Shown here: in pieces, positions 1 through 64,000 of the stretch
How the letters are laid out: the number at the start of each line of letters is the position of its first letter
Numbering within the stretch: the stretch's first letter is position 1
DNA from: Pararhodobacter sp. SW119
GTDB taxonomy: Bacteria; Pseudomonadota; Alphaproteobacteria; Rhodobacterales; Rhodobacteraceae
Direction: 5' to 3'
Assembly: GCF_017811755.1 (NCBI RefSeq)
Contig: NZ_JADDJF010000004.1
Location: 1-64,000, forward strand
DNA length: 64,000 nucleotides
Program-made: the position numbers and the translations under genes
Notes under the pieces: model-generated
What the model was told of the DNA's origin: nothing
Databases searched by the model: none
What the model saw: the letters and a program-made list of their open reading frames with translations, nothing else

Positions 1-114
1 CGAGAAACGCTTGCCCGGACCGGCCTCGGCCCCGCCGCCGCCAGCGTGTGGGGCGCGCGTCGTCGGGGCCGAGGCCGCCGTCGTGCCAGGTTTCAACTCG
101 TTCTTGTCGTCCAT
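1..114 (-). CDS. N-terminal fragment of an unidentified protein
   Basis: A reading frame starts with ATG at 114 and stays open for 38 codons to the window edge. It begins MDDKNELKPGTTAAS and continues as an Ala/Gly/Pro/Thr-rich, probably disordered stretch. A purine-rich GGGGGTAG lies just upstream on the minus strand. Such low-complexity N-termini occur in bacterial polysaccharide chain-length or export proteins, and a polysaccharide cluster follows, but no domain is visible, so the product is unknown. Confidence 0.4.
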   Translation of the reverse strand, partial: MDDKNELKPGTTAASAPTTRAPHAGGGGAEAGPGKRFS

Positions 115-226
115 GTTCTACCCCCGTTCATACGGAAAGTAGCGCTCGACGCTGTCTCAAGAAACCGTGCCCCAGCCCAACATTTTGTCTCCGGGATTCA
201 CATCAATGCCAACTTTTTTGTTTCGT

Positions 227-237
227 AAGACCTCTGC
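227..237 (+). repeat. Left terminal inverted repeat of the IS5-type element
   Basis: AAGACCTCTGC matches the reverse complement of 1404-1414 at 10 of 11 positions and is preceded directly by the TTCGT putative target duplication. Confidence 0.7.
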
Positions 238-278
238 AAGTTGAGGATTCCCGCGCCTTGTCTGCCCTGCTATTGTCG

Positions 279-1310
279 ATGGGGCAGTTTTCGGGTGGGA
301 CCATGGACCTTTTCTTGCGTGAAGTGGCGGTTCGGATTGATGCTGACGACGTGCTCTCCAGGATCGATGCGCTGATCGACTTACGGGCGTTCTCGCCGAT
401 CCTGACGCGCGGTCTGGGGCGGTCGGGGGATGGGCCGCAGGGCTATGATCCGCTGGTGCTGTTGAAGTGCCTGCTGATCGGCCAGTGGCACGGGCTGTCG
501 GACCCGAAACTGGAACGCGCGCTCAAGGTGCGGCTGGATTTCATGATGTTTTGCGGGCTGGGCCTGCATGCGCCGGTGCCGGACGAGACCACTCATTGCC
601 GGTTTCGCAACGCATTGGTCAAAGGTGGGGTTTACGATGATCTGCTGGCCGAAGTCTGCCGCCAGCTTGAACATCACGGGTTAAAACTGAAGGCCGCAGA
701 GGCCGCGATCATCGACGCCACGCTGGTCGAAAGCGCCGCGCGGCCGCGCAACCATATCGACCCACCACAGGACCGAGCCGAAGGCGATGCCCCCGACGCG
801 CCGGACATGCACTTCAGCGCCGATCCGGATGCGCGTTGGGTCAAGAAGGGGTCGAAAAGCACCCTGGGCTACAAGGCCTTCGCCCGTACCGACGAGGACG
901 GCTACATCGACCGCGTCCACACCACCCCGGCCAATCAGGCCGAGAGCCCGCAATTCGCCACTATGATCGAAGGCGCGACAGCCCAGCGCGTTCTGGCCGA
1001 CAAGGCCTATGCCAGCAAGGCCAACCGCGATGCGCTGCGCGGCCAGCACCGCGACGGCATCATGCGAAAGGCCGCACGAGGCCGCCCGCTGCGCCCATCC
1101 GAGAAACGCTTCAACAAGCTGATCTCGAAACGCCGCTTCCGGGTGGAGCAGTGCTTCGGCACCATGAAGCGCCTCTTCGGCCTGCACCGCGCACGTTACT
1201 TCGGCTGCGCCAGGACCCATGCCCAACTGGCGATGGCGGCCATCGGGCAGAACCTCCTCAAGGCCGCGAACAAGATAATCCTCAACCCGCAAACCCCGGC
1301 AATCGCATAA
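279..1310 (+). CDS. IS5-family transposase
   Basis: A 343-residue DDE transposase that catalyses cut-and-paste movement of the surrounding element. The N-terminal domain contains the run CLLIGQWHGLSDPKLERAL typical of IS5 transposases. Catalytic acids are visible as D146 (AIIDATLVE), D241 (VLADKAYAS) and E290 (FRVEQCFGTMKRLFG). The E region has the family's R-V-E...F...K-R-x-F-G pattern. The open frame extends upstream beyond the element's left terminus. ATG 279 was chosen because it lies inside the IS; ATG 303 is an alternative. No frameshift is seen, so the enzyme may be functional. Confidence 0.88.
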   Translation: MGQFSGGTMDLFLREVAVRIDADDVLSRIDALIDLRAFSPILTRGLGRSGDGPQGYDPLVLLKCLLIGQWHGLSDPKLERALKVRLDFMMFCGLGLHAPVPDETTHCRFRNALVKGGVYDDLLAEVCRQLEHHGLKLKAAEAAIIDATLVESAARPRNHIDPPQDRAEGDAPDAPDMHFSADPDARWVKKGSKSTLGYKAFARTDEDGYIDRVHTTPANQAESPQFATMIEGATAQRVLADKAYASKANRDALRGQHRDGIMRKAARGRPLRPSEKRFNKLISKRRFRVEQCFGTMKRLFGLHRARYFGCARTHAQLAMAAIGQNLLKAANKIILNPQTPAIA

Positions 1311-1403
1311 AACTCAACCCACGCCCCACCTAAATCCGCTGCACAGGCAACGGCGCAGACAACGTGGCAAAATCAAACCAGAATCCCGAAATCAGCCCGC
1401 TAC

Positions 1404-1414
1404 GCAGAGGCCTT
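1404..1414 (-). repeat. Right terminal inverted repeat of the IS5-type element
   Basis: On the minus strand this reads AAGGCCTCTGC, pairing with the left end at 10 of 11 positions. TTCGT follows at 1415-1419. Confidence 0.7.
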
Positions 1415-1533
1415 TTCGTTGACTAAAATAGTTTTGTCGCTTGCCGCTCGCTGGCTATTTGCTGAAACGCGCTATGCCGCTAGGCTTAGTCTAGTAAACA
1501 AGGTCGCGTGCGTGACGTTGAGGGGAAGCTTCA

Positions 1534-2403
1534 GTGCAGAAGGCGGAATGCAAGACTCGGACTGGGACTTCCTCGGAACCGATAAGCGTCGTCATTCCTG
1601 CCCACGACGAGGCCAACTATATCGGCGCCTGTTTGGAGGCACTACTGGCTCAGGATGCTGCGGCGGGACCGGTCGAGGTTATCGTAGCCGCAAACGGATG
1701 CAGCGATGCGACAGCCGACATTGCTCGCAGCTATGCCGCGGCCTTCACAGCTCGCAGCTGGCAACTCCAAGTGCTTGACCTGCCGCAGGGCGGCAAGCCT
1801 AGCGCTCTAAACGCCGGCGACGCCACCGCGAGCAGCGCGTGGCGGTTGTACCTGGACGCCGACATCCGTTGCCATCCAGCGCTTCTTGGCCAATTGCGTG
1901 CGGCGCTCTCCGTCTCTGAACCTCTCTACGCCACCGGTCGGTTGGAACTAGCTCAGGCACGAAGCCGCATTACCGCACTCTACGGCAGTTTCTGGCGCCG
2001 GTTACCGTTTTTGCGTGGTGGTGCGGTGGGCGCAGGTTGTTATGCAGTAAATGCCGCTGGGCGTGAGCGCTGGGACACGTTTCCTCCGTTAATCGCGGAT
2101 GATAGCTACGCTAGGCTTCAGTTTTCGCCTACGGAACGGGTGGAGGTTCCCGCTCCCTACTACTGGCCGCTTGCTGAAGGCTTCCTGGCGCTGGTCCGGG
2201 TGCGACGCAGGCAGGATGCTGGAATGCGACAGCTGTTCGCATACCATCCTGAGCTAGTCGCGCACGAGGGTAAGGCTCGGCTAGGGCCGGGAGAGTTGTT
2301 GAGGCTGATACTTGCTGTACCGTCGGGCTTTCTTGTCTATGCTGCGGTGGCCTTGGCGGTGCGTACTCGACCGCAGGGCCACGACTGGAGTCGCGGCCGC
2401 TGA
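1534..2403 (+). CDS. Glycosyltransferase family 2 protein
   Basis: A 289-residue GT-A fold enzyme that should transfer a sugar from a nucleotide sugar during surface-polysaccharide synthesis. The GT2 N-terminus shows ISVVIPAHDEANYIGACLEAL, then VIVAANGCSDAT and the metal-binding LYLDADIRCHP. A C-terminal hydrophobic segment (about residues 250-275) may be a membrane anchor. The GTG start at 1534 is preceded by AGGGGAAG at a suitable distance. It is the first gene right of the IS and is followed after 50 bp by a GT4 enzyme in the same direction. Donor and acceptor cannot be read from sequence. Its composition is less GC-rich than the right half of the window. Confidence 0.8.
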   Translation: MQKAECKTRTGTSSEPISVVIPAHDEANYIGACLEALLAQDAAAGPVEVIVAANGCSDATADIARSYAAAFTARSWQLQVLDLPQGGKPSALNAGDATASSAWRLYLDADIRCHPALLGQLRAALSVSEPLYATGRLELAQARSRITALYGSFWRRLPFLRGGAVGAGCYAVNAAGRERWDTFPPLIADDSYARLQFSPTERVEVPAPYYWPLAEGFLALVRVRRRQDAGMRQLFAYHPELVAHEGKARLGPGELLRLILAVPSGFLVYAAVALAVRTRPQGHDWSRGR

Positions 2404-2453
2404 GTGGAAACTACTGACAAGGGATTGACACTAGGGTACCGAACTGGGCTTCA

Positions 2454-3779
2454 ATGCACTTCCTTGTTCAGAGGCCGAGTAATTGCCCGATGCCCGACCG
2501 TTCGCTACTACCTTATGGTCCGGTCGCCTATCTGACCGGCGTTTATCCTAAGGTCTCGCACACCTTCATCCTGCGCGAGGTAGCCGCGCTGAGGGCCCTT
2601 GGAGCTGATGTGCTGCCTTGTTCTGTGCGTCGCCCGCCGCCTGAGGAAGTGCGCGGCCTCGAGGCCGAGGCTGAGTTCGCCCGCACCTTCCTGCTGCTAG
2701 AGGCAGCGCGCAGTCCTTTAAGGCTGGCGGGCGCACATCTGCGGCTAATCGCCAACGATTCGCGTCGCTGGGGTGCGGCCGCTCGGCTAGCTTGGAGGAC
2801 CCGCCCGGCTGGATTGAAGGCGACGCTTTGGCAAGCCTTTTACTTCGCCGAGGCAGGGGTGCTCGCGCGTCATTTGCAGGCCCGTGGCGCGGTGCATCTA
2901 CACAACCACCTGGGAGATGCTAGCGGCACGGTGGCGATGATTGCAGCAACTATGGCCGGTATCCCGTTCAGCTACACGGCCCACGGGCCGGATTTGTTCT
3001 TCGCACCAATTCACTGGCGCATCGACGAAAAGACCGCGCGTGCGCGATTTGTTGCCTGCATCAGCCATTTCTGTCGCTCGCAGTTGATGATCTTTTCCGA
3101 TCCGGCGCACTGGCACAAGCTCGCCATCGTACGTTGCGGGGTGGAGCCAGCACGCTATGGGGACGCACCCCGCGCCCGTTTTGATCAGCGTGTGCTTTTC
3201 ATCGGACGTCTGGCTGCGGTTAAGGGCGTGCCGCTACTGCTGGAAGCTTTTGCCCGCGTTGCCGCAGTTTATCCGAATGCGCGTCTTACATTGGTCGGCG
3301 ACGGACCCGAGCGGGCGATGCTCGAGTCCTTGGCAATGACGCTGGGGTTGACGGAGACCGTCCATTTCGCCGGCTACCGCAGCCAGGAGGAGGTCAAGGC
3401 GCTGCTCAACGAGGCCGATATGCTGGTGCTGCCAAGTTTCGCCGAAGGCCTACCGGTGGTGCTTATGGAGGCGCTGGCGAGCCGAATTCCGGTCATTGCA
3501 ACCCAGGTAGCGGGTGTTTCTGAACTGGTACGCGACGGCGAGACTGGCCTGCTCGTGCCACCGGGCGATGTTAACGGCTTGGTCGAGGCCCTCGATCGTT
3601 TACTGGCTGACCCTAGTCTTTGCCGCCGCCTCGGCGAAGCCGGGCGCGCTGCGGTGCTGGACCGACATGACGTAACTCGCGAGGCTGAGCGACTTCTGGC
3701 GCTGTTCCGTGGCGGCGCCGCGGAGAAGCCGGTAGTTTCTCAACTTGGTAGAATTACGAGTCTTCAATCACTGTGGTAA
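2454..3779 (+). CDS. Glycosyltransferase family 4 protein
   Basis: A 441-residue GT-B enzyme of the GT4 type, resembling colanic-acid or EPS transferases of the WcaL/AmsK kind. The N-terminal half has GVYPKVSHTFILREV and the acceptor-side run YTAHGPDLFF. The C-terminal half has RVLFIGRLAAVKG, LTLVGDGPER and the E-x7-E region FAEGLPVVLMEALASRIPV. A second in-frame ATG at 2490 could be the true start; neither has a strong ribosome-binding site. It probably forms one unit with the upstream GT2. The 3' end overlaps by 26 bp the 3' end of the convergent GT4 gene. Confidence 0.8.
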   Translation: MHFLVQRPSNCPMPDRSLLPYGPVAYLTGVYPKVSHTFILREVAALRALGADVLPCSVRRPPPEEVRGLEAEAEFARTFLLLEAARSPLRLAGAHLRLIANDSRRWGAAARLAWRTRPAGLKATLWQAFYFAEAGVLARHLQARGAVHLHNHLGDASGTVAMIAATMAGIPFSYTAHGPDLFFAPIHWRIDEKTARARFVACISHFCRSQLMIFSDPAHWHKLAIVRCGVEPARYGDAPRARFDQRVLFIGRLAAVKGVPLLLEAFARVAAVYPNARLTLVGDGPERAMLESLAMTLGLTETVHFAGYRSQEEVKALLNEADMLVLPSFAEGLPVVLMEALASRIPVIATQVAGVSELVRDGETGLLVPPGDVNGLVEALDRLLADPSLCRRLGEAGRAAVLDRHDVTREAERLLALFRGGAAEKPVVSQLGRITSLQSLW

Positions 3780-4980
3780 AGATATCCTCCATTCGGTTAA
3801 CTTTGGATTGCCAATCAAAACCGCTGCGTACTCGTGCCGCACCATTTCGCCCCATAGCAGCTGCACGCTCAGGGTCCTGAGCCAAATCCAGAATTGCCCT
3901 TGCCAGACGCTGCGCGAAGGTGTCGCGTGGGGTGGGATGTACAAGAACGCCGCATTGAGAAGTCAGATAGTCGGAAGGACCGCCCCAGTCGGAGGCAATC
4001 ACTGGTAGGCCCATCGCCATCGCTTCCAGCACCACCGCACCTCCGCATTCCCGCAGTGAGTTCAGGATAAGTGCATGACTGGATGCTAGGATTTCTGCAC
4101 ACTCAGTCTGAGGTCGGAAACCATGGAAAGCCACCCCTGGCTGGTCGAGCGCTTCGAGCCGCGAGCGCTCCGGCCCATCACCCAGTATATCAAGTGTGAT
4201 GTCCAGATCAGAGCGCTCGGTACGGGCTAGAGCAAGTGCATCAAGGGTAATGTCCAGCGCTTTCAACGCGACCAGCCGCCCTAAGAAAACCAGCCGAAAG
4301 CCTGGCCGCTTCGCTACCTGTGCGGGCGCGGTCCAAGTAGAAAAATCAACACCGTTCTCCACAAGTTCGATTACCCGCGAATGTGCTACCGGCAAAACGC
4401 TGCGGGTGCGCGCGTTGGCTACCAACAGAACGGCCGCTTGCCGCTTGCCTGGCACCAACCGACTTGCGATCCCAGAAAGAGCCCGAGCCAACCGAATGAA
4501 AGTTCGTGTGCCTGGCCCTTCATAATCTTCGTATCCAGGCGGAAAACTCATTCCACCATTCATGGGCCCAATTACGACGGGAACTCCCATTCCGTAGACC
4601 ATAGATGGCGCTGTGGGCGAGACGGGAATCGGTTGATGAATTAGATCTACAAGCTGCTTCGCCACCAACAACCTGATCAAGCGCCGCTGATGCCATTCGT
4701 TGACCAGTAGCAGAATATTGCCAAACAGATGGTCGCGGATGCCACTTGGAAAACGAATTCCCATCCGCCATACCGCGACATGCAATGCAGTGTCCTCAAC
4801 GTAGTGTATGTAAGGTTCGGCATCGGGTAGAGCCGCGGCAAGTTCAGAACGATTGCGGGAATGGGCAATTAGGCGGACGTCATGGCCACGGGCACGCAGG
4901 AACGTAAAGTACTTCAAGGGCAGGACTGCTTCGCCTCCAGAGCGAAACGAAGCGTTTGGCGTAACAATCAGTATTCGCAT
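3754..4980 (-). CDS. Glycosyltransferase family 4 protein
   Basis: A 408-residue GT-B enzyme. Visible motifs are an N-terminal ILIVTPNASFRSGGEAVLP, FRLVFLGRLVALKALD, LDILGDGPERSRLEAL and the nucleotide-sugar site ECGGAVVLEAMAMGLPVIAS. It is probably a polysaccharide sugar transferase. Codon and base use are less GC-rich than in the housekeeping genes at the right end, suggesting transfer. It is oriented opposite to the two preceding transferases and overlaps the second tail-to-tail. The next gene upstream on its strand is the GT25 gene, 87 bp away. Confidence 0.8.
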   Translation of the reverse strand: MRILIVTPNASFRSGGEAVLPLKYFTFLRARGHDVRLIAHSRNRSELAAALPDAEPYIHYVEDTALHVAVWRMGIRFPSGIRDHLFGNILLLVNEWHQRRLIRLLVAKQLVDLIHQPIPVSPTAPSMVYGMGVPVVIGPMNGGMSFPPGYEDYEGPGTRTFIRLARALSGIASRLVPGKRQAAVLLVANARTRSVLPVAHSRVIELVENGVDFSTWTAPAQVAKRPGFRLVFLGRLVALKALDITLDALALARTERSDLDITLDILGDGPERSRLEALDQPGVAFHGFRPQTECAEILASSHALILNSLRECGGAVVLEAMAMGLPVIASDWGGPSDYLTSQCGVLVHPTPRDTFAQRLARAILDLAQDPERAAAMGRNGAARVRSGFDWQSKVNRMEDIFTTVIEDS

Positions 4981-5067
4981 TCAATTCTCACATCTAGCGC
5001 AGTCGAATAGGACAATCGCTGACATCCCAGCTTGATTATGAAACTCATATTGTTCTCTATATGCCAT

Positions 5068-5817
5068 TTATATTCGTCTACGCGTAACACGACGTGCGAG
5101 ACTGACAGCGTCTCGGATCACCGGTAGTCGATCAAACCAGCGCAAGGCGTGGATGTCCGTACGCGACGATCGCTGAAAGCCTAACGCGGGTAAGGCGGCG
5201 AGCGCAATCACTTGAGGGTTGTTCGCGCGAAAATGATTGAAGGCGCCGTCCACATGCATCGGCCCGCCGTCCGGATGACCTCGCGGCCGGGCAAGGATTG
5301 CTTCGAGACTGGCAATTAGCGGCGCGATGACCGAACAACGAAAAACGAGGAAATGAGCTCCGTGCACAGGCAGTGCTGGCTTGAGCTGTGAAAGTCCACC
5401 AGGTAGGGAAGGCTCAAGTTGTTTGGGGAGGTTTAAATGGCCTGCGTATAGGATGTCCCAATCCTCAGCGGCGAGACTTTGGAGCATTTGCGGCACCCGG
5501 GCTGAAAGATCGCTGCCGAAGTCAAGATCGTCCTCGCAAACGATCACGCCGGCAGCGTCCTCCGCCAGAGCGGCTCTCAGCACCCCGAGATGGCTCATAA
5601 AGCAGCCATGAGCTCCTACGCTCGGAAAGCCGTCGGCCTTTTCAGGACGTACACCGGGAAATACTCGCACGCGCGAGTCCTTTAGAGAAAGCCCGATTTT
5701 CGCGAGCTGGGCCGCAAACTCGCGTCGCCGGTCAAGTCGGTGTGCGAGGCTGATCACGTAGAGCGGCCCCAACGCGTCCGACAAAGCCAAGCCGGACGCG
5801 TCAGCAGCTTTAGGCAT
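5068..5817 (-). CDS. Glycosyltransferase family 25 (LPS-type) protein
   Basis: A 249-residue GT25-like protein. The diagnostic start LYVISLAHRLDRRREFAAQL is followed by VGAHGCFMSHLGVLRAAL and the acidic VCEDDLDF (about residues 93-100), all hallmarks of the LPS galactosyltransferase/LOS family. The C-terminus has RSSRTDIH, matching the usual QSDIH-like end motif. It probably adds a sugar to lipooligosaccharide or a surface glycan. It is transcribed left, between the G8/PA14 gene upstream and the GT4 gene downstream. Confidence 0.78.
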   Translation of the reverse strand: MPKAADASGLALSDALGPLYVISLAHRLDRRREFAAQLAKIGLSLKDSRVRVFPGVRPEKADGFPSVGAHGCFMSHLGVLRAALAEDAAGVIVCEDDLDFGSDLSARVPQMLQSLAAEDWDILYAGHLNLPKQLEPSLPGGLSQLKPALPVHGAHFLVFRCSVIAPLIASLEAILARPRGHPDGGPMHVDGAFNHFRANNPQVIALAALPALGFQRSSRTDIHALRWFDRLPVIRDAVSLARRVTRRRI

Positions 5818-5892
5818 TGGCGCGGCTCCTTCTTTTGCGATCAGGTCGCACCGCCAACTGGCGTTTTAGCGGAATTCCGCGAGCGCGGAAGA

Positions 5893-8800
5893 CTAAAGAT
5901 CCCAAACCTCGACGCTTACCATGGCTTTCGAGTATAGCCCTGTATCATCAACTGCCCAGTAGGAGAAGTTATCAACGCCAGTAAATCCATGATTAGGTTG
6001 GTAGAGAATCTTGCCATCGTCTCCGATGAACACATTTCCATTTCTCGGATCGGCAGCTTCGGCCACTCTAAGAATGCCGCCATCTGGATCTGAATCGTTA
6101 GCTAAAACATCCAGAATGACCCCTTGATTGACAAAGGTGGTCATGAAGTCATCATTCACGTCTGGCTTTTGCCCTTCTAGATCGATAACTCCATTATACT
6201 CCGCGCCACCAAGTAGTTTAATTCTATAGTCGTTCTGAATTTGCTGATGAGTCATGTTCAATGTGACAACCTGAGTCAGCACTAAAATCTCACCGGTTGC
6301 GCGATCCGAGATTAAGTCCGGTATCAAAATTACGTTTCGGCCGTCGCTCGTGCTATAATATCCGTTTTCGGCAATTAGCGGGCTAACTTGGTGCCACCAA
6401 TGTAGCTTTACTGGGAACCGCTCGTACGCCCCAATGGAGTCCTCAATAGTCCCAGAAAGTATAGCATCCCTACCACTTGCCGTTACTGATGGGTTTGGTT
6501 CATAGGAAAGACGACCTGAGATCAGTTCGTCTTTGCTCAGCTCTATGTGCGTAGCGGGGTCATAGCCCACGTAATCTCTCAGATTGCCGCTTAAGCCTCC
6601 GTCAATCAAAAAATGGCTCTGCGAGTTTCCAGTAAAATAGACACCAGTGTTAAATCCCTCGACTTTAAATTCGTTCACAACAACATCGCGTGTGTTATTA
6701 CCTATAACCATTCCGGTGCCGTGATACTTGTTGGCGTAGCTCTCACTCGATCCAACTAGATCGAAGTTCTTCAGAGTGTATTGTCCAGTATATGAAAGAT
6801 TGGCGCCCTGAAGAGTCTCCCAATTTAGGAATCCGTCCATAATTGTTCTAAAGTCATGATTTTGGATCGAGCTGGCCTTGACAACCATTAAGCCTACTTC
6901 GGTCCCGAATGCTTCGTTGTCGCGAAATCCCTGAATGGCCGCCTGGTCGGGCCTGAGAGTTTCTCGCCCATAGGCAATTGTTGGGTGATGTAGACTGTCT
7001 GAAAGCGCTGAAGTTGGCGCGGAACGAGTCATCCAGACATAACCGTGTGTCGTGTTGGCTGCTACGTTTTCCGTAGCTTCTACTAGTCGACCTGCGAAGA
7101 AAAACCCTTCGCCAGAGCGACCATTGTCGTGCCTCGCTGTGTCTTCTCCGCGTTTCACCGTCCAGTCGCCCCAACCAACACCAGTCACGTTGATCGCCAT
7201 GTTCCGCAGCCAAGTGCCAGTCTCATCGCCATCTTCAGCGGCATAAGCCGCACCGAAAACATCGTAGGCGACGTTGTCGATGAAGTCAGCGTGACTTGAG
7301 TGATGCACGAAGCCCCATCCAATCGACCCCGTGACAGTGTTACCAAGCGCAATCGCGGGGTTCTCCTGGTCTTCCGTGCCGGTCTTGTGGAAGTGGAATG
7401 AATATCGCCCTTTCACGTTGCTATCGGACGAGATGGTATCGAGTGCCCCCACGTCAAAAGCAGGGGTCGATTTGTCCGTCCTGCCAAGATGATCGAACGC
7501 CGCGTAGCGAACATCTACATCGTCATTATGCATGAACATCACATGGCCGCGATGATGGACGGCACTCTCCGCGCCACTCTCGCTCTCGAAAGTGACATTG
7601 CGGGTCGTATTGGCGACGTAGGCGAAAAGATCTTCGCGCGGGGTATCGTGGTCGTATGCAAGCGGACGGTCAAAGGTAATTTTGTTCCCATCGATTGAGA
7701 CGATCTCCAAAACCTCGTCCTGGCTCGCGGTCCCAAGCTTGGTTTTGTGTGTCCCGGTCACGACCAAAGTGTCACCAACCTGCCACCCGGTCGGCGCTTC
7801 AGAGAGATGGAGAGACGTATCACCGCGCATGGGTGCTACCGCAACCTTCTCAAACGCCGTCTTTTCGGCTCCGTAGATTTCTACAGACCCATGGGACAAG
7901 ACGCCCCGAGAGAGAAGTGTCGGATCCCAATTGACATCGATGTCACCATTGTCGGCAATTACGATCCGAGCGTTCACTCCAGCTTCTATCGGTCGTTCGG
8001 CGGAACCAATTTCCAGGCGACCACTCGGCGCAACGACCATCGTGTCCAGCACAAGTTTCGTGTCGCGATCCGTGGCGAACTGCAATGTGCCGTCTACTCT
8101 GATCGAGAAAAGAGAAGCGTCGCTTTCACCATTATAGTTCACCTCGACCCCACGGGGGATCAGAACCTTCGCGCCGGCGTCCGGAATGCGCCCTTGATAC
8201 CAGGTCGAAGCATCGAACCATTCGCCATTTCCGATCGCCACGTGCGTTGCTTCGGAGCGTGGGACGAGATTTAGCAACTGCTGGTGTTCTGTAGCCATTT
8301 GTGTGCTGTCAGGGTGCGCGTGGTGGCCGTGATGGTCTTCTTCCGATTTCACGGCCTGCACATAGGCTTCGATTTCTTCATCGGTTCGTGGAGAAGTTGG
8401 CGATCCCTGATGATCTTCATCGCCGTGATCGTGCGAGCCATCCTGGTCGTGAGACCCATCATGGTCATGCGGCCCATCGTTTTCCGGAGCTTCGTTCACC
8501 GGGTCGGCCGGCGCATCATGGCTCAGGGCCGGTCCGTTCACCAAGCCGCGAACACCGCCGGTGTCCGGCCCGGCCCATTCAAGGCGCAGACTCTGATCCC
8601 CACCGCGTTCGAAATAGAGGATCTGGATGTCGTGGGAACCGGCGTCGAGCTGCAGCGTGACCGCGCGTTCCTGCGTTGCGTGAGCGCCGTCATTGTCGAT
8701 GACACGCTGGCCATCGATGTAGAGGGCTGAGCCGTCGTCGGAGGTGAGATAGAAGGTGTAGCTTCCGCTCTCAGCAACGTTGAGCGCACCAGTGTAGCGA

Positions 8801-10542
8801 GCCGCAAAGTTATCCGCTGGCCCACCCTCCCAGAACGGGTCCGAAGAGCGAATGATGTTGAACTCTTCCCAGACGTCGGTCGCATCGGGTTCGCGTGAAA
8901 AGTCGATGTCGGCAAGGACCGAGACGGACCATGGCTTCAGGACGAAGAACTCGGCCTTGAGGCCAAGGACCTTCGAAGCTTCGTCAGCCTGATCAGGATC
9001 CTCGACAGGATCCGGTTGCGTTGCATCCCCGTCAGGATCGATGATCGGGGTTTGGTTTTCCGGAGCTTCGCTCACAGGCACCTCTCCTCCTGGAGTTTCA
9101 TTGACCGGCTCGTCGGGCGCGGGGGCCGGCTCGTCGCCCGGGTACTCTACCGCGGAATCAGCATCAAGGGACGCATCATGGCTGAGCGTGGAACCGCTCA
9201 CGAGGCCACGAACACCGCCTGTGTCCGGCCCGGCCCATTCAAACCGCAGACTCTGATCCCCACCGCGTTCGAAATAGAGGATCTGGATGTCGTGGGAACC
9301 GGCGTCGAGCTGCAGCGTGACCGCGCGTTCCTGCGTTGCGTGAGCGCCGTCATTGTCGATGACACGCTGGCCATCGATGTAGAGGGCTGAGCCGTCGTCG
9401 GAGGTGAGATAGAAGGTGTAGCTTCCGCTCTCAGCAACGTTGAGCGCACCAGTGTAGCGAGCCGCAAAGTTATCCGCTGGCCCACCCTCCCAGAACGGGT
9501 CCGAAGAGCGAATGATGTTGAACTCTTCCCAGACGTCGGTCGCATCGGGTTCGCGTGAAAAGTCGATGTCGGCAAGGACCGAGACGGACCATGGCTTCAG
9601 GACGAAGAACTCGGCCTTGAGGCCAAGGACCTTCGAAGCTTCGTCAGCCTGATCAGGATCCTCGACAGGATCCGGTTGCGTTGCATCCCCGTCAGGATCG
9701 ATGATCGGGGTTTGGTTTTCCGGAGCTTCGCTCACAGGCACCTCTCCTCCTGGAGTTTCATTGACCGGCTCGTCGGGCGCGGGGGCCGGCTCGTCGCCCG
9801 GGTACTCTACCGCGGAATCAGCATCAAGGGACGCATCATGGCTGAGAGCCGATCCGTTCACGAGGCCGCGAACACCGCCCGTGTCCGGCCCGGCCCATTC
9901 AAACCGCAGACTCTGCGCCCCACCACGTTCGAAATAGAGGATCTGGATGTCGTGGGAACCGGCGTCGAGCTGCAGCGTGACTGCGCGTTCCCGAGTACCA
10001 TGTGTCCCGTCATTGTTGATGACACGCTGGCCATCGATGTAGAGGGCTGAGCCGTCGTCGGAGGTGAGATAGAAGGTGTAGCTTCCGCTCTCAGCAACAT
10101 TGAGCGCACCAGTGTAGCGAGCCGCAAAGTTATCCGCTGGCCCACCCTCCCAGAACGGGTCCGAAGAGCGAATGATGTTGAACTCTTCCCAGACGTCAGT
10201 CGCATCGGGTTCGCGGGAGAAGTCGATGTCGGCGAGTCGCGAGGCAGACTTCGGCCGCAGGACAAAGAACTCGGCCTTGAGGCCAAGAACCTTCGGAGCT
10301 TCGTCAGCGGGCGATTCGAGAAAAGCGTAATCCTCCGTAGAAACCTCTTCTGCTTGATAGCCGATAGGTTCCAGTGCGGACTGTTCCTGCGTGCCATTTC
10401 CGTTCGTGCTCATGACGTCACCACCCCAAAAAAGTAAAGCTTCTGAGGTTGACTCATCCCAAGGTTGAGTTAAAGTATGGTTGAGTGAAGCCGGCAACAT
10501 GACGGCGATTGCAACGATGGCAAATATTCGGCTAATGGCCAT
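5893..10542 (-). CDS. Large secreted protein with three PA14 domains, G8 domain, beta-helix and cadherin/Ig-like C-terminus
   Basis: A 1549-residue modular surface protein. The chosen ATG at 10542 begins MAISRIFAIVAIAVMLPAS, a signal-peptide-like segment; the frame is open 19 codons further upstream. PA14 domains lie near residues 85-235, 305-455 and 525-675 (repeated GSYTFYLTSDDGSALYIDG), with Pro/Glu-rich linkers. A His/Asp-rich linker follows at about 685-745. A G8 domain occupies about 765-930, recognised from GEWFDASTWYQGRIPDAG and conserved Gly positions. About 500 residues of probable right-handed beta-helix follow, then a cadherin/VCBS-like module (DVLANDSDPDGG). PA14 and G8 domains are known for carbohydrate binding, so adhesion to or modification of a glycan is plausible; enzyme activity is unproven. 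The region below about 7 kb is notably AT-richer than its surroundings. Confidence 0.8.
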   Translation of the reverse strand: MAISRIFAIVAIAVMLPASLNHTLTQPWDESTSEALLFWGGDVMSTNGNGTQEQSALEPIGYQAEEVSTEDYAFLESPADEAPKVLGLKAEFFVLRPKSASRLADIDFSREPDATDVWEEFNIIRSSDPFWEGGPADNFAARYTGALNVAESGSYTFYLTSDDGSALYIDGQRVINNDGTHGTRERAVTLQLDAGSHDIQILYFERGGAQSLRFEWAGPDTGGVRGLVNGSALSHDASLDADSAVEYPGDEPAPAPDEPVNETPGGEVPVSEAPENQTPIIDPDGDATQPDPVEDPDQADEASKVLGLKAEFFVLKPWSVSVLADIDFSREPDATDVWEEFNIIRSSDPFWEGGPADNFAARYTGALNVAESGSYTFYLTSDDGSALYIDGQRVIDNDGAHATQERAVTLQLDAGSHDIQILYFERGGDQSLRFEWAGPDTGGVRGLVSGSTLSHDASLDADSAVEYPGDEPAPAPDEPVNETPGGEVPVSEAPENQTPIIDPDGDATQPDPVEDPDQADEASKVLGLKAEFFVLKPWSVSVLADIDFSREPDATDVWEEFNIIRSSDPFWEGGPADNFAARYTGALNVAESGSYTFYLTSDDGSALYIDGQRVIDNDGAHATQERAVTLQLDAGSHDIQILYFERGGDQSLRLEWAGPDTGGVRGLVNGPALSHDAPADPVNEAPENDGPHDHDGSHDQDGSHDHGDEDHQGSPTSPRTDEEIEAYVQAVKSEEDHHGHHAHPDSTQMATEHQQLLNLVPRSEATHVAIGNGEWFDASTWYQGRIPDAGAKVLIPRGVEVNYNGESDASLFSIRVDGTLQFATDRDTKLVLDTMVVAPSGRLEIGSAERPIEAGVNARIVIADNGDIDVNWDPTLLSRGVLSHGSVEIYGAEKTAFEKVAVAPMRGDTSLHLSEAPTGWQVGDTLVVTGTHKTKLGTASQDEVLEIVSIDGNKITFDRPLAYDHDTPREDLFAYVANTTRNVTFESESGAESAVHHRGHVMFMHNDDVDVRYAAFDHLGRTDKSTPAFDVGALDTISSDSNVKGRYSFHFHKTGTEDQENPAIALGNTVTGSIGWGFVHHSSHADFIDNVAYDVFGAAYAAEDGDETGTWLRNMAINVTGVGWGDWTVKRGEDTARHDNGRSGEGFFFAGRLVEATENVAANTTHGYVWMTRSAPTSALSDSLHHPTIAYGRETLRPDQAAIQGFRDNEAFGTEVGLMVVKASSIQNHDFRTIMDGFLNWETLQGANLSYTGQYTLKNFDLVGSSESYANKYHGTGMVIGNNTRDVVVNEFKVEGFNTGVYFTGNSQSHFLIDGGLSGNLRDYVGYDPATHIELSKDELISGRLSYEPNPSVTASGRDAILSGTIEDSIGAYERFPVKLHWWHQVSPLIAENGYYSTSDGRNVILIPDLISDRATGEILVLTQVVTLNMTHQQIQNDYRIKLLGGAEYNGVIDLEGQKPDVNDDFMTTFVNQGVILDVLANDSDPDGGILRVAEAADPRNGNVFIGDDGKILYQPNHGFTGVDNFSYWAVDDTGLYSKAMVSVEVWDL
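8586..9185. repeat. PA14 repeat unit, copy A
   Basis: About 600 bp that read identically to 9246-9845, offset by exactly 660 bp (220 codons). It encodes one PA14 domain plus its acidic linker. The identity includes third codon positions, pointing to a very recent duplication or gene conversion. Confidence 0.9.
9246..9845. repeat. PA14 repeat unit, copy B
   Basis: Second member of the 660-bp tandem, identical by eye to 8586-9185. The short segments between the copies (around 9186-9245) carry the differences. Confidence 0.9.
9906..10300. repeat. PA14 repeat unit, diverged copy C
   Basis: Third copy at the same 660-bp spacing. It encodes the N-terminal PA14 domain and differs at scattered positions, for example around 9990-10015 and 10235-10255. 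It lacks the long linker. Confidence 0.85.
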
Positions 10543-10599
10543 GTAGTCACAGTGTCCTACGGAGCCGAGATTCCGGACGATGGAATTGAGACATTCCAA

Positions 10600-10903
10600 T
10601 CGTGTCGAGCCTGATTTGTAACATTTTTTGCCCCCAACTGCGCCGCTCCGGCGCCAAGTTTTTCTGTCATCAATGCACCGCGCATCACGGCAAGATGGAC
10701 TGTTTGATGAGCGCTTTCGCCTGCATCGGCTCGTTCACGCTGAGAAGAAAATCTAGCAGTTTTTCAAGAATTCATGGACAGTAAATCCCTCTTGCCTACG
10801 ATCTGGGCAAGAACTTGCGACGACCTCCGTTGCGGTCACGGTCGGGCGAGTCCCGATTTTGTTCGGCTACAGTGCATGGGTGCCCGCCATTCGGCGGAGA
10901 TAC
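10600..10903. other. Intergenic stretch, no gene recognised
   Basis: About 300 bp between the start of the PA14/G8 gene and the end of the GT2 gene. It contains a GC-rich partial palindrome around 10640-10655 and should hold the PA14/G8 gene promoter on the minus strand. No convincing coding frame is seen. Confidence 0.5.
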
Positions 10904-11893
10904 TTACTCGTCGCCACTGGCGCGCTCTTTGTATTCGATTAGCCCGCGGCGCCGACCCACGAGACGGCGCAGGTAGTACTCAAGGACACCAATCGCCTCC
11001 GGGATCTTGCCCAAGGTGACGAAAAAGGCCCATTCCCAGATCAACCGCCGACCGGCGCCGTCTCGGATCGCCAGTCGGACCACCTGTGCCGGCCAAGCAA
11101 ACAGCAGTGTCAAAGCCCAAGGGGTGAGCAGCGCTCCAAGTCCCGCAACCGCCGGAAGGCCAACTCCCCAGGCCAAAGCCCGACGCGTCTGAGCAACACC
11201 ATGGCGTTCGGGTCGGCGACCGTGCATTGCAGATCCCTCGGCGGCAGCATGCCCGCCCCGGCGCGCTCGCCGCCACCATTGCGAAAACCGGGCCATGGTA
11301 GCGTCGTGCAAAGCCATCTCGGCATCGATGCGCCAGACCTCCCAACCCGCGGCGCGCAGCCGGACACATAGTTCGGGCTCCTCCCCTGCAATCAGTGCTG
11401 CATCGAAACCACCCGCAGCAGCGAATGCGTCCGCGCGGATCATGAAGATGCCACCGCATGCACTGTTGAGACCCAACGGCGTATTCCATTCTTGATCGCA
11501 AAGCCGGTTATATACACTGGTTTCGGGGAACCGCTCGCGCAGCCGACCGCAAACTACCGCCGCTTGAGGGTTGGCCTGCAAAAAGTCTACAGCGGTGTCG
11601 ATCCAGCCCGGCTGCAGCGTACAGTCCCCATCGATGAATTGCACGAAATTGACCGCCCAGCCGTCCCGCAGCGTCGCGAAGCCGGCGTTGCGGGCACGGG
11701 CGGCGGTGAAGGGGTCGTTCATACTGAGTTCCACCACCCGCGCCCCAAAGGCCCTGGCCAATTCTTGGCTGCCGTCGATGGAACCAGAATCGACATAAAT
11801 CAGCGGCATCGTCGCCTTTGGGATCGATGCGAAGCAGGCCTCAAGACGTTTCCCCTCGTTGCGGCCGATAATTATCGTGGCGATGCTAGTCAT
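10904..11893 (-). CDS. Glycosyltransferase family 2 protein
   Basis: A 329-residue GT2 enzyme. The N-terminus has TIIIGRNEGKRLEACFASI, then IYVDSGSIDGSQELA and the metal site QFIDGDCTLQPGW. Hydrophobic segments near the C-terminus (ALLTPWALTLLFAWP) suggest membrane association. Start ATG 11893 overlaps the stop of the upstream GT2 gene as ATGA, so the two are translationally coupled; the frame also runs further upstream inside that gene. The donor sugar is unknown, but the pair probably build the same glycan. Confidence 0.82.
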   Translation of the reverse strand: MTSIATIIIGRNEGKRLEACFASIPKATMPLIYVDSGSIDGSQELARAFGARVVELSMNDPFTAARARNAGFATLRDGWAVNFVQFIDGDCTLQPGWIDTAVDFLQANPQAAVVCGRLRERFPETSVYNRLCDQEWNTPLGLNSACGGIFMIRADAFAAAGGFDAALIAGEEPELCVRLRAAGWEVWRIDAEMALHDATMARFSQWWRRARRGGHAAAEGSAMHGRRPERHGVAQTRRALAWGVGLPAVAGLGALLTPWALTLLFAWPAQVVRLAIRDGAGRRLIWEWAFFVTLGKIPEAIGVLEYYLRRLVGRRRGLIEYKERASGDE

Positions 11894-12918
11894 TTTCCTT
11901 CGCCCGAACGACTGGATCTGACCCCGCGCAGAAGCACCGGTAGCGCCACGCGGGGAAAATCGCGAAGGAACCCCGCAGGTAGCGAAGGCTGCCGCCGACG
12001 CAGTAGCGCAATCAGATGGTTCAGAAGGCCCGCCGACATCTTGACGCCTGCTGCAGCAACTCCGCCGACGCGCCCGTGACTGGCTCGGAAGTAATGGGCC
12101 CAAGATTTATACCAGTAATCGGGTCGACGCAGCGGAGCGCCGGCTCCGCCCCGAATGCCGGTCGCGATTCCTTCCGAGTGCAAGACATGGGCTTCGCTGA
12201 CATGCCAAACCTCGCCGCCCGCCGCAGTAAGTCGCCGCATCAGGTCGACCTCCTCGAAATAAAGAAAGAAGGCAGAGTCGAAACCACCTGCTGCTACCAA
12301 CGGCTCAAAGCGGAACATTACAGCTGCGCCGGAGACCCAATCCACCCGCATCGTATCGATCACGGGCGAAAGAGGCACTGTCCAATCAGCGCAAAGCCGG
12401 GCCACAGGGCCGAAGGCGAGGGTGTCAGCGAATTCGCTGATCAAAGACGGAAAGCGGAACGCTGCCGTGGCTGGATTGCCTTCAGGATCAGAGATCCGAG
12501 CCCCGGCACAAGTAGCGGCGGGGTGGCTGTCAAGGAAGTCGGCAAGGATCTGGATCACTTCATTGTCGAGCCTTGCATCGGGGTTGAGCAGCAAAACGTA
12601 ACGGGGCGGAGCGGAACTGTTAGCCAGTGCTTTCAGCACCAGATTATTTCCGCGTCCGAATCCGTGGTTGACCTTCTCAGGATAAAAGGTGATCCGCTCG
12701 GCGCCGAAAGGGGCCTCCAGAGCTCGAGCTAGCCGGGCCGCGTCGTCACCAGGGGAGGCGTTGTCAACCAGATGCATCTCAACCGACCGGCCCCCGTGGC
12801 TACGCGCTATTACGCTCTCAATCGCCTGTACAGCCAGTTCGGCGGTGCCGTAGTTTACGATAATCACAGCGACATCCACGCCATTCGGTGAATTGCAAAA
12901 CAGTTGCTCGGCGGTCAT
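11890..12918 (-). CDS. Glycosyltransferase family 2 (rhamnosyltransferase-like) protein
   Basis: A GT2 enzyme of about 342 residues if translated from ATG 12918, or 358 from ATG 12966. Motifs are DVAVIIVNYGTAELAVQAIE, LVDNASPGDD, LLNPDARLD and VDWVSGAAVMFR, the pattern seen in bacterial rhamnosyltransferases. It ends in an ATGA overlap with the next GT2 gene. The 48 bp between the two candidate starts contain three tandem 7-bp units (GGGATGC on the plus strand). Copy-number change would alter the frame from the distal start, so start choice matters. Confidence 0.78.
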   Translation of the reverse strand: MTAEQLFCNSPNGVDVAVIIVNYGTAELAVQAIESVIARSHGGRSVEMHLVDNASPGDDAARLARALEAPFGAERITFYPEKVNHGFGRGNNLVLKALANSSAPPRYVLLLNPDARLDNEVIQILADFLDSHPAATCAGARISDPEGNPATAAFRFPSLISEFADTLAFGPVARLCADWTVPLSPVIDTMRVDWVSGAAVMFRFEPLVAAGGFDSAFFLYFEEVDLMRRLTAAGGEVWHVSEAHVLHSEGIATGIRGGAGAPLRRPDYWYKSWAHYFRASHGRVGGVAAAGVKMSAGLLNHLIALLRRRQPSLPAGFLRDFPRVALPVLLRGVRSSRSGEGK

Positions 12919-12932
12919 GGGCGGCGGGATCC

Positions 12933-12953
12933 GGGATGCGGGATGCGGGATGC
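12933..12953. repeat. Three tandem heptamers at a glycosyltransferase 5' end
   Basis: Three direct copies of GGGATGC (plus strand), preceded by a related GGGATCC. They lie between two alternative ATG codons of the GT2 gene. Confidence 0.85.
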
Positions 12954-13170
12954 GGAGTTTTGCCACGAAACTATGGCAGACTTAAAGATATTTTCTGGAA
13001 GCAGTGGAAGAAAGGCGGTGCAGTCGCTTGCTTGCCCGATGCATGGAAGCACGAGGCCTGATGTGCGACAACAAGGCGTCGAGACATCGTCCTGGCGGAA
13101 ACGTCCGCGCGGCCCGCGTAGCCACGACCATCACTCGCACCATCGACGCCCTGTGGAACGAGCGTTGTCC

Positions 13171-13232
13171 GTCACCCTGATCGCCTTCCGCGAGACCTAC
13201 AACGATCACTGGCGAATCGAACGGGACGGCCA
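13171..13232 (+). pseudogene. IS3/IS481-type transposase C-terminal scrap
   Basis: A short plus-strand frame reads VTLIAFRETYNDHWRIERDG, resembling the C-terminal segment of IS3/IS481-type integrase-core transposases. No start, catalytic core or ends are present. It abuts the IS1380-like scrap on the other strand, so this stretch is layered transposon debris. Confidence 0.45.
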
Positions 13233-13239
13233 AGCTGTA

Positions 13240-13431
13240 CTGCACCCTGGCAGGATCACGAGGGTCCACCATGCAAGCGGCGAGACGCTGCGCCAGTCCG
13301 GCTTTGCGTTCGATGTCGCGCAGCGGGGTCAAACCGGTGTCGGAACTAATGTCCGCGCCGTCAAAGCCAAGCAGCACAGGCTTGCCATTCAAGGATGACA
13401 GAGGGGGGCAAGTGCGTCTAGAAAAAGTCAT
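13240..13431 (-). pseudogene. IS1380-type transposase N-terminal fragment
   Basis: The minus-strand frame from 13431 reads LLGFDGADISSDTGLTPLRD followed by RKAGLAQRLAACMVDPRDPA, the characteristic N-terminus of IS1380-family transposases. Similarity stops after about 60 residues, where the frame enters unrelated sequence. It is a truncated relic with no catalytic domain. Confidence 0.65.
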
Positions 13432-13538
13432 GGTGGAGGTCGTGATCCTGGAAACTGAGTGTTCGGCGTAGACAACCTGAACATACTCATTTTCAACAGG
13501 TTACGATACCTCCACCACACCCTCATGAATTTTCCGGG

Positions 13539-14501
13539 CTAGATTAAACTCCTAAGGGGGCTATCCTCGAGCACCGTGCAGACGAGGCGGTCGCACAAGG
13601 CCGCGTCCAAGCTCGTCTTGTGGGGCTCCCGGAAAAGGACGTTCTTCAGGGAGCGGATGCGAATTTCTTCCACGGGGTCGAGCGGGAGCTCGGTAAAGTC
13701 GAAAACCCGTTTCGCGGATCCCGGAAGATCGGCCTCGATCTCGGAATAGGTCAGGAGAAGATAGCGGTCCGAATGGGCGGCCAGCGACTGCAGGCTTTCG
13801 TTGATGTATCGCCAGCGCCAAAGCTCCACCTCGACGAGGTTCGCTTCGACCGGCTCTGCCAGCCGGTCCGCATCATGCCGGCCGAAATGGGCTAGAATCC
13901 GGGGGACATCCCGGAAATTCGCCTCGAATGACGCCGTGCCCACACCGTTTCTTATGAACCGGTTGTACCAGGATTGCAGATACGCAGCCGGCGCGCGGAT
14001 ATTGTGCAGGATCCGGCACCCCGGATCCGCCTGTGCAAGCGCCGCCGCCCAGGCCGGCGTGCCGTTGAGCTTCAGGACGAGCCGTGCGTCGGGGAGCCTG
14101 CTCTCGGCCAGAAGCGGGCTCGGCACGCGCCATTCGTCTTGCCCGTCGAGCAGGCCGAGCGGGCCCAGTAGACGCCGCACCCGCGTCTTCCCAAGGACCG
14201 GAAGCACCCGCCGACCCGTTCCGGTGAGGTAGTCCTTGTCGGTCTGGTCGAGCCGGTCGCGCGCGCTTCTGCGCAACGCTGCGCCGGATATCGCGTCCTG
14301 CAGGGCCGCAAGCTGCCTCGGACCAAAATCCTCGGGAAACAGCGTCGCCCCGATACCCCCGAAGGAACTGCCTAGTATTTCGTCCACCTCGTTGCGGCAC
14401 ACGGTGCGGCGACTTGTGTCGAGAATATCGAGCAGCCGGTTTGAGCCTGAACGGCCCATGCCGGCAATCAGGATGTAGGAATTTCCCAATTCAGCCGACA
14501 T
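13539..14501 (-). CDS. Sulfotransferase-family protein
   Basis: A 320-residue protein beginning MSAELGNSYILIAGMGRSGS. The P-loop-like GMGRSGSNRLLDILD is the 5'-PAPS phosphate-binding signature of bacterial sulfotransferase-family proteins. A second PAPS-site-like run is HNIRAPAAYLQSWYNRFIRN, with the Arg and Ser/Tyr pattern that contacts the 3'-phosphate. It may sulfate a surface polysaccharide, which fits the neighbouring glycosyltransferases; the substrate is not deducible. The frame is open 28 codons upstream of the chosen ATG. Flanking DNA on both sides is transposase debris, so it may have arrived by transfer. Confidence 0.7.
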   Translation of the reverse strand: MSAELGNSYILIAGMGRSGSNRLLDILDTSRRTVCRNEVDEILGSSFGGIGATLFPEDFGPRQLAALQDAISGAALRRSARDRLDQTDKDYLTGTGRRVLPVLGKTRVRRLLGPLGLLDGQDEWRVPSPLLAESRLPDARLVLKLNGTPAWAAALAQADPGCRILHNIRAPAAYLQSWYNRFIRNGVGTASFEANFRDVPRILAHFGRHDADRLAEPVEANLVEVELWRWRYINESLQSLAAHSDRYLLLTYSEIEADLPGSAKRVFDFTELPLDPVEEIRIRSLKNVLFREPHKTSLDAALCDRLVCTVLEDSPLRSLI

Positions 14502-15033
14502 GGCCAAGCCGTTGCCCCTTGGGTTTGAACCTCCAACCACAGGGGGATCACGGCCACCGTGGAGGCGGGCTTTACCCTGCGACATTCCTCAATTGGCGCG
14601 CCATTGGAAAACAAAATACTGAACGATCTCTTGAGGTCAAGGGCTGTTCGCTTCGGATCGCACATGCGTTGTGCGGCTGCACTCGGCGAGCATGGCGAAG
14701 AACGCTCCGAACACGCGGCCTTGCTCAGCCGCGAGAACCGCTTCCAGACGGCAGTGACCGAACCGCTGCGGCAGCCCCCGGCAGGTGATGTTGTGGACTG
14801 CGGAAGTAGTTCAGAGCCTCAAGGACCAGCTGATCGTCCCGGCCTTTGGCGCCCCGCCTCGGCAGGCAGGTCCGGTGGGTGTGTGGAAACCAATGTAACA
14901 TGCGCCCACGCCGCGGTTATTGGCCACCTTGGGCTTGCTAGGGGATGGCGGGGCCATGGGCTTCTCAGATGGATCTTACGCCGCTCGAGGCGATCTCCGT
15001 TTCTCAGTCGCGATTGGAGCCGCGTTCTCGATC
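14502..15033. other. Accessory intergenic DNA, no intact gene recognised
   Basis: About 530 bp between the sulfotransferase gene and an IS1182-type relic. Open frames are present on both strands but none shows a domain or a convincing start. It is probably degraded mobile DNA. Confidence 0.45.
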
Positions 15034-15160
15034 TTACGAAGGTACTTGTGCCCTTGTGGCGGCGATCACGGCCTGAATTCCGATGATTTCGATGGCCCGT
15101 CGCATGTTGTAGGCGAGCACGTGCAAACCGCCCTCTCGGCGCAGCCGAACCCATTGATCA
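15034..15160 (-). pseudogene. IS1182/IS5-superfamily transposase C-terminal fragment
   Basis: The minus strand reads DQWVRLRREGGLHVLAYNMR, then RAIEIIGIQAVIAAT, ending at a TAA at 15034-15036. The L-A-Y-N-M-R-R pattern is the usual C-terminus of IS1182-like transposases. Only about 40 residues remain. Confidence 0.6.
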
Positions 15161-15248
15161 GACGTTCCCTAGCCAATTGGAACCTTCTGGAGACATGCCC
15201 CCGAAGGTTTGGCGCTCAACCCGCAGAAAAGGATGCGGACCTCTCGGC

Positions 15249-16382
15249 TCACCACCAGCTGGGGGGGTGGGCGATGGTGACGCTCTCCGAGGCGCGGGTA
15301 ATGGCCGTATAGAGCCAGTTCTTGCGCTGATTCGCGTCATTCTTGTCCCAGAGCCTGCTTTCGTCATAGATCAGCACGTGCGGCCACTGGCTACCCTGCG
15401 ACTTGTGGACCGTCACCGCATAGGCATAGTCGAAGAGCTGGAGTCCCTTGGCGATCTGCGCAGGCAGGGCGGCGGGATTGGTGAAGCACTGGGTCGGCAC
15501 GTTGACCTCGAACGGCGCGCGATCCGGAAACTCAAGGCTCTGCACCACCAAACCAAGGGCCTGGGAATCGCTATCCTCCCCGGCAATCGAGATGACCTTG
15601 AAGATCTCGCCATTACGAATGTTCAGCCCACCATGATTGCGCAGGCAAATCAGCTGCTCGCCGGGCTCGGGAAAGATCGTCGTCCGGCCCTCAGCGCTCC
15701 GGTAGCGCATGTTGAAGGCGCGACGAATACGGTTGGTCCCGCAAAGCACGATGTCGATCTGCGCGTCCGACGGCGGCATCACATCCTTTCCGAGGACGCG
15801 GCTCCTGCCATACTCGCCGACAGGAAGCTTCTTGCCCTTCCGGGCAAGCGTGGCGAGCTGGATGATCGGATCGTTCTCGGCCTGGCGATGGATCTCGGTC
15901 AGCTTCACATCAGGCTTCTCGCCCATGAAATAGCCCGCGCCCTCCACCGGGGGCAACTGACCGGGGTCACCGAGCACGAGAATCGGACGGCCGAAGGACA
16001 GGAGATCCTCCGCGAGGTCCCGACCGACCATCGAGCATTCGTCGATCACGATCAGGGACGCACCGGCGGCGACACTGTTCGGGTCGAGTTCGAACCCGGT
16101 CGGGGACTTCCGCGGACCGACATAGGTATAGATCGTGGAGTGAATCGTCGAGGCACCCTCGCAACCGGCCTGCGCCATGCGCATGGCAGCCTTTCCGGTG
16201 AAGGCGGCATAGACTACCTCACCCTCTACCTGCTCGGCGATACGCCGAGCGATGGAGGTCTTGCCAGTTCCGGCATAGCCGAAGAGCCGGAAGACCTGCT
16301 GATGATCGGTGCCATCTTTCAGCCAGCGACCGACGGCGTCACAGGCCTTGCGCTGCTGCGCGGAGAAATCGAGAGAAGACAT
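15249..16382 (-). CDS. RecD/Pif1-like superfamily 1 helicase
   Basis: A 377-residue ATP-dependent DNA helicase-like protein. Walker A is FGYAGTGKTSIARRI (near residue 35), Walker B is LIVIDECSMVG, and PILVLGDPGQLPPV is the motif III region. The C-terminal UvrD_C_2 module contains AVTVHKSQGSQWPHVLIYDE and YTAITRASE, typical of RecD/TraA-type helicases. ATG 16382 follows AGGAG on the minus strand; the frame stays open far upstream by chance. Such short RecD-like proteins are common on phages and plasmids, often next to DUF927/primase genes. A DUF927 relic lies directly upstream, so this is probably what remains of a replication module. Confidence 0.82.
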   Translation of the reverse strand: MSSLDFSAQQRKACDAVGRWLKDGTDHQQVFRLFGYAGTGKTSIARRIAEQVEGEVVYAAFTGKAAMRMAQAGCEGASTIHSTIYTYVGPRKSPTGFELDPNSVAAGASLIVIDECSMVGRDLAEDLLSFGRPILVLGDPGQLPPVEGAGYFMGEKPDVKLTEIHRQAENDPIIQLATLARKGKKLPVGEYGRSRVLGKDVMPPSDAQIDIVLCGTNRIRRAFNMRYRSAEGRTTIFPEPGEQLICLRNHGGLNIRNGEIFKVISIAGEDSDSQALGLVVQSLEFPDRAPFEVNVPTQCFTNPAALPAQIAKGLQLFDYAYAVTVHKSQGSQWPHVLIYDESRLWDKNDANQRKNWLYTAITRASESVTIAHPPSWW

Positions 16383-16509
16383 GTGTAGGTGCTCCTGGGT
16401 TGAGGATACGGCGGGAAAGAAGAGAGAGTGATCGGATAGTCGGATGGATCGGAATGCCCGGATCGAGAGGTTCCGCCGGGCCGCGCATTCCGAGCGCATC
16501 ACTGAAGGA

Positions 16510-16975
16510 TTAAGTCCGGTTGCCGGACGGGTCCGGGGACTGCGCGAATACCGCCTCGTACGCGAGCGTATAGGCACGGCCGGTTCCGAGGCGGCTCGGC
16601 AGCTTCCGAGCGAGATTGCCGCCTTCGCCAGCCAGAAGATGACCCGAGCGCCTGAGACCGCGCGCGACCTCGATCCCACCCGAATTCCCGTTGCAGGAAT
16701 CCCGATACCGTTCTCGATTCGGGTGAACCGATGCTGATTGAGCGAGACGAACTGGCGAATGCGATCCAGCGCGGCGTCGATCTCCTTTGCGCCAGGTGCA
16801 GCAGTATTCTCGAGCCATTCCCGATATATCTCGCTGATCGCTTCCTTCACCTCCACGATCGACCAGCCAGTCAGGCCGAAGGCGGTGGCTTTCTCCCCGG
16901 CGAGCATGATCAGCGCCATTCGGCGCGCGGCGCGCCGGGCGAGGCCATAGACCGGCCCGACCATCTTCGGCCCGT
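16510..16975 (-). pseudogene. DUF927 (phage/plasmid helicase-like) C-terminal relic, frameshifted
   Basis: The minus strand reads RRMALIMLAGEKATAFGLTG, then EVKEAISEIYREWLE, the C-terminal helical region of DUF927 proteins. After about 16740 the match moves to another minus-strand frame, VARGLRRSGHLLAGEGGNLA, which ends in a stop at 16510. The gene is therefore truncated at its 5' side and frameshifted. Its upstream boundary near 16975 is exactly where the plus-strand ABC ATPase homology begins. Confidence 0.6.
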
Positions 16976-18302
16976 GCGCGGCCCTGGCATCGGCATGGTC
17001 TTTCAGGAACCGATGACCTCGCTCAACCCGGCGATCAGCATTGGAAGGCAGATGGCCGAAGGGCTGGCGCTGCATCGCCGCATGAGACCGGCCGAGATCC
17101 GCGCGCATTCCATCGCCATGCTCAAGTGCGTCGGCATCGACGGGGCAGAGGATTGCCTGCGCGCCTTTCCACACGAATTCTCGGGCGGCATGCGCCAGCG
17201 GATCATGCTGGCCAGCGTCATGGCGCTGCGTCCCGCACTCCTGATCGCGGACGAACCGACGACCGCGCTCGACACGCTGACCCAGGCCGAGGTGCTCGAC
17301 CTGATGATGGAACTGACGCGCGAACACGGCACGGCGGTGATGCTGATCACCCACAACCTCGGCCTTGTCGCGCGCTACGCCAACCGCGCCATCGTCATGC
17401 ACGAAGGCCGCATCGTCGAAGCCGGCACCGCACGCGCGCTGCTCTCCTCTCCGCGCGCGGCCTATACCCGCCGCCTGGTGGACGCCTTGCCGCGCCGCGC
17501 GCCGGCGCGTCCGCCGGTCGCCGCCACCGAGCCGCTGATCGCCGCAACCGGGCTGGAAGTTTCCTTTGCCGGGCGGCGGCGCTTCTTCCGCACCGGCCGC
17601 GGCGTGCAGGCGGTCCGCGGCGTCGATCTGCAGATCCGCGCCGGGGAGGTCGTGGCGCTGGTCGGTGGCTCCGGGTCGGGCAAGACGACGCTCGGGCGCG
17701 CCATGCTGCGCCTGATCGATAGCACCGGCGGTGCGATCACCTTCCGTGGCACTGATGTCACCCAAGCCACCGGCCGCGGCCTCCGCCGGTTCCGGCAGGA
17801 CTGCCAGATCATTTTTCAGGACCCGTATTCGTCGCTCGACCCGCGCATGCGCATCGGCGCCATCATCGGCGAAGCGCTGCGTTTGTCCGGGCTTTCCAGG
17901 ACCGAAGTCGCCGCGCGCGTGCAGACCGCTCTGGAGGAGGTGCGCCTTGAGGGGCTGGGCCGGCGCTTTCCGCACGAGCTTTCGGGCGGGCAGCGCCAAC
18001 GCGTTGCCATCGCCCGCGCGCTGATCCGCCGCCCGGCCTTCGTGGTGGCCGACGAGCCGGTTTCCGCGCTGGACATGACGATCCAGAAACAGGTGCTCAT
18101 CCTGCTTCGGGAACTGCAGGAGAGGCACGGCTTTGCCTGCCTTTTCGTCAGCCACGACCTGTCCGCGGTCGAGGAGATCGCCGACCGCGTCGCGGTCATG
18201 CAGCGTGGCCTGATCGTCGAGGAAGGCCCGCGCGACGCCATTTTCGACACACCGCAAGATGACTATACGCGCGCCTTGCTGGCGGCGGCACCGCGACTCT
18301 AG
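16975..18302 (+). pseudogene. 5'-truncated di/oligopeptide ABC transporter ATPase (two nucleotide-binding domains)
   Basis: Homology starts abruptly at GIGMVFQEPMTSLNPAI, the Q-loop of the first ATPase domain. Its Walker A and N-terminus are missing. The rest is intact: signature FSGGMRQR, Walker B LLIADEPTTALD, then a complete second domain with Walker A GGSGSGKTT, LSGGQRQR and FVVADEPVSALD. This matches DppD-DppF or GsiA/YejF-type fused ATPases for peptide uptake. The open frame extends back to 16731, but that part is antisense to DUF927. No permease or binding-protein genes adjoin it. It is probably non-functional. Confidence 0.75.
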
Positions 18303-18781
18303 ACCCAGGGGTCGATAACCCACGGGGCTTGCTCGGGATAGTCCTATTCAAAGACCATGGTTTGAGGTGGTGTGACGCGCCCAATATTGGCCGCAGAAGA
18401 CCCGCTACAACCGCTGGGCCCGCTGGAGCCGGCTAAGGGTCTGGGCTCGGATCATGGAAGGGCTAGCCTCCCTGAGGCTGTCCGCCAGGGTTGTCGTTTC
18501 GCGACACACGCAAAGAATGATGTGGGATCGGCGCATCGCAGTCGTAGAGCAACACGTCCGCCGCTCGGGTATCCCGCGCGCCCGGAGACGATTCCCTCCA
18601 CTCTTTTGGAGGCTCAGGCTGATGAAGTCGGCGCAGTGCGGCTTCACAGCGGATCTCGAATGTCGCAATCTTCTGCCGAATAACCCCGAGGAGGCAGCTA
18701 TGGTGCCTGTTGAAGATCAGCTCGGCGTCTACGAACTTTAAGCCAACAGCCTGAAAATGAATTCCAGCCCGGAGAACGTGC
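18303..18781. other. Accessory intergenic DNA, no intact gene
   Basis: A 480-bp stretch between the ABC relic and the toxin-like gene. Minus-strand frame 18463-18780 has protein-like composition (AVGLKFVDAELIFN, RQKIATFEIRCEAALRRLHQ) but matches no family I know and lacks a good start; it may be a decayed gene. A GAGGAGG run at 18688-18694 precedes an ATG opening only 13 codons. Confidence 0.4.
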
Positions 18782-19744
18782 GTGCCATATACAGATCCAC
18801 TCAAGCGGCTCTTGCGGAAAGGAAGCTTCCCACTGAAGGCGGACAGCAGCCTGCCGTTATGGGAAGAGCTCATCAAGAGCCTCGAGACCCAGGCCGCTAC
18901 GGCGACGGCGGAGGCCAAGGCGCTGCAGCAAGGTCTCGACTACGGTATTTTCGGCGATACTGTCACGGTGAACGGCATATCTTTCAATCCGGGCCTGGAC
19001 GATTTAGGCATGTTCCTCGGAGCGATGCATGCTGAACTGATGCGGGACTTCGACATCTACAACCGTCGGGGCGACACACGGATCCATGACTTTGCCCGAC
19101 GGATCCGCGACATCGCGATCAAGCACAACATACTTGCAGCCTCGGACGTGACGCTGCAGCCGGTCAGTCCCGATCATGGCATGGGCACCGGCCTCGTCAC
19201 TACCGGCGAATTGAATTTCATTCCCGATCCCAACCTCTGCGACAAGGGCGGTTTCGGATCGCAGCCGGACCAGAAGTTGATCGGCATCGCCGCTCCGCAA
19301 TGGGAACTGTTGAAGAAAAGGCGCTATGTCAAGCAAACGACGGGCGCGATCGGCCGTGCCTCGCATTACGTCCTTGCGCACCTTCTGAACCACCAGGTGA
19401 ACGGCAGCGGCAAGAAGGTGGCGAACGTTGTCGCTTTTGCGTCGGATGGCAACAAGCAGATGGCCAAACAGGTTGAGGGTATCCTGAAGGAGGCTGTCCA
19501 TCGTGGTCTGACCGTGAACTATGCAGTAAGTGCCGTCGGCAAGGTGGGTATGACCCCGGGACGTTCGGCAGCATTACAAGCATGCTCCACGCAGACGCAG
19601 AAGGCGATCATCGAGATCGAACAGCATCTACCGGAAGAACTCGTCATCTCGCTATCGGTGCGGCAAGCCGACGGCACCTATGTGTCCATTATCTCGCAAC
19701 AGCGGATCTCGAATTTCGTCCCCGAAACGGTTCCGGTTATCTGA
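18782..19744 (+). CDS. Uncharacterised protein with a polymorphic-toxin-like HxxxxHLLN domain
   Basis: A 320-residue protein starting at GTG 18782 behind GGAG. Residues 1-120 are helical and charged with no recognised domain. Residues 185-255 contain ASHYVLAHLLN (H195, H200, N203), then a Gly-rich gap and ASDGNKQMAKQVEGILKEAV. This layout (His, HLLN, later N-K and E, then V-x-Y-x-V) resembles C-terminal domains of bacterial polymorphic toxins and eCIS/DUF4157 cargo with nuclease-like motifs. That is pattern inference, not a confirmed family. No signal peptide, Rhs/VgrG-like delivery domain or obvious adjacent immunity gene is seen. The surroundings are mobile DNA. Confidence 0.55.
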   Translation: MPYTDPLKRLLRKGSFPLKADSSLPLWEELIKSLETQAATATAEAKALQQGLDYGIFGDTVTVNGISFNPGLDDLGMFLGAMHAELMRDFDIYNRRGDTRIHDFARRIRDIAIKHNILAASDVTLQPVSPDHGMGTGLVTTGELNFIPDPNLCDKGGFGSQPDQKLIGIAAPQWELLKKRRYVKQTTGAIGRASHYVLAHLLNHQVNGSGKKVANVVAFASDGNKQMAKQVEGILKEAVHRGLTVNYAVSAVGKVGMTPGRSAALQACSTQTQKAIIEIEQHLPEELVISLSVRQADGTYVSIISQQRISNFVPETVPVI

Positions 19745-20017
19745 GTGGCCTTCCGTCGAGCAGAAGCCTCCCCCGACCATCGACCCACGAGTTCTGGATG
19801 CATGCACGCGCCAGCAAAGCGCGCGCTGACAGCGTCCATTCCTGAAAACGACCGGGACCATGGCAGTCAAAAGAGAAGCCAGCCCTGAAGGCTCTGGTGA
19901 GACAGGCGGGAGCGAACGGCATGGGCACCTGCGATATCCCGCGCCGAAGGTGTCATAGCCCTTGCATTCGACGCAGCCCAATAGCATCTGCAAATGCCCT
20001 GATCCTCGAGACGCGTC

Positions 20018-20749
20018 ATGATCCGCTACGCCTTGGCGACCTATGGCCGGAGACCATCATCTTCCGATGCTTGGAAAGAGCATCCGGAAATTTGGACCCA
20101 GCTCGTGCTGACGAAGGTCCTCGCGACAAAGCAAGGACACGAGGTTCTCGGCGTCGCGTTCGATTATCATCGCGCGCCGCGAACCCTCGCCGATCTTCCG
20201 CAGCTGCGTTCCGCGCTCACTCGCGCGAAACAACTGCGTTCCTGCGTCATGGTCGACACCCTCGGGCGTCTGCTACGTGCAGCGGCACCTGCGCACCGGG
20301 AGGCGCTTCTTGCCGAGCTTCGTTCATTCGGTGAGCACCTCTACTGCGCCCAAAGCAAAGCGAGGCTTCGCGAGATCGAGGACGCCTGGATCAGCATGCT
20401 CATAGACACACCCGGTCTTGAACGGCAGCTTGCGCATGCCTCACGCAAGATGACAGGCGAAAACCCAAAACAGACCGAAAGCGCGCGCGAACGTTCTGGT
20501 GCGACCCGTAGGGTGCGAAGCCAGAAAATCGCGCGGCAGCTTGACGCGATCCGCACAGCGTTGCGGGCGGCCGGAAGGAATGGCACCGGCGAAGAGATCG
20601 CAGTGGTTGCCAATGAGCGTGGACTGCGCACACAGCGGGGCACCGAATGGTCCGGCGCGACAGTGCGGCAGGCGTTGCGGAACCAGCATCGGGCCGCATC
20701 TGCCGCAAGCAGTCCGTCAAAGAACTGCATGGGTGAAAGCTGCGTCTGA
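20018..20749 (+). CDS. Resolvase-like protein lacking the canonical catalytic serine
   Basis: A 243-residue protein. Residues 1-90 follow the order of a serine-recombinase catalytic domain (MIRYALATYGR, then VLGVAFDYHRAPRTLADLPQ and VMVDTLGRLLRA), but the usual Y-x-R-x-S motif reads YALATYGRRPSSS. The C-terminus GTGEEIAVVANERGLRTQRG, then EWSGATVRQALRNQ, is the Arg-rich helix-turn-helix-like tail of large serine recombinases and invertases. It could be a degenerate recombinase, a regulator derived from one, or a recombinase with a shifted serine. It lies in the accessory zone 1.4 kb before an intact serine recombinase of opposite direction. Confidence 0.5.
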   Translation: MIRYALATYGRRPSSSDAWKEHPEIWTQLVLTKVLATKQGHEVLGVAFDYHRAPRTLADLPQLRSALTRAKQLRSCVMVDTLGRLLRAAAPAHREALLAELRSFGEHLYCAQSKARLREIEDAWISMLIDTPGLERQLAHASRKMTGENPKQTESARERSGATRRVRSQKIARQLDAIRTALRAAGRNGTGEEIAVVANERGLRTQRGTEWSGATVRQALRNQHRAASAASSPSKNCMGESCV

Positions 20750-22162
20750 CATCAGCGGTGGCGGCCGAAGGCGCTGTTGTCGCCGATCAGCAGCCGGAGC
20801 GCAGCGCAGGATCGCGGCATGCTCCCCAGACCAGCCAGATGCGCACCGGCAGCGTCCGTGGCACCCGATGACTCGAGATAGCGGAAGGGGTCTGGCGCCA
20901 GCCAAGGAGCGCCCTATTGAGTTTGGGCGATCGAGGCGATGGTGCCGCATCCCGATGTTCGCGGCCTTGGTCGTAGGATCAGCCTCTGGTGACTGGGAGC
21001 ATCCCCTTCTGCGACTGCGCATGGTTGTGCCGGAGAAGCGCGACGACGATAGAGTCCGCCTGGTCGCGCGGCTCCAAGAGCGCATATCTGTGTAAGTAAC
21101 ACAGTTATGCGATGCTCATCTTTCGCGGACCGGAACCAAGAGCGAGTGACATGGCTGCCGCTGCCTTCCGGAGGTTTGCGCTACTTTTCTGTTAAGGTGT
21201 AAAGGTAGAGAGATCACTATATACATGTAGACTTGCGGCTTATGGATCCCGGTCCGTTTCCGACACCTGCAGCCCCTTCCTTACCCCGGTCCGCAACAAC
21301 GCATGAGCGCAGCGCGGCCTGCAGCGTGACCTCGCTGGCCAAGGCCGACAGGCAACTCGGGGCAAGCGGCTCCGGTTCGACTAGAGCACGCAGGTCAAGC
21401 ATCGCGCCCAGCGTGTCGGATGCGTCGCCCCGCTCAATGGGGTGGTCGGTGAGCGTGCTCCTCGCACGGGGAGCTATCAGGTGTCGTCTGGTGTGCCAGA
21501 CCAGCCAGCGAGCGTCCCAATGGTTCCGGCGAACGTGGATATGGATAGGGTCTCGCTGGGCGAGGGCGCTGGGTTCAGAGCATGTCGTGCCCGGCCTGAG
21601 GTCGGTGGAGGATGGCTATCCCGGCCGATCTATGAAGGCTGTCGCTGGCGCCGCCGGAAACCTCCACCTCCCGCCGGCCACAAGACCAACCACAAGACCA
21701 ACACCATGCGCGGCGATGCGGCTTCCGGGAATTCGATCCCCGGCTCTACGCTCTGGCTATTCAGCCATCCAGCCAATCAGCTACTCGGCTACACCTGCAA
21801 CCTCAGGAAGCTTCCCTCTGCACGTCGCTACCAGCGTGCCGTTGGTTCAGTCCGGTGCATGTGCCGGGCGGCTGGCGAGCTGGACTCGACTTAGAGAAAA
21901 GCGGCAATGCGGAGTAGCCGCCGGTGGCTATCGTTCGGGTAGCGAGCGGTGACCTTCGGGCGAGGTTGCCTAAAGGAAAAAAGGAGCCAGGCCCGCTTTC
22001 ATGAAACCGATATGTAACCCTCGGAACGTGAACATTAGATGAACATCGGTTGCGTGGACGGTTACATAGCATTTTGAATCCGACTCTGCGAACGGCTTGG
22101 TCGGTGAGCAGCAAGTCGAAGGACCTCGGCGTCAAAGAAGGCTTCGTCCTCCTCGGAGAAGA
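20750..22162. other. 1.4-kb accessory region without a recognised gene
   Basis: No frame shows a known domain. A minus-strand frame open across about 21217-21620 reads protein-like (DPIHIHVRRNHWDARWLVWH, ALVEPEPLAPSC) but I cannot identify it. The right end contains the separated inverted repeat TATGTAACC/GGTTACATA and a small plus-strand frame ending SSKSKDLGVKEGFVLLGED at 22167. Confidence 0.4.
22011..22068. repeat. Separated 9-bp inverted repeat beside a serine recombinase gene
   Basis: TATGTAACC at 22011-22019 is the exact reverse complement of GGTTACATA at 22060-22068, with 40 bp between. It sits about 95 bp beyond the 3' end of the recombinase gene. Recombinase crossover or regulator sites often have such dyads; the function here is unknown. 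Confidence 0.5.
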
Positions 22163-23098
22163 CTAGAACAACCCGAAGAGCGGGTTGTTCCGATAGGGAT
22201 GCTCTTCCGCCTCGTCCGCCACGCGGTCGGCCGCGGGCAAGTTCTCGGCATCCGGGCGAGGATCAGTCAGACCCGCGTTCGCAGGTTTCTCGCGCTCCGA
22301 AGCAGCCGCGACATGAAATCCGTCGGTCTGAATCGCCGCAGGCGCGCACAGCCCCCCGTCCATCTCGCCGTCTAGCGCAGCTTGTTCATCCAGAAGCCGC
22401 AGTGCTGCGCGACGCGGCCGGTGTAGCCCATCCTTTGACCACGGCTTCCCCGAGCCGGACCGGAAACCACGAGCGTTCAGGAGGTCAGCCAGTGCGCGCG
22501 TGGATAGCTGCCGATGCGCGGGGGACTCGGCCAGCACTCGAGCGATGTCTTCGATAGCGATGTCGGCCTTTACACGACGCACCTTGCTCGACGCGTAGGC
22601 CGCAGCCCGCTTGTTCCCCAGATTGTCCCGGTGCTTGCCGGCGGCGACAAGGCGCTGCATGGCGCCGGAGGTGCGCATGGAGAGCGCATCTGCTTCCGCC
22701 GCGGCATCGGCCACCGACTGCTTGATGACCCTGCGTGAACGAACGCCGGTGCGACGGTCGGGCTCCGCGACCGTGATGATCTTCCCTTTCAGGAGACGAT
22801 CAATCTCGATCTCATCTGCCGGGTTCCGAGACAGACGAGCCGGCGTGGTTATGACGATGTCTGCCGCTGCGCGGTTCGCCTCGGTGATCGCCTGCCGAAG
22901 GCCGGGCCTCCGAGCGACACTGCCTTCCTTGCGTCCCGAAGCCGTGTCCTCATAGATCCCCAGAAGAACGTAGCCATGACGTGCGGCCCACTCTCTGATG
23001 CGGCTTGCCTGGTTGTCTAGGCTCGGCGTATCGATCTCCTGCTTGGAGGTCGACACGCGGATGTAGCCGACTGCTTTTCGTATGTCTGTCAAGGGCAT
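22163..23098 (-). CDS. Serine recombinase (resolvase/invertase type)
   Basis: A 311-residue site-specific recombinase. The catalytic domain has KAVGYIRVSTSKQEIDTPSL, with nucleophile S16 and Arg in the standard positions, then YEDTASGRKEGSVARRPGLR and ITTPARLSRNPADEIEIDRL. The C-terminal half has RQLSTRALADLLNARGFRSG, a recombinase helix-turn-helix-like segment, then an Ala/Glu-rich tail. It is shorter than large phage serine integrases and longer than Tn3 resolvases. All catalytic motifs look intact. No related direct repeats marking a recombined segment were found by eye. Confidence 0.82.
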   Translation of the reverse strand: MPLTDIRKAVGYIRVSTSKQEIDTPSLDNQASRIREWAARHGYVLLGIYEDTASGRKEGSVARRPGLRQAITEANRAAADIVITTPARLSRNPADEIEIDRLLKGKIITVAEPDRRTGVRSRRVIKQSVADAAAEADALSMRTSGAMQRLVAAGKHRDNLGNKRAAAYASSKVRRVKADIAIEDIARVLAESPAHRQLSTRALADLLNARGFRSGSGKPWSKDGLHRPRRAALRLLDEQAALDGEMDGGLCAPAAIQTDGFHVAAASEREKPANAGLTDPRPDAENLPAADRVADEAEEHPYRNNPLFGLF

Positions 23099-23745
23099 GG
23101 AGAGATCTCACTGAGGGCCTTGGGGGTTAGGCAGAAGCTGAGGTGGTAGCTCGGCGAGGCTCGTTCAAGAACCCTGAGCATTTGCATGAATCGCTCTTGC
23201 GAGTGCCCTGAGCATATGCAGACGCTTCTTCAATGCACCCGGTCGACTTTGCTGAGTCCGCTGCTGCGGTCGCGATCCTTCTCGATCCCTCAAGCCAGGT
23301 TGCCAGGCAGGGCAACCGGGAACCAGAACGCCAACCACAGGAGGATCGAGCAAAGCTCCGTCTGGCGCAGCGGCTGCTCGATATAGGTGTTTGGGATATG
23401 GAGATCGAAACCGGTCGCCTGATCTGGTCCGACAACGTCTACAGCATAGGCGTTCGGGCTGCCGTCTTTGCGTCGCTCTCCAAACTGACAGCGGATCGGT
23501 CAACGATCAATAAGGACAATCCGCGACCGCCATGGCGCTCGAGGGCATGACCGACAAACACATTCGCGCAGCCCGGCACGCAGGAGAATTGAGGCTCCTG
23601 ATGCCTGGGCGTTGCCTCTCCTACTGATCGATAATTCTCTGGGGTGAGGTGACGGGCGCGTAAGTGGGCGCGGCAACCGGGAGGCGAGACGTATCATGCG
23701 CGCACATGGCTACGTCTACGTTGACCAAGTCAACGCCACCGACCC
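23099..23745. other. Intergenic accessory DNA containing a PAS relic
   Basis: About 650 bp upstream of the serine recombinase. Apart from the PAS-like fragment described separately, no coding frame with a recognisable domain is seen. Confidence 0.4.
23335..23455 (+). pseudogene. PAS-domain fragment
   Basis: The plus strand reads LRLAQRLLDIGVWDMEIETG, then RLIWSDNVYSIGV, the start of a PAS_3-type sensor domain. It closely resembles a PAS segment in the hybrid kinase at 37.3-40.7 kb ([18 protein letters not shown]). Homology ends after about 35 residues and there is no start or output domain. It is probably a relic of another sensor kinase. Confidence 0.55.
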
Positions 23746-24009
23746 TCAGGCCCGAAGGTCCAGTGCCTCGGTCACCCTCTGATAGGGCAACGCGGCCCGG
23801 TCGTTCAGCGACTGCACTTGTTCGGCGCTTTCGCCTTCGAAGAAACACATGCACCGGCCGTCGTTGGGCACGAAGGACGAGTGCATGTATCTGACCTTAG
23901 CGCCCTCGCGGCGCATGGTTTCGGCAGTGGCGATGGCGGCCTTTTGCGCTGCGGCCAGGTCATCCATCGCGATGCCCTTCAAATCGCGTTCGACCATGTA
24001 GACAGTCAT
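23746..24009 (-). CDS. DUF4242 small protein
   Basis: An 87-residue protein beginning MTVYMVERDLKGIAMDDL, with MHSSFVPNDGRCMCFFEGES in the middle and AALPYQRVTEALDL at the end. This is the DUF4242 pattern (ferredoxin-like alpha+beta fold, sometimes described as a nickel-binding-like protein). The biochemical role is not established. It is transcribed away from the adjacent LysR gene; the shared 150-bp gap suggests the LysR protein regulates it. Confidence 0.75.
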   Translation of the reverse strand: MTVYMVERDLKGIAMDDLAAAQKAAIATAETMRREGAKVRYMHSSFVPNDGRCMCFFEGESAEQVQSLNDRAALPYQRVTEALDLRA

Positions 24010-24160
24010 CTTTCCCTCCGTGAATGCTTATGATGCAGTCATCATGAAACCCGGTTTCCGGCCGAAAAGAAAATGGCGAGTGGTGATCGAACAATAACCT
24101 GCGGTATGGGAAGTTTATGGTATCCTGACGGTCCGGCTGCGCTCTTGGGGGAGGTTGCTC

Positions 24161-25039
24161 GTGGAAATGGCGCAGATTCGATACGTGCTCGCCGCAACGA
24201 AGCACCTCAACTTCACCAGGGCGGCGACAGAGTGCAATGTCACGCAGCCGGCCCTGACCAAAGGCATCAAGGCGCTGGAGGAGGAGCTTGGCGCCACGCT
24301 CTTCCATCGCGAAGGACGACGGATCCTTTTGAGCGAATTCGGCCGATCGATGCTACCGCATTTGCAGCACATTTCCGATGAGGCGGACACCGCGCGGATG
24401 ATTGCTCAGAACTTCCGGCTACTTGAAAAGGTGCCGATCCGGCTGGGCGTGATGTCGACCATCGGGCACCTGCGATTGGCCCGGTTTCTCGCGCGGTTCG
24501 AGGCGACGCACAAGGGCCTTGAACTCTCCGTCTCGGAAGGCTCTGTCAAAGACCTGACCGATCAACTGAACGATGGCGACCTCGACATCGCAATCATGAC
24601 CCGGAGCGAGTCGCTGGCCGACACCTTCCGCACCTACCTCCTCTACTCGGAGCGCTATGTCGTCGTCTTTCCGCCAGAGCATCGCCTTGGAAAGCTGAAC
24701 GCCGTGACGCTGCGCGAGCTTTCGGGCGAGCCCTATGTGGACCGCCTCGCCTGCGAGATGCGCGAGATGGTCATGGCGGCCTGCGCTGAATCAGAGGTCA
24801 TGCTCTACGCCCGCTTCCGCTCAGAGCGCGAGGATTGGGTGCAGGCGATGGTGCTGGCCGGCATCGGCTTTGCCTTCATGCCGGAGTACTCGGTGACACT
24901 GCCAGGCCTCATTCAGCGCCCCCTGATCGAGCCTGCGGTCGAGCGCGAGATCTGCACCGTCACCGTGCCGGGCCGGCGCCATTCTCCGGCCACCGATGCC
25001 TTCCTTCGAGCCACCCGCGGCTTCACTTGGCCAGGCTGA
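24161..25039 (+). CDS. LysR-family transcriptional regulator
   Basis: A regulator of about 292 residues. The N-terminal winged helix has IRYVLAATKHLNFTRAATEC, then VTQPALTKGIKALEEELGAT and LFHREGRRILLSEFG. The C-terminal substrate-binding domain contains RLGVMSTIGHLRLARFLARF and MVLAGIGFAFMPEYSV. GTG 24161 was chosen because GGGGGAGG ends 7 bp before it; TTG 24155 and ATG 24167 are alternatives. It is divergent to the DUF4242 gene. The inducer is unknown. Confidence 0.82.
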   Translation: MEMAQIRYVLAATKHLNFTRAATECNVTQPALTKGIKALEEELGATLFHREGRRILLSEFGRSMLPHLQHISDEADTARMIAQNFRLLEKVPIRLGVMSTIGHLRLARFLARFEATHKGLELSVSEGSVKDLTDQLNDGDLDIAIMTRSESLADTFRTYLLYSERYVVVFPPEHRLGKLNAVTLRELSGEPYVDRLACEMREMVMAACAESEVMLYARFRSEREDWVQAMVLAGIGFAFMPEYSVTLPGLIQRPLIEPAVEREICTVTVPGRRHSPATDAFLRATRGFTWPG

Positions 25040-25400
25040 GCAAGTTTTTTTGCAAGCCTTTGCAGAACCTGACGCGTCTGGAGCGCTCCTTCGTGGCGCG
25101 AAAAGACCCAGTAGAGCCAGGTTGATGAACATCAAAACGAAAACGAGCAGAAGCGGCCATTCCACCCAGCGCAGCACCGCCCGAATGGCGAACGCATAGA
25201 CCCCGATCACGACGCCGGGGACCATGGCAAGCGGCTATGAGAAGGGCGCCTGCGCGGCCGATCCGAACGATGATTGGGGCACACTGTCGCGCCGGGGCGC
25301 GGTGGCGCGCCCTGCTCGTCACGGAGCTGATTATCGCTGTCGCCGCTGCTGGTGCGGGAGCGGCGATCTGGCTGTGTTTTTCGCTAGGTGGTTGAAGTGC
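25040..25400. other. Short region with a possible small membrane-protein relic
   Basis: On the minus strand from 25225 a frame reads MVPGVVIGVYAFAIRAVLRW, then PLLLVFVLMFINLALLGLFA, two hydrophobic segments. It has no clear C-terminus before running into the LysR gene, so it is probably a decayed or chance membrane-like ORF. Confidence 0.35.
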
Positions 25401-25655
25401 TCAGGGGCGCCTGGTGCGGAACCAGCCGACTACGGCCAACAGCACGACGGCGCCGATCGTTGCGACGATGATCGCGCCAATGAATCCGGTGGCGCCGAGC
25501 CCGACAAGCCTGAACAAGAAAGCGCCGAGATAGGCGCCGATCACGCCGACGGCGAGGTTCATGAGCAGTCCGTGGTTGCGGGACATCACCTTCTCGGCGA
25601 TGAAGCCCGCGATGAGGCCGATGATCAGGAAGCTGATCCAGCCATATCCTTCCAT
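25401..25655 (-). CDS. GlsB/YeaQ/YmgE-family stress-associated membrane protein
   Basis: An 84-residue protein starting MEGYGWISFLIIGLIAGFIA, with MNLAVGVIGAYLGAFLF and a third hydrophobic segment GFIGAIIVATIGAVVLLAVV. Three short Gly-rich transmembrane helices are characteristic of transglycosylase-associated proteins. Members are often stress-induced small inner-membrane proteins of unclear mechanism. The ATG at 25655 gives the usual length; the frame runs further upstream. Confidence 0.82.
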   Translation of the reverse strand: MEGYGWISFLIIGLIAGFIAEKVMSRNHGLLMNLAVGVIGAYLGAFLFRLVGLGATGFIGAIIVATIGAVVLLAVVGWFRTRRP

Positions 25656-26016
25656 TGCTTCGTCCCTTCGTTGCTTGTCCGGAATCTGCCGGACTTGAGG
25701 ATCGATTCGATACGCACACGCAGTCCTTGTCAAATTGTTGCGCAGGGCGCCAAGCGAAATGTTCTCTAGAACGGATCAGATCATGCATGACCCAGCTGTC
25801 GAATCAAGCGTTGCCCCGACGATCGTGGAGAACTTGGTAGCGCACTGGATCCTGAGCATACCCGCCGAGGCCATCGCAGACCACCTGCATACGCTCGTCT
25901 GGAGCAGCGCCGCGCTGGTAGTCTGGCGCGACGCAGCATTGACCGTGGCGCGCCATGCTGGTCGGCCAAATCCCGCAGGTTCTGTTTGAGCCTGCGGGAT
26001 CGAAGGTCCAAAGGCG
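25656..26016. other. Intergenic region, nothing recognised
   Basis: About 360 bp between two leftward genes; it should contain the GlsB-like gene promoter. Around 25970-25995 the sequence ATCCCGCAGGTTCTG...GCCTGCGGGAT forms an inverted repeat, plausibly the terminator of the LysM gene upstream. Confidence 0.45.
25973..26000 (-). terminator. Putative terminator of the LysM gene
   Basis: ATCCCGCAGG and CCTGCGGGAT are exact reverse complements separated by 8 bases (TTCTGTTTGA), a 10-bp stem. It lies 17 bp beyond the LysM-DUF5818 stop on the minus strand. A strong U-tract is not present. Confidence 0.5.
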
Positions 26017-26991
26017 TCACCTCGCCGGGCGGATGCGACGGATCTCGATCGTGGTGCCCTGCATGCAGATCGACATCTCGGCGCGGCGACCCTGAACCTG
26101 GACGCGATCGCCCGGTTCGAAATCCTCGATATCGCCGGCGAGGGTATAGAGCCGCCCGTCATCACCCCGCATGGCGGGACAGGTTGCGCCCTCCCATGTC
26201 AGCGTGCCGGTGATCTCGAAGCTGGCGGGCGCCTGGAGCAGTTCGTCAAGGCGATTGAGCTGGCGCACCTGGATCGTGGTGCCCTGCATGCAAATCGAAG
26301 ATCGCGCCTCGCGACCAATCACATCCACCCGCTCGCCCGGACGCAACGGCTCGAAGATGCCGGCAAGCGTATAGAGCCGACCGTCGTCGCCGCGCAGTGC
26401 CGGACAGGAAACGCCTTCGCGCGTGACAGTGCCGGTGACACGCAGATCGACCGGGACGAACGGCGGCACCGAGGGTTGGGACGGCGGAACGCCGGGCGGA
26501 TCGAGCCGCGGGGGCTGACCGGCCAGCGCGCCGGGCATCCGGATTACCTGACCCGCCCGGATGACATTCGGGTTGGTGATTTGCGGATTGGCGCGAAGGA
26601 GCGCCGCCACCGTTGTCCGGCAGCGCATCGCGATCCAACGCAGCGTTTCGCCCGGTCGCACAGCGACGGCGGATCCGCAGGGTCCGGTGGCAGCGGGCGG
26701 GATCTCCGGTGGGGCGGGTCCTCGCGGCACCGCCGCACCCCGGCGGCCCGGCATATGAACGAGTTGCCCGACCCGGATGGCGTCGGGGTCATAGATGCGC
26801 GGGTTCGCGGCCATCAGCTCGGCGATGGTCACGCCGCAATACCGTGCAACCCGGTAAAGCGTGTCGCCGGGCTGGATCCGGACGGCATCACCACAACGAT
26901 CGAATGCCTGGGCTATCGCGACTTGCGGAACGCCCAGATGTGCAGTCGCGGCCAGAATTCCGACCACTAGGATACGAGGAAACCATTTCAT
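26017..26991 (-). CDS. Secreted LysM protein with two DUF5818 repeats
   Basis: A 324-residue exported protein. The signal peptide is MKWFPRILVVGILAATAHLG, ending near AIAQA. Two LysM domains follow, about residues 35-82 (VRIQPGDTLYRVARYCGVTI) and 105-152 (VRPGETLRWIAMRCRTTVAA), each with paired Cys. After a Pro-rich linker come two related modules near 185-245 and 258-318, each with PA(L/M)RGDDGRLYTLAG and ending SICMQGTTI, matching DUF5818. LysM domains bind peptidoglycan glycans, so it is probably a periplasmic or wall-associated protein; no catalytic domain is seen. Confidence 0.8.
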   Translation of the reverse strand: MKWFPRILVVGILAATAHLGVPQVAIAQAFDRCGDAVRIQPGDTLYRVARYCGVTIAELMAANPRIYDPDAIRVGQLVHMPGRRGAAVPRGPAPPEIPPAATGPCGSAVAVRPGETLRWIAMRCRTTVAALLRANPQITNPNVIRAGQVIRMPGALAGQPPRLDPPGVPPSQPSVPPFVPVDLRVTGTVTREGVSCPALRGDDGRLYTLAGIFEPLRPGERVDVIGREARSSICMQGTTIQVRQLNRLDELLQAPASFEITGTLTWEGATCPAMRGDDGRLYTLAGDIEDFEPGDRVQVQGRRAEMSICMQGTTIEIRRIRPAR

Positions 26992-27595
26992 GGGAACGGC
27001 CTTGCGTGGAGGAGTCGTTGCTGTTCAATCCGTGGCCGGATTGGCCGGTTCTGTCATCGATAGCCAAGCTGACCCCGGCTTCGAACAGATCAAGCTATAG
27101 AAGATTGCTCCTGGCCGGATATCAGTTCAATAGGCTGATCTAGCAGTTCGCGAAACCGTGCGTGGCGAGGTAGTTCGCTTCTTAGGCAAGCGTCAATCGC
27201 GGCGGACGGCCAAACCGACCGCGTGAGCGTGGCTGGGAGGGCACAGGTCCCTCCAGCGCCTGTCAAAATCAATAGCGGGTCGAACGCGTGGGCGAAGAAA
27301 TCCCGAGGCCCCGATAAGTGCGTGGCAGTTGCCGCTGTTCACAATTCCCTGAACGAGATACGCGCCGCGTTCCCCGAAGTTTTCACCATGCAACGGAAGA
27401 GCCAGCGCCACGAGTATGGTGCTGCCAGACATGATTCCGCTTTTCGTTTCCCTGCATCGCCGGCAGTTCCGCGCCTCGTCGCGCCGCGCCGATTGACGCC
27501 GCCATGGCACGGGTAACAGCGCAACGAAACGGAAAACTCCCCTCAGGCGGCGCCGCCCCGCTCAGGGCGGCGCCGCGGTTGTCGATCAGGCGCCG
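26992..27595. other. 600-bp intergenic region, no supported gene
   Basis: It carries the putative promoter of the LysM gene and, at its right end, a strong hairpin serving the next gene. Several short frames are open but none has a recognisable domain. Confidence 0.5.
27547..27576 (-). terminator. Strong GC hairpin terminator of the secreted-protein gene
   Basis: GCGGCGCCGCCC (27547-27558) pairs perfectly with GGGCGGCGCCGC (27565-27576) around a 6-base loop. It begins about 20 bp past the stop of the gene ending at 27596. Downstream on the minus strand a short GTTTT run occurs after about 8 bases. Confidence 0.7.
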
Positions 27596-28249
27596 TCAGT
27601 CATGCGCGCCGTGGTGGCGTGAATGCGCGGAAGCATGATGTTCGCAGGTCACGTTCGGGTTGAACGGATGCAGCGGCCCCAACGGATTCGGGCGAAACCA
27701 GACATGCTGGTCCCAATGCGGCTCGAACCCGTGCGCCTCATCGCCGGGCGTCGCCGGGTCGTCGGCCATATTGTCCCAGTTCCGTCCGGCGAGGCTGGGC
27801 GCATCGGTATTGCCGGCGCGGCGCCAGGCTGCCTCGAACACCAGGTTCTCGACGCCAACGAGCACCAGGGAGCCATCCGCCTGTGGCTCGTAGAGCAGAA
27901 TCGAGGGGTTGAGAAAATCAGTATGCAGCCCGACCCCGTCGACGCGCGGCTCGGTCGCCGTGATCCCGAGCAGGTCCGGGCGCAGGTAGTGGATACCCAT
28001 GGCGCCCCATTCGGTCGGCAGACCCTCGGCCGCAGCGCTGACGCAATGGCCCGAGGGATCGGGCACAAAACCCTCGGCCAGCGCCACCTCGACGTTCTCG
28101 AACCGCAAGGTGGCTGCCTGGATCGACGCGACAAGCGCCGCGATGTCATCCCTCGGCTCCAAAGCGCCAGCAGGCGCAAGGATGGCGGCGGTGGCAAGAT
28201 AGCCGGCGGCAAGGCTGGTAAGCAGACCGGAACGGTAGACATTCGACAT
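27596..28249 (-). CDS. Exported protein of unknown function
   Basis: A 217-residue protein with an N-terminal signal-like segment (SLAAGYLATAAILAPAGALE). The mature part contains VEVALAEGFVPDPSGHCV, WGAMGIHYLRPDLLG and FEPHWDQHVWFRPNPLG, and ends in a His-rich tail. Similar exported proteins with an MG-x-H-Y motif exist in many proteobacteria, but I know no assigned function. The His clusters suggest possible metal binding (inference). It is divergent from the flavin-type gene pair. Confidence 0.65.
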   Translation of the reverse strand: MSNVYRSGLLTSLAAGYLATAAILAPAGALEPRDDIAALVASIQAATLRFENVEVALAEGFVPDPSGHCVSAAAEGLPTEWGAMGIHYLRPDLLGITATEPRVDGVGLHTDFLNPSILLYEPQADGSLVLVGVENLVFEAAWRRAGNTDAPSLAGRNWDNMADDPATPGDEAHGFEPHWDQHVWFRPNPLGPLHPFNPNVTCEHHASAHSRHHGAHD

Positions 28250-28341
28250 GATCTTCTCTCCATCGGGCCCTGCACGGTTCGTCCGGCAGGGCGAGTTCTC
28301 GATGGGCCGTGCAGTAATCCGGCGGCGTTGCCGCGGCTACT

Positions 28342-28351
28342 TAAGTGTTTC
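28342..28351 (+). promoter_or_regulatory. TAAGTGTTTC element in divergent intergenic region
   Basis: TAAGTGTTTC is followed after a short spacer by GCATTCACTAA, giving a loose AGTG-N13-CACT dyad. The same 10-mer recurs in inverse orientation after the two-gene split-barrel module (30436-30445). It could be a shared operator. Confidence 0.35.
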
Positions 28352-28517
28352 GCAAGCATTCACTAAAAGATTGCTAAATGCCGGCCGCGTGATACTCTTT
28401 TTCATCCGAGGCGGCCCATCGGGGGCGGGAGGGGGTTTGTCTGGCGATTCGCCGAGCACCATCCCTTCCGGGCAGGCTGACTCTGGCTTTCGTTATTGTC
28501 AGCGTCGTGTGATACGC

Positions 28518-29054
28518 ATGCCTCGGGCAGAAATTCCGTCACGTCCTTCCGATGATTTGGCCGCTCGTCGGCCATGGCGCACACTCGATGGCGTGCTGGT
28601 GCCGGAGCTTGCAGCTTTTTGCCAGCGCGGGCTGAGCGTCTGCCTGGCCAGTTGTGACACTGCCGGAAATCCGATCGCTGGACAGGGTCTGGCCTGCCGG
28701 CAGGACGGCAAGGCAATGCGGGTCGTCCTCCAGCGGCGCGGAAACGACAGCATCCTGCGCGCGATCGATGCCGGGTCACCGGTCGCGGCCACCTTCTCGC
28801 AACCCGAGACCCACCGCTCGATCCAGCTCAAGGCGGTCGAGGCGAGGCTGGCCCCGCTGATGGCCGAAGATGAGCCGGAGCTGGCGCGCCAGGCCGCGGC
28901 GATGCGCGACGAGCTGGTCTCGGTTGGCTATCCCGTCACCTTTGCCTCGCTCTACTGTGCCTATGATCGCCACGATCTCGTGGCGATCGTTTTTGTTCCC
29001 GCGCAGGCCTTCGTCCAGACGCCGGGCCCAGACGCGGGGAGTGCGCTTCCATGA
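28518..29054 (+). CDS. FMN-binding split-barrel-like (pyridoxamine-oxidase superfamily) protein
   Basis: A protein of about 178 residues starting MPRAEIPSRPSDDLAARRPW. The core LSVCLASCDTAGNPIAGQGL, then MRVVLQRRGNDSILRAIDAG and ASLYCAYDRHDLVAIVFVPA follows the strand order of flavin-reductase/PPOX split barrels, which bind FMN or F420. No cofactor residues can be assigned with certainty. The frame is open upstream; ATG 28518 was chosen because it precedes the homologous core. Its stop overlaps the next start as ATGA, so the two proteins are made together. Confidence 0.6.
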   Translation: MPRAEIPSRPSDDLAARRPWRTLDGVLVPELAAFCQRGLSVCLASCDTAGNPIAGQGLACRQDGKAMRVVLQRRGNDSILRAIDAGSPVAATFSQPETHRSIQLKAVEARLAPLMAEDEPELARQAAAMRDELVSVGYPVTFASLYCAYDRHDLVAIVFVPAQAFVQTPGPDAGSALP

Positions 29055-30412
29055 ACTTGATTTCGCTCGACGTGATCCGCAACTGCCTGGAGGGCTTTGT
29101 CCCGGCAATAATGGCCACTCGTGATAGCGACGGGATGCCCAATGTCTCGCTGATCTCGCAGGTTCACTACGTCAGCGCCGATCGGGTCGCGCTGTCCTAT
29201 CAGTTTTTCAACAAGACCCGCCGCAACGTGCTGGCGACCGGCCGCGCCTCGGTTGCGGTGGCCGACCCGCCGACGCTGTCGCAATACCGGCTGTCGCTGG
29301 AGTTCGAAACGACCGAGAGCGAGGGGCCGCTTTTCGAGATCATGAAGGCGAAGCTCTCGGGCATTGCCTCGCATTCGGGGATGCAGGGGGTCTTCCGGCT
29401 CCTCGGCGCCGATATCTACCGCGTGCGATCGATCGAGCAGATCGCGCCGCCGGTGCTCGCTGCACCGCCCCCCGAGCGCAACCTGCTGACCGCGATCCGG
29501 CGCACCTGCGCGGCGATGACGACCTGCTGCGACTTCGACCAGCTGCTGGAGCGCACCCTCGGCTGCCTGGAGACCGAGTTCGGCATCCGTCACGCCATGG
29601 TCCTGATGCTCGACGAGGCCGGCGGCCGGCTCTACACCGTGGCCTCGCATGGCTATCCGCGGTCCGGCATCGGCTCGGAAATCGCGCTGGGCGAGGGCGT
29701 CATCGGCGTCGCCGCACGCGAGCGGGTGCCAATCCGCATCGGCCACATGACCTCGGAAGACGACTACAGTAACGCAATCCGAGAAAGCGCGCTGGCCACC
29801 GGCACCGCCTGGGCCGAGACCACGCGCATCTCCTATCCGGGCCTCGCCGCGCCGCAAAGCCAGCTCGCCCTGCCGATCCTCTGCGCCGGGCGCACGATGG
29901 GCGTGCTCTTTGCCGAAAGCCCCGATCCGATGCGCTTCTGGTATGACGACGAGGATGCGCTGGCCGCCGTGGCCGGGCATCTCGGCGCGCTGATGGCCGT
30001 GCTGCACGCGACCGAGGCGCAACCCGCGCCGGTCGAGCCGCCGGCTCTGGCGCTGGTGCCCGCCGGGCCACCGCTCATGGTGCGCTACTATCACGCCGAT
30101 TCGAGCGTCTTCTTCGACACCCATTACATCATCAAGGGTGTCGCCGGCGCGATTCTGTGGAAGCTTCTGCGCGAATACCTCTCCGAAGGACGCGTCGAGT
30201 TCACGAACCGCGAATTGCGCCTCGACCCAGCCCTGCGCCTGCCCGACCATGCCGAGAACCTGGAGGCGCGGCTGGTGCTGCTCTACAAGCGCCTCGCCGA
30301 GCGCGAGACGCCGGTGCGCATCGAGAAGGCCGGTCGCGGCCGATTCCGGCTGAGTGTGCAGCGCGCCCTGGCCCTCGACGAGATCGGCTCGGGTCGCGGC
30401 GAGGCCGCTTAG
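29051..30412 (+). CDS. Split-barrel (PPOX-like) and GAF fusion protein
   Basis: A 453-residue protein. Residues 1-135 form a pyridoxamine-oxidase-like split barrel (FVPAIMATRDSDGMPNVSLI, then SYQFFNKTRRNVLATGRASV). Residues 155-320 form a GAF domain (HAMVLMLDEAGGRLYTVASH, then ALGEGVIGVAARERVPIRIG). The C-terminal 110 residues (DTHYIIKGVAGAILWKLL, REYLSEGRVEFTNRELRLD) resemble a winged-helix/adenylate-cyclase-associated output module. The architecture suggests a flavin- or redox-sensing regulator. It is coupled to the preceding split-barrel gene and followed 93 bp later by the E1 alpha gene. Confidence 0.7.
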   Translation: MNLISLDVIRNCLEGFVPAIMATRDSDGMPNVSLISQVHYVSADRVALSYQFFNKTRRNVLATGRASVAVADPPTLSQYRLSLEFETTESEGPLFEIMKAKLSGIASHSGMQGVFRLLGADIYRVRSIEQIAPPVLAAPPPERNLLTAIRRTCAAMTTCCDFDQLLERTLGCLETEFGIRHAMVLMLDEAGGRLYTVASHGYPRSGIGSEIALGEGVIGVAARERVPIRIGHMTSEDDYSNAIRESALATGTAWAETTRISYPGLAAPQSQLALPILCAGRTMGVLFAESPDPMRFWYDDEDALAAVAGHLGALMAVLHATEAQPAPVEPPALALVPAGPPLMVRYYHADSSVFFDTHYIIKGVAGAILWKLLREYLSEGRVEFTNRELRLDPALRLPDHAENLEARLVLLYKRLAERETPVRIEKAGRGRFRLSVQRALALDEIGSGRGEAA

Positions 30413-30447
30413 TGTTCTTTTACGGTTTCTTGATGAAACACTTAGCG
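30406..30447. repeat. 11-bp inverted repeat between the GAF gene and the E1 operon
   Basis: CGCTTAGTGTT (30406-30416) and AACACTTAGCG (30437-30447) pair at 10 of 11 positions around 20 bases. The left arm covers the stop codon of the split-barrel/GAF gene. There is no U-tract, so it is more likely an operator than a terminator. Confidence 0.45.
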
Positions 30448-30505
30448 GGCACCCGGCACGGCCCGGGCCTATGGCTGCGCTCCGTCACCAGCATGGAGCG
30501 CACAG

Positions 30506-31456
30506 ATGACCCCCGAACAACTGATCCACGCCCTTGAGCAGATGCTGCTCATTCGGGCGCACGAAGAAGCCACCGCCGCCCTGCAACGCGACGGGCGCGG
30601 TCCCGGCACCTGCACCGCCGTCGGCCAGGAAGCCGCAGCCGTCGGCGTCGTTTCGGCGCTGAGCGCCGAGGACGAGATCCTTACCAACCACCGCAGCATC
30701 GGGCACTTGCTGGCGCGCGGTGCCGATCCGCGTCGGACAATGGCCGAGATCCTCGGCCGGCAGGACGGCTATTGCGGCGGCAAGAGCGGCTCGCTGCACA
30801 TTTCGGCACGGGAGTTGGGCGTCGTGCTGACCTCAACCATCGTCGGCGGGGAACTGGCGCTCGTCACCGGCGTGGCGCTGGCGCGAAAGATGGCGCGACG
30901 GCCCGGCATCGTCGCCTGCTTCTTCGGCGACGGCGCCGCCTGTCAGGGCCGGTTCCACGAATCGGTGAACCTCGCCGGCGTCTGGGACCTGCCGATCCTC
31001 TATGTCTGCGAGAACAACCAGTGGCAGGCCTTCGTCCACCGCAAGGAAACGATGCGCATCGACAAGATCGCCAGCCGCGCCGCGGCCTACGGGATTGAGG
31101 GCGCGACCGTCGACGGCAACGACGTCGCCGCTGTCCACGCCGCCGCCCGCGAGGCCCGCGCCCGGATTGAGGCGACCGGCGCGCCCTTCCTGCTCGAGGT
31201 CGTCACCTACCGCCTGCGCGGCCATTTCGAGCCCGACGACCAGGCCTATGTCGATCCCGCCGAACTCGACACCTGGCGCCGGCGCGACCCGATCGCGCGA
31301 CTCAAAGACCGGCTTCTGGCCGAGGGGCATCTGACCGCCCAATCCCTCACGGCGCTGGAGGCCAGCGTCGCCCGCAGCATCGCCGCAGCCATCACCTTCG
31401 CCGAAGCGAGCCCCGTGCCACCCCTGCGCGAACTCAAAACCCATGTCTATGCCTGA
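30506..31456 (+). CDS. Thiamine-diphosphate dehydrogenase E1 alpha subunit (acetoin/pyruvate type)
   Basis: A 316-residue E1 alpha subunit of a 2-oxo-acid or acetoin dehydrogenase. The ThDP motif runs from FFGDGAACQGRFHESVNLAG to YVCENNQW. Earlier come GTCTAVGQEAAAVGV and GGKSGSLHI, and later a GHFEPDDQAY run near the phosphorylation-loop region. This subunit binds ThDP and decarboxylates or cleaves the substrate with the beta subunit. The beta subunit gene follows after 13 bp, but no lipoyl E2 or E3 gene is nearby. Acetoin versus pyruvate specificity cannot be settled by eye; the length and GGKSGSLHI run favour the acetoin/pyruvate group. Confidence 0.82.
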   Translation: MTPEQLIHALEQMLLIRAHEEATAALQRDGRGPGTCTAVGQEAAAVGVVSALSAEDEILTNHRSIGHLLARGADPRRTMAEILGRQDGYCGGKSGSLHISARELGVVLTSTIVGGELALVTGVALARKMARRPGIVACFFGDGAACQGRFHESVNLAGVWDLPILYVCENNQWQAFVHRKETMRIDKIASRAAAYGIEGATVDGNDVAAVHAAAREARARIEATGAPFLLEVVTYRLRGHFEPDDQAYVDPAELDTWRRRDPIARLKDRLLAEGHLTAQSLTALEASVARSIAAAITFAEASPVPPLRELKTHVYA

Positions 31457-31469
31457 AGGAACCCATCCC

Positions 31470-32456
31470 ATGACCGTCATGACCATGACCGACGCCATCA
31501 CTGCCGCACTGGCCGAGGAGATGCGCCGCGACCCACGCGTGCTGACCTTCGGGGAGGGCGTCGCCACGACACAAGCTGCGCTTCTGGCCGAATTCGGGCC
31601 CGGGCGCGTGCGCAACACGCCGCTCGCCGAGGGCATCATCGCCGGCACCGCCGCCGGTGCCGCCGCCTCGGGCCTGCGGCCGGTGATTGACCTGCTGTTC
31701 GCGCCCTTCCTGACCTACGCGATGGACGAGATCGTCAACAGCGCCGGTAAGCTGCGCTTCCTTTCGGGCGGGCAGTTCTCGTTCCCGATGGTGGTGCTGG
31801 CGCATACCGGCGCCGGTTGGGGCGTCGGCGGGCAACACAACCACAATATCGAGGCCTGGTTCGCGCATGCGCCGGGGCTGAAGGTGGTGATGCCCGCCAC
31901 GGCCGAGGATGCACACGGGCTGATGCTGTCGGCGATCCGGGACGACAATCCGGTGCTCTTCTTCACCGACACGGCGCTGGTCTTCGCCCCCGGCGAGGTG
32001 ACGGGCGCGCCGGTCCCGCTCGGCCGGGCCGCGGTGCGGCGGCAGGGCGCGGATGTGTCGCTGATCGCCTATGCCAAGACAGTGCATACCTGCCTCGAAG
32101 CCGCCGTCCAGCTGGCCGAAGCGGGAATCGAGGCCGAGGTGATTGACCTGCGCACGATCAAGCCGCTTGACGAGGCCGCGATCCTGACCTCGGTGCGCAA
32201 GACCGGGCGTGCCATCGTCGTCCACGAGGCCAGCCGCATCTGCGGCCTCGGCGCCGAGGTCGCGGCCATCGTCGCCGAAAAGGCATTCGACGCGCTGCAA
32301 GCGCCGGTGCTGCGCCTCACCGGGCCCGACGCGCCGACCTCGGGCAGCTTCACGCTGGAGGCCGCCTTCGCCCCCCAGGTGGAAGACGTTGTCGCCGCTG
32401 CGCGTGCGACCCTGGCCGGAACCCCGCGCAAGGGCCGCGCGTCGCTTCCTGCCTGA
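31470..32456 (+). CDS. Thiamine-diphosphate dehydrogenase E1 beta subunit (acetoin/pyruvate type)
   Basis: A 328-residue transketolase-like beta subunit. Typical runs are TDAITAALAEEMRRDPRVLT, RNTPLAEGIIAGTAAGAAAS, RPVIDLLFAPFLTYAMDEIV and VIDLRTIKPLDEAAI. GTGAGWGVGGQHNHN-type residues (here HTGAGWGVGGQHNHNIEAWF) occupy the ThDP/subunit interface. ATG 31470 follows AAGGAA and begins 13 bp after the E1 alpha stop; an upstream ATG at 31443 would overlap the alpha gene. It pairs with the alpha subunit to form the E1 heterotetramer. Confidence 0.83.
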   Translation: MTVMTMTDAITAALAEEMRRDPRVLTFGEGVATTQAALLAEFGPGRVRNTPLAEGIIAGTAAGAAASGLRPVIDLLFAPFLTYAMDEIVNSAGKLRFLSGGQFSFPMVVLAHTGAGWGVGGQHNHNIEAWFAHAPGLKVVMPATAEDAHGLMLSAIRDDNPVLFFTDTALVFAPGEVTGAPVPLGRAAVRRQGADVSLIAYAKTVHTCLEAAVQLAEAGIEAEVIDLRTIKPLDEAAILTSVRKTGRAIVVHEASRICGLGAEVAAIVAEKAFDALQAPVLRLTGPDAPTSGSFTLEAAFAPQVEDVVAAARATLAGTPRKGRASLPA

Positions 32457-32542
32457 TCCGGCCGACGGCGCGACCCGCGCCCGCAACCCCGCCGCCGTGC
32501 ACGCACTTTCGCCCGCGCGGCGGCCCGCTACGGAGATCTTTC

Positions 32543-32713
32543 ATGCACACGCTGACAGTTCACGACATGACCCGTGCGCGACCGCTGCTGCGACAGTTCA
32601 ACCTGCTACTCCTGGCCCTTCTCGCCGGGCTGATTGTCGGCCGCTCCCTCCCCACAGTCGATAACGGCCTCCCGCAGTCGACCCAGATATCGGATGAGGT
32701 GGACGATGCCTAA
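32543..32713 (+). CDS. Short ORF with one hydrophobic segment, possibly a truncated membrane protein
   Basis: 56 codons from ATG 32543 with GGAGAT upstream. Residues 19-38 (QFNLLLLALLAGLIVGRSLP) form one transmembrane helix like the first helix of secondary transporters. After residue 40 the sequence becomes polar and stops. It may be the surviving N-terminus of a larger membrane protein. Function unknown. Confidence 0.35.
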   Translation: MHTLTVHDMTRARPLLRQFNLLLLALLAGLIVGRSLPTVDNGLPQSTQISDEVDDA

Positions 32714-32902
32714 GCCGATCGCATTAACCATCTGCACCCGACTTCCGAGCGGATTGCCGCGCACCGCCAGCCAAGCTGAGACTCCGCTCGGGCGCATGAG
32801 CCGTTTGAAGACGTCATTCTCGTGCGAGCAACAAGTAGATATTTCACGACCGGCACGTGCCCTGGCAAGAGCGTGGACGCGCTTGCTGCGATCCAACCGC
32901 CG

Positions 32903-32939
32903 CCACTGCCCGCCATAAATGGCGTGGCGGGCAGTGGCT
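32903..32939. terminator. Perfect 14-bp hairpin, possible bidirectional terminator
   Basis: GCCACTGCCCGCCA (32903-32916) is the exact reverse complement of 32926-32939, with a 9-base loop. It lies between the E1 operon and the convergent YihY gene, where a terminator is expected. U-tracts are poor on both sides, so it could instead mark a mobile-element end. Confidence 0.45.
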
Positions 32940-33113
32940 TCCAATCACCCGGAAGCCGGCTTCTGGATAAGACAAGCCATGCCGGGTTCGGATCTAGGGT
33001 CGATCATATCTGGAACAGATAACGAGCATCTGGCGACAGCAAGGCAAAGCGAGACGACCAGACCCACCTCCGGGACCCCCCCGGTCACTAGTCGCAGACC
33101 GCCTGGACGGGCG

Positions 33114-34082
33114 TCAGGAGCTTGCCGAGCCGTCGACCCGTCCGGCCCGGTCCCGCATGGCGCGCGCCAGTCTCCGGATCCTGAGCGCTCGGTTGAACTC
33201 GCCGCCAAAGATCAGAACCAACGCCGCGAGATACATGAAATAGAGAGCGGCGATGATCCCGGCGAGTCCCCCATAGTAGCTGTCGTAGCTGGCGAAGTTG
33301 CGCAGGTAGAAGGAGAAGGCAGTCGCCAGGAGCGCCCAAATCGCAAGCGTCAGAAGCACCCCGGGCCAAATGTTGGCGAAGCGGGTCCGGCGGGCCGGCA
33401 GCACGACATGAGCCAGGAACAGCGCCGCCAATAGGATCCCCGCCGCCGCCGGATATCGGATCAGTCCGATGGTTACCGAGGCCGGGTCGAAGGTTGGAAC
33501 CGCCTCGTGGAGGATCGACCCGACCCGCGGTGCGAGGACGAGCAGGTAGCCCACCAGCACCAGCGCAAGACCGGTGACAAAGACGACCGACGACTGCACA
33601 GCATAGAGCACGAAGGTGGAGCGCGTCTCGCGTATCCCATAGGCGCGGTTCAACCCGACGCGCACCCCATCGACACCTCCGACGGCGAACCAGATCGTCA
33701 GAAGGATTCCGAGGCTGAGAAGACCCCCGCGCTGGACGCTCATAACCTGCTCTACCTCGGACAAGATGGGGGCAACCAGTGCCTGCGGAACGATTGCAAT
33801 GAGGAAGTGCTCGAGGCCGTCGGCCATCGATGGATCACCGATGAAGGCAGTCAGCGAACTTGCGAAGATGAGAAACGGAAAGATCGCCAGAAGCGCACGA
33901 AAAGCCACGTTTCCGGCCAGGCCGAACGCATCGTCGCTCCAGAGTCTCAGCGTCGCCTCTCGGGTCACCGCCCGGATCGCGCGCCAGCCCCTGCCATGCA
34001 GCAGATCCTCCGGCCGCTGACTGAGTATGCCGTGCGACAGGACGGCATCGCGTCCCAATTCACGTTCGTTCCTCGTGTTCAT
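33114..34082 (-). CDS. YihY/BrkB-family inner-membrane protein
   Basis: A 322-residue polytopic membrane protein. Six hydrophobic segments are visible, beginning FGLAGNVAFRALLAIFPFLI, with LSLGILLTIWFAVGGVDGV, SVVFVTGLALVLVGYLLVLA and the conserved end YDSYYGGLAGIIAALYFMYL. This is the YihY (formerly RNase BN) family, of unknown transport or envelope function. ATG 34082 (MNTRNERELGRD) was preferred over 34100. It is convergent with the E1 region and divergent from the DUF5671 gene. Confidence 0.83.
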   Translation of the reverse strand: MNTRNERELGRDAVLSHGILSQRPEDLLHGRGWRAIRAVTREATLRLWSDDAFGLAGNVAFRALLAIFPFLIFASSLTAFIGDPSMADGLEHFLIAIVPQALVAPILSEVEQVMSVQRGGLLSLGILLTIWFAVGGVDGVRVGLNRAYGIRETRSTFVLYAVQSSVVFVTGLALVLVGYLLVLAPRVGSILHEAVPTFDPASVTIGLIRYPAAAGILLAALFLAHVVLPARRTRFANIWPGVLLTLAIWALLATAFSFYLRNFASYDSYYGGLAGIIAALYFMYLAALVLIFGGEFNRALRIRRLARAMRDRAGRVDGSASS

Positions 34083-34440
34083 TGCCGGTGCCCCATACAT
34101 CCATGGAGCGACCTCTCCGATAGCCGCTCGCAGCGCAGAAGATATAGCGCTATTCTTGTGCGCAACTCCTCCCCTGGCGATCCAACGGAGGAGCAGGTCC
34201 CGGGGTTCCGGAGCATACCCCCGGCCCCATCGTCAAGCTCGGCCTGTTCTCGCCACTCGAAGCGGGAACCCCGCGAGTTTTCGCGTGCGCCGGTGATCGC
34301 GATGGCTTCAAGCCAACGGACGCGGATGAAGGCGCTGGCACCGACACATCGGCCGCAATAGACTCGAACATTCCAGTTGGCGCTTCGCGTGACCAACAGG
34401 TAAGCGTTGCGCAATCCGCCCTGCGCAGAACAGGTGAGCG
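34083..34440. other. Divergent intergenic region, nothing recognised
   Basis: About 360 bp that should contain promoters for the YihY gene (minus) and the DUF5671 operon (plus). No motif could be assigned. Confidence 0.4.
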
Positions 34441-35064
34441 ATGAAACCCAAGGAGAGCCTGGCTGAATTCGTTCGAGACGGTCTTCGGGCTGGACATGAA
34501 CCTGAAGAATTGCGCAGCGCCCTGGGACGCGCCGGCTGGCCCGGCGCCGAGATCGATGCCGCGCTGGCTTCCTGGATCGATGGCGGCCTGCGCCTTCCCG
34601 TCCCGCGGCCGCGCCCCTCTGTTTCCGGCCGCGCGCTGGTTATGTTCGGCCTCTTCGCAATCACCCTCGTCCTGGTCATCTGGCATCTGGTGCAGCTTTC
34701 CTTCGCCCTGATCGAAACCTGGCTTCCCGATCTGGCGCGCCCTGGCGGTGGCTGGGCGCATGGCAGCATCCGGTGGTCGCTGTCGACGCTGGTCGTGGTG
34801 CTGCCAATCTTTGCCTGGCTGACCTGGCGGGTGGAGAGACCGATCCGCGGCGACGCAAGCGGGCGGCGATCGCCGATCGAGTTGCGCTTTACCGCAATCG
34901 CGGTCCTCCTCTCGATCGTCGTGCTGATCGGCAGCGCGGTCGCCGTGGTCTATGCCGGCCTCAACGGAGACCTGACGGCGCAGTTCCTGGCGAAGGCGGC
35001 GGTCGTCGCGATTGTCGCTGGTATCCTGATCGCGTGGTTCCGCGGTCGCGCCGACGAGGCCTGA
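34441..35064 (+). CDS. DUF5671-like membrane protein
   Basis: A 207-residue protein. Residues 1-45 (LAEFVRDGLRAGHEPEELRS, then ALGRAGWPGAEIDAALASWI) form a small helical N-terminal module. Four hydrophobic segments follow at about 62-85, 115-135, 150-172 and 180-198. This matches DUF5671-type membrane proteins of unknown function. The next gene starts 2 bp after its stop, so they form an operon. Confidence 0.68.
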   Translation: MKPKESLAEFVRDGLRAGHEPEELRSALGRAGWPGAEIDAALASWIDGGLRLPVPRPRPSVSGRALVMFGLFAITLVLVIWHLVQLSFALIETWLPDLARPGGGWAHGSIRWSLSTLVVVLPIFAWLTWRVERPIRGDASGRRSPIELRFTAIAVLLSIVVLIGSAVAVVYAGLNGDLTAQFLAKAAVVAIVAGILIAWFRGRADEA

Positions 35065-35066
35065 GC

Positions 35067-35456
35067 ATGCGGATCCCCGCCCTTGCCCTGATCGGACTGG
35101 CCGCAGTGATGATCGTCGTCTCGCTCTGGACCGTCGGCGGGCCGGAGCAGGCGAGAGCAGAGCGCCGCGACCAGACGCGCATGAACGACCTGCAGAGCCT
35201 CGCCCAGCATCTGACGTGCCTTCACCGCCTGGGGCTGGGTATCGACGAGCAGTCGGACGCCTGCCCGGAAGGCGCGCGCCGGACGGATCCGTTGCGAGGA
35301 GAGCCATACCGGGTAGAAGCGGTCTCGGGCGATGCCGTGCGGCTCTGCGCGGATTTCGAGACCCGGCTACCAGGGCAGTGGTGGGCGAACCGTGACGATT
35401 TCAACCCCGAAACCGGATGCCTCTTTGCCACGATGCGCGAGGCGAGGCCATGGTAG
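35067..35456 (+). CDS. Small membrane-anchored or exported protein of unknown function
   Basis: A 129-residue protein. The N-terminus IPALALIGLAAVMIVVSLWT is a signal anchor. The remaining periplasmic part has ARAERRDQTRMNDLQSLAQH and then LGIDEQSDACPEGARRTDPL and RLCADFETRLPGQWW, with conserved-looking Cys. Such proteins commonly sit next to DUF5671 genes, suggesting a shared function. No enzymatic motif is seen. Confidence 0.6.
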   Translation: MRIPALALIGLAAVMIVVSLWTVGGPEQARAERRDQTRMNDLQSLAQHLTCLHRLGLGIDEQSDACPEGARRTDPLRGEPYRVEAVSGDAVRLCADFETRLPGQWWANRDDFNPETGCLFATMREARPW

Positions 35457-35547
35457 CGGCGGCACCCGCTATCCGTGGAAGAGCCGAGCGCCGGCAAGCG
35501 CCGCGCGCTCGCGGTCCGGGAGTCACCACAAGGCAGGAGCGCGATCC

Positions 35548-35841
35548 ATGACGAAGAAACCGAACAAGGCGACGGGCGCGAAACATGTGAACGTGACGGG
35601 ACGCGTCCAAGGCGTTTCGTTCCGGGCATGGACGCAAGAGCAGGCCCTGGCGCGTGGGGTCTCGGGCTGGGTGCGCAACCGACCGGATGGATCGGTCGAG
35701 GCCATGCTGGCGGGGCCCGATGAAGCGGTTGCGGCACTGATCGCAGCGCTACACGAAGGCCCACCCGCGGCGAAGGTCGTCGAGGTGCGCGTCACCGAAG
35801 CGGACACGCCAGCGAGGAACGGATTTCGCATTGTTGGGTGA
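35548..35841 (+). CDS. acyP: Acylphosphatase
   Basis: A 97-residue enzyme hydrolysing the carboxyl-phosphate bond of acylphosphates. The catalytic signature is NVTGRVQGVSFRAWTQEQA, with the phosphate-binding loop and active Arg. The catalytic Asn lies in WVRNRPDGSVEAMLAGP. Length is normal for the family. It starts 91 bp after the small exported protein gene and is probably separately expressed. Confidence 0.9.
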   Translation: MTKKPNKATGAKHVNVTGRVQGVSFRAWTQEQALARGVSGWVRNRPDGSVEAMLAGPDEAVAALIAALHEGPPAAKVVEVRVTEADTPARNGFRIVG

Positions 35842-35915
35842 AGAGCGGCTCTACTTTATGTTGGTAAATATCTGCGCGAACGACACAGGTATGCGATCAA
35901 TGTGGCTCAGGCCTC

Positions 35916-36944
35916 TCATGAGGCCGGATTGCCCGTCGCCAGATGGCCCATACCGCTCAACAGGCATCTGAGGACGTCCGAGCCGGTGATCATCCGCTTC
36001 TCCTGCGGCGACCAGAGAAGAATGACCGCCTCATCGTGGCCGGTGCCGCGCTCGCGTTTGCCGGCGAGGAGACGTAGCGCATCGTCGAGCGTGTCAGTGG
36101 CGTCGGTGACCACCGCCGGGATGTGGCAGTAATCGCTGGGCGCAACGTCCTGTCCCAGGATCATCAGGTCGCGCAGGAAGGCCTGTGAGTTCAGCAGCAG
36201 GCGCGGCTGGCCGTCGCCGTCGGTGAGAACGATCCACTTCTTGCCCGAAGCGATCAACTTGCGGACGAGCGGGTCTGCCGGTGACGGCTTGAAATCGGGG
36301 AATGCCGGACGGGTTCCCTCGAATGGAAGCTGAACGATGCTCTCGGGAACGATGCGTTCGCCCTGGTCCGACACAAAGAGGTCATCGAGCGCGAGGAAGT
36401 TCGTGGCGCCGATCGCCTCCACCGCGCCAACCTCGCTGCCGGTGTTCGCGGCATGGTAGCGCAGGATGTTGTGCAATTCGCGTTCGCGGAACCAAGGCAC
36501 GGTTTCGGTGCCCACCCAGGCATCGAGCAGTCGAGCGGTGGGCTTTGCAATCGGCCACAGCAGGATCCTGTAGAATCGCAGGACCGGCGCCACGAACGAT
36601 ACCGCCCGCAACGCATGGCGCGAGAAGTAGGCCTGCGGCACGATCTCGCCGATCGCCGTGATGACGATGGTGGAAAAGAGAAACGCCAGTAGGCCCGCCA
36701 TCACGGAATCGGCGAGCAGGGTCAGCAGGACGTTGATCGCGACATTGCCGGTGAGAATGGTGACGAGTGTGAAGTTCGCATCGCGCCTGAGTTCGAGGGC
36801 GCTCGTCGCGCTCTTGTCGCCCGCCGCGGCCGCCGCCTCGAGCCGCAAGCGACTGAGGCTGAAGACAGCGATATTCGATCCGGAGAACAGTGCGGATTGC
36901 GAGATACAGAAAGCGATCCCCAACCAGATCAACGCGTCGTTCAT
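35916..36944 (-). CDS. CNNM/DUF21 transmembrane protein with CBS region
   Basis: A 342-residue protein. The DUF21 (CNNM) domain, residues 1-160, has FCISQSALFSGSNIAVFSLS, ILTGNVAINVLLTLLADSVM and ITAIGEIVPQAYFSRHALR. Residues 195-330 form a divergent CBS pair ending AVILLWSPQEKRMITGSDVL. This architecture matches HlyC/CorC-type or CNNM proteins proposed in Mg/Co efflux. The CorC_HlyC C-terminal domain is absent. Transport activity is inferred from family only. Confidence 0.8.
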   Translation of the reverse strand: MNDALIWLGIAFCISQSALFSGSNIAVFSLSRLRLEAAAAAGDKSATSALELRRDANFTLVTILTGNVAINVLLTLLADSVMAGLLAFLFSTIVITAIGEIVPQAYFSRHALRAVSFVAPVLRFYRILLWPIAKPTARLLDAWVGTETVPWFRERELHNILRYHAANTGSEVGAVEAIGATNFLALDDLFVSDQGERIVPESIVQLPFEGTRPAFPDFKPSPADPLVRKLIASGKKWIVLTDGDGQPRLLLNSQAFLRDLMILGQDVAPSDYCHIPAVVTDATDTLDDALRLLAGKRERGTGHDEAVILLWSPQEKRMITGSDVLRCLLSGMGHLATGNPAS

Positions 36945-37293
36945 GAAAGCTCCTGCATTGCCGAGGTGAACGACAGGACGCGCTATTGGTTCCGGCAGAA
37001 GCGGGATGTGCGACGCAACGCGTGCTCAATGCGCAGAGCTGCCCGACGTCATGGGACGCGCGCCGGCTGCTGTCCGCGTCGCCTGATGACTGGAGATAAC
37101 TGCCAGAGGAGAAGCGAGCCGGTGACGCTCTGGGTGAGCGCGCCGAAAGGCGGATTTCCTGGGCCACACGGGCCGATACCGACTGGCCAGGTCGGGTCTG
37201 GAGCCCGCCACGGAGCATCCCATCGAGTTTCGTCGCCCAAGGCGATGTTGACGCATCTCGATGTCCACGCACGCAGGCGCACACCTTGACCGC
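36945..37293. other. Intergenic region, nothing recognised
   Basis: About 350 bp between two leftward genes. It should include the DUF21 gene promoter and the hybrid-kinase terminator; no clear hairpin with a U-tract was found. Confidence 0.4.
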
Positions 37294-40200
37294 CTATGCC
37301 TTGTCCAGCACCTTGCGCACCTTCGCGGCCAGTTGATCGCGGCGGTAGGGCTTGCCCAGCAACTCGACCCCGGGGTCGAGCCGGCCGTGATGGACGATCG
37401 CGTTCTCGGAATAGCCTGAGGTGAAGAGCACCTTCAGATCGGGCCGCTCCCCTCGCGCCGTGTCGGCCAGCACGCGCCCGTTCATGCCGCCGGGCAGGAC
37501 GATATCGGTGAGCAGCAGATCGATATCGGGCGTCTGCTTCAGCGCGTCCAGCGCCTGCGGCCCGGTTTCGGCTGCCGTCACCCGGTAGCCCATCCCCTCG
37601 AGGCGCGCGACAAGATGCTCGCGCACCAGCCGGTCATCCTCGACCACAAGAATGCTCTCGGTGCCGCCGATGATCCGGTCGTCCCTGACGTCGGCCTCTT
37701 GCCCGGCCTCCACGTCATAGGATCGCGGGAAATAGAGCTTCACGCAGGTGCCCTCGCGGGGTTCGGAATAGACGCGGATGTGGCCGTTCGATTGCTTGAC
37801 GAAGCCATAGACCATGCTCAGGCCCAGGCCCGTGCCCTTGCCGACCTTCTTGGTGGTGAAGAAGGGCTCGAAGATCCGCAGCAGGGCCTCGGGCGAGATA
37901 CCGTGACCGGTGTCGGTGACGGCGATCATCACGTATTGCCCGGGCATAAGATCCGGCTCGGTGGCGACATCATCGTCGTCCAGCGCCGCATTGGCCATCT
38001 CGATGGTCAGCCGGCCGCCGTCGGGCATCGCGTCGCGGGCGTTGAGCGCAAGATTCAGGAGCGCCGACTCCAGTTGGCTCGCGTCGATCGCGACCTGCCA
38101 CAGGCCGGCGGCGCGGGCGATCCGGAGGTCGATGCTCTCGGGCAGGGTGCGGCGCAGCAGTTCCTCCATGCCGTAGACCCGGCTGCTCACATCCAGCACC
38201 CGCGGCTGCAGCGCCTGCTTGCGCGAGAAGGCCAGCAGGCGGCTGGTCAGTTCGGCTCCGCGTTCGGCGGCGGCTGCAGACATGTCGGCAAGCCTGCGCA
38301 GATCTTCCTGATCGCCCAGTTTCTCGGCCAGCATCTCGGCATTGCCGAGGATCACGGTCAGCAGGTTGTTGAAGTCATGCGCCACGCCGCCGGTGAGCTG
38401 GCCCACGGCCTCCAGCTTCTGGGCCTGGCGCAGCCGGCTCTCCATTTCTCGCTGGCTCGTGACATCGGACAGGCTGCCAATCATCCGGATCGCCTTGCCC
38501 TCGGTGTTGCGAATGACGAACGAGCGATCAAAGACCGTCAGATCACGGCCGTCGGCGTGGCGATAACGGTATTCGCCCGACCAGTATGTATCCGATCCGG
38601 CGATAAACGCCTTGACGCTTGCAACAACCCACTCCCTGTCCTCGGGGTGAATCCGGTTCTGCCATGTGTCGATTGCTCGATCGCTCTTCATAGGATCGTG
38701 GCCAAGAACTTTCTTCAGGTTCTCGTTGCCCCATTGCGCGCCGGTTGTCAGATCCCAGTCCCAGATGACGTCGTTCGTGGCCTTGGTGATCAGTTGGAAC
38801 CGTTCCTGGTTCAGACGGAGCTCTTCCTCTGCGCGTTTGCGTTCGGTGATGTCGCGCTCGACCGAGACAAAATGCGTGTACCAGCCGGTCCCATCGGCAA
38901 TCGGCGCGATGTCCAACTCGAGCCAGAATTCCTCGCCCGCCTTGGTGTAGTTGATCAGTTCGGCGCGCACCGGGCGCCATTTCTCCAGCGCCTGCCGGAT
39001 GCGGTCGAGTTCAGCGCGGTCGGTCTTCGGACCCTGCAGCATGCGGGGCGTCGCCCCGATCGCTTCGTCGCGGCTGTAGCCGGTGCGCTTGATGAAGGCT
39101 TCGTTGACGTAGACGATCTTCGGGCCGCCGGGGGCATCGATGGGTTCGGCCTCGGTGATCAGCAGCATGTCGCCCTGGCGCGAAACCGCGGTCTCCAGCA
39201 GCCGCAACCGTTCCTCTCGGGCCTGTTCCTGGGTGACGTCACGGAAATAGATGGCGAGGCCCTCAGGCGTCGGTTCGGCATCGACCTCGAACCATGTCTC
39301 GAGCGGGGGATAGAAGTTGCGAAACCGAACAGGTTTTCCGCTTTCGAGCGCACGCTCGAACTCTCTCTGGACAATGGTGCCGACAGCTTCTGGAAACTCC
39401 TCCCGGTAGCTCTTGCCCAGCAGATCCTCACGGCGGCGTCCCACCAACCTTTCAGCCTGTGCGTTGACGAACAGAAATCGCCACTCATGGTCGAGAAGAA
39501 TGAACGCATCGCTGATGCTTTCGAGCGTCTCGCGCAGACGCCGCGAGAGATTCTCGGATTCATTGCGGGCGGCGATCAGTTCGGAAATATCCTGGAACGC
39601 GCCCTGCACTGCGACGATATGGCCCTGATCGTCGCGCACCGCCTCACCGATGGTGCGCACCCATACGCGCTTGCCTTTCGCGGTCACGATCTGAAGCACT
39701 TCGTCATAGGGGCGGCCGTCCCGGGCGCAGGCGGTGAATACCTCGGTGATGCGGGCGCGATGCTCGGGCGCGTAGTAGTTGATGCCGTCCTCGATCGAGG
39801 ACGTCGTGCCTTCGGGCTCTTCATGGATGGCCGCGGTCTCAGGGCTCCAGGTCACTCGTGGTGGATCGAGTTCGGCACGCCAGGCGCCCATTCGCGCCAT
39901 GCGGCCGGCGATGCGCTGCATTCGCGAGGCTTCGGAAAGCTTGTTCCGGACAAGAACCTCGTCGGTAAAGTCCTGGAACACACCGATGAGCACTCTGTGC
40001 GCGCCGTGGCTTTCCGCGAAGGCTTCGCCACGCACATGAAACGTCTCGCCTTCCCGGCCCAGGACACGGTGGCGGAATTCGAAATGCGTTGCGTCCGAAT
40101 GCCGGAAGTCCTGGAAATTGGCAATCAGCGCCGCGCGGTCGTCGGGATGAACCGTGGCGAGATAGGCGTCGATATCGCCGCTGAAATCCTCGGCGGCCTC

Positions 40201-40719
40201 GTCATCGGTTCCTTGCAGGCCGCGCGACCAGGTTATCTGCCCGGTCTCGACCTCCATCTTCCAGGTTCCGATATCGAGCATGCGCCGGGCCAGGTGCAGG
40301 GTCGTGTCGCATTCGCGCAGACGGAGATCCTGCGCGTCGCACCGGCTCTGCAAGGCCGCCCGGCCCGAGGCATCGTGCAGGGTCGCGAAGATCTCGGGCC
40401 CCTCGCCATTTGCAAGCCGGCGCCACCGGATATCGACCGGCCAACATTCACCTGAAGCCCGGCGCAACCGCCACAGACCCGCGTTCGCGAAACTTGTGCC
40501 CAGTGCTTCGAGCGCCGCCCTGAAGCCCGCGACGTCCTCGGGCCGCAGAATCTCCTCCAGCGTCATCGCGTGCAGTTCGTTGAAACTGTAGCCGAGGGCA
40601 TCGGAAAGTTCGCGGTTGACCCCGAGCAGTCGCAGCGAGCCCGGGTCGAACCGGCAATAGGGAAACGCGAGCAGAATGGCGGCTTGATCAAGTCGTTCCG
40701 TGCCCTTGCCTGTGTCCAT
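37294..40719 (-). CDS. Multi-PAS hybrid sensor histidine kinase
   Basis: A 1141-residue soluble sensor kinase without transmembrane segments. About six PAS modules occupy residues 1-770. The fifth ([20 protein letters not shown]) is LOV-like but lacks the flavin-adduct Cys, having ATPRMLQ where LOV has NCRFLQ. The dimerisation box is [19 protein letters not shown] with the phospho-acceptor His. The ATPase region includes [33 protein letters not shown] and [14 protein letters not shown]-terminal receiver domain has [13 protein letters not shown] and phospho-acceptor Asp in [11 protein letters not shown]. The frame is open to 40755; ATG 40719 follows GGGTGA. The target is unknown. It is divergent from Ku-ligD. 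Confidence 0.88.
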
Positions 40720-41084
40720 CCGATCACCCGTTAAGCGCGAATCCATGTGGTCCAACTATCGCCTTAGCATACATGAAACCCGAACGGATCGTATTCGCTT
40801 TCACCGCCCCGGGCATGCTGCCGGCGACACTGAGGTGCTCAATGGCAGCTCCCCTGCTTCACAACGACTGGAGACAGCAGCGCGCGAGCGTCGCCAGCCC
40901 GGTCCGTCCTGACGATGCCGGGCAAACTGGTCCGCAAATCGGAGATCGCGGAGATTTGTCCAGCTCGGCGACGAGGCCGGAAACTTCGTGGCCTGCTCTC
41001 AGCCCCTACAATGGACGATCTTATGTTCGTGCGGAGCGGAATTGCCGCAACCGCGTTAGATACGAAAGCCGGAAGGAGGATGTC
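40720..41084. other. Divergent intergenic region between hybrid kinase and Ku gene
   Basis: About 365 bp that should hold promoters for both sides. Just before the Ku gene, GGAAGGAGG is a strong ribosome-binding site. No operator was recognised. Confidence 0.45.
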
Positions 41085-41942
41085 ATGGCGTCGCGCGCGG
41101 TGTGGAAAGGGCAGCTGCGGCTGTCGCTGGTCTCGATTCCGGTCGAATTGCATTCCGCAACGAAGAGCGGCGCGCGGATCTCGTTCCGCCAGATCCACGG
41201 GCCCTCGGGCAAACCCGTGCGCTACCAGAAGTCGGTGACGGGAGTGGGACCGGTGAAGAACGAGGATATCCTCAAGGGCTACCAACTTCCCGACGACGAA
41301 TACCTCCTCCTCGATCCCGCCGAGATCGACGACATCAAGCTCGAGACCCGCAAGACGCTCGAACTGGTGCAATTCGTCGATCTGGGGGAAATTTCGCCCC
41401 TCTACTATGAGAAGCCCTACTATGTCGTGCCGACGGACGAGCTGGCAGAGGATGCCTATCGCGTGGTGCGCGACGCGCTCCGCAAATCCGGCAAGGTCGG
41501 GCTCGGGCAACTGGTCATGCGCGGGCGCGAGCATCTCTGCGCGCTCAAACCTTGCGGCGACGGGCTCCTGCTGGAAACTCTGCGCTACGCTGACGAGATC
41601 CGCGAGGCCGAGCCTTTGTTCTCCTCGATCGAGGATGACGAGTCCGACACGGACCTGCTGGCGGTGGCCACCCAGCTGATCGAGCGCAAGACCGCGCCCT
41701 TCGATGCGACCGCGTTCAAGGACAGCTTCGACGCGGCGCTGCGCGAACTGATCGAAGCCAAGCGCAAGAACCGCAAGACGCCGCGGGCACGCGCTGCAGA
41801 CGATGCGTCACCGCAGCGGGGCGACAATGTCGTCGACCTCATGGGCGCGCTGAAAGCCAGCCTGAAGGCCAGCGGCAGCGCGTCGAAGGGCGGAAAATCC
41901 GCAGGCCCGGCAAAGAAGACCACGCGACGCAAGTCTGCCTGA
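41085..41942 (+). CDS. ku: Non-homologous end joining protein Ku
   Basis: A 285-residue bacterial Ku that binds DNA double-strand ends as a homodimer and recruits LigD. It starts MASRAVWKGQLRLSLVSIPV, the family's hallmark, and continues with GKPVRYQKSVTGVGPVKNED, ILKGYQLPDDEYLLLDPAEI and the core run YYVVPTDELAEDAYRVVRDA. The C-terminus is a Lys/Arg-rich tail, common in bacterial Ku. AAGGAGG lies 6 bp before the ATG. The LigD gene starts 4 bp after the stop. Confidence 0.95.
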   Translation: MASRAVWKGQLRLSLVSIPVELHSATKSGARISFRQIHGPSGKPVRYQKSVTGVGPVKNEDILKGYQLPDDEYLLLDPAEIDDIKLETRKTLELVQFVDLGEISPLYYEKPYYVVPTDELAEDAYRVVRDALRKSGKVGLGQLVMRGREHLCALKPCGDGLLLETLRYADEIREAEPLFSSIEDDESDTDLLAVATQLIERKTAPFDATAFKDSFDAALRELIEAKRKNRKTPRARAADDASPQRGDNVVDLMGALKASLKASGSASKGGKSAGPAKKTTRRKSA

Positions 41943-41946
41943 GCCG

Positions 41947-44400
41947 ATGGAGCGACTGGGCGCCTACCGACAGAAGCGGGACTTCGCCCGCACGCCCGAG
42001 CCCGACACCCCGGGCGCGCCGTCGTCCCTGGCGCTGCGCTACGCGGTCCAGAAGCACGGCGCCTCCCGGCTGCATTTCGACCTGCGCCTCGAATGGGAGG
42101 GCGCCCTTCTCAGCTGGGCGATCACGCGTGGACCTTCGTTGCGCATCGCCGACAAGCGGCTGGCGGTGCGGACCGAGGATCACCCGATCAGCTATCTGCA
42201 GTTCGAAGGCACGATCCCCGAGGGCAATTACGGGGCCGGCACGGTGATGCTGTGGGACATCGGGCATTGGCAGCCGCTGGATCCGGTGAAGACCGGCCTG
42301 AGCAAGGGGCATCTGCGCTTCGCGCTGCACGGCCAGCGCCTGACCGGGGCGTGGCACCTGATCCGCATGAAAGGCGGCAAGGCCGGGGGCGCGAAGCGCG
42401 AGAACTGGCTCCTGGTCAAGGAAGAGGACGAAGCCGCGGGGCGGCGCGATCCGGTCGCGCGATACCGGCGCGCCGTCATCACCCGGCGCACCATGCGCGA
42501 GATCGCCGCGGATGCCGACGCGCAGCCGCCGCCGCAGGACGGCCCGCGACCGCGCTTTCGGGCGGTGCAACTCGCAACTCTCGCAGAAGACCTGCCCGAG
42601 GGCGACGACTGGTGGTACGAGCTGAAGTTCGACGGCTACCGCGCGCTGGTCTCGCTCGGCCGGGGCGGACCGCGCCTTTATACGCGCAACGGGCACGACT
42701 GGACGGACCGTTTCAGTGCGCTTCCCGGGTGTTTCGACGACCTCGCCTGCCAGAGCGCCCTGATCGATGGGGAGGTCGTCGTCGGTGCGGGTATCCAGGG
42801 GTTCTCGGCAATGCAGCAGGCCCTCGCCGCGGGCGGACCCTTCGCCTTCTACGCCTTCGACATCCTGAGCCTCGACGGCGCCGATCTGACCGACCGGACC
42901 GCCGAGATGCGGCGCGCCGCGCTCGAGCGGGTGTTCGCGCCGGTGCCGCCGCTCGGGCCAGTCGCCCTGTCGCCGAAGATCGAGGGCGACGCGCCCGCAC
43001 ACCTGCAGGCGGTCTGCGAAGCCGGCGGCGAAGGCCTGATCGCGAAGCGCCGCAGCGCCCCCTATCGGGGCGGGCGCGGAATGGCCTGGCTGAAGATCAA
43101 GTGCCAGCGGCGCGAGGAGTTCCTCATCCTCGGCTGGCAGCCGAGCCGCAGCCGCGGACGGCCGTTCGCCTCGCTTCTGCTCGGCACCCATGATGGGGAC
43201 ACGCTTGTCTACGCGGGCAAGGTCGGAACCGGCTTCGACGCGGACACGATGCAGGATCTGGCCGCCAGGCTCGCACCCATCGCGCGCAAGACCGCCCCGG
43301 CCGAGGTGCCCGCCAGCGAGTCCCGCGGCGCGCGCTGGGTGACGCCGCGCCTGGTGGCCGAAATCGCCTATGCCGAGCGCACCGCGCAGGGCCGCCTGCG
43401 CCACGCGGTCTTCCACGGGATCCGCGAGGACAAGCCCGCCCGCGTCGTGCAATGGGAACGCCCGCCATCGACCGAGGAGGAAAGCATGAGGATCGCCGGC
43501 ATCGCCATCTCGAACCCGGACCGCGTTGTGTTTCCCAAGGCCGGCCATACCAAGGGCGATGTCGCCGCATACTATGCCGAGGTTGCCGCGACGATGCTGC
43601 CCTACTGCGCGAACCGCCCCGTTTCTCTCTATCGCTTGCCCGAGGGGATAGAGGGGGAGGGCTTCTTCCAGCGCCACGCCGGCAAGGGGTTCCCCGCGGC
43701 GCTGAAGATCGTCGAGATCGCCGAAAGCGATGGCGAACGCGCGCCCTACCTTTATCTGACGACGGCTAAAGGGCTCGTCGCCGCGGCGCAGATGGGCACG
43801 ATCGAGTTTCACATCTGGGGGGCGCGACGCGACCGACTGGACCGTCCGGACCGCATGGTCTTCGACCTGGACCCCGACGAAGGGCTGGGCTGGGCGGATG
43901 TCACCTCGGCGGCGATCGATCTGCGCGACCGGCTTGGCGATCTCGAACTGCCGTCCTGGGCGCTGGTTTCCGGCGGCAAGGGCGTGCATGTCGTGGTAGA
44001 GTTGAAGCGCACCGCCGAATGGGAGACGGTCAAGCTTTTCTCACGCGTGATGGCGACCCTCATGACGCGCGACATGCCAGACCGCTTCACCGCCGAGATG
44101 TCCAAGGCGAGGCGCAAGGGCCGCATCTTCATCGACTGGCTGCGCAACGACCGTTCAGCAACCGCCATCGCGCCCTTTTCCGTCCGCGCGCGCGAGGGCG
44201 CACCGGTGGCGGTTCCCGTCGGCTGGGACGAACTCGCGGGCCTGAAGTCGGCCCGCGCCTTCAGCCTCGACGCCGCGCGAGAACGCGCAAAGACGCGCTT
44301 TCCCCGACCGGATCCGGTAGCGCTTTCCGCGCCCCTGATCGCCCGCCTGGAACGCGCGGTCGGCAAGCCGAATGGCACAGTGCCAGAGCCGGACGCGTAG
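41947..44400 (+). CDS. ligD: Multifunctional DNA ligase D (end joining)
   Basis: An 817-residue three-domain enzyme in the order phosphoesterase, ligase, polymerase. Residues 25-170 form the 3'-phosphoesterase (ASRLHFDLRLEWEGALLSWA, then EGTIPEGNYGAGTVMLWD). The ATP-dependent ligase domain has the adenylation motif YELKFDGYRALVSL with K227, then LIDGEVVV and GEGLIAKRR. The C-terminal primase-polymerase (about 515-805) has MVFDLDPDEGLGWADV with catalytic Asp and VVELKRTAEWE. With Ku it repairs double-strand breaks without a template. Length matches proteobacterial LigD. Confidence 0.95.
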   Translation: MERLGAYRQKRDFARTPEPDTPGAPSSLALRYAVQKHGASRLHFDLRLEWEGALLSWAITRGPSLRIADKRLAVRTEDHPISYLQFEGTIPEGNYGAGTVMLWDIGHWQPLDPVKTGLSKGHLRFALHGQRLTGAWHLIRMKGGKAGGAKRENWLLVKEEDEAAGRRDPVARYRRAVITRRTMREIAADADAQPPPQDGPRPRFRAVQLATLAEDLPEGDDWWYELKFDGYRALVSLGRGGPRLYTRNGHDWTDRFSALPGCFDDLACQSALIDGEVVVGAGIQGFSAMQQALAAGGPFAFYAFDILSLDGADLTDRTAEMRRAALERVFAPVPPLGPVALSPKIEGDAPAHLQAVCEAGGEGLIAKRRSAPYRGGRGMAWLKIKCQRREEFLILGWQPSRSRGRPFASLLLGTHDGDTLVYAGKVGTGFDADTMQDLAARLAPIARKTAPAEVPASESRGARWVTPRLVAEIAYAERTAQGRLRHAVFHGIREDKPARVVQWERPPSTEEESMRIAGIAISNPDRVVFPKAGHTKGDVAAYYAEVAATMLPYCANRPVSLYRLPEGIEGEGFFQRHAGKGFPAALKIVEIAESDGERAPYLYLTTAKGLVAAAQMGTIEFHIWGARRDRLDRPDRMVFDLDPDEGLGWADVTSAAIDLRDRLGDLELPSWALVSGGKGVHVVVELKRTAEWETVKLFSRVMATLMTRDMPDRFTAEMSKARRKGRIFIDWLRNDRSATAIAPFSVRAREGAPVAVPVGWDELAGLKSARAFSLDAARERAKTRFPRPDPVALSAPLIARLERAVGKPNGTVPEPDA

Positions 44401-44490
44401 TCCGGCGATACCTCGGCACGCCGACGCCCCGCATCGCATCAATATAACGGAGCGCCGTGCCGCCTGGCCAGTCACACTGCAGGTCTGTGT

Positions 44491-44787
44491 TCAGTCGTGA
44501 TGCTCAGGCAGATTCTTGACCTGGTCCTTGGTCATCGACGTGGTGGCATGCACGGTGCCGCTTTCATCGCGCATGAAGTTCAACTGGTTTGCGTCCAGCG
44601 CAACGGGTTTTGCGCCAATACCAAGAAAGCCACCCACGTCGACGATTACCTTCATCCCGGAACCCGCACCGTGGACATGCGACACCGTGCCGATCTTCTC
44701 GTCACCAGGTCCATAGATGGCGGCGTCCATCACGTTCGTTTCGCTGAGTTCAGACGCCGTGAGCGGCGTATGCTTTGAGTGATCCAT
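44491..44787 (-). CDS. PRC-barrel domain protein
   Basis: A 98-residue protein starting MDHSKHTPLTASELSETNVM. The barrel core is IYGPGDEKIGTVSHVHGAGS, then VIVDVGGFLGIGAKPVALDA, typical of PRC-barrel proteins. The C-terminus TTSMTKDQVKNLPEHHD is also common in stress-related members. Function is unknown, perhaps a stress-associated cytoplasmic protein. ATG 44787 gives normal family length; the frame is open further upstream. It is convergent with ligD. Confidence 0.8.
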   Translation of the reverse strand: MDHSKHTPLTASELSETNVMDAAIYGPGDEKIGTVSHVHGAGSGMKVIVDVGGFLGIGAKPVALDANQLNFMRDESGTVHATTSMTKDQVKNLPEHHD

Positions 44788-45206
44788 TGCTTCGTTTCCT
44801 CGGGGGTTGGGCCAAAACGCATGGCACCCAATCGAAACGCATCCTTCGTTGGAAGGTTCCGGTCGCGCGCTGATCAAACGCGCCAGATACTTTCTGCAGG
44901 AAGGGAACGGACTGCAGGGTTGCGTAGTGTCCCTTCCGGAGGCGGGAAGCAGGGCGGCGACTCGGGGGCACGATTCCACGTTGTTTATCAACGCGGGAAG
45001 CGAGATATTCTCGCGCAAAACCATACAATTCAAAATTGTTTAACCAATTCCATGGACTCCCTAGAGCTCAATGACCGGCAAAGAGGCTTCCGGAAGTCGG
45101 TCGGAGCGGTCGTAGGCCTCTGCCTGTGGCAGTGGCTCGTGCCGTAAGCTGTCCATGTCCTTAACCATCATGCTCACCGTGACACCACAGTGTCCGAACC
45201 AGCCAT
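44788..45206. other. Intergenic region, nothing recognised
   Basis: About 420 bp containing the likely promoter of the PRC-barrel gene on the minus strand and the downstream side of the toxin gene. Short frames exist without domains. Confidence 0.4.
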
Positions 45207-45491
45207 TCAGAAGCGATCGGGCCAGAGCCGGACACTGTGCCGGAAGGCCAGGAGCTCGAGCACCTCGCTCCGAACCCGGTAGGCCAGGATGTACCGCGGG
45301 TGGACAATCAGTTCACGCGTGTCGGTGACGCGGCCGGGTCGCCCCATCCGCGGCTGTGTGACAAGCGTGGTTTCGATAAGTTCAAGGAGGCGGTCATTGA
45401 ACCGGCTGGCAGCGGCAGGGTCTTCGGCTGCGATCTCGGCAAGCACCGCCGCCACATCCGTGAGGGCGCGCCGCGTCCAGAGGATCGTCAT
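45207..45491 (-). CDS. RelE/ParE-family toxin
   Basis: A 94-residue toxin-like protein starting MTILWTRRALTDVAAVLAEI. It shows the ParE/RelE fold order with PRMGRPGRVTDTRELIVHPR, then YILAYRVRSEVLELLAFRHS. ParE members poison gyrase and RelE members cut mRNA; R-E-L-I and the ribbon-helix-helix partner favour ParE. It starts inside the antitoxin stop codon region (ATGA overlap), so translation is coupled. Confidence 0.82.
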   Translation of the reverse strand: MTILWTRRALTDVAAVLAEIAAEDPAAASRFNDRLLELIETTLVTQPRMGRPGRVTDTRELIVHPRYILAYRVRSEVLELLAFRHSVRLWPDRF

Positions 45492-45763
45492 GCGCGGCGT
45501 GGCTTCGGCGCACTAGGAGCAGCACCGGTGGACACGCGACGCAAGTAGGCGTTCGCCTCGGCATGCGAGATGACCGCACCGGCGTCGGCCTCGGCGATCC
45601 CCTCCTCGACCGCAGCGACGAAAGCCTCCTCTTCGGCCAGGTATCGTTCGACTGCTTCATTAGTGAGGTATGACTTGCTGCGACGGGTCAGATTGGCCAG
45701 CCGATCGAGGCGTGCCTTGGTTTCCGGCGTTGTATGGAAAGTGACGGTGGCGCGTTCGCTCAT
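45488..45763 (-). CDS. Ribbon-helix-helix antitoxin
   Basis: A 91-residue protein starting MSERATVTFHTTPETKARLD. The N-terminal ribbon-helix-helix (VTFHTTPETKARLDRLANLT, then RRSKSYLTNEAVERYL) should bind operator DNA. The acidic C-terminal half (AEEEAFVAAVEEGIAEADAG) should neutralise the toxin. A start 9 codons upstream (45790) is possible. It lies first in the pair and probably represses the promoter with the toxin. Confidence 0.83.
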   Translation of the reverse strand: MSERATVTFHTTPETKARLDRLANLTRRSKSYLTNEAVERYLAEEEAFVAAVEEGIAEADAGAVISHAEANAYLRRVSTGAAPSAPKPRRA

Positions 45764-46110
45764 GGCAGCGGCCTCGATGTTTTGATGCATATGTACACAT
45801 CCTAACACAACCACTGGAAAGCGCCAATGATAGGCCGGACGATGACTCCCCTGCTCTGTCAAGAGACGCGCAATGGCGTGCTGACGTATACAGATCGGCA
45901 GACAGTTCCCTCCCCGGCGTCGGGTGCGGCCGAGATTGGCTCGGCCGTGGCCAGCGCCAGGGAGATCAACCATGAACACCACCTCACTTGTGGAGCCGGG
46001 CAGCCCCAGTTCCGTCCCGCTCTGTGCCACCCGTGGCAGTGATACCATCATACATGTTGCCTGGGCGGTTTCCCTCGCGCTCATTTCGAGCGCGTGCACA
46101 GGAGGCGCAC
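45764..46110. other. Intergenic region upstream of the toxin-antitoxin pair
   Basis: Contains the antitoxin promoter region, with a weak dyad GATG...CATC at 45784-45801 overlapping TATGTACA. Nothing else was recognised. Confidence 0.4.
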
Positions 46111-46257
46111 ATGGCACCGGACAACAAGGCGAAACCGGGCAACGGAGGCAAGAGCGGGTCCGGAGGCGGGAAGCAGGGCGGCGGCCAGTCGTCGCAGGCC
46201 GGCGGCGGCAACAAGAGCGGCGGTTCATCAGCCGGCGGGAAGCAGACCAAGGGCTGA
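46111..46257 (+). CDS. 48-residue Gly/Ser/Lys-rich small protein
   Basis: ATG 46111 follows a perfect AGGAGG at 46099-46104. The protein starts MAPDNKAKPGNGGKSGSGGG and is almost entirely Gly, Ser, Lys and Gln in GGKQ/GGNKS-like repeats, ending GGKQTKG. It should be basic and disordered. Such small Gly/Lys-rich proteins are reported as stress-related or nucleic-acid-binding, but no function can be assigned. The strong ribosome-binding site supports expression. Confidence 0.6.
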   Translation: MAPDNKAKPGNGGKSGSGGGKQGGGQSSQAGGGNKSGGSSAGGKQTKG

Positions 46258-46458
46258 GTGAACGCCAAAACTGATGCGCGGGGCGGCCCGGTGCTGCCCC
46301 GCTTCGTCTATCGTTTATTGCGCGCCCGTCCGGGGCTCGACGATGCTTCCAGATCGTCAAGCGGCGCACCGATCAGCACCCTTGTGTGGGCGCTAGCGAC
46401 GGACCTGGGCAGTCGATCGCACCATTTCCCAGCGCGGTGTCGTGCGGCCGGCAGATCC

Positions 46459-46647
46459 TCATGCCCTCTGCCCGCGCCGGATCGACAGACGCAGGGCCTG
46501 AACCGTGGCGAGGTTCGGTGGCGGGATGACGCCACCTCCAAGTTCGCGGAGCATGCCGATCCAGGCACGCTCGTTCGCACTCAGGCCGGGCATCTCCGTC
46601 ACCGACTCCGCCAAGCGGATAGCACCCAGATCCGTCACTACGATCAT
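46459..46647 (-). CDS. 62-residue protein coupled to an XRE regulator
   Basis: Starts at ATG 46647, overlapping the XRE stop as ATGA. The sequence MIVVTDLGAIRLAESVTEMP continues LSANERAWIGMLRELGGGV and ends in a basic stretch LRLSIRRGQRA. It has no known domain. Coupling to a regulator beside an integrase suggests an accessory, phage- or island-derived role (inference). Confidence 0.5.
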   Translation of the reverse strand: MIVVTDLGAIRLAESVTEMPGLSANERAWIGMLRELGGGVIPPPNLATVQALRLSIRRGQRA

Positions 46648-47045
46648 TTCCCGAAGATCCCACGAAAGGCCGCGCGACTGCGTGCCGTCAATCTCGGATC
46701 GGTATCGCCGCTCGCATCGCGAAGCTCCAGGATCCATTCGATTTCGTTTCGCGTCAGCGGCGTTCCGAAAATGTCGTGAACAGATTTCGCCGCGGTTGCG
46801 CCAAGCGACTGTTCGAGCGCAAGGCGCAGCAGAAACGCAGGATCGCATTCGAGCGCCTTCGACAATTGCGGCACGCGATCGAGCGCGAGTTTCGTCGCGC
46901 CAGACTTGATCATCGAGATCATGTTCGAGTTTGCAAAACCCGCCTCGCTGGCGATTTCGGCCTGCGTCTTCCGACCTCCAAGCTCTGAAATTCGCCGCGT
47001 CACATATTTCGCCAGCCGCGTATTCGAATGCGGTTTCGTCGCCAT
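46644..47045 (-). CDS. XRE-family transcriptional regulator
   Basis: A 133-residue protein. Its helix-turn-helix is KTQAEIASEAGFANSNMISM followed by IKSGATKLALDRVPQLSKAL, the Cro/C1 fold near residues 25-80. The C-terminal half (GTPLTRNEIEWILELRDASG) is helical and unassigned. It probably acts as a repressor for the surrounding element. A perfect dyad GATCGC-N5-GCGATC lies 25 bp upstream of its start and could be its operator. Confidence 0.78.
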   Translation of the reverse strand: MATKPHSNTRLAKYVTRRISELGGRKTQAEIASEAGFANSNMISMIKSGATKLALDRVPQLSKALECDPAFLLRLALEQSLGATAAKSVHDIFGTPLTRNEIEWILELRDASGDTDPRLTARSRAAFRGIFGK

Positions 47046-47477
47046 TCCCTTGACTCCATGCCTTGACGGGATCGCAACACGCGATCACTGACTTGCTTGT
47101 AGCGGCGGCTTTGACGGTTCCCTTTGGGGAGACTATCCGAATCGCGTAAGGAACACGCTTTCGGAAATGGCGCGCTCGGAGGATCGGAATGATCGGATTG
47201 CCTCGGAAAGACGACGCAGATCAGCGCATCCGCATGCCGGGCGGTGCGCTCGATTTCACCCAGCAGGTGCCTCGAGACACCGCCTGCGCCAAGCGGGCTA
47301 GCGCGGAGATCTCCAGCCACCAGCACCTTTGCCCGTCTCGATCTTCGGGTGAAACCAGCCTCTGAAAAGTTCGAGATGCGCGGAACGCAACAGATTGCTG
47401 GCCTTGTGCCCAGAGCCTGGCACTCTCGGCGCCGTCCCGCGTTTGCTCGTGGTTGCGCATTGAGGAGCCGCGGCCAC
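47046..47477. other. Region between integrase and XRE gene
   Basis: About 430 bp. It carries the dyad at 47070-47086 and otherwise no recognised gene; minus-strand frames here lack domains. Confidence 0.4.
47070..47086. promoter_or_regulatory. Putative XRE operator (GATCGC-N5-GCGATC)
   Basis: A perfect 6-bp dyad with a 5-base spacer, 25 bp from the XRE start codon on the minus strand. The location fits autoregulation. Confidence 0.45.
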
Positions 47478-49055
47478 TCAAGTCAGTTCGAAGTCGGGTA
47501 GTCGGTCAATTGCTGCGGCCTTTGCGACCAGCGTGACGTCGCCGTAACCATCGCCTGCCGTGCGGCCTGCATGCCCCTGGATCGCATCGACCACACGATC
47601 TGATATCCCGATTTCGCGCGCCTTTGTCTTGAGACGGTGCCGCCAGGCATGGTTTGGCTGAATACCCTTGGGCGCGATGCCCGAACGTCGGAGCCACTTG
47701 GCGAGCTCATCGGACACGCTTGCAGCCGCCATCGCGAACCTGGCAGGGTTTGCCGCTCCGTGGAACAGCGGGCCGTCTGCGGCAGCCTGGACGAAGTCGA
47801 TGAAGCCGAGTGCGACAACCTGTCGGTGAATCGGCACATCCCGCCAGGCACCGGTCTTGACCGTGCCGGCTTCCGGCGTGATGCGCATGACCCAATGCTT
47901 GCCCTCGCAACGGATGTCCTCCTTGCGCAGCTGCGTGATCTCCGAGATGCGCGCCCCCGAGAAAGCGCACAGGATCGGAGACCAGCGTTTCGCTGCCGTC
48001 ATATGGGCGGTCTCGCGGACGAAGCCGAATTGGTTTGGCTTCGGCTGGTGAGCGATCGATGCTTTCAGGACAGCCAGCGCCTCCGCGTCGGTGTATCCGC
48101 GTTCTCTTGAGTGAACTTTTCGAGGTTTCGGCTGCCGCACCGTCGCGGCCACGTTCGCAGGTAAGCGCTCGTTGTCATGCGCCCAGGCAAAGATCGATCG
48201 AATCGTCGAAAGGTAGATGTCGTTGACGGTTTTCGCGGCTTTTCCGTCAACATGCAGAAGATGATCGCGCCATTCGAGCAGGTCTTTCTTGGTGATCCGG
48301 CGCGCGTCATCATGCTTGAGAAAGCTCCGCAGGCTCTTGAGGACGGGTTCCTGCCGCTTGCCACCGTCCTTGAGGAAGCCGGCCTGAACTCGACCTGCCA
48401 GATAATCGGTCCAAAGACGGGACAGGCTAACCGGTTCCAGGGGCTCCTCAGGCACCTCAGGGTTCGCGAGCATCGGGTGCGTGGGAGTACCGCTGAAATC
48501 GCCGTCGTCGCGTTCGGCGAGCCGAGATAGGGCTTCGTATTCAGCAACGCACAACGCCCGTGCAAGCTGGCGCCATTCGTAGGATCCCCGCACGACGTCC
48601 GTGTTCCCTAGGTGCTGGAACTGTCGGACCCAAGGGCCCGCGAGCGCCTGAAGCTCATCATCACTCAACTTGCCAGCCATGGCATTTCGAAGCCACCGCA
48701 CCCGCAGATCGTCAACCCCGATATCACAGGCGCCTGGTACACCGCGAAAATGGTCGTCCATCTTGACGAGCTCCGCATAAAGGCTGCGAGCCATTTGGGT
48801 TTCAGTGAGGGGAAAGCGTGCCGGAAGCGGATCGGGTTTTTCGCCCTTGGATTTCTGCTCAGCCTCGGTGACGAGGTGCTGGAGCTTGGCCACCGCTGCC
48901 GGGTGGAGTCGAAGGGCGGCTCGGCGATCGGCGCCGAGCGGCTCGATCAGTTCGCTCCGGGGCCGATCGAGGTAGGAACGCAACCGCTCGGGCACCGCGA
49001 TCCGTGCATAGAACCGCCCGTCCTTTTCTTTCCAATGGCGCAGTTTTCCAGCCAT
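47478..49055 (-). CDS. Tyrosine site-specific integrase (phage/island type)
   Basis: A 525-residue integrase starting MAGKLRHWKEKDGRFYARIA. The N-terminal DUF6538-like module recognises DNA arms. The SAM-like domain (VLKSLRSFLKHDDARRITKK) lies near residues 250-330. The catalytic domain has ILCAFSGARISEITQLRKED (Arg), then NHAWRHRLKTKAREIGISD (H-x-x-R), GHAGRTAGDGYGDVTL (His and the probable Tyr). The frame is open to 49100. It starts 90 bp beyond the 3' end of tRNA-Ile(CAT), the usual island layout. Confidence 0.85.
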   Translation of the reverse strand: MAGKLRHWKEKDGRFYARIAVPERLRSYLDRPRSELIEPLGADRRAALRLHPAAVAKLQHLVTEAEQKSKGEKPDPLPARFPLTETQMARSLYAELVKMDDHFRGVPGACDIGVDDLRVRWLRNAMAGKLSDDELQALAGPWVRQFQHLGNTDVVRGSYEWRQLARALCVAEYEALSRLAERDDGDFSGTPTHPMLANPEVPEEPLEPVSLSRLWTDYLAGRVQAGFLKDGGKRQEPVLKSLRSFLKHDDARRITKKDLLEWRDHLLHVDGKAAKTVNDIYLSTIRSIFAWAHDNERLPANVAATVRQPKPRKVHSRERGYTDAEALAVLKASIAHQPKPNQFGFVRETAHMTAAKRWSPILCAFSGARISEITQLRKEDIRCEGKHWVMRITPEAGTVKTGAWRDVPIHRQVVALGFIDFVQAAADGPLFHGAANPARFAMAAASVSDELAKWLRRSGIAPKGIQPNHAWRHRLKTKAREIGISDRVVDAIQGHAGRTAGDGYGDVTLVAKAAAIDRLPDFELT

Positions 49056-49144
49056 GATCCACCTACATTCTGGAACCGATTCTGGCACAGAAAGGGGCAC
49101 AAGCTCTCGTAATGCAAGAGATATTTTCGGGTCAAATAGTTAGG

Positions 49145-49220
49145 ATGGTAGGCCCGGAGGGACTCGAACCCCCAACCAAGGCGTTATGAGCGCCCTGCTC
49201 TGACCATTGAGCTACGGGCC
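49145..49220 (-). tRNA. tRNA-Ile (anticodon CAT, lysidine-type)
   Basis: A 76-nt cloverleaf with an acceptor stem GGGCCCG/CGGGCCT, D arm GTAGCTCAATGG, anticodon loop CTCATAA giving anticodon CAT, T arm GGGTTCGAGTCCC and an encoded CCA. The body resembles E. coli ileX/ileY rather than tRNA-Met, so the C34 is presumably modified to lysidine by TilS to read AUA. It is the probable attB site for the adjacent integrase. Confidence 0.92.
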
Positions 49221-49401
49221 CGGCCGACTGATCTGCTAGCAGATTACCCGTCCGGGTCAAGGATTTGCGGCGTAATGCAGGGCGCGACGGGGGCGCGTTG
49301 AGGCTCAGGACGGGTGTTTCCGGGGTGCTGGCAAGCGTATGGCAGGCGTATGGCAAACGTATGGCAGTTGGCTGGCAGCGGGGCGGGTGCGCCTGTGAAA
49401 A

Positions 49402-49427
49402 CGGCGCCCCGAAGGTTCGGGGCGCCG
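49402..49427 (-). terminator. katG terminator
   Basis: CGGCGCCCCG (49402-49411) pairs perfectly with CGGGGCGCCG (49418-49427), and the loop AAGGTT can extend the stem. On the minus strand TTTT follows directly. It lies 26 bp beyond the katG stop. Confidence 0.75.
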
Positions 49428-49452
49428 CATCGGTGTCGTCCGTCGGCTTCGA

Positions 49453-51753
<2,301 letters not shown>

Positions 51754-52689
51754 ATGGTGAGCTTCACGCTCAAGCAGTTGCGCTACTTCGAGGCGCTGGC
51801 CCGGCACCGGCACTTCGGACATGCCGCCGATGTCTGCGCGATCTCGCAACCTGCGCTGTCGATGCAGATCAAGGAGCTGGAGGGATCGCTGGGGGCGGCG
51901 CTTTTCGAGCGCAGCGCGCGGTCGGTGCGGCTGACCGGTTTCGGCGAGGAATTCGCCGCGCGCGCCCGCGAGATCCTGCGCGCGGTGGACGAATTGTCCG
52001 AACTGGCCCGCGCCGCGCGCGACCGGCTGAGCGGGCGGCTGCGGATCGGGATCATCCCGACGGTCGCGCCCTATCTGCTGCCGGCGATCATCGGCGAATT
52101 GTCGCGGCTGTTTCCGGGGCTGGATCTGAACCTGCGCGAAACCATAACACCGCGCCTGATCCGCGAGTTGACGGAGGGCCGGCTGGACACCGCGGTGGTG
52201 GCGCTGCCGATATCCGAGCGCGGGTTGGCCGAGGTGCCGCTGTTTTCGGAGGAGTTCGTGCTGGTCCGCCCGCACGGCGATGCGGGGAAACCCGTGCCCG
52301 ACCGCGAGTCGCTGCGCGAGATGCGGCTGCTGCTGCTGGAGGAAGGGCATTGCTTCCGCGATCAGGCGCTGTCGTTCTGCGACCTGCGGCACGCGCGGCC
52401 GCGCGAGTTGCTGGACGGATCGTCGCTGGCGACGCTGGTGCAGATGGTCGGCGCCGGCATCGGCGTCACCCTGATCCCCGAGATGGCGGTCGCGGTCGAG
52501 ACCCGCTCGGCGCCGGTTTCGGTGGTGCGCTTCGCCGACCCTGCGCCGCAGCGCACCATCGGCATGATCTGGCGCAACACGAGCCCGCTGGCGCGGCAGC
52601 TTGCCGAGGTCGCCGATGTCGTGCGGGCGGCGGCGGCGAAGACCCGCGACGTGGGGAAGGCGCAGGCGGGCATGCCGGGCGCGGGCTGA
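51754..52689 (+). CDS. oxyR: Hydrogen-peroxide-responsive LysR regulator OxyR
   Basis: A 311-residue LysR-type regulator. The winged helix is LKQLRYFEALARHRHFGHAA followed by SQPALSMQIKELEGSLGAAL. The redox region has EGHCFRDQALSFCDL, matching E. coli OxyR Cys199 and Cys208, whose disulfide activates the protein. The C-terminus has GAGIGVTLIPEMAV. Divergence from katG supports direct control of katG by peroxide. Confidence 0.93.
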   Translation: MVSFTLKQLRYFEALARHRHFGHAADVCAISQPALSMQIKELEGSLGAALFERSARSVRLTGFGEEFAARAREILRAVDELSELARAARDRLSGRLRIGIIPTVAPYLLPAIIGELSRLFPGLDLNLRETITPRLIRELTEGRLDTAVVALPISERGLAEVPLFSEEFVLVRPHGDAGKPVPDRESLREMRLLLLEEGHCFRDQALSFCDLRHARPRELLDGSSLATLVQMVGAGIGVTLIPEMAVAVETRSAPVSVVRFADPAPQRTIGMIWRNTSPLARQLAEVADVVRAAAAKTRDVGKAQAGMPGAG

Positions 52690-52705
52690 GCCGGCTTGCT
52701 TGCGT

Positions 52706-53617
52706 TCAGTCGGTGACCCGGAAGAACACGCGCCAATCCGGCTGGCCCAATCCGTCCGGCCAAGGATACACCTCGGGGTAGTTGAAGAGAACGACGCCGA
52801 CGAGGTCCGGAAACCGATCGCCGACCGCGCGGACCTCGGCCTCCCACGCGGCGACATAGTCGGTGGTGCCCGAATAGCCGAGTTCGGCGACGACGATGGG
52901 CCGCCCGAAGGGGACCGCGCGGGCGTAGCGGGGTTCCAGGATCTCGGAAAAGGTGCGGTCGCGCCCGAACCAGGCGCGGTCGGCGGGCTGATAGCCGAAC
53001 ACCGAGAGGCCGACGAGGTCGACATAGTCCGCGCCCGGCCAGTAGTCCTGCATCCCCTCCTCGCCCAGCGGGGACCACATGATGGAAATGCCTGGCGCGA
53101 CCGAGCGGCAGAGGTCGATGACGCGGCGAAACGCGGCGATGTAGGCCGCGGGCGACCAGCCTGCCCAGATGAACTGGCCGCGATCGTCCTCCATCTCGTG
53201 CCCCCAGCGGAAGGTTACGGGGACGGGAAGCTGGCCGAGCACCGCGCAGATCGAGAGGACATTGGGATCGTAGGCGCCCGAGAAGATGCCCTCGCGCAGG
53301 GCGGCGGGGGTGCTTCGTTCGTTGCGCACCCAGGTCCAGGGTTCCAGCGTTACCAGCAAGACCCGACCGCGCGCGGTGGCATAGTCGGCGGCGTCGACGA
53401 GCGAGGCGAGCGCGACATCCTCCCACGGCAGGAAGAGATGCTCGATGGTGACACCGTCGGTCCGGGCGAAGTTGCCCGGCGGGTCGTAGACGCCGAAGGG
53501 GATGTCGCCCGGCGGGAGGGGCGCGACCTGGGCGGCGGCGGATGTCGCCAGGGCGGCGATCAGGGTCGCGCAGGCGGGCGCGGCGGCGCGCGTCGCAGCG
53601 GATCGGTTTTTCGTCAT
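52706..53617 (-). CDS. Exported GH26-like glycoside hydrolase
   Basis: A 303-residue exported protein with signal peptide TRAAAPACATLIAALATSAA. The (beta/alpha)8 glycoside hydrolase core has VTFRWGHEMEDDRGQFIWAG with the acid/base Glu, and PIVVAELGYSG with the probable nucleophile Glu, as in GH26 and related beta-mannanase/endoglucanase-like enzymes. It overlaps the cellulose-synthase-like gene (ATGA). It should trim or release the glycan that enzyme makes. The substrate is unproven. Confidence 0.75.
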   Translation of the reverse strand: MTKNRSAATRAAAPACATLIAALATSAAAQVAPLPPGDIPFGVYDPPGNFARTDGVTIEHLFLPWEDVALASLVDAADYATARGRVLLVTLEPWTWVRNERSTPAALREGIFSGAYDPNVLSICAVLGQLPVPVTFRWGHEMEDDRGQFIWAGWSPAAYIAAFRRVIDLCRSVAPGISIMWSPLGEEGMQDYWPGADYVDLVGLSVFGYQPADRAWFGRDRTFSEILEPRYARAVPFGRPIVVAELGYSGTTDYVAAWEAEVRAVGDRFPDLVGVVLFNYPEVYPWPDGLGQPDWRVFFRVTD

Positions 53618-55527
53618 CGTGGTCCCGGTCTTTCCAGCCAATCGAGGTTCAGTCGGTAGATGAAGGTCCCGGCCCCGTCCCGCCCGGCGCCGGAGACTGC
53701 GGCTTCGACGCGGACAAGCTGGATCGGCTCCAGCCCCAGCGAAAGGACATGCAGCCCCTCGAGCCCGCTCGTCGACAGGCCGCTCAGAAGTGCGGCGGTG
53801 AGCAACCCGGGCACCGAAAGATGGGCCAGTGTGGCGATGCGACCGGTGGCGCGATCCGTCCGCGTCCGGGCCAGATGAGTGCCGACGATCAGCGCCAGCA
53901 CGACCACGTAGAGCGCGCCCGTCAGCAGCGACAGAAGAAGAAAGCCGCCCGCCACCTCGAGCCGGCCGGACAGGAGGACCGGCATGATCGCAGCCGTGGC
54001 GAGGCCGCCGTAGACGATCGGGATCAGAGGCGGCAGGTTTTCGGTCGTGGCGTCGCCCTTGGGTGTGATGCGGAAGTCGACGAAGCGCCCGGTCAACCGG
54101 TCCCGCACGGCCATGACGCACCCCCAGAGTACCCAGGGCCACTGCAGGAGCGGAAACACGACCCGCTCCCAGGACAGAAGCGGCGCGCTTGCGGGTCGAA
54201 AGATGCCGTCCCGGCGCAGGGCGGCGGCGTGCAGCAGGAGAAACAGAATCGGCGGCACCGCATGGGCAAGGAACGCCGGATAGGTGACATGGGCGTAGCG
54301 CAGATCGAAGATCACGGCGACGATGGGCAAGAGATAAAACGCCATCATGGTGAGAGCGATCAGCGGATAAAGAATCTGGCAGAAGAGGAACTGCGCGCGC
54401 AGCCGCCAGGGAAGCGTCGGCAGATATCGCCGGGTGTGCGCCAGAAGCAGCGTGACCAGGCTGCGCGACCACTGAAACTCCTGCACCGCCATGTCGGCGA
54501 CGCTCGCCGGGCCGTCCCCGACCGCCAGGGCGTCGAGCGCGTGAACACCGCGCCATCCTCCGGCGTTCAGCAGCAGGGTCGTCGAATGATCTTCGGCGAG
54601 GTCGGGACCGAGGCCGCCGACGGCGTGCAAGGCCTGGGTGCGCACAGCATAGTGCGACCCGATGCACATCGGCGCGAGCCCGTTTGAATACCCGGCCTGC
54701 AGCGCCCCGTGAAACGCCGCTTCGGTGTGCAGGCGGGTTCGGGCGGCCCAGCTTTGGCTGGCGTTGCCGGCGCAGATGCTGGGCGCGGAGACGTAGCCGA
54801 CGCCGGGGTCCGCAAAGGGCCGCAACATTTCGCGTAGGTAGCCGGGCTGCGGCACATGGTCGGCGTCGAGCTGCACCACGATGTCGTAGTCCTCATAGCC
54901 CCAGTGATCGTAGAAATAGGCGAGATTGCCTTCCTTGCAGCGCGCCCGGCGCGGCCAGGAGGCGCGATGGTAGTCCGGACAGCCCTTTCGCGTCGACACG
55001 CGCACGCCGTTCGCGCGACACCAGGTCAGGGTCTGGGTATCCGGATCCTCGTCCGCGAGCCAGGTGTCGTGGGGATAATCCTGCGCGCGCATCGCCATCA
55101 GCGCACGGCGCACGACGGCGAAGGGCTCCGCCGGGGTCTTGGTCACAATCATCGCCACACTAAAGCGCCCCGGCACCGGGTCGGGCGCCGCGCTTCTCGA
55201 GGCCCGGTTGCTGACGATCAGGAAGAAGGCCTGCAGGAAGAAAAGACACAGCAGAAGTATCGTGATCAGGCCATAGCGCCCGTCGCCCGTTGCGTGATGC
55301 GGCCGGAGCCACCAGAGCCAGAAAGCGGCCGCTGACACAAGCCAGCCCAGCCCGATCAACAGGTAGAGCCACCGCCGCCGAGGGGGAATTGCCGGAACGA
55401 GACCCGCAGTGCCGGCCGCGCGCCAACGCGCCACCGTTGCGACGGGGCGCTTTGGAATCGTCGGGGCACGATTGCGGCTGTCTGCCGGTTCCGGCATCGG
55501 CGTGGCGGGGTTTTCCTTGCGTCGCAT
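53614..55527 (-). CDS. Cellulose-synthase-like membrane glycosyltransferase (GT2)
   Basis: A 637-residue membrane GT2. Two N-terminal helices (LYLLIGLGWLVSAAAFWLWW and LITILLLCLFFLQAFFLI) precede the catalytic domain with LADEDPDTQ, VQLDADHVPQPGYL and DLAEDHSTT. The acceptor motif reads QEFQWSRS instead of QxxRW. Several C-terminal helices should form the translocation channel. This is processive EPS synthase architecture. It follows the UDP-glucuronate decarboxylase-like gene by 15 bp and overlaps the GH26-like gene. ATG 55527 follows AGGTGG. Confidence 0.83.
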   Translation of the reverse strand: MRRKENPATPMPEPADSRNRAPTIPKRPVATVARWRAAGTAGLVPAIPPRRRWLYLLIGLGWLVSAAAFWLWWLRPHHATGDGRYGLITILLLCLFFLQAFFLIVSNRASRSAAPDPVPGRFSVAMIVTKTPAEPFAVVRRALMAMRAQDYPHDTWLADEDPDTQTLTWCRANGVRVSTRKGCPDYHRASWPRRARCKEGNLAYFYDHWGYEDYDIVVQLDADHVPQPGYLREMLRPFADPGVGYVSAPSICAGNASQSWAARTRLHTEAAFHGALQAGYSNGLAPMCIGSHYAVRTQALHAVGGLGPDLAEDHSTTLLLNAGGWRGVHALDALAVGDGPASVADMAVQEFQWSRSLVTLLLAHTRRYLPTLPWRLRAQFLFCQILYPLIALTMMAFYLLPIVAVIFDLRYAHVTYPAFLAHAVPPILFLLLHAAALRRDGIFRPASAPLLSWERVVFPLLQWPWVLWGCVMAVRDRLTGRFVDFRITPKGDATTENLPPLIPIVYGGLATAAIMPVLLSGRLEVAGGFLLLSLLTGALYVVVLALIVGTHLARTRTDRATGRIATLAHLSVPGLLTAALLSGLSTSGLEGLHVLSLGLEPIQLVRVEAAVSGAGRDGAGTFIYRLNLDWLERPGPR

Positions 55528-55542
55528 GGACGCCACCTGTCA

Positions 55543-56580
55543 TCAAATCGCTTCGGCCGGCGTGAACAGGGCCTCTGCCTCATCCAGCATCGCCCGCGCG
55601 AAATGCGCGATCGTGCCGCGCAGGCCGGGTTCCAGATCGACCTTCGGCTCCCAGCCTAGCCAGGCTTTCGCGCGCGCGATGTCCGGACGCCGGCGGCGCG
55701 GATCGTCGACCGGCAGCGCACGGTGAACGATGCGCGACGGCGCCTCGGTCATCGAAATGATCCGGGCGGCGAGTTCGGCCACCGTGATCTCGGCCGGGTT
55801 GCCCAGGTTGACCGGGGCGGGTTGCTTCAGGTCCGATTCCATGAGCGCGATCAGGCCCGCGACCAGATCATCGACATGGCAGAACGATCGCGTCTGCTGT
55901 CCGTTGCCGTAGATCGTCAGGTCGTTTCCGTTCAGCGCCTGGGTGATGAAGTTTGCCACGACGCGCCCGTCGTCGGGCGCCATCCGCGGGCCATATGTGT
56001 TGAAGATCCGCGCCACGCGCGTGTCCACCCCGCGGCGCATCGCATAGTCGTGGAAAAGTGTTTCCGCGGCGCGCTTGCCTTCATCGTAGCAGGCGCGCGG
56101 ACCCCAGCATTTCACCGAGCCGGCGTACTCCTCTACCTGGGGGCTGACCGTCGGGTCGCCATAAACCTCGGAGGTCGAGGCCTGAAGGATTCGCGCCCCG
56201 GTCCTGTGCGCGAGGTCGAGCAGGTTCGTCGCGCCGAGGACTGATGTGCGGAGTGTGAAGATCGGATCGAGCTGGTACTTTGCCGGAGAGGCCGGGCAGG
56301 CCAGGTTGTAGATCCGCAGGACGGGGCCGTCGATGACAGGCAGGTCAATCACGTCGGCGCGCAGGAAGCGGAAACGGGGATGGATCAGGAGCGGGGCAAT
56401 GTTCTCGATCCGCCCGGTGACCAGGTTGTCGATGCAGAGAACGTGATGGCCGGCCCTCACCAGCGCTTCGCAGAGGTGCGAGCCGACAAACCCCGCGCCC
56501 CCCGTCACGATGGTGCGCCCAATCCGACGCGTCCCGGTCGGACTTTCGCAGGCACGATGTTCGCTACCGACAGATTTCAT
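55543..56580 (-). CDS. UDP-glucuronate decarboxylase-like NAD-dependent epimerase/dehydratase
   Basis: A 345-residue extended SDR enzyme. The NAD-binding motif is TIVTGGAGFVGSHLCEALV, the catalytic Tyr-Lys is YDEGKRAAET, and LACPASPAKYQLDPI is typical of UDP-xylose synthases (UXS). It probably makes UDP-xylose, which could feed the adjacent synthase. dTDP-glucose dehydratase or a related function cannot be excluded. It is first in the three-gene EPS unit. Confidence 0.82.
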   Translation of the reverse strand: MKSVGSEHRACESPTGTRRIGRTIVTGGAGFVGSHLCEALVRAGHHVLCIDNLVTGRIENIAPLLIHPRFRFLRADVIDLPVIDGPVLRIYNLACPASPAKYQLDPIFTLRTSVLGATNLLDLAHRTGARILQASTSEVYGDPTVSPQVEEYAGSVKCWGPRACYDEGKRAAETLFHDYAMRRGVDTRVARIFNTYGPRMAPDDGRVVANFITQALNGNDLTIYGNGQQTRSFCHVDDLVAGLIALMESDLKQPAPVNLGNPAEITVAELAARIISMTEAPSRIVHRALPVDDPRRRRPDIARAKAWLGWEPKVDLEPGLRGTIAHFARAMLDEAEALFTPAEAI

Positions 56581-56922
56581 CTGTCCCCCAACGCTTTACT
56601 TGAAACAATGTTCGTCGCAATTTATCGAAAGGTTGTCGGAATTTGCGCGGAAATGCGCCGATGCGCGATAAATCTGAGGTTGAGTTGATTTTATGCAACA
56701 CAACCTAAGGGTCATTTCCCGGTTCGCGCGGAATTAACCAAGGCGTCGGTTTCCGCGCCGCTTCGGGCTGATCGGCCCGTCGTTTCAAGGTTTCGAAAGC
56801 TTTCGCACACAGCATCGACCCCGGGTGTGAAGGGTTCTGTTCGGTTTCCTGAGAAGGTTCGACGCGCCAAGCCGCGTCGACGCGCTGGATAGGCCCAGGT
56901 TTTTCAAGGTGGGGTCGAAGCC
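56581..56922. other. Intergenic region with a possible operator
   Basis: About 340 bp upstream of the EPS unit. It includes an imperfect inverted repeat at 56678-56705 (reported separately). The rest shows no gene. Confidence 0.45.
56678..56705. repeat. 10-bp imperfect inverted repeat upstream of the EPS unit
   Basis: GGTTGAGTTG (56678-56687) and CAACACAACC (56696-56705) pair at 9 of 10 positions around an 8-base AT-rich loop. It is a candidate operator for the EPS genes. Confidence 0.45.
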
Positions 56923-57225
56923 ATGCGTAGAATCATGTCTGCAACGTTCGCAGTCGCTGTGTTCATTCTTCTGTCGCCAGAGGGACAGGTCGAAGCCGGC
57001 GCGGGCCAGGGCATCGCGGCCTCCCGCGCCGAGACGCCGTCAGTCTCCCGAATTGCGGGCGCGGGCCAAAGGCGCGACTTCGACTGGCACAACCCGAGGC
57101 CAGGAGGCAATCGCGCCTATGCCAACGGCGGCAAGACTCCGCGGATCACGGTTGTCTCCGGTCGCGGCTCCTGGATCTGCTCGCCGGCGGGTGCGGGTGC
57201 CGACTCGCGTTGCTTCGGGCGTTAG
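56923..57225 (+). CDS. Small exported protein of unknown function
   Basis: A 100-residue protein with a signal peptide (IMSATFAVAVFILLSPEGQV) and a Gly/Arg-rich mature part containing FDWHNPRPGGNRAYANGG. Two Cys near the C-terminus may form a disulfide. CAAGGTGGGG lies before the ATG. Function unknown. Confidence 0.55.
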   Translation: MRRIMSATFAVAVFILLSPEGQVEAGAGQGIAASRAETPSVSRIAGAGQRRDFDWHNPRPGGNRAYANGGKTPRITVVSGRGSWICSPAGAGADSRCFGR

Positions 57226-57406
57226 GTACCGGTCTGCGCAAGGCGCGACCCCCGACCGAGTGCCATCTTCCGGTCAGGAGCAGGTCTTGTGCCTGACCCT
57301 GCTGAAGTGGCATGTTGCACCCGAGCTTGGCCGCCGGCCGGCCGGCGCTGCCGACTGAATGCGCCGTCGCCAGGGTGCAGGCATTCCGTCGTTTCGGGTG
57401 GCGTCC

Positions 57407-58888
57407 ATGAAATCTCCTCGTTCCCTGCCCGTCGAAACTGCGCCCGCCGTTGAGGCGGAAAACTTTACGTCGGCGGAACCCGCGGTCGCGCGCTTGATCG
57501 AGCTTTACGAGCAGGCGACGGGTTTTCTGATCGACCGGTTTGCCGCCGTGCTGAAGACCGGCCGCGCCGAGGCGCGCTTTCGGGCCTTCTACCCCGAGAT
57601 CCGGATCACGACGACCGTCTTCGACCTGCCGGATACGCGCCTGAGTTTCGGACATGTGCCGGGCCCCGGCACCTATGCGACGACCGTGACCCGCCCGGAC
57701 CTGTTTCGCAATTATCTCGAGCAGCAGATCGAACTTCTGCTCGAGAACCACGGGGTTCCGGTCTCGATCGGTCAGTCCGCGACACCGATACCGCTGCACT
57801 TTGCCGTCGCGGGGCACGAGGAGATCACGCTTGCGCAGCATGTCGAGCTTGGCTTCAGCCTCCGCGATCTATTCGATGTGCCCGACCTTGCGGTCACCAA
57901 CGACGCGATCGTCAACGGCGAAGGGGTGCGCAATCCCGACGGATCGACCCCACTTGCCCCATTCACGGCGCAGCGGATCGACTATTCGCTTGCCCGGCTG
58001 GCGCATTACACCGCGACCATCCCCGAGCATTTCCAGAACCATGTCCTCTTTACCAACTACCAGTTCTATGTCGACGAGTTCGAAGCCTACGCGCGTCGTG
58101 CCCTGGCGGACCCCGACAGCGGCTACACCGCCTTCGTCGCGCCGGGCAATGCGCTGATCACCGACCCGCACAGTCCGGTCCCACCGATGACGCGACTGCC
58201 GCAGATGCCGGCCTATCACCTGAAACGTCCGCGCGGGCAAGGCGTCACGCTGGTCAACATCGGCGTCGGCCCGTCGAACGCGAAGACGGCAACCGACCAT
58301 ATCGCCGTTCTGCGCCCGCATGCCTGGATGATGGTGGGGCACTGCGCCGGGCTGCGGAATTCACAGTCGCTGGGCGATTTCGTCCTAGCGCATGCCTATC
58401 TGCGCGAAGACAACGTGCTGAACGAGGATCTGCCGGTCTGGGTCCCCATTCCCGCACTGGCCGAAATCCAGATCGCGCTTCAGGAAGCCGTGGCGGAGGT
58501 CACGCAGCTTGAAGGGTACGAGTTGAAGCGGATCATGCGGACGGGGACGGTCGCGACGATCGACAACCGGAACTGGGAGCTGCGCGACCAGTCCGGCCCG
58601 GTGCACCGGCTCAGCCAATCGCGGGCAATCGCGCTGGACATGGAAAGTGCGACGATCGCGGCGAACGGCTTTCGCTTCCGGGTTCCTTACGGGACGTTGC
58701 TCTGCGTTTCCGACAAACCGTTGCATGGAGAACTCAAGCTGCCCGGCATGGCGTCGGAGTTCTACCGCACCCAGGTCGCGCGGCATCTTCGGATCGGGAT
58801 CCGGGCCATGGAGCGGCTTCGCGAGATGCCGCTGCACCGGATACACAGCCGGAAGTTGCGCAGTTTTTCGGAGACAGCCTTCCTTTAG
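57407..58888 (+). CDS. amn: AMP nucleosidase
   Basis: A 493-residue enzyme that hydrolyses AMP to adenine and ribose 5-phosphate. The N-terminal AMP-nucleosidase domain has FRAFYPEIRITTTVFDLPDT and RLSFGHVPGPGTYATTVTRP. The C-terminal phosphorylase-like domain has AWMMVGHCAGLRNSQSLGDF and ALDMESATIAANGFRFRVPY. Length matches the family. ATG 57407 was chosen over an upstream in-frame codon because it fits the family start. Confidence 0.92.
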   Translation: MKSPRSLPVETAPAVEAENFTSAEPAVARLIELYEQATGFLIDRFAAVLKTGRAEARFRAFYPEIRITTTVFDLPDTRLSFGHVPGPGTYATTVTRPDLFRNYLEQQIELLLENHGVPVSIGQSATPIPLHFAVAGHEEITLAQHVELGFSLRDLFDVPDLAVTNDAIVNGEGVRNPDGSTPLAPFTAQRIDYSLARLAHYTATIPEHFQNHVLFTNYQFYVDEFEAYARRALADPDSGYTAFVAPGNALITDPHSPVPPMTRLPQMPAYHLKRPRGQGVTLVNIGVGPSNAKTATDHIAVLRPHAWMMVGHCAGLRNSQSLGDFVLAHAYLREDNVLNEDLPVWVPIPALAEIQIALQEAVAEVTQLEGYELKRIMRTGTVATIDNRNWELRDQSGPVHRLSQSRAIALDMESATIAANGFRFRVPYGTLLCVSDKPLHGELKLPGMASEFYRTQVARHLRIGIRAMERLREMPLHRIHSRKLRSFSETAFL

Positions 58889-59045
58889 GCAGGGTTCAGC
58901 CCCGGAAATGCTGTGCTTTTTCGCCTGCAACGGGAGTTTTTTCAATTGTGCCGCATTGCAAAATCTGGCTAGAAGCGCTGCAGTCCAACTTTCACGGGCG
59001 AAGAACCCGCAATCAGACCGCAAACGAGAGGATGAGGAGACGAAA

Positions 59046-59333
59046 ATGTCCAAACCGATGACCAAGACCGAGCTGGTCAGCCAGCTTGCCACCGAAATGG
59101 GTTCCGACAAGAAATCGGCCGCGGCGGCGCTTGATGGACTGGCCACGATCGTGATGCGCGAGGTCGGTAACGGCGGTGCCGTCACGGTTCCGGGCATCGG
59201 GAAGATCCATTGCCGCGCCCGCCCCGAGCGTCAGGTCCGCAACCCGGCAACGGGCGAGTCCCTGACGAAGCCGGCGGACAAGGCGGTCAAGGTGGTGATT
59301 GCAAAGGCGCTGAAGGACAGCGTCAACAGCTGA
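59046..59333 (+). CDS. HU-family DNA-binding protein
   Basis: A 95-residue nucleoid protein. It starts MSKPMTKTELVSQLATEMGS and the DNA-binding arm has GIGKIHCRARPERQVRNPAT followed by GESLTKPADKAVKVVIAKAL. GAGGAGA precedes the ATG. Compared with typical HU, the arm has the conserved R-x-x-R-N-P pattern. A strong terminator follows its stop. Confidence 0.88.
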   Translation: MSKPMTKTELVSQLATEMGSDKKSAAAALDGLATIVMREVGNGGAVTVPGIGKIHCRARPERQVRNPATGESLTKPADKAVKVVIAKALKDSVNS

Positions 59334-59341
59334 TCCTGCGG

Positions 59342-59370
59342 AAGCGGGGCCGATTGAAGCGGCCCCGCTT
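59342..59370 (+). terminator. HU gene terminator hairpin
   Basis: AAGCGGGGCCG (59342-59352) pairs perfectly with CGGCCCCGCTT (59360-59370) around a 7-base loop, 8 bp after the HU stop. Only a short T run follows. Confidence 0.75.
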
Positions 59371-59756
59371 CGACTTTCCACGGATGCCCCATCCACAGAC
59401 TCGTGCAGAGTCCGCCCTGCCCGCTGCATTTGGCGGGACGCAGGCACCAGCGCATCGGCAGCCCCGTATTCCGGTGCAGGTGCTGGCAGCCCCGCGCCGA
59501 GCCAGGGTCCAAGGTTGGACCGAACTTCAATGCATTGATATGATTGACGTATTCGTTGCGGTTAACCGCAATGAAACTTTCTGCGTGGGCCCCTCACGGT
59601 GTCGGTTTTCAACCGGACTCACCGGCCCCGCCCCCCGCTTACCTTCGCGCCGCATCAGCAAAATACGCTGGTGCACCCGCCGGAAGCGGCGCTTCGGCGG
59701 GATTTGCGACGCACGAGGCATCACCGGGTCTGCGGCCAAGTAGCGCCCGCGCGGGA
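59371..59756. other. Intergenic region, nothing recognised
   Basis: About 390 bp between the HU terminator and the convergent end of grpE. No gene is supported. Confidence 0.45.
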
Positions 59757-60323
59757 TCAGCCGGAAGGCGTCGACGACACCCCGACCTGGGCGGGACGCA
59801 GCAACTGATCGTGCAGCCGGAAGCCGTCGGTCATCACCTGGATGATCTGGCCCGCGGCGTACTGCGGGACCGGCGCCTCGAACATCGCCTCGTGCAGGTG
59901 GGGATCGAACTGATCGCCCGGCTTCGGCGAAACGCGTTCGACGCCGTGGCGGCCCAGCACGGCGAGAAGTTCACGGTGGGTCAGTTCGACCCCCTCGACC
60001 AGGCCCTTGGCGGCCGCGCGCGTCTGATCGTCGGCGGCGTTGAGCGCGCGGTTGAGGTTGTCGAAAACCGGCAACAGGTCCCGCGCCAGCTTCGATCCGC
60101 CATAGATCGCCGCCTCGCGCCGGTCCTTCTCGGCGCGCTTGCGGGTGTTTTCCAGTTCCGCGAGCGCGCGCATCAGCCGGTCCCGCATCTCGGCGCGTTC
60201 GGCATCGAAGGCGGCCTCGATATCGGCAAGCGCCTGCGCCGGGTCGCGCGCCTCGGATTCGGCGGCCTCGGTGTTCTCTGGTTCTGCGTCGGTCTGCGCG
60301 TCGGTCGGCTGTGGCTTCGCCAT
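59757..60323 (-). CDS. grpE: Nucleotide exchange factor GrpE
   Basis: A 188-residue DnaK co-chaperone that triggers ADP release. Long helix residues 30-80 contain ELENTRKRAEKDRREAAIYG, and the head has GDQFDPHLHEAMFEAPVPQY and VMTDGFRLHDQLLRPAQVGV, all family hallmarks. It starts 11 bp after hrcA in the same direction, so they form one operon. Confidence 0.95.
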   Translation of the reverse strand: MAKPQPTDAQTDAEPENTEAAESEARDPAQALADIEAAFDAERAEMRDRLMRALAELENTRKRAEKDRREAAIYGGSKLARDLLPVFDNLNRALNAADDQTRAAAKGLVEGVELTHRELLAVLGRHGVERVSPKPGDQFDPHLHEAMFEAPVPQYAAGQIIQVMTDGFRLHDQLLRPAQVGVSSTPSG

Positions 60324-60334
60324 AAGGTCCTCTG

Positions 60335-61402
60335 TCAGTCTGCGCCGCGCTCGGTCAGGATGCGTCCCACGAGCTGGGCGGTGTAATCCACGATCGGCAC
60401 GATCCGGCCATAGTTCAGCCGCGTGGGCCCAATCACGCCCACGGCACCGATGATCTTTCGATCAGCGTTCATATAAGGGGAAACGACCAAAGTGGAACCG
60501 GTCAGAGAAAAAAGCTTGTTCTCCGAGCCGATAAAGATGCGCACCCCCTCGCCCCGTTCGGCCAGTTCCAGAAACTCGGCGACGTCGCGCTTGCGTTCCA
60601 GATCGTCAAACAGTTCGCGAATGCGGTCCAGTTCTTCGGATGCGGCGCGGTCGAGCAGATTGGCGCGTCCGCGCACGATGAGACGCTCTTGCGCCTCGCC
60701 CTCATTCTCCCAAAGCGCCATGCCCCGGGAAACCAGATCGCTTGCCAGCACGTCGATCTGCTGCCTGTAGCGCTCGATCTCGACCCGCGCGCGTTCGCGT
60801 AGTTCCGACAGGGTCAGGCCGGGCGCCATCGCATTCAGGAAATTCGACGCTTCGCGCAACGCCGAGGGCGGAACCCCGGCCGGCGGGGTGAAGATCCGGT
60901 TTTCGACCTGCCCGTCGGCGAATACCAGCACGACAAGCGCGCGTTCCGTCGAAAGCGCGACGAATTCGATGTGCTTGATCGGCGCCTCGGTCTTCGGCGC
61001 GAGGACGAGGCTCGCCCCGCGCGTGAGAGAGGAAAGCGTCTCGCCGATGCGGTCGAGCGTTTCGCCCAGGCCATGATCGTTGCGCGCGCGTGTGGCGTCG
61101 AGCTTTTCGCGGTCGGTGGCGGACACGGGGTCGATTTCAAGCAATCCATCGACGAAGAGGCGCAGGCCCTGCTGCGTCGGCACCCGCCCGGACGAGATAT
61201 GCGGGCTCTCCAGCAGGCCCAGATACTCCAGATCCTGCATCACGTTGCGGATCGTCGCCGCGGACAGGTTTTCGGTCAATTCGCGCGTCAGAGTGCGGGA
61301 CCCGATCGGCGATCCGGTCGACAGGTAGGATTCGACCACCCTGCGAAAAACCTCGCGCGAGCGGTCGTTCATTTCGTTGAGCAGATTGCGATTCTCGGTC
61401 AT
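60335..61402 (-). CDS. hrcA: Heat-inducible transcription repressor HrcA
   Basis: A 355-residue repressor of class I heat-shock genes. The N-terminal winged helix has NDRSREVFRRVVESYLSTGS and IGSRTLTRELTENLSAATIR. The C-terminal region has LALEVLIF-like equivalents here read as VVSPYMNADRKIIGAVGVIG and GPTRLNYGRIVPIVDYTAQL. It normally binds CIRCE operators before groESL; no CIRCE is seen here. The next gene is grpE. Confidence 0.93.
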   Translation of the reverse strand: MTENRNLLNEMNDRSREVFRRVVESYLSTGSPIGSRTLTRELTENLSAATIRNVMQDLEYLGLLESPHISSGRVPTQQGLRLFVDGLLEIDPVSATDREKLDATRARNDHGLGETLDRIGETLSSLTRGASLVLAPKTEAPIKHIEFVALSTERALVVLVFADGQVENRIFTPPAGVPPSALREASNFLNAMAPGLTLSELRERARVEIERYRQQIDVLASDLVSRGMALWENEGEAQERLIVRGRANLLDRAASEELDRIRELFDDLERKRDVAEFLELAERGEGVRIFIGSENKLFSLTGSTLVVSPYMNADRKIIGAVGVIGPTRLNYGRIVPIVDYTAQLVGRILTERGAD

Positions 61403-61426
61403 GTCCCGGCTTGATGTTGCGCCTCT

Positions 61427-61455
61427 GGGATAGTGTGGAGTTTACCCCCGGTCAA
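61427..61455 (-). promoter_or_regulatory. Putative hrcA promoter
   Basis: On the minus strand TTGACC and TATCCC are separated by 17 bp, a good sigma-70-like spacing, 25 bp upstream of the hrcA ATG. Confidence 0.4.
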
Positions 61456-61517
61456 TTCAGGTTGCATATGGGCAAGGCGGGACGGTATCTGAAGGGCTTG
61501 CCAGATCAGGAGTGAGC

Positions 61518-62228
61518 ATGCGTCCGTCACGACGGGAACTGAATGAACTGCGGCCGGTGTCGATCGAAACCGGCGTGAACCGCCATGCCGAGGGGTCGTG
61601 CGTGATCCGGATCGGAAATACGCACGTGCTGTGCACCGCCTCGCTGGAAGATCGGACGCCGCCGTTTCTGAAGGGATCGGGCCTGGGATGGGTGACGGCG
61701 GAATACGGGATGCTGCCGCGGGCGACCAACACCCGCAATCGGCGCGAGGCCTCGACCGGAAAGCAGACCGGAAGAACCATTGAAATACAAAGGCTTATCG
61801 GAAGATCGCTTCGCGCCTGTGTTGATCGGGCGGCACTGGGCGAACGACAGATCACCATCGACTGCGACGTTCTTCAGGCCGACGGCGGCACCCGCTGCGC
61901 GGCGATCACCGGCGGATGGGTCGCGCTGCGGGTGGCGGTCAATCGCCTGATGGCGGCTGGCCTGGTGGTCAGTGACCCCCTGCTGGGTCACGTTACCGCG
62001 GTCTCTTGCGGGATCTACGCGGGCCAAGCGGTGCTCGACCTTGATTACGCCGAGGACAGCGAGGCCGGCGTCGACGGCAACTTCGTGCTTCTCGGTCAAG
62101 ATCGCTTGATCGAGGTTCAGATGTCCGCCGAGGGCGCCGCGTTCAGCCGCGCGCAGATGGATACGCTGCTGGAGCTTGCGCAACTGGGCTCCGAGTGCCT
62201 GATTGACGCACAGAGGGGCGCGTTGTGA
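61518..62228 (+). CDS. rph: Ribonuclease PH
   Basis: A 236-residue phosphorolytic exoribonuclease that trims tRNA 3' ends. It starts [20 protein letters not shown], with [40 protein letters not shown] and [20 protein letters not shown]-like run (here [13 protein letters not shown]), all hallmarks. GGAG lies before ATG 61518. It overlaps rdgB by GTGA. Confidence 0.95.
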
Positions 62229-62836
62229 GTCGCGGGCTGGAAGGCCGCAAGCTGGTCGTCGCCACGCACAACGCCGGCAAGATGGCCGAGATGCGCGCGC
62301 TATTCGGGCCGTACAACCTGGGTCTGGTTTCAGCCGCGGAGCTGGAGTTGCCAGAACCCGAAGAAACCGAAGCCAACTTTCTGGGCAATGCGCGGATCAA
62401 AGCCAACGCGGCAGCGCGCGCGACGGGCTTGGTCGCACTTGCAGATGACAGCGGGTTGGAGATCGACGCCCTTGACGGGGCGCCCGGTGTGTATACCGCG
62501 AACTGGGCGGAGGTGGGCGGAAAGCGGGATTTCGGGCACGCGATGCGGCGCACGCACGAGGAGCTGAGTCGCCGAGGGGCGGCAGAGCCCTGGCGCGCAA
62601 GGTTTCGCTGTACTCTCGTGCTGGCATGGCCCGATGGGCATGAGGAGGCGTTCGAGGGTTCGGTCGATGGCAGTTTGGTCTGGCCGATTCGTGGGAAGGA
62701 AGGGCATGGCTACGATCCGATGTTCCTGCCGGACGGATCGGCGCTGACCTTCGCAGAAATGCCCGAGACCGAGAAGAATCGCATCAGCCACCGCTCGCGC
62801 GCTTTCGCCGGCTTGATCCACGCTTGTTTCACGTGA
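62225..62836 (+). CDS. rdgB: Non-canonical purine NTP pyrophosphatase (RdgB/HAM1)
   Basis: A 203-residue enzyme that removes dITP/XTP from the nucleotide pool. It starts at GTG 62225 overlapping the rph stop. Motifs are [39 protein letters not shown] and [20 protein letters not shown], ending [14 protein letters not shown]. Its stop codon lies inside the parS site. Confidence 0.94.
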
Positions 62837-62840
62837 AACA
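62825..62840. other. parS centromere site (ParB binding), perfect
   Basis: TGTTTCACGTGAAACA is the full 16-bp palindromic chromosomal parS consensus and matches on both arms. It overlaps the last codons and the TGA stop of rdgB. ParB nucleates here and spreads. Such sites cluster near the origin in most bacteria. Confidence 0.92.
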
Positions 62841-62880
62841 AAGCAATCGTTCAGTCGCCGAAGGCTGGAAAGTTGCGGGA

Positions 62881-64000
62881 ATGTCGTCGGATGCCGCCGA
62901 GGGCGCGCCTGGAGACTTCGGCCTCTATGTGCATTGGCCGTTTTGTGAGGCGAAGTGCCCCTACTGCGATTTCAACAGCCATGTGCGCCGCGCTGTCGAT
63001 CACGACCGCTGGGCCGCCGCGTTCGAGAGGGAGATCGCGCGCATTCGGGACCTCGCGCCGGACCGCATCTTGGGTTCGATCTTCTTTGGCGGTGGCACGC
63101 CCTCGTTGATGTCGCCCGACTTGGTCCACCGGGTCATTGAAGCCGCGCGCCGCGCCTGGAGATGGCGCAACGACATCGAGATCACGCTGGAGGCAAACCC
63201 CTCGTCCGTCGAGGTCGCGCGCTTTCGGGGTTTTGTCAGGGCGGGCGTCAACCGTATTTCGATCGGCGTGCAGGCACTGAATGATCTCGACCTCAAGCGC
63301 CTTGGCCGTTTGCACTCGGCTGCCGAGGCGCTGGCCGCTATTGAGACGGCGCGGGCGGTGACGGACCGCGTCAGCTTCGATCTGATCTACGCGCGTCAGG
63401 ATCAAACGGCAGGGGACTGGCAGGACGAGCTGAAGCGCGCGCTTTCGATGGAGCCGAAACATCTTTCGCTTTATCAGTTGACGATCGAGGCGAACACAGC
63501 ATTCGGCGACAGGTACAAGGCGGGGAAGCTGCGGGGTTTGCCGGACGAAGACCGATCAGCGGAAATGTTCGAGACCACGCAGGCGCTTTGCGATGCCGCC
63601 GGTCTTCCTGCCTACGAAATATCGAATCACGCCAGGGTCGGCACAGAGGGGCGTCATAATCTGGTCTACTGGCGATATGGAGAATATGCCGGCGTTGGTC
63701 CCGGCGCCCACGGGCGTCTGATGTGGCAAGGCAAGCGCTACGCCACGCACGCCATCCCTTCGCCAGAAGAATGGCTGAAAAGCGCCGAAAACACCGGCGC
63801 ACTTCACGAAACGCGCACGGAACTGTCCGCCGAAGAACAGGGCGATGAGTATTTGATGATGAGCCTGCGGCTGCGTGAGGGGGCTTCGCTGTCTCGTTTC
63901 CAAGCGCTTTCAGGGAGCAACATGCCCGAAGCACGCATCGCGCGACTGATGAACGACGGCCTGCTTTGGCAAGAGGGTGACCGAATCGGCACGACAGATC
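62881..64000 (+). CDS. hemW: Radical SAM haem chaperone HemW (coproporphyrinogen III oxidase-like), 3'-truncated by window
   Basis: Starts at ATG 62881 and runs off the window (373 codons visible). The N-terminus LYVHWPFCEAKCPYCDFN has the radical SAM C-x3-C-x2-C cluster, followed by IFFGGGTPSLMSPDLVHRVI and ITLEANPSSVEVARFRGFVR, typical of HemW. Later LVYWRYGEYAGVGPGAHGR also fits. HemW delivers haem to targets rather than oxidising coproporphyrinogen. It begins 45 bp after rdgB. Confidence 0.92.
   Translation, partial: MSSDAAEGAPGDFGLYVHWPFCEAKCPYCDFNSHVRRAVDHDRWAAAFEREIARIRDLAPDRILGSIFFGGGTPSLMSPDLVHRVIEAARRAWRWRNDIEITLEANPSSVEVARFRGFVRAGVNRISIGVQALNDLDLKRLGRLHSAAEALAAIETARAVTDRVSFDLIYARQDQTAGDWQDELKRALSMEPKHLSLYQLTIEANTAFGDRYKAGKLRGLPDEDRSAEMFETTQALCDAAGLPAYEISNHARVGTEGRHNLVYWRYGEYAGVGPGAHGRLMWQGKRYATHAIPSPEEWLKSAENTGALHETRTELSAEEQGDEYLMMSLRLREGASLSRFQALSGSNMPEARIARLMNDGLLWQEGDRIGTTD

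Follow-up and report, generated by a model that had tools for sequence, protein, structure and literature searches.

A probable chromosomal parS site across the rdgB stop codon of Pararhodobacter sp. SW119, at a gene junction used repeatedly in relatives

What is a perfect copy of the parS palindrome doing across the stop codon of a housekeeping gene? The window, that is, the whole stretch of 64,000 nucleotides analysed (C127:1-64000, so that contig and window coordinates are identical), contains at 62825-62840 a 16-bp palindrome, TGTTTCACGTGAAACA, that matches the parS consensus at 16 of 16 positions. As the preliminary description had stated, it lies across the stop of rdgB, with the TGA at 62834-62836 inside the palindrome. 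No other match with up to three mismatches occurs in the window; dinucleotide shuffles of the window gave, at that threshold, a mean of 0.13 matches, with at least one match in 13 of 100 shuffles. The assembly (4,511,272 bases, 4.51 Mb, in 192 contigs) holds two exact copies, at C127:62825 and C127:66340, 3.5 kb apart and with parB and parA located between them. The second, at 66340-66355, is within the 5′ part of rsmG (minus strand), where it is read as V-S-R-E-T. Three further parS-like matches are scattered through the assembly, each with three mismatches; the reversed pattern, used as a control, gave three matches at up to three mismatches and none exact, and about 2e-4 exact copies per genome are expected from base composition (64% G+C; hand arithmetic). 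The preliminary description had proposed a genome search for more copies, in which many scattered ones would count against a parS. That outcome is absent: the copies are few and clustered by parAB, as is expected of a chromosomal parS, and the shuffles together with copy number and placement in the assembly lead us to reject chance occurrence of the 16-mer.

The site is embedded in a tight gene junction. Upstream, rph (RNase PH; 61518..62228, plus strand; PF01138 and PF03725 above cut-off) overlaps rdgB by four bases. The rdgB gene (XTP/dITP diphosphatase; 62225..62836, plus strand) matches TIGR00042 with 148.6 bits against a cut-off of 145.35, and the left 12 bases of parS are its last codons, TGT TTC ACG TGA, or C-F-T-stop. 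Since the site is used in the TGA-containing frame of the palindrome, it can be accommodated within a gene only at the gene's end. The stop takes part in a GTGA stop/start overlap within parS (62833..62836, plus strand), whose GTG is in the frame of hemW, the radical SAM heme chaperone gene (62833..64000, plus strand, cut by the window end, with its stop at contig position 64044). HemW was identified by TIGR00539 (287.3 bits against a cut-off of 205.4, in a scan begun at 62881). There are two candidate hemW starts in the window, the GTG at 62833 and an ATG at 62881, and the former is probably the start in this genome.

The neighbourhood is that of a chromosomal partition locus. From left to right, the order is hrcA(-), rph(+), rdgB(+), hemW(+), parB(-), parA(-), rsmG(-), mnmG(-), mnmE(-), rho(-), hemJ/UPF0093(-) and maf(+); the block from hrcA (60335..61402, minus strand, TIGR00331), its left edge, to rho recurs in relatives. 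The parB gene (64064 to about 64963, minus strand) matches TIGR00180 with 200.6 bits against a cut-off of 58.45, and also Caulobacter ParB. The adjoining parA (64965-65771, minus strand) was named from sequence and position; its best Pfam match is PF13614, and no NCBIfam profile was above cut-off among the 25 matches listed. Going right from the reported parS, it is 1.2 kb to the near end of parB and 2.9 kb to the far end of parA, so the prediction that parAB would lie within a short distance was borne out, and parA and parB are present in cis, as for a chromosomal parS.

The closest solved relative of the ParB is 6t1f (E 1.8e-75), which we take to be Caulobacter ParB. Residues Q162, G170, K171, S172, R173, N178, G201 and R204, which the available passages of PMC7383237 name as parS contacts, are identical to those of Caulobacter ParB at all eight positions, as numbered by hand along the 6t1f alignment with the labels of that paper. 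Noc and its site NBS resemble the pair described here in combining a ParB-family protein with a related palindrome. However, according to the same passages Noc has Q173, K179, K184 and R201, whereas positions 173, 179, 184 and 201 of the present ParB are R, L, N and G, that is, residues of the parS type with no lysine at 179 or 184. These residues rule out a Noc/NBS identity, as does TIGR04285, at 227.5 below its cut-off of 315.

The preliminary description also placed the right end of the window near oriC. On the 177-kb contig, the 300-bp stretch richest in DnaA boxes is at 71.35-71.65 kb, between hemJ and maf, with six boxes at up to two mismatches against a contig mean of 0.29 per 300 bp, and the hemJ-maf interval is also among the most A+T-rich stretches of the contig. 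Exact TTATCCACA does not occur on this contig, whose GC skew is too weak for placing an origin. In a near-complete member of the genus (G136), the hemJ-maf interval (576.25 kb) again has six boxes, joint richest in the 400 kb read, the tie being with a stretch at 488.6 kb. Over these 400 kb, cumulative GC skew is lowest at about 551.6 kb, some 20 kb from the rsmG parS at 571.5 kb. Elsewhere on that chromosome, 20-kb samples show positive skew between 0.9 and 1.9 Mb (1.7 Mb excepted) and almost none between 2.1 and 2.5 Mb; from 2.7 Mb onwards, as far as the contig end, and again at the contig start, the skew is negative (3.3 Mb excepted). We infer that oriC is the hemJ-maf interval, 8.6-8.8 kb to the right of the reported parS; thus, the earlier placement agrees with a predicted origin about 8.7 kb from the site. 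An origin at dnaA is disfavoured, dnaA being on a separate contig in this genome. In G136, dnaA, at 420 kb (C1:420206), and the predicted oriC (576250) are about 156 kb apart.

Judged from sequence, then, the site is very probably an ordinary, functional parS. We are highly confident, in particular, that it would be a functional chromosomal parS near oriC, which was added to sites in rsmG and mnmG, the mnmG site being lost later. ParB, encoded 1.2 kb away, would be expected to load at the rdgB-stop parS and at the rsmG copy and to spread across the par region, and ParA would move ParB, thereby segregating the origin, which is predicted about 8.7 kb from the site. The same parS would fix the end of RdgB as Phe-Thr-stop, and its GTG would be a potential start of the next gene. 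The arrangement is like that of Caulobacter crescentus in the type of 16-bp palindrome and in the distance from the (here predicted) origin: PMC5815017 describes a parS cluster about 8 kb from the origin, with at least five sites within 5 kb as against two exact sites here, and places its sites inside genes that are either essential or of high fitness cost. Its main text does not name gidA, gidB, mnmG, rsmG or trmE. In Rhodobacter sphaeroides, the origin has been imaged via ParB1, in passages of PMC6315104 that carry no parS coordinates.

What appears unusual, from the genomes compared, is the position at a stop/start junction, and this position is used repeatedly in relatives. Reportedly, the main survey of parS sites is that of Livny et al. 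2007. No paper describing a parS at the rdgB stop was recognised by title or start of abstract among the matches listed, a scope to which that survey does not belong, so a prior report is possible.

The relatives were drawn from an RdgB-similarity set (the best 80 of 576 loci), from L103-L138 (36 of 120 surveyed family genomes, those with coordinates listed), and from L203-L222 (20 stretches, 19 genomes), selected because spacing or copy number was odd and, in the case of L203-L207, because the spacing pointed to rdgB. As this choice was non-random, overall site frequencies are biased; by set, the rdgB site occurs in 2 of 58 RdgB-chosen, par-linked loci and in 2 of 34 loci of L103-L138. Left out were L023 (a duplicate of L148 with an identical junction), L134 (no rdgB or hemW match), L182 (a contig with nothing but rho, mnmE and part of mnmG), L216 (no block genes), L145, L131 and L215 (stretches lacking rdgB), G126 (nothing matching at up to two mismatches) and G131 (one two-mismatch match). 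Of the short context patterns for assigning sites to genes, a first set missed, in a local test, most rdgB sites and a third of the rsmG sites; the second set recovered all rdgB sites (17 of 17, counting the duplicate L023) but only 42 of 97 rsmG sites.

A 14-bp core of parS is present at the rdgB stop in 12 of 14 assayable members of the genus (18 genomes). It is missing from L149 and L181, and is therefore dispensable in those two. Outside the genus, 109 par-linked loci on the tree could be assayed and 9 have it, namely L047 (Roseinatronobacter sp. HJB301), L072, L125, L135 and L203-L207, and its register is identical in all carriers. It is absent from all 21 loci whose stretch lacks parB; most of these are named Rhizobiales or sphingomonads, and three (L085, L088, L100) end at most 3.1 kb from rdgB, so that parB may lie beyond the piece.

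Could the palindrome simply have arisen from the RdgB C-terminus and the next gene's start, with no role in segregation? The position does seem partly predisposed. Read in the register of the site, the 90 par-linked loci that lack it differ from the core by a mean of 7.8 and a median of 8 mismatches, against a mean of 10.6 at background positions, of which 9.9% do as well; in the 21 parB-less loci the corresponding means are 9.3 and 10.7. Two junctions in which the following gene is of the ridA type, L118 and L220, are a single core base short of a site. This explanation nevertheless leaves unaccounted for an exact site whose sole other exact copy is 3.5 kb away, by parAB, and a site kept in 12 of the 14 genus members while the codon before the core varies (of 16 site-bearing loci, 10 have Cys there and 6 have Arg). 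With the residues in the core fixed and the residue outside it variable, the pattern is the one predicted by a constraint at the DNA level. Moreover, the right half lies in hemW at some loci and in a ridA-like gene at others, with the letters unchanged: in L047, L125, L135, L203, L205 and L206 the parS GTG shares its frame with a RidA-like (PF01042) gene, and the RidA-like gene copy in L118 also matches PF01042. We consider a chance palindrome very improbable. The preliminary description had held that the C-terminal residues and stop of RdgB are constrained, and the comparison supports it. All 21 site-bearing RdgBs end F-T-TGA, because the core forces those letters in this register; among the 90 par-linked RdgBs without the site, Thr ends three, F-G or F-D is the commonest end (32), and TGA is the stop in 79.

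Alternatively, the palindrome might be mainly a translational or transcriptional element, coupling rdgB to hemW or acting as a ParB-dependent operator, with parS function incidental. The GTGA overlap within parS is what such coupling would use, and in seven genus loci (L139, L140, L143, L147, L148, L150, L151) the parS GTG is the only in-frame ATG, GTG or TTG before the HemW YxHWPF motif. In L146 the sole other in-frame start is a TTG immediately before that motif, and L141 and L142 have two possible hemW starts, as in the window. For the operator version, the accessible passages of PMC7022226 report that Pseudomonas aeruginosa ParB represses the promoters beside two intergenic parS sites. However, L072, L144, L204 and L207 keep the rdgB site with hemW in another frame, and the same letters are found at rsmG codons and at the mnmG start, where frame and context differ, which argues that the DNA is conserved rather than the coupling. 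We therefore find this explanation scarcely credible, and take the site to be very probably a parS in the first place.

The rsmG and mnmG sites put the rdgB site in perspective. The exact 16-mer occurs in 112 of 120 family genomes and the 14-bp core in 380 of 395 (hand tally), with no core in 15 assemblies (G020, G025, G053 and 12 more), one in 25, two in 297, three in 50, four in 5 and five in 3. In the loci read, the usual layout is two sites about 1.9 kb apart, one in rsmG near codon 18 and one at the mnmG start. These two are the usual sites of the family, and the rdgB-stop site is an extra. That the number tends to be close to two may reflect common descent and not selection on number. 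Like the rdgB site, the usual sites lie within genes with fixed codons. VSRE is found near the RsmG start in 95 of 107 loci, many of them selected for having parS, and is encoded by GTT TCA CGT GAA in 95 of 95, a choice for which the codon-frequency product is 0.0006 (from eleven nearby genes); in RdgB-chosen loci, where parS was not a criterion, VSRE is present in 49 of 57 with identical codons in 49 of 49. At the mnmG start, parS reads NTG-TTT-CAC-GTG-AAA, the NTG of 100 loci being GTG in 73, ATG in 13, TTG in 5 and CTG in 4, with no NTG in 5. The rsmG and mnmG sites use other reading frames, whereas the rdgB site uses the one containing TGA. Thus, a single palindrome can, via its three reading frames, dictate codons in three genes, and in these bacteria the VSRE of RsmG, the FHVK of the MnmG start and the terminal FT of RdgB may reflect the DNA site more than protein function.

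How did the extra site arise? A FastTree phylogeny of seven concatenated proteins was made for 126 loci (127 par-linked loci less one with too few genes), 123 of them assayable; some of its branches are weakly supported. With states coded for rdgB, rsmG and mnmG by exact 14-bp core, the fully assayable genus members are 110 in the window's genome and in L144, 011 in L149 and L181, and 111 in the other ten. In L145 the mnmG site is absent and rdgB is not assayable. Elsewhere, L072, L125 and L135 are 101, the rdgB site being present and the rsmG site gone. The pattern fits gain first and loss later, an order inferred from the states: in the window's lineage, an rdgB site would have been gained beside the rsmG and mnmG sites and the mnmG site subsequently lost. 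On the first tree, three of five losses of another site (hand count) fall in rdgB-site lineages, which account for 16% of branch length (binomial 0.033). The link of the rdgB site to loss of another site is weak, as the events were chosen with the tree already in view, and changes are more numerous on the larger one (rsmG 7, mnmG 4). Losses of the rsmG site also occur in loci without an exact rdgB core (L214, L220, L121).

It is tempting to propose that the rdgB stop is a recurrent birthplace of a replacement centromere, and we regard the case for this as evenly balanced. Independent gains of parS in several lineages of the family, with an already present Cys-Phe-x-TGA C-terminus and the next gene's start as sources, would give a temporary third site, after which an older one is lost (mnmG in the window's subclade, rsmG elsewhere). 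If this is true, gain followed by loss shifts a bacterial centromere along the chromosome, and the centromere lends stop and start codons to host genes. A different history, which leaves the function of the site untouched, is that one clade inherited the rdgB-stop site from its ancestor and lost it repeatedly. All 21 site-bearing tips do fall within one clade of 51 tips; still, a single gain needs 10 losses, against five parsimony changes, and the right halves of the hemW-type and ridA-type junctions come from different genes. We thus consider an ancestral site unlikely. The layouts of two, three and again two parS among relatives make turnover of a bacterial centromere directly testable.

Other departures from the usual layout were seen in the family. 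A second parS within rsmG, near codon 116 and about 349-363 bases from the start, is present in L117, L214, L220 and L221, and possibly in 14 of 50 three-site genomes by the 291-309-base spacing alone. The usual rsmG site is gone from L214 and L220 (seven core mismatches), and the inner site has apparently replaced it, to go by the sequences. L222 has an extra parS at rsmG codon 63, and two genomes of one genus (L211, L212) have one directly downstream of parB. Additional sites lie in hemW (L213, L214), parA (L121), mnmG (L103, L134) and mnmE (L134, L215). In five Rubellimicrobium loci (L068, L070, L073, L075, L079), the rsmG and rdgB sites are both missing and the stretch fetched has one parS or near-parS. 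L208, L209, L210 and L120 have extra cores with non-standard outer bases beyond maf, at about 4.9 kb from the mnmG site and on the opposite side of the predicted oriC. Finally, three members of the genus have in common a parS-like sequence with two mismatches, GGTTTCACGTGGAACA, located beyond rho at L148:17036, L181:12539 and L182:4255, in L148 past maf.
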